In this document: one piece after another, positions 1 to 19,481 of the stretch
How positions within the stretch are numbered: position 1 is the first letter of the stretch
Layout of the letters: every line of letters starts with the position of its first letter
Source: SAR202 cluster bacterium Io17-Chloro-G6
GTDB taxonomy: Bacteria; Chloroflexota; Dehalococcoidia; UBA3495
DNA: 19,481 nucleotides
Assembly (NCBI GenBank): GCA_002816585.1
Contig: MUCT01000013.1
Coordinates: 1-19,481, forward strand
Direction: 5' to 3'
Made by a program: the position numbers and the translations under genes
The notes under the pieces: generated by a model
Told to the model about the DNA's origin: nothing
The model's database searches: none
The model's input: the letters and a program-made list of their open reading frames with translations, nothing else

Positions 1-77
1 AAGGCGCCAGTTTCCTCTATTATCCTCATTTCCGGGTCAGCACGGGAAGGCATAACAAACCGATTTACTCACAAGCT

Positions 78-154
78 CTGAGTGAAGCGAAGGGTCTCTT
101 TGTTCTCGGCAGGGTTGGTACTGTAGCAAAGAGATTCTTCGGCTGACGCCTCAG
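78..154. repeat. Imperfect long inverted repeat (dispersed intergenic type)
   Basis: The left arm (78-102) reads as the reverse complement of the right arm (127-154). The shared core is CAAAGAGA..CTTCG..CTCAG, with a 24-base spacer. The arms match well at both ends and diverge in the middle. The right arm and its flank (GAGATTCTTCGG followed by CTCAGAATGACA) resemble a motif I associate with intergenic dispersed repeats in many environmental bacterial genomes; that link is from memory. It lies just after the 3' end of the CocE-type gene, so the transcript could fold here, but there is no T tract. I see no gene in 1-182. Confidence 0.55.
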
Positions 155-182
155 AATGACAGTATGGAGGTACGGGCAGGTC

Positions 183-1928
183 TTAACGGGGCACAATGGC
201 CAGGCTGACGTAAGACGCCTGCTGGCTGTCGTGGAAAACGGTTTGGAGCGCGGGCTTCAGTTCGGTGTCCTCGGCGATGATGTTCCCGGTGTTTGTGTTG
301 CGGTCGAACCTGGGGAAATTGCTGCTGGAAACCTCCAGGCGTATCCGGTGGCCGGCCTTGAAAACATTGCTGGTGGCCCAGAGGTCGATCTCGTAGCAAT
401 AGGCCCGGCCCGGCTCCAGCAAGCTGGGGTTGGACATGGAGTCGCGGTAGCGGGCCCGGATTATTCCATCGGTCAGGTTCCTGGCACATCCGTTCTCGCA
501 AACGTCCACCAACTTTGCTGTGAAATCGGTGTCAGTTCCCGAAGTAGCCGCCCATAGCGTTACCGTGACCGGGCCGGTGACCTCCACGTCGTGCTCCAAT
601 GGAGGCGTGGAGTAGACCAACACATCTGCCCGCTCCTCCACTTCATTCTGGTCGTAGGCGCCGTTGGCCACGAAGTAGGGGTTGCAGCACAGAGCGCCTC
701 CGGTGGTCGGCACTGGGTCGGCCGGGTTGTACAAGAACACGTCCGGCGTTTCGCCGTCCGGCGCCTGTGTCCCCAGCGCGCCGTCGCCACTCTTCGAGTT
801 GGCCTTGCCCGCGCTATGTAGGTAGTACTTGGTTTCGACGGCCCTGGCCAGCGGCCATTCCTGCTCATCCCGCCAGACATCGTCCCCCATGACGAAGATC
901 TTCACCGGGGCTTCGTTGGCGATGCTGTTGTCGCCACCGTTCAACCAGTGGTCGAACCACCGCAGATGGATGCCGTCCAGGTCAATGGCCATCGCGTCGG
1001 CCAAGACTCCGAAGTAATGGTTTCCGGCCATACTGGAGCCGCGGGCCCCGTGCTGCCAGGGGCCAATAATCAGCTTTTGGCCACCGCGGGCGGTGTCGTT
1101 GGCGCCGGACTCTTTCATGCCCAGGTAGTTGCGGATGGTGCCGCCCAAGAAGATGTCGTACCAGCCGCCAACGTGGAGGGCGGAGACATCAATCTCCGAG
1201 TGGTGTTCTTCGATGCATAGCTCCTTCCAGTAGTCGTCGAAGTCAGGGTGGGCCAGCCAGTCGTAGTAGTACTTGGCCAACCCCGAATCCAGGTGGGGAT
1301 AATCTTTTGAGGGCACAGTCCGAAATCCCTCTGCCATGCCGTCAACAGCCTTCACCAATTCCATACGGCGTTCCCCAGGAACGTTGTGAACACCGGAGAC
1401 ATTCTTGAAATTGGCCAGGGTCAGCTGAAGCAGCGTCCAAGACATGTTGAACCCCAACTCGAAAGCGCCGCCCTGGTAGGTCCAGCCGTCGTGGTAATTG
1501 GAGGCGGTGACGGTGGGCACGATGGTCACCAGGTGGGGAGGGCGGGATGTGGCCGCCAGCCATTGTGTCGCCCCCACGTAAGACGCGCCGTACATGCCGA
1601 CCTTGCCGTTGGACCAGGGTTGAGCGGCGGCCCACTCAACCGTGTCGTAGCCGTCGTTTATGTCGTCTTTGAAGGCGTAGAACTCGCCTTCCGACGTGTG
1701 CCGGCCGCGGGTGTCCTGAACCACCACAGCGAAACCAGCCTTAGCCGCCTTGATGGGGTCCAACATAGCGTTGGTCAGCGCGGTGGTCTTGTCGTAGGGA
1801 GTGCGCTGCAGAATGGTGGGGAACGGCCCATCGCTATCGGGCAGGTAGATGTCCGCGTAGAGGGTAACACCGTCCCTCATGGCGACGGCAATGTTGCTTT
1901 GCATCTTGAGAGAAACTGATTCCGGCAT
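183..1928 (-). CDS. CocE/NonD family hydrolase (X-Pro dipeptidyl-peptidase S15-like acylase/esterase)
   Basis: A serine hydrolase of the cocaine esterase / alpha-amino-acid ester hydrolase family, which cleaves esters or amides, probably in the cytoplasm because no signal peptide is visible. The 581 residues match the family length. The alpha/beta-hydrolase half carries the nucleophile elbow GASYVG (Ser116), a GGWYDIF acid motif (Asp258) and a GPWQHG histidine motif (His293), close to the 117/259/287 spacing I recall for CocE. Tyr45 in the RTPYDK segment is the usual oxyanion-hole region. The C-terminal part (about 360-575) is the jelly-roll PepX_C-type domain. The ATG is preceded by AGGAG (1936-1940) with a 7-base gap. 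It is the second gene of an operon, 37 bases after an LLM monooxygenase. Family sure; substrate unknown. Confidence 0.93.
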   Translation of the reverse strand: MPESVSLKMQSNIAVAMRDGVTLYADIYLPDSDGPFPTILQRTPYDKTTALTNAMLDPIKAAKAGFAVVVQDTRGRHTSEGEFYAFKDDINDGYDTVEWAAAQPWSNGKVGMYGASYVGATQWLAATSRPPHLVTIVPTVTASNYHDGWTYQGGAFELGFNMSWTLLQLTLANFKNVSGVHNVPGERRMELVKAVDGMAEGFRTVPSKDYPHLDSGLAKYYYDWLAHPDFDDYWKELCIEEHHSEIDVSALHVGGWYDIFLGGTIRNYLGMKESGANDTARGGQKLIIGPWQHGARGSSMAGNHYFGVLADAMAIDLDGIHLRWFDHWLNGGDNSIANEAPVKIFVMGDDVWRDEQEWPLARAVETKYYLHSAGKANSKSGDGALGTQAPDGETPDVFLYNPADPVPTTGGALCCNPYFVANGAYDQNEVEERADVLVYSTPPLEHDVEVTGPVTVTLWAATSGTDTDFTAKLVDVCENGCARNLTDGIIRARYRDSMSNPSLLEPGRAYCYEIDLWATSNVFKAGHRIRLEVSSSNFPRFDRNTNTGNIIAEDTELKPALQTVFHDSQQASYVSLAIVPR

Positions 1929-1965
1929 GGTCCTACTCCTAACTTTAGGGCTGACTGGGTATATC

Positions 1966-2922
1966 CTATTCCTGGAAATGGGGCATGACGTGGGATGCGA
2001 ACATCTCCATCTGGCGATAGAAAGCGTCGGGCTCTGAGGCCAGGAATCCCAGGTTTATGTGCTCCACTCCGGCGGCGGCGCGGTCTTCCACTGCCTTGAT
2101 GCAGTCTTCGGGAGTCCCAGCGATGCACAATGCCTGGGCAATGCTCTCAGCGCTCCGCTCCGGAGTCACATACCGTTCGCCGACGTTGGACACCGCCAGG
2201 GCCATCGCCTCGGACGCATCGGCGGCGATGGCCGTGGGCTGGTTCAGCCCCCAGTGGAAATAGCTCAAGTCGCGCCCAGATTCGGCGGCGAACTGGCGCA
2301 CCATCTCGTTGCTGGCCTTGATCCGGCGCACCGTGAACAGATAGGGATACCAGCCGTCGCCCATCGCTCCCGCCCGCCGCATGGCCGCGTCACTGCGTCC
2401 CGACACCCAGATCGGCGGGTACGGTTTCTGGGACGGTAACGGGAGTAAAGTGACGTCGTCGAAGTCGAAGAAATCGCCGTGATGTGAGACGTGCTCCTCT
2501 GTCCAGAGACGCTTCAACACCTGGAGCATCTCGTCGGTGCGCTTGCCCCTGGTATGGACATTCACGCCCACCGCGTCGAACTCAATCTTGGTGCCGCGCT
2601 GCCCGCTGATGCCGATTCCAAAGTCCAGCCGGCCTCCCGACACCCGGTCCACGCTGGCCACCATCTTGGCCAAGATCACCGGGTCATACAATGGCGCGAT
2701 CACGATTCCGGTCATCACCCGGATATTCGTGGTCGCGCCAGCGGCGGCAGCCATGGCGGGCAAGTTTAACAGGGTGGGCCGCGGCGGATTGCCGTCCATG
2801 ACGTGCTCGCCCATGGTGACACGGCCGTAGCCCATGGCCTCGGCCCGGCGGGCGAACTCGGGCACGTCCCAATAATCGTCCACCGAAAGATTAACGCCAA
2901 ATGTGATCTTGGGACCGGCCAT
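1966..2922 (-). CDS. LLM class flavin/F420-dependent oxidoreductase
   Basis: A luciferase-like monooxygenase or F420-dependent dehydrogenase of 318 residues with the TIM-barrel fold. Typical marks are the N-terminal GVNLS strand, a GEHV motif (38-41), the segment DPVILAKMVASVD followed by SGGRLDFGIG (about 95-104), a GTPEDC segment near the C-terminus where family members usually have GTPEEV, and the final strand HINLGF. It resembles the F420-type LLM group (TIGR03619-like), but the cofactor cannot be settled by eye. A GGAGG Shine-Dalgarno (about 2926-2930) lies a few bases before the ATG. It is first in an operon with the CocE-type hydrolase and divergent from an SDR. The substrate is unknown; pairing with an esterase/amidase suggests oxidative opening of an organic compound before or after hydrolysis (inference). 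Confidence 0.92.
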   Translation of the reverse strand: MAGPKITFGVNLSVDDYWDVPEFARRAEAMGYGRVTMGEHVMDGNPPRPTLLNLPAMAAAAGATTNIRVMTGIVIAPLYDPVILAKMVASVDRVSGGRLDFGIGISGQRGTKIEFDAVGVNVHTRGKRTDEMLQVLKRLWTEEHVSHHGDFFDFDDVTLLPLPSQKPYPPIWVSGRSDAAMRRAGAMGDGWYPYLFTVRRIKASNEMVRQFAAESGRDLSYFHWGLNQPTAIAADASEAMALAVSNVGERYVTPERSAESIAQALCIAGTPEDCIKAVEDRAAAGVEHINLGFLASEPDAFYRQMEMFASHVMPHFQE

Positions 2923-3107
2923 TGCTCCTCCCGGACGGCTATTTTTCGGTACGGTTTCGCGCGGCCTTACTCGGATTGCTAACTATTGGCCGACTTTTCT
3001 GATTGGCTTACGGGCAACAGATTACTCCCTAGGCCTTCTGGAATCAATTTGTTGCCCCTTTCCGCTAGGTAATTGTGGAGGGTTTGGGATACGATTTCCA
3101 GGTAGGG

Positions 3108-3127
3108 CCAGATTAATCGTGATCTGG
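3108..3127 (+). promoter_or_regulatory. Inverted repeat overlapping the SDR leader
   Basis: CCAGAT and ATCTGG flank an 8-base spacer, and a nested 8-base palindrome GATTAATC occupies 3111-3118. The right arm ends in the GGAGG that probably serves as ribosome binding site for the SDR at 3145. It could be an operator or an RNA hairpin that hides the ribosome binding site. No convincing -35/-10 pair was found in the 222-base divergent region, so this is only suggestive. Confidence 0.3.
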
Positions 3128-3144
3128 AGGAACTATAGGCTCGA

Positions 3145-4032
3145 ATGGCTTTCGAAGAAAATACCGAAGCTAAACCTATGGCCGGCAAAACGTGCCTGGT
3201 AACAGGAGCGACCGCCGGCATCGGAAAGCAAGTCGCCCTGGAATTGGCCTGCATGGGCGCCAACGTCGTCCTGGCTGGACGCAATCAGGCCAAGTGCGCC
3301 GTCACCGCCGAGGATATCCGAGAGGAGAGCGGGAATCCCGCCGTTGAGTACCTGGTGGCCGACCTATCGGCCCAGGAGCAGGTCCGCGGGTTGGCCCAAG
3401 AGTTCAAAGACGGGCACCAGCGTCTGGACGTTCTGGTCAACAACGCCGGAGCGATATTTATGGGCAGGCAAACGAGCGCCGACGGCATTGAGATGACCTT
3501 CGCCTTGAACCACCTGTCATACTTCCTGCTGACCAACCTGCTGCTGGACGTTCTGGCGGCCCCGGCCCGAATCGTCAATGTGGCTTCAAGCTCTCATAGG
3601 GAGGCTCGGCTAAACTTGATCGATGCCCATGACCCCAGGCGTTATTTCGGATATCGGGCTTATGCCCGGTCGAAGCTGTGCAACGTACTCTTCACTTACG
3701 AACCGGCCCGCCGTCTTGAGGGAGCCGGTGTGACGGTCAACACCCTGCATCCAGGCTTGGTGGCCACCGATTTCCTCAACAATAACGGACCCCTTGGGCG
3801 CTTCCTTAACTTCGTGGTACGGATCAAGGGGATCAGCATCAAGGAAGGCGCCAGAACACCGGTGTACGCCGCCACCTCGACAGAAATGGAAGGCGTCACG
3901 GGCAAATACCTGGTCAAGAATCAGCCTGTCCCCTCCTCCAAACGTAGCTACGACGAGGACTTGGCAACCGTCCTCTGGGAGCTCAGCGCGAACCTGACCG
4001 GTATTCCGTCGGCGGCGCCCAACTCCCCTTAG
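3145..4032 (+). CDS. SDR family NAD(P)-dependent oxidoreductase (retinol dehydrogenase-like)
   Basis: A classical short-chain dehydrogenase, interconverting an alcohol and a carbonyl with NAD(P). The 295 residues carry the cofactor motif TGATAGIG (20-27), NNAG (99-102), a structural Asn122, the catalytic Ser in VASSS (146-150), and YARSK (Tyr173, Lys177). GRN at 45-47 after the second strand favours NADP. Overall it resembles the retinol-dehydrogenase/WW-oxidoreductase subgroup, with an HPG motif (202-204) and a long C-terminal part. Two starts are possible: ATG 3145, preceded by GGAGG at 3126-3130 (14-base gap, rather long), or ATG 3178 (MAGKT), nearer to where the fold begins. I keep 3145. 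A promoter lies between it and the downstream oxidoreductase, so they may not be strictly co-transcribed. Confidence 0.9.
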   Translation: MAFEENTEAKPMAGKTCLVTGATAGIGKQVALELACMGANVVLAGRNQAKCAVTAEDIREESGNPAVEYLVADLSAQEQVRGLAQEFKDGHQRLDVLVNNAGAIFMGRQTSADGIEMTFALNHLSYFLLTNLLLDVLAAPARIVNVASSSHREARLNLIDAHDPRRYFGYRAYARSKLCNVLFTYEPARRLEGAGVTVNTLHPGLVATDFLNNNGPLGRFLNFVVRIKGISIKEGARTPVYAATSTEMEGVTGKYLVKNQPVPSSKRSYDEDLATVLWELSANLTGIPSAAPNSP

Positions 4033-4065
4033 TTCTCCAGTTAGCCATCCGGGCTTTCGGCCTTG

Positions 4066-4094
4066 TTGACAGCTATCGGCAACCCTCCCATAAT
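4066..4094 (+). promoter_or_regulatory. Sigma70-type promoter for the DAO-type oxidoreductase
   Basis: A perfect -35 TTGACA (4066-4071), a 17-base spacer and CATAAT (4089-4094, five of six consensus bases). The start point would fall near 4101, about 25 bases before the ATG at 4127. It sits in the 94-base gap after the SDR, giving the following two genes their own transcript. Confidence 0.65.
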
Positions 4095-4126
4095 TCCTGC
4101 AACTTCGCATTCGGAGCCCCTTTTTG

Positions 4127-5320
4127 ATGGCAGAAAAGGTTGATGTTGCCGTAATCGGCGCCGGAGTCGTAGGCTGCTCCGTAGCCTATTACCTAGCGCG
4201 GGAGGGCATCACGGTTGCCCTGCTCGAACGGGAGTCCATCGGAAGCGGGTCATCGGCCCACGCAACGGGCTTCATCAGTCTCCTGGGCACGGAATTCACC
4301 CCCGGACCATCCTTCCAATTCGGACTGGAAAGCTACCGAGAGTTTCCTGCGCTGGTCGAAGAACTGGAAGAGGAAACGGGCATGGACCTTCTGTACCAGC
4401 GGCGTCCCTCTCTGAGACTGGCCCTGGAAGAAAGCGAAGAGCAACTGATAAAAAAGCTCATGGTCTGGCAGAAAGAGCACGTTGCCATGCGCTGGATCAC
4501 CGCCCAAGAGGTCCACCAACTGGAACCCAGACTGACACCGTCCTTGAGGGGTGCGGTTTACGAAGACGAGTCGGCACAGTTGGACAGCTACCGGCTGAAT
4601 CTCGCCCTGGCCGCCGGGGCCGAACGCAAAGGCGCCCAGACCATCCTCCGCCAGGTCATCGGCCTGACCTCCGAAGGCGACCGGATCACCGGCGTGCGCA
4701 CACAAGGAGGGGACATCCCTTGCGGCACGGTGGTGATAGCGGCCGGCCTCTGGAGCCCCCACTTCCAAAGAGACCTGGACTTCCCGATCCCGGTCGGTGC
4801 GCTAAAGGGGGAACGCCTCCTGCTCAAGTACGATGGCGACCCGCTACAGGTGTTGATTAGTTCGCCTAAACGGGGCCACATGATCAGCCGTTTGGATGGC
4901 TTCCTCAGCGTGGGCAGCACCGGGGGCCGGGATTACGACGAGGACCAGCTATACCAAGGAGCAGACATGGACCGCGTGGCTACCGAGACAGCCCGGGTGG
5001 AGATCATGCAACGGGCAATCGATGTTTTCCCTGATCTCGAAAACGCATCCTTGGTCCAACAACTGGCCGGGTCCAGGCCGCTGAGCCCCGACCGCGTACC
5101 CATCATCGGCCCAGTGCCCGGAAAAGAGGGCGTGGTCCTGGCCACCGGCCACACCACCAAGGGCATCCACCTCGGTCCCAGCACCGCCAAGGCCATCACC
5201 GAATATATCCAGGGCGGTTGCAAGCAGGTACCAACCTCTATAGAAATGTTTTTGCCGGCCCGGTTCGCAAGCATGACCCAAGCCGATTTCCAAACCGCCG
5301 GTCTCCACGTCGACGAATAA
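4127..5320 (+). CDS. FAD-dependent oxidoreductase, DAO family (glycine/sarcosine oxidase-like)
   Basis: A D-amino-acid-oxidase-fold flavoprotein that would oxidise an amine or amino acid, or act as a dehydrogenase passing electrons on. The N-terminal Rossmann motif VIGAGVVG (9-16) is followed by Glu34 for the ribose of FAD and a GSGSSAHATG loop (39-48) that contacts the flavin. The C-terminal segment around residues 315-365 (GSRPLSPDRVPIIGP, then GHTTKGIHLGP) is the standard DAO closing motif. Length is 397, normal for the family. I chose ATG 4127; a TTG codon directly before it would add one residue. The possible ribosome site is a weak GGAG about 11 bases upstream. The next gene starts 26 bases after the stop with a good ribosome site, so the two form an operon. 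Substrate unknown. Confidence 0.92.
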   Translation: MAEKVDVAVIGAGVVGCSVAYYLAREGITVALLERESIGSGSSAHATGFISLLGTEFTPGPSFQFGLESYREFPALVEELEEETGMDLLYQRRPSLRLALEESEEQLIKKLMVWQKEHVAMRWITAQEVHQLEPRLTPSLRGAVYEDESAQLDSYRLNLALAAGAERKGAQTILRQVIGLTSEGDRITGVRTQGGDIPCGTVVIAAGLWSPHFQRDLDFPIPVGALKGERLLLKYDGDPLQVLISSPKRGHMISRLDGFLSVGSTGGRDYDEDQLYQGADMDRVATETARVEIMQRAIDVFPDLENASLVQQLAGSRPLSPDRVPIIGPVPGKEGVVLATGHTTKGIHLGPSTAKAITEYIQGGCKQVPTSIEMFLPARFASMTQADFQTAGLHVDE

Positions 5321-5346
5321 GCAGACTAAGAACAGGAGCACATCCA

Positions 5347-6240
5347 GTGAAACGAGCTATCGAGTTCTACAGCGAAGGCTTCAAGCTTTGCGGCGATGTC
5401 TACCTTCCGGACGGCCTGGCCGCCGGTGAGACGCGCTCGGCGGTGCTCCTATGCCACGGCTACACGGGAGTCAAAGACCTCTATTTACCGGACAACGCCC
5501 GGGTGCTCAACGAGGCCGGGTACGTGGTCATGACCTTTGATTACAAGGGTTGGGGCGACAGCGAGGGCGTCAGCCCGAACCGCTTGGTGCCCTACAGCCG
5601 GGTGGCCGACGCGCAGGCCGCCATGACGTTCCTGGGCCTCCAACCCGAGGTGAACGAGGACAGCATCGGCATCTACGGCACAAGCTATGGCGGGGCCACT
5701 GTTTCCTGGGTGGGGGCCGTGGACCCGAGGGCTAAGTGCGTCGTCAGCGTGGTTGGCATCGGCCACGGCGCGCGGTGGATGAGCCGTGTGCGCCGAATGG
5801 ATGAATGGTTCGACCTGCTGGAACGCTCCAAGGCCGACCGCGAGCAGCGCGCTCTGACCGGCAAATCAGAGATGGTGGAGCGTTCGGAGATTCTGCTACC
5901 GGACCGTCAATCAGCCGAACTGGCCGCCGCCGCCCGAGCCAACAACCCGGCCGCCGTGGGGACCATACCAGTGGAGTACGTGGACGACACCATCGGCTTC
6001 AACCCGGAGTGGATCGTGGGCCGGATATCGCCCCGGCCCATCCTGTTCGTCACCAGCGACGATGACCGCCTGGTGCCTCCAGAGGAGTCGGAGCAGCTAT
6101 ACGCCCACGCCGGGGAGCCCAAGAAACTGGTCGTGCTGAACGGTGTCGGCCACTACGAGGTCTATGTGGAACCGGCCTTCTCCCAGGTCATGGACGAAAC
6201 CATTGCCTGGTACCAGAAATACCTGCCCGCCAAGGGGTAA
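5347..6240 (+). CDS. Alpha/beta hydrolase (dienelactone hydrolase / acyl-peptidase-like)
   Basis: A cytoplasmic serine hydrolase of 297 residues. The start is GTG 5347: AGGAG at 5334-5338 stands 8 bases before it, and the frame open further upstream only overlaps the previous gene. The oxyanion region is CHGYTG (36-41), the nucleophile elbow is GTSYGG (Ser113), the acid is probably Asp240 in SDDDRLVPPE, and the base is His269 in GVGHYEVY. The core resembles the alpha/beta hydrolases that Pfam groups near Hydrolase_4 and DLH, with an inserted cap at about 140-215. It shares a transcript with the DAO-type oxidoreductase, suggesting hydrolysis and oxidation of one compound class (inference). Substrate not deducible. 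Confidence 0.9.
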   Translation: MKRAIEFYSEGFKLCGDVYLPDGLAAGETRSAVLLCHGYTGVKDLYLPDNARVLNEAGYVVMTFDYKGWGDSEGVSPNRLVPYSRVADAQAAMTFLGLQPEVNEDSIGIYGTSYGGATVSWVGAVDPRAKCVVSVVGIGHGARWMSRVRRMDEWFDLLERSKADREQRALTGKSEMVERSEILLPDRQSAELAAAARANNPAAVGTIPVEYVDDTIGFNPEWIVGRISPRPILFVTSDDDRLVPPEESEQLYAHAGEPKKLVVLNGVGHYEVYVEPAFSQVMDETIAWYQKYLPAKG

Positions 6241-6244
6241 TAGT

Positions 6245-6278
6245 CCCTTCTCCCAAAGGGCGAAGGTTAGGATGCGGG
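6245..6278. repeat. Dispersed hairpin repeat, copy 1
   Basis: CCTTC, one mismatch, CCC, loop AAA, then GGG, one mismatch, GAAGG form a short hairpin, followed by GTTAGGATGCGGG. The same arrangement (CCCTTC..CC hairpin, GAAGG, then a GGATG-type tail) recurs at 14457-14493 and, inverted and more diverged, at 14535-14569. It lies between two convergent genes. No T tract follows, so it is not a classical terminator. The remaining bases to 6327 show nothing else I can name. Confidence 0.5.
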
Positions 6279-6327
6279 CTCTTCCTCAATTCGTGGCAAC
6301 CACCACCGGCAACAAGCGCCAGCGCGC

Positions 6328-6975
6328 CTAGGGCCTCACTGCCCTCACGACCGTGCTGCTGGCGCCGTGGGAATCATGGGCACTGTGGGTTTCGGATATG
6401 GCGCCGGCCTGGCGCATGTGGGATGCATGGCCACCTGATTGGTCGTCGTCAAGAACAAATGCTCGCTCGATTTGCAGGTCCGGGAGTTCAGCAACGATTT
6501 CTTCTGGAGTCGTGAGGCTCAACAGGTCTTCCTCTGTCCAGCCGATGGGCGGCCCGGATTTGTCATGGCTGACGAACAACAATGTGCCTCCCGGAGCCAG
6601 AGCCTTTGACATCTGGGCCAGCATGTTGATCCGCTCCTGGGGGAACATCTGAATGTAGAAGCTCGTTGTCAGGTGGTAATGGCCCATGGGCCGGTATGTG
6701 GAGGCAGCAGCCAATATGAACTCGACGTTAACCTCTTCTTCGGCGGCCAGTCGCTTGCCTTTTTCGATGGCGACCTCGGAGTGGTCCACCGCCGTCACCT
6801 GCCAGCCCTGCTTTGCCAGCCAAATTGCATTACCGCCAGTACCACAGCCCATGTCCAGAGCGCGTCCCGGAGTCAAATGCTCGATCTGATCAGCTAGAAT
6901 CGCATCCGAGCCGGAGCCGCAATCCTCAATATCTGCCCACATTTCGTTCCAAAATTCTGGTGTATCGGTTGACAT
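6328..6975 (-). CDS. Class I SAM-dependent methyltransferase
   Basis: A small 215-residue methyltransferase. Motif I is ALDMGCGTGG (39-48), the acidic end of strand 2 is AVDHS (62-66), and the later strand segments LTTSFYIQMFP (102-112) and LAPGGTLLFVSH (126-137) follow in the usual order. It looks like the small-molecule methyltransferases near TehB and thiopurine methyltransferases. The C-terminal tail (about 183-205) is unusually rich in histidine (six in roughly 23 residues), which could bind a metal. It is the last gene of a three-gene minus-strand unit, 51 bases after an alpha/beta hydrolase. The ribosome site is weak (AAAGG about 12 bases before ATG). Acceptor unknown. Confidence 0.85.
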   Translation of the reverse strand: MSTDTPEFWNEMWADIEDCGSGSDAILADQIEHLTPGRALDMGCGTGGNAIWLAKQGWQVTAVDHSEVAIEKGKRLAAEEEVNVEFILAAASTYRPMGHYHLTTSFYIQMFPQERINMLAQMSKALAPGGTLLFVSHDKSGPPIGWTEEDLLSLTTPEEIVAELPDLQIERAFVLDDDQSGGHASHMRQAGAISETHSAHDSHGASSTVVRAVRP

Positions 6976-7026
6976 GATATTTGCTCTGCCTTTCTCTGAT
7001 TTAGTGTCCGCGACGGCAGCGGCAAA

Positions 7027-7731
7027 CTAAGCCATCAACTCTTCAAGCGCCCGGTTAATGTCGTCGGGGCGTTCCGCCATGGGGAAATGGCCCGCCTGCT
7101 CCAGTTTGATGTACTTGGAGCCGGGCACGGCCTGGTGTATCTCCAATTCGTATTCCGCCGGTTTGCCCGGATCATCCACACCCCGGATTAGCACCAGCGG
7201 GGCCTTCAGTTCTCCGATGCGGTCCCGCACGTCGAACTGGTCTATCGTCACCAGATCGTTGTACTGAGAAGTGGGGCCGACCTTGCGGTGGCAGTCAATC
7301 AGATGTTCGCGCAGGTCCGGCTCGATGAACATCATCGTGTGGCGCATCGCGTCCAACCACTCCTCGTGAACTTTCTCGTCTTTGGCGGCGTTCAAGCGAA
7401 ACTCCAGACCGCCAGGAGCGCGCTCTTTTGGCCGCATGGCGATGGTCATCAGCAACAGACCGGCCACCTCATCGGGGTAGTCCAGCGCATATCGCAACGC
7501 AACACAGGCCCCCAAGGTAAACCCGGAAAGCACCAAGTCTTTATCGTGTCCCTTCTGGTGCAGCCAGTCGTGCAGCCACTTGGTGTAATCGGCCACGGTA
7601 GCTAGCGACTCACCCTCTGGGTGCCCCGGCAGGTCCGGGGCCAGGCTGCCCGGAAAGTGTTCCACCTGATATTTGAACCCAGCAGAGCAACTCCCGGCGC
7701 CGGGTCCATGTATGAAAACTATCTGGGACAT
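7027..7731 (-). CDS. Alpha/beta hydrolase with Thr at the nucleophile position
   Basis: A 234-residue alpha/beta-hydrolase-fold protein. The oxyanion segment is FIHGPGAGS (6-14). The elbow reads GFTLGA, so Thr72 stands where G-x-S-x-G requires Ser; its codon is ACC. The acid is probably Asp187 (GVDDPGKP) and the histidine is His215 (AGHFPMAE), both in normal places. The start is ATG 7731, with GGGAG at 7737-7741 and a 5-base gap; the open frame extending upstream would overlap the amidohydrolase and lacks family similarity. It follows the amidohydrolase by 35 bases, so they share a transcript. It could be a hydrolase with altered chemistry, a non-catalytic member, or an enzyme using Thr. Family sure, activity uncertain. 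Confidence 0.87.
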   Translation of the reverse strand: MSQIVFIHGPGAGSCSAGFKYQVEHFPGSLAPDLPGHPEGESLATVADYTKWLHDWLHQKGHDKDLVLSGFTLGACVALRYALDYPDEVAGLLLMTIAMRPKERAPGGLEFRLNAAKDEKVHEEWLDAMRHTMMFIEPDLREHLIDCHRKVGPTSQYNDLVTIDQFDVRDRIGELKAPLVLIRGVDDPGKPAEYELEIHQAVPGSKYIKLEQAGHFPMAERPDDINRALEELMA

Positions 7732-7766
7732 TTTTTCTCCCTTTGTCTGGAAGTTCCGTTTCTGGA

Positions 7767-9155
7767 TCAGATTATCGGCCAGCGGGGCGGGAAGGACAGG
7801 CCGGTGCGGGCCAACATATCTTCGCCGATGCCCTGGACCCTCTGGATCAATTCCCACTCGTCAACGAACAGCGGCTTGTGGTACTCAACAACGATATTGC
7901 CGTCCACCATGACCGTATGCACGCTCCGGCCGTCGGCATTGTAGACCAGATTGTTTACCGGATTGAACAGGGTCTGCCACTCGACGCTCCGGGTGTCGAA
8001 CAGCACCAGGTCGGCTTTCTTTCCGGGTTCTAGGGAGCCGACCTCGCCGTCCAGTCCCAGTGCCTCCGCTCCCTGGATGGTAGCCATCTCTAGGGCTGTC
8101 TCGGCGGGGACGGTCCGAGAGTCCTGCCGGGAGTCTTTGTACAGCACGGCGATCAGGTACATGGCCCGGTTGGTCTCCAAAAGATTGGAGTTGTTGCCGG
8201 CGTCGGTGCCCAGGCCAACGGTCATCCCAGCGTCCAGCATCTCGGGAAGCAAGCCTGACTGGGTCATGCCGGCCCCGCCCTTAACCGCCGCAGTCGGAAC
8301 AACAACCGCCCTGGTCCCAGTGCTAGCCAGAACCTCGACTTCACTCTCGTCCAGACCCAGCATATGGGCCAGGGTCACGTTTTCGCCCAAGACACCCAAT
8401 TTTTGAAGGTATTGGGTCGGGCGCAGACCCGTTTCTTTTATGCTGGCTGCCACGTAGTTTTCGCCGTTGTTGTAGTGCAGCGTTAGGCCCGAGCCGTAAT
8501 GATCCGCCAGACGTTTGCACTCGACAAGCAGTTCTTCGGAGCAGACATTGGGGGCGAAGGGCATGGCCCAAGCCCGTACCCGGCCGTCCAGTTGTCCGTC
8601 AAATTCCTGGATGGTGGCTTCCACCGTCTTAATCGCGTTGGCGGTGGACGAGACTGGCAGGTTCAATGTGTTGGGCCGGTCGGTCACGTGGGTACCCACG
8701 ATAATCCGGCATCCCGCTTGCCGGTAGGCATCCAGGCACCTCCCAAGAAATTTAGTGCTGCCGGGGTCCAGGAAGGTGGTCGTGCCATATTTCAGAAGTT
8801 CGGTTATGGCGAGGAGGCTCGTGTGGTACTCCTCATCTTCGGTCATCACCGATTGGAGCTTGAACACGTTGGGCAGGTAAGCTGAACCCAGGTCGTCGGG
8901 GAAGATGCCCCTGGTGGCGTGGGCATAGCTGATGTGCATGTGCCCGTTGCAAAAGCCCGGTGTCACCACCATGTTCCGGGCGTCGATCACCCGGTCAGCT
9001 TGGACCTCAGCCAACTCGGCCGCCTTGCCAACTTGGACGATATGCTGGCCCTGCACGACCAGAGTCCCATCGCCGATGACACGGCGCTGGGAGTCCATGG
9101 TGATTATGAAACGAGCGCCCTCTATTTTGGTGGTAGGATCAGGCATCTTCGGCAT
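7767..9155 (-). CDS. Amidohydrolase family protein (chlorohydrolase/deaminase type, TRZ/ATZ-like)
   Basis: A metal-dependent hydrolase of the ATZ/TRZ/cytosine-deaminase group: these remove amino, halide or alkylamino groups from nitrogen heterocycles or guanidines in the cytoplasm. The 462 residues fit the family. Metal ligands are visible as NGHMH (His72, His74), LTLHYN (His227), LAHML (His264) and GLGTDAG (Asp318). An N-terminal beta-sandwich (about 8-65) and the late GLDGEVGSLEPGKKADLVLFD segment complete the urease-like composite domain. The first ATG gives MPKMPDP; Met4 is an equally possible start, and neither has a clear Shine-Dalgarno. It leads a three-gene unit and is divergent from an amidase, a pairing that suggests joint breakdown of nitrogen compounds (inference). 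Confidence 0.92.
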   Translation of the reverse strand: MPKMPDPTTKIEGARFIITMDSQRRVIGDGTLVVQGQHIVQVGKAAELAEVQADRVIDARNMVVTPGFCNGHMHISYAHATRGIFPDDLGSAYLPNVFKLQSVMTEDEEYHTSLLAITELLKYGTTTFLDPGSTKFLGRCLDAYRQAGCRIIVGTHVTDRPNTLNLPVSSTANAIKTVEATIQEFDGQLDGRVRAWAMPFAPNVCSEELLVECKRLADHYGSGLTLHYNNGENYVAASIKETGLRPTQYLQKLGVLGENVTLAHMLGLDESEVEVLASTGTRAVVVPTAAVKGGAGMTQSGLLPEMLDAGMTVGLGTDAGNNSNLLETNRAMYLIAVLYKDSRQDSRTVPAETALEMATIQGAEALGLDGEVGSLEPGKKADLVLFDTRSVEWQTLFNPVNNLVYNADGRSVHTVMVDGNIVVEYHKPLFVDEWELIQRVQGIGEDMLARTGLSFPPRWPII

Positions 9156-9198
9156 CCATTATGTACGGGTCGGTGAGACCGTGTTGGGAAGATGAAGT

Positions 9199-9204
9199 AT
9201 TATA
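9199..9204 (-). promoter_or_regulatory. Possible -10 element for the amidohydrolase unit
   Basis: On the minus strand this reads TATAAT exactly, placing a start point about 38 bases before the ATG at 9155. No recognisable -35 stands at the right distance; that region is occupied by the GC-rich palindrome at 9223-9257, so transcription may need an activator. Confidence 0.4.
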
Positions 9205-9222
9205 CCGCGCTGGTACGAGAGA

Positions 9223-9257
9223 GGGCGGCGTTGCCGGTTGACCGGCCAGCGCCGCCC
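9223..9257. promoter_or_regulatory. Strong palindrome in the divergent promoter region
   Basis: GGGCGGCG (9223-9230) pairs with CGCCGCCC (9250-9257), and an inner GCCGG/CCGGC stem closes a TTGA loop (9238-9241). The TTGA loop is part of the amidase -35 element. A palindrome between two divergent catabolic genes, overlapping a -35, is the usual layout of an operator for a shared regulator; no regulator gene is in the window. It could also act as a hairpin. Confidence 0.45.
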
Positions 9258-9266
9258 GCCTATCAT
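9238..9266 (+). promoter_or_regulatory. Sigma70-type promoter for the amidase
   Basis: TTGACC (9238-9243), a 17-base spacer and TATCAT (9261-9266). The predicted start near 9273 leaves about 28 bases of leader before ATG 9301, which supports that start over the TTG codon at 9277. Confidence 0.6.
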
Positions 9267-9300
9267 GCTGTAAATCTTGCCTTGCGATCTGTGTTGCAGC

Positions 9301-10701
9301 ATGAATAAATCCGACCTACCGTTCCTCAGCGCATCCGAACTGTCCCGGCTGATGGCCGCCAAGGAAGTCTCTCCGGTGGAGGCGACAGAAGCCTACTTGG
9401 AGCGCATCGAGTCGCTGGACGGTAAACTCCGCGCCTACGTCACCGTGACCGCTGACGCAGCCCTTGAAGCCGCGAAACAGGCGGAACAGGAGATTGCCCA
9501 AGGCAACCACCGGGGGCCCATGCACGGCGTCGCCGTGGCTGTTAAGGACCAGATCCACACCAAGGGAATCTTGACTACCGGCGGGTCTCCGGTTTTCAAG
9601 GACTTTATCCCGGCTGAAGACGCCACCGTCATAACCAATCTCAAAAAGGCTGGAGCCGTGCTGTTGGGCAAGCTCAACATGACCGAGTTCGCCACCACTG
9701 GCCTGTCTCACCAATTCGACCCGCCGCGGAACCCTTGGAACCTGGAGCGGTCTACCGGTGGCTCCAGCAGCGGTTCCGGGGCCGCCACCGCCGCCTTTCT
9801 CTGCGGGTCGTCCCTGGGGGAAGACACCGGAGGTTCGGTGCGATTTCCGGCGTCCTGGTGCGGTCTAGCGGGCCTGCGCCCGACCTGGGGACGGGTCAGC
9901 CGCTACGGCGTCATGCCTGGCGTCCGATCCATGGACACGATCGGTCCCCTGGGGCGCACCGTGGAAGACTGTGCCATAACCCTGGCGGCGATCGCCGGCC
10001 ATGACCCCAAGGACCGTGTAAGCAGTCAAGCTCCGGTTGCAGACTACCAAAAAGCTCTCACCGGCGACGTCAAGGGTCTGAAATTTGGGATAGTCAGGGA
10101 GCTCCTCTACGCCGATCTGGTGGACGACGAGGTCCGCCGATCGGTGCTGGCCGCCGCGGACACTCTAAAAGAGATGGGCGCTCAGGTGGAGGAGTTGTCA
10201 GTGCCGCTGGCTCCAAACGCCGGGACCATCTCCGGAGCCATCAGGGTGGAGGCCCCAGTCACCTATGGGGACATCCTGCGCGACCGGCCCAGGGAAATCG
10301 CCCACGACAACCGCATCGCCTACTTGGCCAGCAGCATTATGCCCGCGCCCTACTACTACAAGGGTCTGCGGCTGAGGACGCTCATTCGAGACCAGGTTTT
10401 AGCAGCCTTGGGTAACGTGGACCTGCTGCTGTCTCCGACCACCGGAGTTGCAGCGCAACCGCTGGGGCCGGACCCGGTCATCGACAGCAAAGGAGCAACT
10501 AACCGTATACCATGGTTGCTGGCCACGACCTTTAGCTTGGCCAACGTTCCGGCTCTGAGCGTGCCCTGCGGCTTTACCGCCACTGGACTGCCCATCGGCC
10601 TTCAGATCGCGGGAAGACCCTTCGACGAAAGCACGGTATTGCGCGCCGGCCATGTTTACGAGCAGAATACGGATTGGCACTCCCGCAGACCCAATGTTTA
10701 A
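9301..10701 (+). CDS. Amidase (amidase signature family, GatA-like)
   Basis: An amidase-signature hydrolase of 466 residues that releases ammonia or an amine from carboxamides. The Ser-cisSer-Lys triad is visible: Lys82 in VAVKDQ, the cis-Ser in the Gly/Ser-rich loop STGGSSSGSG (about 155-156), and the nucleophile Ser179 in DTGGSVRFPA. It resembles GatA, but no gatB or gatC is nearby and the setting is catabolic, so a free-standing amidase is more likely than the tRNA amidotransferase subunit. ATG 9301 is preferred because a promoter ends just upstream; the frame is also open from TTG 9277. No clear Shine-Dalgarno. It is divergent from an amidohydrolase across a palindromic promoter region. 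Confidence 0.92.
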   Translation: MNKSDLPFLSASELSRLMAAKEVSPVEATEAYLERIESLDGKLRAYVTVTADAALEAAKQAEQEIAQGNHRGPMHGVAVAVKDQIHTKGILTTGGSPVFKDFIPAEDATVITNLKKAGAVLLGKLNMTEFATTGLSHQFDPPRNPWNLERSTGGSSSGSGAATAAFLCGSSLGEDTGGSVRFPASWCGLAGLRPTWGRVSRYGVMPGVRSMDTIGPLGRTVEDCAITLAAIAGHDPKDRVSSQAPVADYQKALTGDVKGLKFGIVRELLYADLVDDEVRRSVLAAADTLKEMGAQVEELSVPLAPNAGTISGAIRVEAPVTYGDILRDRPREIAHDNRIAYLASSIMPAPYYYKGLRLRTLIRDQVLAALGNVDLLLSPTTGVAAQPLGPDPVIDSKGATNRIPWLLATTFSLANVPALSVPCGFTATGLPIGLQIAGRPFDESTVLRAGHVYEQNTDWHSRRPNV

Positions 10702-10776
10702 CGGGTCCAAATCTTGGCTCACCATCCAGCGCCGCATCGGATTGCCCTTTGCCTGGCATTGTGAGAGATAGAACGG

Positions 10777-11748
10777 TTGCTTCGTAAGCTGGACGTAAAA
10801 GGATCGCTGGAAGGCCTGGTGCTGATCCGCGATGACCGCTTGCCACTACGGCGGATCCCCCTCCGGGAGAAGCCGCTGCAACGTTACGTGCTTCCCTACC
10901 GCGGCCTATTGGGCCTGCTGCTGATCGCCATCGCCTGGCCGCTGTCTTGGGCGCAGAGTGGCACCGGTCTTCAGTACACCTTCTTCCCTCTCTGGTTGGG
11001 ATTTATCCTTGCCATCGACGGACTGGTCCTGAGGCGCACCGGGACTTCGCTGATCGTCCGCAGCCCGAAGATAATGGCGGCGATGTTTGTGGTTGCCATG
11101 CCCTACTGGTGGACGTTCGAGGCCATTAACAATGTCACCCATAACTGGGTATACATCGGGTCGGAAGAGAACACCAATGTGTTCGACTACCTTGAATCAT
11201 CTCTGGCATTCTCGGTGGTAATTCCAGCCGTATTTGAAGTCTCAGAACTCATCGGTTCCTTTGGCTTCGTCAAGCGGTTCGCCCGTCTCCCTGCCCTGAT
11301 CTTGAACAGGCGGCAGATTATACTCGTCGCGATCTTCGGTTTTTCATCGTTGGCCGCGCTGCTCATTTGGCCGACTTATCTGTTCCCGGTCACCTGGTTG
11401 TGCCTGTTCTTCATCTTCGACCCCATAAACTACCTAACAGGCAGGCCGAGCATGATATCCCAGTTGCGGAACGGCGATTTCCGGCTGGTCATCTCCTTTG
11501 CCCTTGGCGCTCTGGTTTGCGGGTTCTTTTGGGAGATGTGGAACAACGAGGCATCGGTGAGCTGGCAATACAATGTGGGCATTTTTGATTTCGCCCGTAT
11601 CTTCCAGATGCCATTGCTCGGATACGGCGGTTATTTGCCATTCGGCCTGGAAACTTACGCCGTTTTCCACTTCGCCGCAGGCTTGGTCGGCTGGTCGTCA
11701 GACGCCCACGTTCCCACGAACGGAGACTCTCAACCCCTCCCTGTCTAG
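10777..11748 (+). CDS. Uncharacterised multi-pass membrane protein
   Basis: I do not recognise a named family. The 323 residues begin with a charged stretch (1-42) and then hold about seven hydrophobic helices, near 43-59, 68-85, 98-112, 143-162, 180-213 (long, perhaps two), 236-254 and 279-305. Aromatic residues are abundant at the helix ends, including PYWWTFEAINN (109-119), FFWEMWNN (250-257) and PLLGYGGYLPFGLETY (279-294); such conserved-looking Trp/Asn/Gly patches suggest a catalytic or ligand-binding membrane protein more than a simple anchor. The start is a TTG directly after an in-frame stop at 10762 and is uncertain; no ATG occurs before residue 100, so a GTG or TTG must be used. It stands alone after the amidase. 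Confidence 0.7.
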   Translation: MLRKLDVKGSLEGLVLIRDDRLPLRRIPLREKPLQRYVLPYRGLLGLLLIAIAWPLSWAQSGTGLQYTFFPLWLGFILAIDGLVLRRTGTSLIVRSPKIMAAMFVVAMPYWWTFEAINNVTHNWVYIGSEENTNVFDYLESSLAFSVVIPAVFEVSELIGSFGFVKRFARLPALILNRRQIILVAIFGFSSLAALLIWPTYLFPVTWLCLFFIFDPINYLTGRPSMISQLRNGDFRLVISFALGALVCGFFWEMWNNEASVSWQYNVGIFDFARIFQMPLLGYGGYLPFGLETYAVFHFAAGLVGWSSDAHVPTNGDSQPLPV

Positions 11749-11826
11749 TACCGCAATCGTCTACTCCGCCCCGGCCGCCAGGATGGCTGAATTGGTCAAT
11801 AGCCGCCGTTGGCCCGGTACAAATTC

Positions 11827-11856
11827 TTGTCCCGCTTGCCGGTGCCGGTGTATCCT
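11827..11856 (+). promoter_or_regulatory. Possible promoter for the LLM gene at 11939
   Basis: TTGTCC (11827-11832), an 18-base spacer and TATCCT (11851-11856). It would start transcription near 11863, about 75 bases before the ATG. Both hexamers match consensus only partly, so this is tentative. The rest of the 190-base gap (11749-11938) holds nothing else I can name. Confidence 0.3.
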
Positions 11857-11938
11857 TGGTGCAACGACATGAGTCGTTCCACGAAATGAGCGCTCAGTCG
11901 ACCTGAAGCGCCATCAAGCGATCGAAGGAGGCACACAG

Positions 11939-13021
11939 ATGAAGTTTGGAATCTTCACCATCGTTCCATGGCACGAAAGCAAAGGACAGCAGCAGTCCCT
12001 TGACGAAGCCATGGAACAGATCGAGCTGGCCGACCAGCTTGGCATCGACGAGGTCTGGCTGGGAGAGCACCGTTTCTCCCGTCATGGGCTGCTATCAGGC
12101 ATCTGGTCTTTCGCCGGCTTGGTTGCCGGCCGGACCAAGCGCATCCGCATCGGCACCGCCGTGGTGGTGCTACCCCTGCACAACCCGGTACTGGTGGCTG
12201 AAGAAGCTGCGATGATCGATGTTGTCAGTGGGGGACGCCTCAACTTGGGCATCGGCTCCGGCTATCAACGCCAGGAGTTCGACGGTCTCGGTGTGGACAT
12301 AAATGAGAGCAGAGAACGGTTCTATGAGTCCGTGGACGTCATAAAAAGAGCCTGGACCGAAGAGAAACTGAACTTCCACGGTAAGTTCACCGATGTGGAA
12401 AACCTGTGGGTCTTGCCCAAGCCATTGCAGCAACCCCATCCGCCCCTCTTCCAGGCCGTGAGCACCTCACCGGCCAGCATCGATTTCGCCGCCAAGAATC
12501 AGATCCAGGTGATCGCCGGCGGCCCCACCGATATTCTGGGTCAGGCGCCACAGGTGGTCCAGGCCTGGCGGGACAAGATGGACGAGTATGGCCACCCCCA
12601 CAAGCATCTGGACCCGCCCATGTCCAAAGGAATCTATGTAGCGCCGACCCAGGAAGAAGCCGAGCGGGACGCCGAGGAGTTGCAGAATTTCTCTTCCCGC
12701 ATCCTGCGGTCCGAAGGCAACAACGGCCTGATCGGGATGCCCATTGACAAGAACGGGAACATTCCTCCGGGATACGAGCACTGGGCCAGCCGTCAGGCAG
12801 ACCGGGACCGCCGCGACGACCCTGGCCACGCCGGCCTGCCGCCATTGGTGGGAACGCCCGAGGTGGTTATCGAGCGGCTGAAAGCGACCCAAGCCGCCGG
12901 AATCAACCATGTGTTTGGTAATTTCGGATTCCCCGGCCTGCCCCACGAGAAGGTTATCCGGTCCATCGAGCTATTCGCCAAAGAGGTGATGCCCAACTTC
13001 CAAGAGGTGCCGGTGTCTTAG
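11939..13021 (+). CDS. LLM class flavin-dependent oxidoreductase (LuxA-like monooxygenase)
   Basis: A bacterial-luciferase-family monooxygenase of 360 residues. Visible marks: the first strand MKFGIF, WLGEHRF (40-46), the segment LHNPVLVAEEAAMIDVVSGG, and LGIGSGYQRQEFDGLGVD (103-120), where FMN phosphate is usually bound. The C-terminal GTPEVVIERL and FGNFGFPGLPHEKVIRSIELFAKEVMP segments are typical of the alkane-sulfonate/alkanal monooxygenase-like group. It has the best ribosome site of the window, AAGGAGG at 11925-11931 with a 7-base gap. It needs reduced flavin from a separate reductase, which is not present here. It is monocistronic and ends at a strong terminator. Confidence 0.93.
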   Translation: MKFGIFTIVPWHESKGQQQSLDEAMEQIELADQLGIDEVWLGEHRFSRHGLLSGIWSFAGLVAGRTKRIRIGTAVVVLPLHNPVLVAEEAAMIDVVSGGRLNLGIGSGYQRQEFDGLGVDINESRERFYESVDVIKRAWTEEKLNFHGKFTDVENLWVLPKPLQQPHPPLFQAVSTSPASIDFAAKNQIQVIAGGPTDILGQAPQVVQAWRDKMDEYGHPHKHLDPPMSKGIYVAPTQEEAERDAEELQNFSSRILRSEGNNGLIGMPIDKNGNIPPGYEHWASRQADRDRRDDPGHAGLPPLVGTPEVVIERLKATQAAGINHVFGNFGFPGLPHEKVIRSIELFAKEVMPNFQEVPVS

Positions 13022-13041
13022 CGGGAACCTTAGTCAGCAGT

Positions 13042-13080
13042 AAAAAACGGGTGCGGCTATGATGGCCGTACCCGTTTTTT
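13042..13080. terminator. Bidirectional rho-independent terminator
   Basis: A perfect 11-bp outer stem (six A's then CGGGT, pairing with ACCCG and six T's) continues into a five-pair inner stem with one G-U pair, closing a 7-base loop. T runs occur on both strands, so it serves both the LLM gene ending at 13021 and the convergent CoA-transferase ending at 13101. Confidence 0.9.
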
Positions 13081-13100
13081 ACGCCCGTGATTGAGGTCTG

Positions 13101-14372
13101 CTAGCTGATTACGCCGTCTTCATGCCAAGACTTGATTTCCCCCGGCGTAAAGCCCAGCCACTCCAGAATCTCGCCGGCGTGTTGTCCCAGGGCCGGAGAT
13201 GCCTTCGGTGCGGACGGCGTCGTGCCCCGGAAGTGGGCCATCGGCCCCACCATCTTTACCTTGCCCTCCTGGACGTGTTCCACCTCGGTGACCAGGCCGT
13301 TGGCGACCACCTGCGGGTCGTCAAAGAGCTCCTCGATGAATCGCACCGGACCTGCGGGGATGCCCCTTTCCTCGAAGATCTGGAGCCATTCGGTACTCGC
13401 TTTCTCCGCCAGCAGTTCCTCGGCGCGCCGTTCCAACGCCTGGGTGTAGGCTTGAGACTCTGGCTTGGTGTGGTCCCAGCCGGGCTCCAGACCGTCGTCA
13501 GTGAGGTCTAGGACCTCCAGCAGTCGTCGGCGGAGCGGGTCGCTGAGACAGCCCACTCCGATAGGAGAGTCTTTGGTGCGGTAAACGCGGTAGTAAAGGT
13601 TGCCGTGATGTTCCCGGCGGCGGCTTCCCGGCGAGACTGCGACCATCTCTTCATAGGAGGCCCCGGTCGCCCGCTTGTCCTCCAGTTCCTTGAGGGTCTT
13701 TTCCCTGATCTCCTCATCCAGGGATTCCACATGCAAGAACCTGGCTCCCATCAACGACAGGGCCGAGGCCAACAGGCTGGTCTCGATCTTCTGGCCCACA
13801 CCGGTACGCTCCCTGGCGTACAGGGCGGCGCAGACCGACCAGGCCATGCAGATGCCGGACGAAGTATCAATCAAAGGGCTGGACCAGACCCACGATGGAA
13901 CGCCGTCCAGGTTCTTTGTCTCTGAGGCAACCATCCCGGTCATGGCCTGGACTATCATATCGTAGCCGGGCCGTTCAGCGTCGGGCCCCTCCCTTCCATA
14001 GGCGGTCAACTCGCAATAGATCAATCGAGGGTTGATGGCGGAGAGGGTCTCATAATCCACCCCTAGTTTGGCCGCCACGTCGGGCCGGAAGTTGACCAGG
14101 GCGATGTCCATCTTGGGGACCAAGCGCTGGACTATCTCGCCGGCCCCGTCCTTGGCCAGGTTGATGGGAAGGCTACGCTTGCCCCGGTTGTAGGTCATGA
14201 AGGTGCGGCTCTCGGTGGGGGTAAAACGCTGGGTAAGCCGCCAAGGTTCGCCCCAGGGAGGCTCCACCTTGATCACATCGGCGCCCAGATCCGCCAGCAA
14301 CCGGCCGGCCAAAGGCCCAGCAATGATCTCGGTGAAATCAACAACTTTGACATCTTCCAGGGGTCCGGGCAT
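13101..14372 (-). CDS. CaiB/BaiF family (class III) CoA-transferase
   Basis: A family III CoA-transferase that moves CoA from an acyl-CoA donor to a carboxylic acid. The 423 residues begin with the typical LEDVKVVDFTEIIAGPLAGRLLADLGADVIKVEPP segment. NRGKRS (62-67) and NLAKDGA follow, then NFRPDVA (94-100) and LIYCELTAYGREGP. Asp138 in RPGYDMIVQAM is the position of the catalytic Asp (Asp169 in formyl-CoA transferase). The C-terminal FDDPQVVANG motif is also present. AGGAGGG (14380-14386) lies 7 bases before the ATG. It would activate an acid for beta-oxidation-like breakdown; the substrate is unknown. It is single, convergent with an LLM gene, with a repeat element upstream. Confidence 0.93.
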   Translation of the reverse strand: MPGPLEDVKVVDFTEIIAGPLAGRLLADLGADVIKVEPPWGEPWRLTQRFTPTESRTFMTYNRGKRSLPINLAKDGAGEIVQRLVPKMDIALVNFRPDVAAKLGVDYETLSAINPRLIYCELTAYGREGPDAERPGYDMIVQAMTGMVASETKNLDGVPSWVWSSPLIDTSSGICMAWSVCAALYARERTGVGQKIETSLLASALSLMGARFLHVESLDEEIREKTLKELEDKRATGASYEEMVAVSPGSRRREHHGNLYYRVYRTKDSPIGVGCLSDPLRRRLLEVLDLTDDGLEPGWDHTKPESQAYTQALERRAEELLAEKASTEWLQIFEERGIPAGPVRFIEELFDDPQVVANGLVTEVEHVQEGKVKMVGPMAHFRGTTPSAPKASPALGQHAGEILEWLGFTPGEIKSWHEDGVIS

Positions 14373-14456
14373 GGTTGATCCCTCCTAGCTGCCGGCAAAC
14401 AGCTATCAGCCATTATGCCCACTGGAGTGAAGCACCGCAACGGGCGGGGAGTTGGT

Positions 14457-14569
14457 CCCTTCCCCTTCGCAAGGGGGAAGGCTGGGATGGGGGCGAACAC
14501 TTCGAAGATGTCCAAGTTCTGCTGAATAGCGATTCCCCCACCCTAACCCTCCCTATGCATGGTGGAGGG
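14457..14569. repeat. MITE-like pair of inverted repeats, copies 2 and 3 of the dispersed element
   Basis: Two related arms face each other across a 41-base spacer. The left arm (14457-14493) has a CCTTCCCC..GGGGAAGG hairpin followed by CTGGGATGGGGG. The right arm (14535-14569) is the inverted form, CCCCCACCCTAACCC followed by a CCCTCC..GGAGGG hairpin whose loop holds the palindrome ATGCAT. Positions 14476-14493 match the reverse complement of 14535-14552 at 14 of 18 bases. The left arm also matches the copy at 6245-6278. No transposase is present. It lies between the CoA-transferase start and the tRNA promoter; no other gene is seen in 14373-14628. Confidence 0.55.
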
Positions 14570-14609
14570 CATTTTGTGATGACATTTGGCCCCGCGCCTA
14601 GCTCGTGCG

Positions 14610-14618
14610 TGCTATAAT
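14610..14618 (+). promoter_or_regulatory. Extended -10 promoter of tRNA-Pro
   Basis: TGCTATAAT is an exact extended -10 (TGn plus TATAAT), 10 bases before the mature tRNA 5' end. No good -35 is visible at the standard distance, which fits an extended -10 promoter. Transcription would begin near 14625, a few bases before the tRNA. Confidence 0.7.
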
Positions 14619-14628
14619 TGTGGCGCGT

Positions 14629-14705
14629 CGGGGTGTGGCCCAGTCCGGCAGGGCACCTGCATGGGGTGTAGGGGGTCGTCGGTTCGAATCCGACCACCCC
14701 GACCA
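14629..14705 (+). tRNA. tRNA-Pro (anticodon GGG), CCA encoded
   Basis: A full cloverleaf can be drawn. The acceptor stem is CGGGGTG (14629-14635) with CACCCCG (14695-14701). The D stem is GCCC (14638-14641) with GGGC (14651-14654). The anticodon stem is CCTGC with GTAGG (14656-14660, 14668-14672; one G-U), and the loop ATGGGGT puts anticodon GGG at 14663-14665. The T stem is GTCGG/CCGAC around TTCGAAT. The discriminator is A14702 and CCA is encoded at 14703-14705. The C1-G72 pair is typical of bacterial tRNA-Pro. The anticodon reads CCC and CCU. Confidence 0.97.
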
Positions 14706-14716
14706 AAACGAAAGTG

Positions 14717-14751
14717 AAAGAGGCCGCTCAATTTGAACGGCCTCTTTTTTT
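14717..14751 (+). terminator. Rho-independent terminator of tRNA-Pro
   Basis: AAAGAGGCCG (14717-14726) pairs perfectly with CGGCCTCTTT (14738-14747) around an 11-base loop, followed by more T's to 14751. It ends the tRNA transcript 12 bases after the CCA and lies 23 bases from the convergent TauE/SafE stop codon, where it may also act weakly in reverse. Confidence 0.9.
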
Positions 14752-14773
14752 GTTTGCTTACTGCGTTGGCAGA

Positions 14774-15580
14774 TTACTGGATTATTCCCCGCCATATGAG
14801 GATCAACCCAACGGCCAAGAGCACGTAGCCCATGGCGTTGACCAGGGTGGCCAAGTCCACTTTGCCGGTTAGTTTTGCCCCGTAGTAGCTGCCCACTGCG
14901 GCCCCAGCGCCCATCAGCAAAAGAAGCTGGTAGTCGACCTGACCGTGCAGCGCATGGCCCACCCAGCCCAGCGATCCCATTATGAAGCCGATGAACAGGT
15001 TGGTGCCCGCGGCGATCCGTGGGTCCACTTTCAGGATTCTGATCAGCGCCGGCAGACGTATGCTGCCCAATATGAGACCCACCGCCCCGCCCAGGAGGCC
15101 CACCGTCAGTCCCAATCCCCCGCCGAGCAACAGACGCCTCCCGGTGTACGGCACGTCGCCCCCATCGCCACTGGCGGCGGCAGCCTGCTTGCCCCTGGCC
15201 CGAAGTTCCACCCCCTGCCAGAGCACCAGCAGGCCGGCGGCGGTGAGGAGGATGGACTCGGAGACTCGGCCTCCCAGGAAACCGCCCACAAAAGCACCCG
15301 CGAAGGCTGGGCCGCCCATGATCAACACGAGGCGGAAATTGACCCGCCCTTCACGCAAGTGCCTGACCGCCCCAAATATGGAACTGATGCTGCTGACCAA
15401 GATGTTGGTCCCGCCTACGGTGGGCGCAGCCAACCCCATCAGCAGCATGGCCGGGAGCCGCATGGTTCCCAGAGCCAGCCCTACGAACCCTCCCAGCAGG
15501 CCTACCGCCAGGGAAACCGCCGCCAGAACGACGGCATTCCAGACCAGAACGTCTGAGCCCCAGCCCAGTGTTGCGTCCAT
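14774..15580 (-). CDS. Sulfite exporter TauE/SafE family permease
   Basis: An inner-membrane anion transporter of 268 residues, nearly all hydrophobic, with about eight helices. The family's internal duplication is obvious: VGLLGGFVGLALGTMRLPA (26-44) with GGTNILV (56-62) in the first half, and VGLLGGAVGLILGSIRLPA (160-178) with AGTNLFI (191-197) in the second. Known family members export sulfite, sulfoacetate or other organosulfur anions; the exact cargo cannot be read from sequence. The two halves are joined by a hydrophilic loop (about 126-148). AAAGGA stands 6 bases before the ATG. Together with LLM monooxygenases, some of which release sulfite from sulfonates, it hints at organosulfur metabolism, but no sulfonatase or sulfur regulator is present. 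Confidence 0.92.
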   Translation of the reverse strand: MDATLGWGSDVLVWNAVVLAAVSLAVGLLGGFVGLALGTMRLPAMLLMGLAAPTVGGTNILVSSISSIFGAVRHLREGRVNFRLVLIMGGPAFAGAFVGGFLGGRVSESILLTAAGLLVLWQGVELRARGKQAAAASGDGGDVPYTGRRLLLGGGLGLTVGLLGGAVGLILGSIRLPALIRILKVDPRIAAGTNLFIGFIMGSLGWVGHALHGQVDYQLLLLMGAGAAVGSYYGAKLTGKVDLATLVNAMGYVLLAVGLILIWRGIIQ

Positions 15581-15629
15581 TCGATTCCTTTGCTGACTGG
15601 ATCCCTAGTTTCAGATGACGGGCGAAATC

Positions 15630-15666
15630 AGAGCGCCGGAGGGATGGAGTCCCTACCCGGCGCTCT
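15630..15666. repeat. Strong stem-loop between the TauE/SafE gene and the LLM gene
   Basis: AGAGCGCCGG (15630-15639) pairs perfectly with CCGGCGCTCT (15657-15666). Inside, AGGGA pairs with TCCCT around TGGAG, with a two-base bulge on one side: 15 base pairs in total. It lies in the 124-base gap between the end of the LLM gene (15705) and the start of the TauE/SafE gene (15580), both on the minus strand. No T tract follows on either strand, so it may be a rho-independent-like stop without U's, an RNA-stabilising hairpin or a repeat. Confidence 0.6.
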
Positions 15667-15704
15667 TGTGTAGAGTCGGTCGCTCTGAAGATTCGATTCG
15701 GCTT

Positions 15705-16889
15705 CTAGGCAGGTCTTGCCACGTTGAACTTGGGCATGACCTCTTTGCCAAAGCGCTCTAGCTGCTCGATCATCACGTCCAGTGGAGTTCCCATGCGGTT
15801 GCAACCCACGTGCATGTACTCCAGCCCGGGGTACTTGTCTTGGATTTCCATGATTTTCTCCGTGATCTGCTCCGCAGTGCCACACAGCCATGACCCTGCA
15901 GCAACTGTCTCTTCCATGGTGGGCAGCCCGGCGGAGGGGGCCCGCTTGGGATCGCCCAGGGCATCAATCATCTCCGGAGTGAAGGCGCGGAAGAAGCCCA
16001 ATGGAGCGAACATCTTCATGTCTTCTTCCAAATATTTCCTGGCCTGTTTGATGGCCTCTTTCTCACTGTCGGCGATGAACGTGGGCAGACCAAGCACCAG
16101 CCTGCTGCCCATCTGAGCATCTGTGTGACCGTAGTTGACCAGTGTGTCGGTCCAGCGCTTGATCACTTCGTCATTGGGACCGCCTGTTACCGCGCCGCCG
16201 CCGACGATCGGCTGGATGTCGTGCTTGGCCATGAAATCCATGGCCCGCTGGCTGGCGCTGACCATGGGCTGCCAGGTCTCCACCGGCAGGTGCTTGGGCC
16301 GTGGCACCAAGGTGATCTCCTTTAGCGTGTAGCCCCGGTATGGGACCTCCGGCGGGAGGGTGTAGTGCTTGCCTTTGAATGAGAAGGACTCTTCATTGAA
16401 GGCCTTCATGATGATCTCGATCTGTTCTTCGAACATTTCCCGGTTGGCGTCGTTGTCCGAGTTGGTGCTGGGCACACCGAAGGTATCGACTTCCCGGGAG
16501 TGGTAGCCCCGGCCCACTCCGAAGATCACCCGTCCGTTGGTCAGGATGTCGGCGGTGGCGTAGTCTTCGGCCAAGCGCAGGGGATGCCACATTGGGTTAA
16601 TGTTGAAGCCGCAGCCGAATTTCAATTGCTTGGTCAGGTTGGCCAGGTGCACGTAAAGGAGCAGCAGGTTGGGAATGACCTCATTCCCCTCATGCTGGAA
16701 GTGGTGCTCAGCGGCCCAAAAGCTGTGGTAGCCCAGGTCATCCATTACTTTGACCATCTTCTCCACCCGGTCGAAGATGGTTATCAGATGGTCATTGTCG
16801 AAGCGGCGGTCATTGAGGGCGGTGGCGCCGAGCCCGATATCGCCCAGGTCAACATGTCCGGCATACAGGCTGCCAAAATACTTAAGCAT
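15705..16889 (-). CDS. LLM class flavin-dependent oxidoreductase (long form)
   Basis: A luciferase-like monooxygenase of 394 residues, longer than the other two here because of insertions after strand 1 and near 135-175. Marks are WAAEHHF (58-64), WHPLRLAEDYATADILTNGR (101-120), the FMN-phosphate segment VIFGVGRGYHSREVDTFG (121-138), a central ASQRAMDFMAKHDI stretch where the enzyme contacts flavin in relatives, and the C-terminal CGTAEQITEKI. The subgroup differs clearly from the enzymes at 1966 and 11939, so these are not recent duplicates. AAGGA lies 8 bases before the ATG, and a TTGACA-16-TAGAAT promoter lies upstream. It is divergent from a GMC oxidoreductase and is followed by a stem-loop and TauE/SafE. 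Confidence 0.93.
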   Translation of the reverse strand: MLKYFGSLYAGHVDLGDIGLGATALNDRRFDNDHLITIFDRVEKMVKVMDDLGYHSFWAAEHHFQHEGNEVIPNLLLLYVHLANLTKQLKFGCGFNINPMWHPLRLAEDYATADILTNGRVIFGVGRGYHSREVDTFGVPSTNSDNDANREMFEEQIEIIMKAFNEESFSFKGKHYTLPPEVPYRGYTLKEITLVPRPKHLPVETWQPMVSASQRAMDFMAKHDIQPIVGGGAVTGGPNDEVIKRWTDTLVNYGHTDAQMGSRLVLGLPTFIADSEKEAIKQARKYLEEDMKMFAPLGFFRAFTPEMIDALGDPKRAPSAGLPTMEETVAAGSWLCGTAEQITEKIMEIQDKYPGLEYMHVGCNRMGTPLDVMIEQLERFGKEVMPKFNVARPA

Positions 16890-16922
16890 GGTTACTATCC
16901 TTGGTTCAGATTGGCTCTTGCC

Positions 16923-16950
16923 ATTCTAATGGCGCACCCACCGATGTCAA
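16923..16950 (-). promoter_or_regulatory. Sigma70-type promoter for the LLM gene at 15705-16889
   Basis: On the minus strand: a perfect TTGACA (16950-16945), a 16-base spacer and TAGAAT (16928-16923). The predicted start is near 16916, about 26 bases before the ATG at 16889. Confidence 0.65.
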
Positions 16951-16981
16951 TCACCGGCTGAGCGGCTTCCAGCGGCCGAAG

Positions 16982-17010
16982 TTGACGCTGCCTGAAGCCG
17001 CCAGTATTAT
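16982..17010 (+). promoter_or_regulatory. Sigma70-type promoter for the GMC oxidoreductase locus
   Basis: TTGACG (16982-16987), a 17-base spacer and TATTAT (17005-17010). The predicted start is near 17017, 50 bases before ATG 17067. Its -35 is 32 bases from the divergent LLM -35, so the two promoters could share a regulator. It shows that the broken GMC gene still has an intact promoter that could drive the downstream TPR gene. Confidence 0.6.
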
Positions 17011-17066
17011 CCAGGTTGTGCCAGGGAAGGCCCGGGCAATTAGACGTGAAGAAAGGGAGAGCGTAG

Positions 17067-17348
17067 ATGAAGTACGACACGATCGTTGTCGGGGCCGGCT
17101 CAGCCGGTTCGATCATGGCTTCCCGGCTCAGCGAGGACCCAAAGCATTCTGTCTTGCTGTTGGAGGCAGGACCGGACTACCCCGAGTTCGAGCAACTTCC
17201 CGACGAGGTGAAGTTCGGTTACGCGACTGCAACCGATATCATGACCAGCGACCACAACTGGCAGTTCTGGGGCAAGGCCACCGAGACTTCCCGGCCCATG
17301 ATGGTTCCTCGCGGTAAGGTGACCGGCGGCTCCAGCGCCGACGCCTAA
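17067..17348 (+). pseudogene. GMC oxidoreductase, N-terminal remnant
   Basis: The first 93 residues of a glucose-methanol-choline oxidoreductase, an FAD enzyme that oxidises alcohols. The FAD motif VVGAGSAG (7-14), SRLSEDP (19-25), LLLEAGP with Glu33, and NWQFWGKA (64-71) all match the family in order. The reading stops inside GMC signature 1: [11 protein letters not shown] should continue with Ile/Leu-Asn but meets Asp-Ala and then two stops in a row (TAA TAG at 17346-17351). Family members are about 530 residues, so over 80% is missing here; the C-terminal part reappears at 18862-19452. The start has a good ribosome site (AAAGGGAG, 17052-17059) and a promoter. It cannot form a working enzyme alone. 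Confidence 0.88.
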
Positions 17349-17354
17349 TAGGCG
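17342..17354. repeat. Short inverted repeat at the left break point of the GMC gene
   Basis: CGCCTA (17342-17347), one base, TAGGCG (17349-17354): a perfect 6-1-6 palindrome exactly where GMC similarity ends. It may mark the junction of the inserted segment. I found no matching direct repeat or longer terminal repeat at the right junction, so the mechanism stays open. Between here and 17470 no other feature is visible. Confidence 0.4.
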
Positions 17355-17470
17355 AATTGAGCTGGTGACGCCAGTTCCGTTTCTTTGTCACTCGTGCCGA
17401 CGTCGCAGTGTTGCATTCCTCACCCGCAACGACCTAGCCCAGGTATCTCAGCAGATCTAAAGGCCGAGCG

Positions 17471-18862
17471 ATGGAAATTTTAATTCTTATTGCAGTTGTC
17501 CTAGCATTACCTCTTTGGGGCTATGTGTTAAATCGGATTTTGGGGCTTTTCTTAGGCGTTGTGGGTCTCTTGTTAGGACAGAGAAACCTCGGTCGTCCGT
17601 ATACAAACGATCCAGTCCCACGATTTTCCTCGTGGATTCCGACCGGACACTCCAAGGAACTATGGAAGCCAGAAGAGGACGAGTTTCTCATTTACAACCC
17701 GTTCTGGACGGACGAGCAAAGATCCTTAGGCAGCTACTCTTGGGGCCGCTTTATTAGATGGGGCACACACTGCTCGGCGTGCTATCGGGAGACCGGAGTG
17801 TTGTCGGGGGAGTTGGTAGCGTCAAAGCATGGGATCTACGAATTCGTCCCCTTTCTTTTTATGACAATACAGGACACGACACTTGACCTTAATGAATACT
17901 TTCCACTTTGCACCTCTTGCGCCTCGCGGGAGCAAAGCGTAAGAGGCTTTTTCAACTCCCGTTCTCCGCATGTAACGGGTATCGATTGGCAAAGTCTTAG
18001 ATGGATTAAACTCCAGATACCGAACCATGAATATGCAGACTGGTTCCAAGCGGCTAACCCGGCGGTTATACTGTCGCGAGGCTTCAAACTGCGGGAGTTG
18101 GCAGATCGAATCACCCAGTTGACACACCACGTTCCTCCGCTTTCGCGTGGCTCCAGTCCGGCCGATCACCATTTCGCCGCTGGAGATAATCTGGTGATAC
18201 AGGAACGTTATCGAGAAGCTGTGGCTGCGTATAGCATGGCCATTGGGTTCAACCCCGATTTTGTCGCCGCCTACCAGAGTCGAGGTCGGGTGTACACTTG
18301 GCTAGGTGAGTACGACCAAGCCATCAAGGATTATGACGAGTCAATCCGCTTGAACCCCGAGTCTGCCCGAGCTTACGCGTACCGCGGCTTGGCCTACAGT
18401 GACCTAGACCAACATAACAGGGCGATAGAAGATTACGGCCAAACCGTTGGGCTGGACCCCCGGTATCCGGGCATATACACTTACCGCGGCCTTTCCCACC
18501 ACGATCTCGGCCACTACCAAGAAGCCATTAGAGACTACGACGAGGCCATTCGCCTCGAAGAGATCGAAGTATGGGAGCTCCCTGCCGACGTCGCCCATCT
18601 CTCCCCGGAGGACCCGATGAACCACATCTACAGGGCTTGGGCCTATATTTCGCTACGTCAGTACGAGCGAGCTATCCAAGACTTGGACCGGGCCATTCAA
18701 CTTGATCCGAAGGTTGCTGTGTCCTACGCTTACCGGGCCGTGGTGAACACTTGGCTGAGTAAAGATGCGGAGGCCAGCCGGGAACTTGATCAGGCGGTGG
18801 GGCTAGGGTACGACTCCACTTTGCTGCAAGAGGAGATTGAGAAGATCAAGGGGCAACGCTAA
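17471..18862 (+). CDS. Membrane-anchored tetratricopeptide (TPR) protein with two CxxC pairs
   Basis: An uncharacterised 463-residue protein inserted in a GMC oxidoreductase gene. Residues 3-36 are strongly hydrophobic, one or two membrane helices without a clear signal-peptidase site. Next is a domain of about 190 residues that I do not recognise, rich in aromatic residues and holding HCSAC (Cys101, Cys104) and LCTSC (Cys147, Cys150), which together could bind one zinc ion. From about 231 to 450 there are some six TPR repeats with the usual Gly/Ala/Tyr spacing (for example AYAYRGLAYSDLDQHNRAIEDY), broken by an insert at 365-383. Such repeats bind proteins. AAAGG (17459-17463) lies 7 bases before ATG. 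The 5' part is visibly AT-richer than its neighbours, consistent with transfer. Function unknown. Confidence 0.85.
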   Translation: MEILILIAVVLALPLWGYVLNRILGLFLGVVGLLLGQRNLGRPYTNDPVPRFSSWIPTGHSKELWKPEEDEFLIYNPFWTDEQRSLGSYSWGRFIRWGTHCSACYRETGVLSGELVASKHGIYEFVPFLFMTIQDTTLDLNEYFPLCTSCASREQSVRGFFNSRSPHVTGIDWQSLRWIKLQIPNHEYADWFQAANPAVILSRGFKLRELADRITQLTHHVPPLSRGSSPADHHFAAGDNLVIQERYREAVAAYSMAIGFNPDFVAAYQSRGRVYTWLGEYDQAIKDYDESIRLNPESARAYAYRGLAYSDLDQHNRAIEDYGQTVGLDPRYPGIYTYRGLSHHDLGHYQEAIRDYDEAIRLEEIEVWELPADVAHLSPEDPMNHIYRAWAYISLRQYERAIQDLDRAIQLDPKVAVSYAYRAVVNTWLSKDAEASRELDQAVGLGYDSTLLQEEIEKIKGQR

Positions 18863-19452
18863 TGCCACGCCGTAGCCGAGAGTCCTGGTCCGAACTGGTG
18901 CGGTGGCTAATCTCCACCGACCCCAACGAGCAGCCTTTCCTGGACTACCGGTACCTGCGTGACCCCTTCGACCGGCAGCGAATGCGGGAGATGGTGCGCA
19001 CCTGTGTCAGCCTGGCCGAGCACGAGAACTTTAAGGACATCGTCGAGTCCCGCATCGAGCCCACCGGCGAGGAGATGGCCTCGGACGATGCATTGGATGC
19101 TTTTTGCGCCCGGGACGCCACCACGGGGCAACACATATCGGGCACCTGCAAGATGGGTCCTGCCTCGGACAACATGGCAGTGGTTGACCAGCACGGCCGA
19201 GTCCACGGCCTGGAGAACCTACGCATAGCCGACGCGTCGGTGATGCCCAATTGCATTCGCGCCAACACCAACGTCACCACCATTATGATCGGCGAACGCA
19301 TGGCCGACTTCATCCGTAACGGGGGGTGGGGCTGCGGTATCCGCGGTCGGGCCTCACCGGGCAACCATGCCTCAATCCGCTCATGGTGTGTAAACGGCGG
19401 AGTAATAATGTGCCACAGAGGCGGTAGAGCCGCAGCGGTAGCGGCGGTTTAA
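18862..19452 (+). pseudogene. GMC oxidoreductase, C-terminal remnant
   Basis: The C-terminal catalytic part of a GMC oxidoreductase. GMC-like sequence begins around residue 11-18 (LISTDPNEQPFLDYRYL) and runs to about 153. His91 in GQHISGTCKMG and Asn137 in RANTNVTT are the two active-site residues of the family, and NLRIADASVMP joins them. The FAD-binding N-terminus is absent; it lies at 17067-17348. The open frame starts at an ATG overlapping the TPR stop (TAATG, 18860-18864), so it could be translated by coupling, but the first ten or so residues are not family-like. Family members end near MADFIRNG; here 40 more low-complexity residues follow a G-rich run at 19320-19330, suggesting the original stop was lost. 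A middle section of roughly 300 residues, including GMC signature 2, is missing. Confidence 0.85.
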
Positions 19453-19464
19453 AATTGTACCGCC
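19443..19464. terminator. Small hairpin at the end of the GMC remnant
   Basis: GGCGGT (19443-19448) pairs with ACCGCC (19459-19464) around a 10-base AT-rich loop, overlapping the stop codon of the remnant. No T tract follows, so it is a weak terminator candidate only. Confidence 0.3.
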
Positions 19465-19481
19465 CGAGGTCTTCTCTCTAA

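Follow-up and report, generated by a model that had tools for sequence, protein, structure and literature searches.

The locus described here raises a simple question: how does a gene for a membrane-anchored protein come to lie between the two ends of an oxidoreductase gene? The stretch of DNA analyzed, referred to as the window, comprises 19,481 nt of contig MUCT01000013.1 from the SAR202 cluster bacterium Io17-Chloro-G6, and window coordinates are used throughout. Near its right end, the initial annotation recognized both ends of a GMC oxidoreductase gene and, between them, a CxxC/TPR gene that might be mobile cargo. The two flanks derive from one gene, a stretch of that gene is missing, the insert looks foreign, and its ends are not element-like. 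The account toward which we lean, with somewhat better than even confidence, is a recent, one-off replacement by foreign DNA, through illegitimate recombination, in one of many GMC genes.

One GMC gene in two pieces

According to Pfam, the left piece is a Rossmann-type FAD/NAD-binding start, and the right piece carries the GMC_oxred_C domain (PF05199, E 1.3e-34). The left piece includes the FAD-binding GxGxxG motif (GAGSAG, residues 9-14) and GGSSA at residues 87-91; the rest of GMC signature 1 is absent, and choline-dehydrogenase models match residues 1-91 far under their whole-protein cut-offs, as expected of a fragment. The right-hand open reading frame (18862-19452) has the H91 and N137 that had been noted in it, which we take to be the catalytic His and Asn of GMC_oxred_C. 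The continuous reading frame of the gene is broken: the pieces lie about 1.57 kb apart, in different frames and with stops between them.

The two pieces had been described as fragments of one gene on the same strand and in the right order, and blastn bears this out, because one orthologue matches both. A search for the uninterrupted homologue, proposed at the same time, yielded an intact orthologue of 516 residues (this length in eight of nine loci that were read through, the gene start in L005 being masked by scattered N) and defined the missing segment. The best relatives found with both pieces (L001-L007) are titled SAR202, Dehalococcoidia or Chloroflexi bacteria. The left flank, consisting of a luciferase-like monooxygenase gene and the GMC start, is syntenic with L002-L007 and L020, and the intact orthologue occupies the same place in close SAR202/Chloroflexota relatives.

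In blastn comparisons, L002 matches the window at 14655-17339 (84%) and again at 18905-19325 (86%), and the 853 bp between its two matching pieces (L002 9152-10004) are unmatched. The event is thus a replacement and not a simple insertion, as had been proposed; the rounded sizes given at the time, about 300 codons lost and 1.55 kb gained, become approximately 284 codons (~853 bp) and 1,565 bp when measured. The left match breaks at 17338/17339 in L001-L004, L006-L008 and L020, which confirms a break within signature 1 just after GGSSA; in L005 it stops at 17236, where N begin. Relatives carry on signature 1 past GGSSA, whereas in the window GGSSA is followed by two foreign codons (DA) and then a pair of stops. 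At the right-hand break, similarity restarts at 18905-18919 in L001-L008, and in the window GMC sequence returns at about 18905, just ahead of the conserved STDPNEQP box. The extents first assigned to the fragments therefore hold in their cores only: only 91 of the 93 residues given to the N-terminal piece are GMC, the final DA being foreign like the stops after it; the open reading frame at 18862-19452 is GMC at its core, with about 14 foreign codons at its start and about 42 codons past the relatives' stop at its end.

GMC genes are common in this lineage. Some match at E <= 1e-100 is found in 49 of 50 family genomes, and the complete orthologue (residues 1-516) at >=88% identity in at least seven genomes (G001-G004, G006, G007 and G340, where G003 is the query's own genome). 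Among the matches listed at >=83% protein identity, seven are complete and two partial, one owing to scattered N (G005, 83%) and the other a further G004 copy (92%) that runs off the end of contig L020 at residue 368. Ten genomes viewed in detail have 3-24 GMC matches each (131 in total). Expansion of catabolic paralogues in SAR202 is among the points made in PMC10444878. Both window fragments fall in the 516-residue orthologue group of the GMC oxidoreductases (choline dehydrogenase / MftG-like) of SAR202 Chloroflexota, but the window copy differs from those of its relatives in lacking residues ~92-375 and in its split frame.

With several GMC genes per genome, the two pieces could in principle stem from different paralogues joined by a larger rearrangement, which had been named as the case that would overturn the single-gene reading. 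The C-terminal piece, however, is 83-90% identical to L001-L007 and at most 71% identical to the next loci, the N-terminal piece differs from L003 by only about three nonsynonymous changes in 91 codons, and most of the other matches in the ten genomes share 45-80% identity with the orthologue. Both fragments are closest to the same orthologue group, and we consider an origin from two paralogues very improbable, the least probable of the readings discussed here.

Layout and apparent foreign character of the inserted segment

The features of the locus are collected in Table 1.

Table 1. Features of the interrupted GMC gene and its insert, in window coordinates
Feature	Position	Strand	Remarks
GMC oxidoreductase, N-terminal 91 codons	17067..17339	+	Stops after GGSSA of signature 1; 90% DNA identity to L001
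Probable foreign segment replacing ~853 bp of GMC	17340..18904	.	Right edge placed to within ~15 bp; unmatched in compared relatives
Two codons (DA) and two tandem stops	17340..17351	+	From sequence; taken as putative 3' end of a donor gene
Terminator-like hairpin, then CGTTTCTTTG	17359..17377	+	Terminator scan; weak
AAAGG, possible ribosome-binding site of TPR gene	17459..17463	+	By eye
TPR gene, 463-residue protein	17471..18862	+	Hydrophobic N-terminal helix, orphan region, TPR domain
AAGGGG, possible ribosome-binding site of downstream donor gene	18848..18853	+	By eye
ATG overlapping TPR stop and ~14 codons (MPRRSRESWSELVR)	18862..18904	+	Taken as putative donor gene start, in-frame fusion to GMC C-terminus
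GMC C-terminal ~140 residues, same orthologue	18905..19326	+	GMC_oxred_C; 82-87% DNA identity to L001-L007
ORF extension past stop position of intact relatives	19327..19452	+	Sequence comparison

The sole gene-like open reading frame of the insert is the TPR gene. An earlier description as a complete unrelated gene holds for the gene itself, which is whole; the segment is larger and seems to take in part of a gene on either side of the TPR gene. Its left edge resembles the 3' end of an upstream donor gene. At the right edge, the TPR stop and an ATG overlap at 18860-18864 with AAGGGG ahead, and GMC sequence follows about 14 codons on in the same frame; this edge may be where a translationally coupled donor gene began, whose reading frame happened to run on into the GMC C-terminus. 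Judged from this layout, the insert appears to have been cut out of a donor operon rather than to be a self-contained cassette.

Composition supports a foreign origin of the insert: GC3 is 0.54 in the orphan part and 0.65 in the TPR part of the gene, compared with 0.66-0.82 in 14 other window genes and 0.79-0.82 in the GMC pieces. A scan of 17000-19481 detected no sigma-70-like promoter and three terminator-like sites against 1.9 expected. Repeat, fold, Rfam, tRNA and promoter/terminator scans of the insert borders returned nothing except the weak terminator-like hairpin, DNA folding of the edges was not unusual (z -0.28 and 0.87), and attC core sites were sought by eye only. The two edges are unlike each other, and a repeat common to both junctions was not found.

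An alternative is that the TPR gene is cargo of a small mobile cassette that lacks an integrase and moves by an unrecognized route. One whole gene with an orphan N-terminal part is compatible with this, as is the lack of a transposase or integrase, which had been remarked at the outset and still stands (no long repeat was found at the insert either). Small, passively moved segments may also exist in the group, given an integrase-less two-gene segment of ~0.9 kb in L002. However, terminal inverted repeats and target duplications were likewise not found at the insert, its edges seem to cut into neighboring genes, and about 853 bp of target were lost; integron cassettes are not known to delete target DNA. 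The TPR gene had been proposed for a search in related genomes, and no second copy was found in 393 class genomes by DNA, where the insert gave only a 28-bp TPR-coding match, or in 294 by protein. Nor is there a comparable replacement among the 131 GMC matches in the ten genomes. With no N-terminal relative, no second insert copy and borders unlike those of an element, the idea of a mobile cargo gene has become improbable. A stronger version, in which fragments without an integrase spread an orphan family of membrane-anchored CxxC/TPR genes through SAR202-type Chloroflexota, overwriting expendable paralogues by targeting of their own, is more improbable still.

The TPR protein

The protein has a hydrophobic helix at residues 1-40, CxxC motifs at 101 and 147, and TPR from about residue 230 (Pfam for TPR). 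A single-sequence AlphaFold2 model has a mean pLDDT of 39.7 and is confident only for residues 1-30 (91-93), with moderate values for 31-40 (73), together one helix. The start of the protein at 17471 is not certain, because frame-score margins are small over residues 1-110 and 111-221 and the database gene call (P0001, 353 aa) begins at residue 111 (17801); a comparison of all six frames with codon usage in the other genes nonetheless ranks the annotated one first in every part of the open reading frame.

Searches of the orphan region, all run without a positive control, recovered no relative beyond the window's own protein. Residues 1-235 compared with 5.8 billion proteins (2868 candidates sharing 5-residue words) returned only P0001, which is a cluster with two member sequences. 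Residues 1-221 gave no match at E 1 in PADLOC, NCBIfam or PHROGs, a single match in Pfam (E 0.087), and none by tblastn in phage and plasmid records. Residues 1-220 were not found in any of 294 class genomes by protein, and residues 37-220 in none of four further genomes. Matches to residues 37-220 in 20 of 400 phylum genomes (E 0.002-0.09) were dismissed as chance, with internal stops in 12 of 21 rows.

The TPR domain is up to 43% identical over ~200 residues, and up to 54% over 80, to many TPR proteins; these relatives are generic, and no donor lineage can be named from them. A viral origin was considered and rejected, as the two viral loci matched did so in TPR repeats only. SAR202 relatives have TPR proteins of ~250 residues with a short hydrophobic start (e.g., L083 1450-2187, ~37% identical in the TPR part). 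The window protein thus resembles generic bacterial TPR proteins in its TPR domain, and these SAR202 proteins also in the hydrophobic start, but it differs in having ~190 residues with two CxxC motifs between anchor and TPR, for which no relatives were found. In L083, L084, L086 and L088, the ~250-residue TPR gene adjoins a ~410-residue open reading frame, which presumably resembles a hydantoinase/carbamoylase-type amidohydrolase.

Age of the break and integrity of the contig

Selection on the GMC fragments was assessed from Nei-Gojobori counts over both pieces, with simple three-taxon topologies assumed. The dN/dS values are 0.057-0.092 on the window branch (four comparisons) and 0.035-0.109 on the branches of intact relatives (eight comparisons), with no sign of relaxed selection. 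By eye, the pieces have a few replacements at otherwise conserved residues, no more than relatives have. The main sign of decay is the loss of the usual GMC stop at 19327-19329. Because the fragments evolve like intact genes, the break would either have happened very recently or be an artefact, and in the case of a chimeric contig selection may still be acting on the gene in the real genome. The recent date first suggested therefore stands provided that the contig is true.

When the tail of the window (19325-19481) was aligned with the DNA downstream of the gene in seven relatives, 1 of 100 shuffles did equally well for L001, 3 of 100 for L003, and 27-86 of 100 for the other five. The tail and the DNA downstream of GMC in L003 have a 13-nt word in common, TCCGCTCATGGTG, which is not significant (3 of 100 shuffles).

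In a chimeric contig, a foreign fragment would have been joined between the GMC pieces during library preparation or assembly. We regard this as a serious possibility, though one well short of even. The arrangement is known from one sequence only, a single contig, probably a metagenome record, in which the right GMC piece lies at the contig end (~0.6 kb from it), and unchanged purifying selection in both fragments is the picture of a gene that was never broken. The same stretch of the gene also troubles assemblers elsewhere: N are scattered over residues ~57-99 in L119, and contig G327 C204 ends at residue 95 of the gene. A chimera, however, needs two false joins to one gene, in the right order and on the right strand, and the lost GMC stop is a weak hint of real decay.

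Neither join is bridged by a long match in the comparison loci: no exact match of >=20 nt across either junction occurs in 119 loci, a weak test, since these include neither donor nor sample. The longest exact matches over the junctions are 13 nt on the left and 9-15 nt on the right, compared with a mean of 11.3 nt and a maximum of 13 nt at 30 places inside the insert; the 15-nt match near the right join is unrelated DNA of L020.

Partial GMC matches account for 21 of the 131 rows in the ten genomes, and 17 of these stop within ~60 bp of a contig start or end. Of the other four, three belong to a single gene on G331 C71 that is broken up by short gaps, and the last is a remote (35%) match. The 17 contig-end breaks fall at residues 20, 53, 95, 163, 164, 201, 205, 275, 311, 320, 338, 360, 368, 396, 403, 420 and 492. 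A breakage hot spot at GMC signature 1 is not established, as these are 17 different residues and only one (95) is near the break of the window; this scarcity near residues 91-95 also speaks against a chimera.

The scattered N in L119 (G005 C41, reverse strand) lie over the conserved region of the signature and often fall at third codon positions, as if reads of several paralogues or strains had been merged.

A proposed route by illegitimate recombination

In the one-off replacement that we favor, a foreign fragment of ~1.57 kb, apparently from an operon, would have entered a SAR202-type bacterium, perhaps by DNA uptake or in the course of repair. Two non-homologous (illegitimate) joins would have placed it in the GMC gene, and ~853 bp of host GMC between the joins would have been lost. 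Illegitimate recombination of a fragment gives just this outcome, two such joins and the loss of the intervening DNA. The TPR gene would have come in complete and is possibly, but not necessarily, expressed. The GMC enzyme is presumably inactive, as its FAD-binding start and catalytic C-terminus are now in separate open reading frames, and the loss of this copy is probably tolerable, given the many GMC genes of the lineage. The event looks like an accident and not like a new mobile element.

A 2002 study and the work of Hulter and Wackernagel (2008) are cited in connection with the mechanism of illegitimate recombination. The locus resembles illegitimate or homology-directed illegitimate recombination in that foreign DNA replaces a stretch of the recipient without element ends; it differs in that the process in the window is deduced rather than observed, and the searches of protein and genome collections described above turned up no donor sequence. 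PMC4437187 describes how non-homologous DNA can be integrated, whether or not a homologous anchor is present, and PMC8116780 gives illegitimate recombination in Acinetobacter baylyi as less frequent than Tn1 transposition.

If real, the locus shows, cleanly and soon after the event, that foreign DNA entered a SAR202 genome with no mobile element and disabled one member of an expanded flavoenzyme family, and the relatives fix the break points to a few bases. Replacement-type illegitimate transfer in an environmental lineage would then have an example here, although only a single event. If the contig is a chimera, the locus is a caution against inferring gene gains from single metagenome contigs.

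A tRNA-associated segment in a relative

The one tRNA found, tRNA-Pro at 14629-14705, is distant from the insert, at whose borders no tRNA-end repeat was found. In L002, at the homologous position (~5511-6510), a ~50-bp exact copy of the tRNA-Pro 3' end, seen by eye, flanks a segment of ~0.9 kb. The two genes of this segment are for a nucleotidyltransferase (NTP_transf_2, E 2e-8) and for a HEPN protein (E 3.5e-19), and there is no other long open reading frame on that strand. From its gene content and flanking repeat it looks like a minimal integrase-less element with a HEPN/MNT toxin-antitoxin-type pair, and the window has the empty site for this segment.
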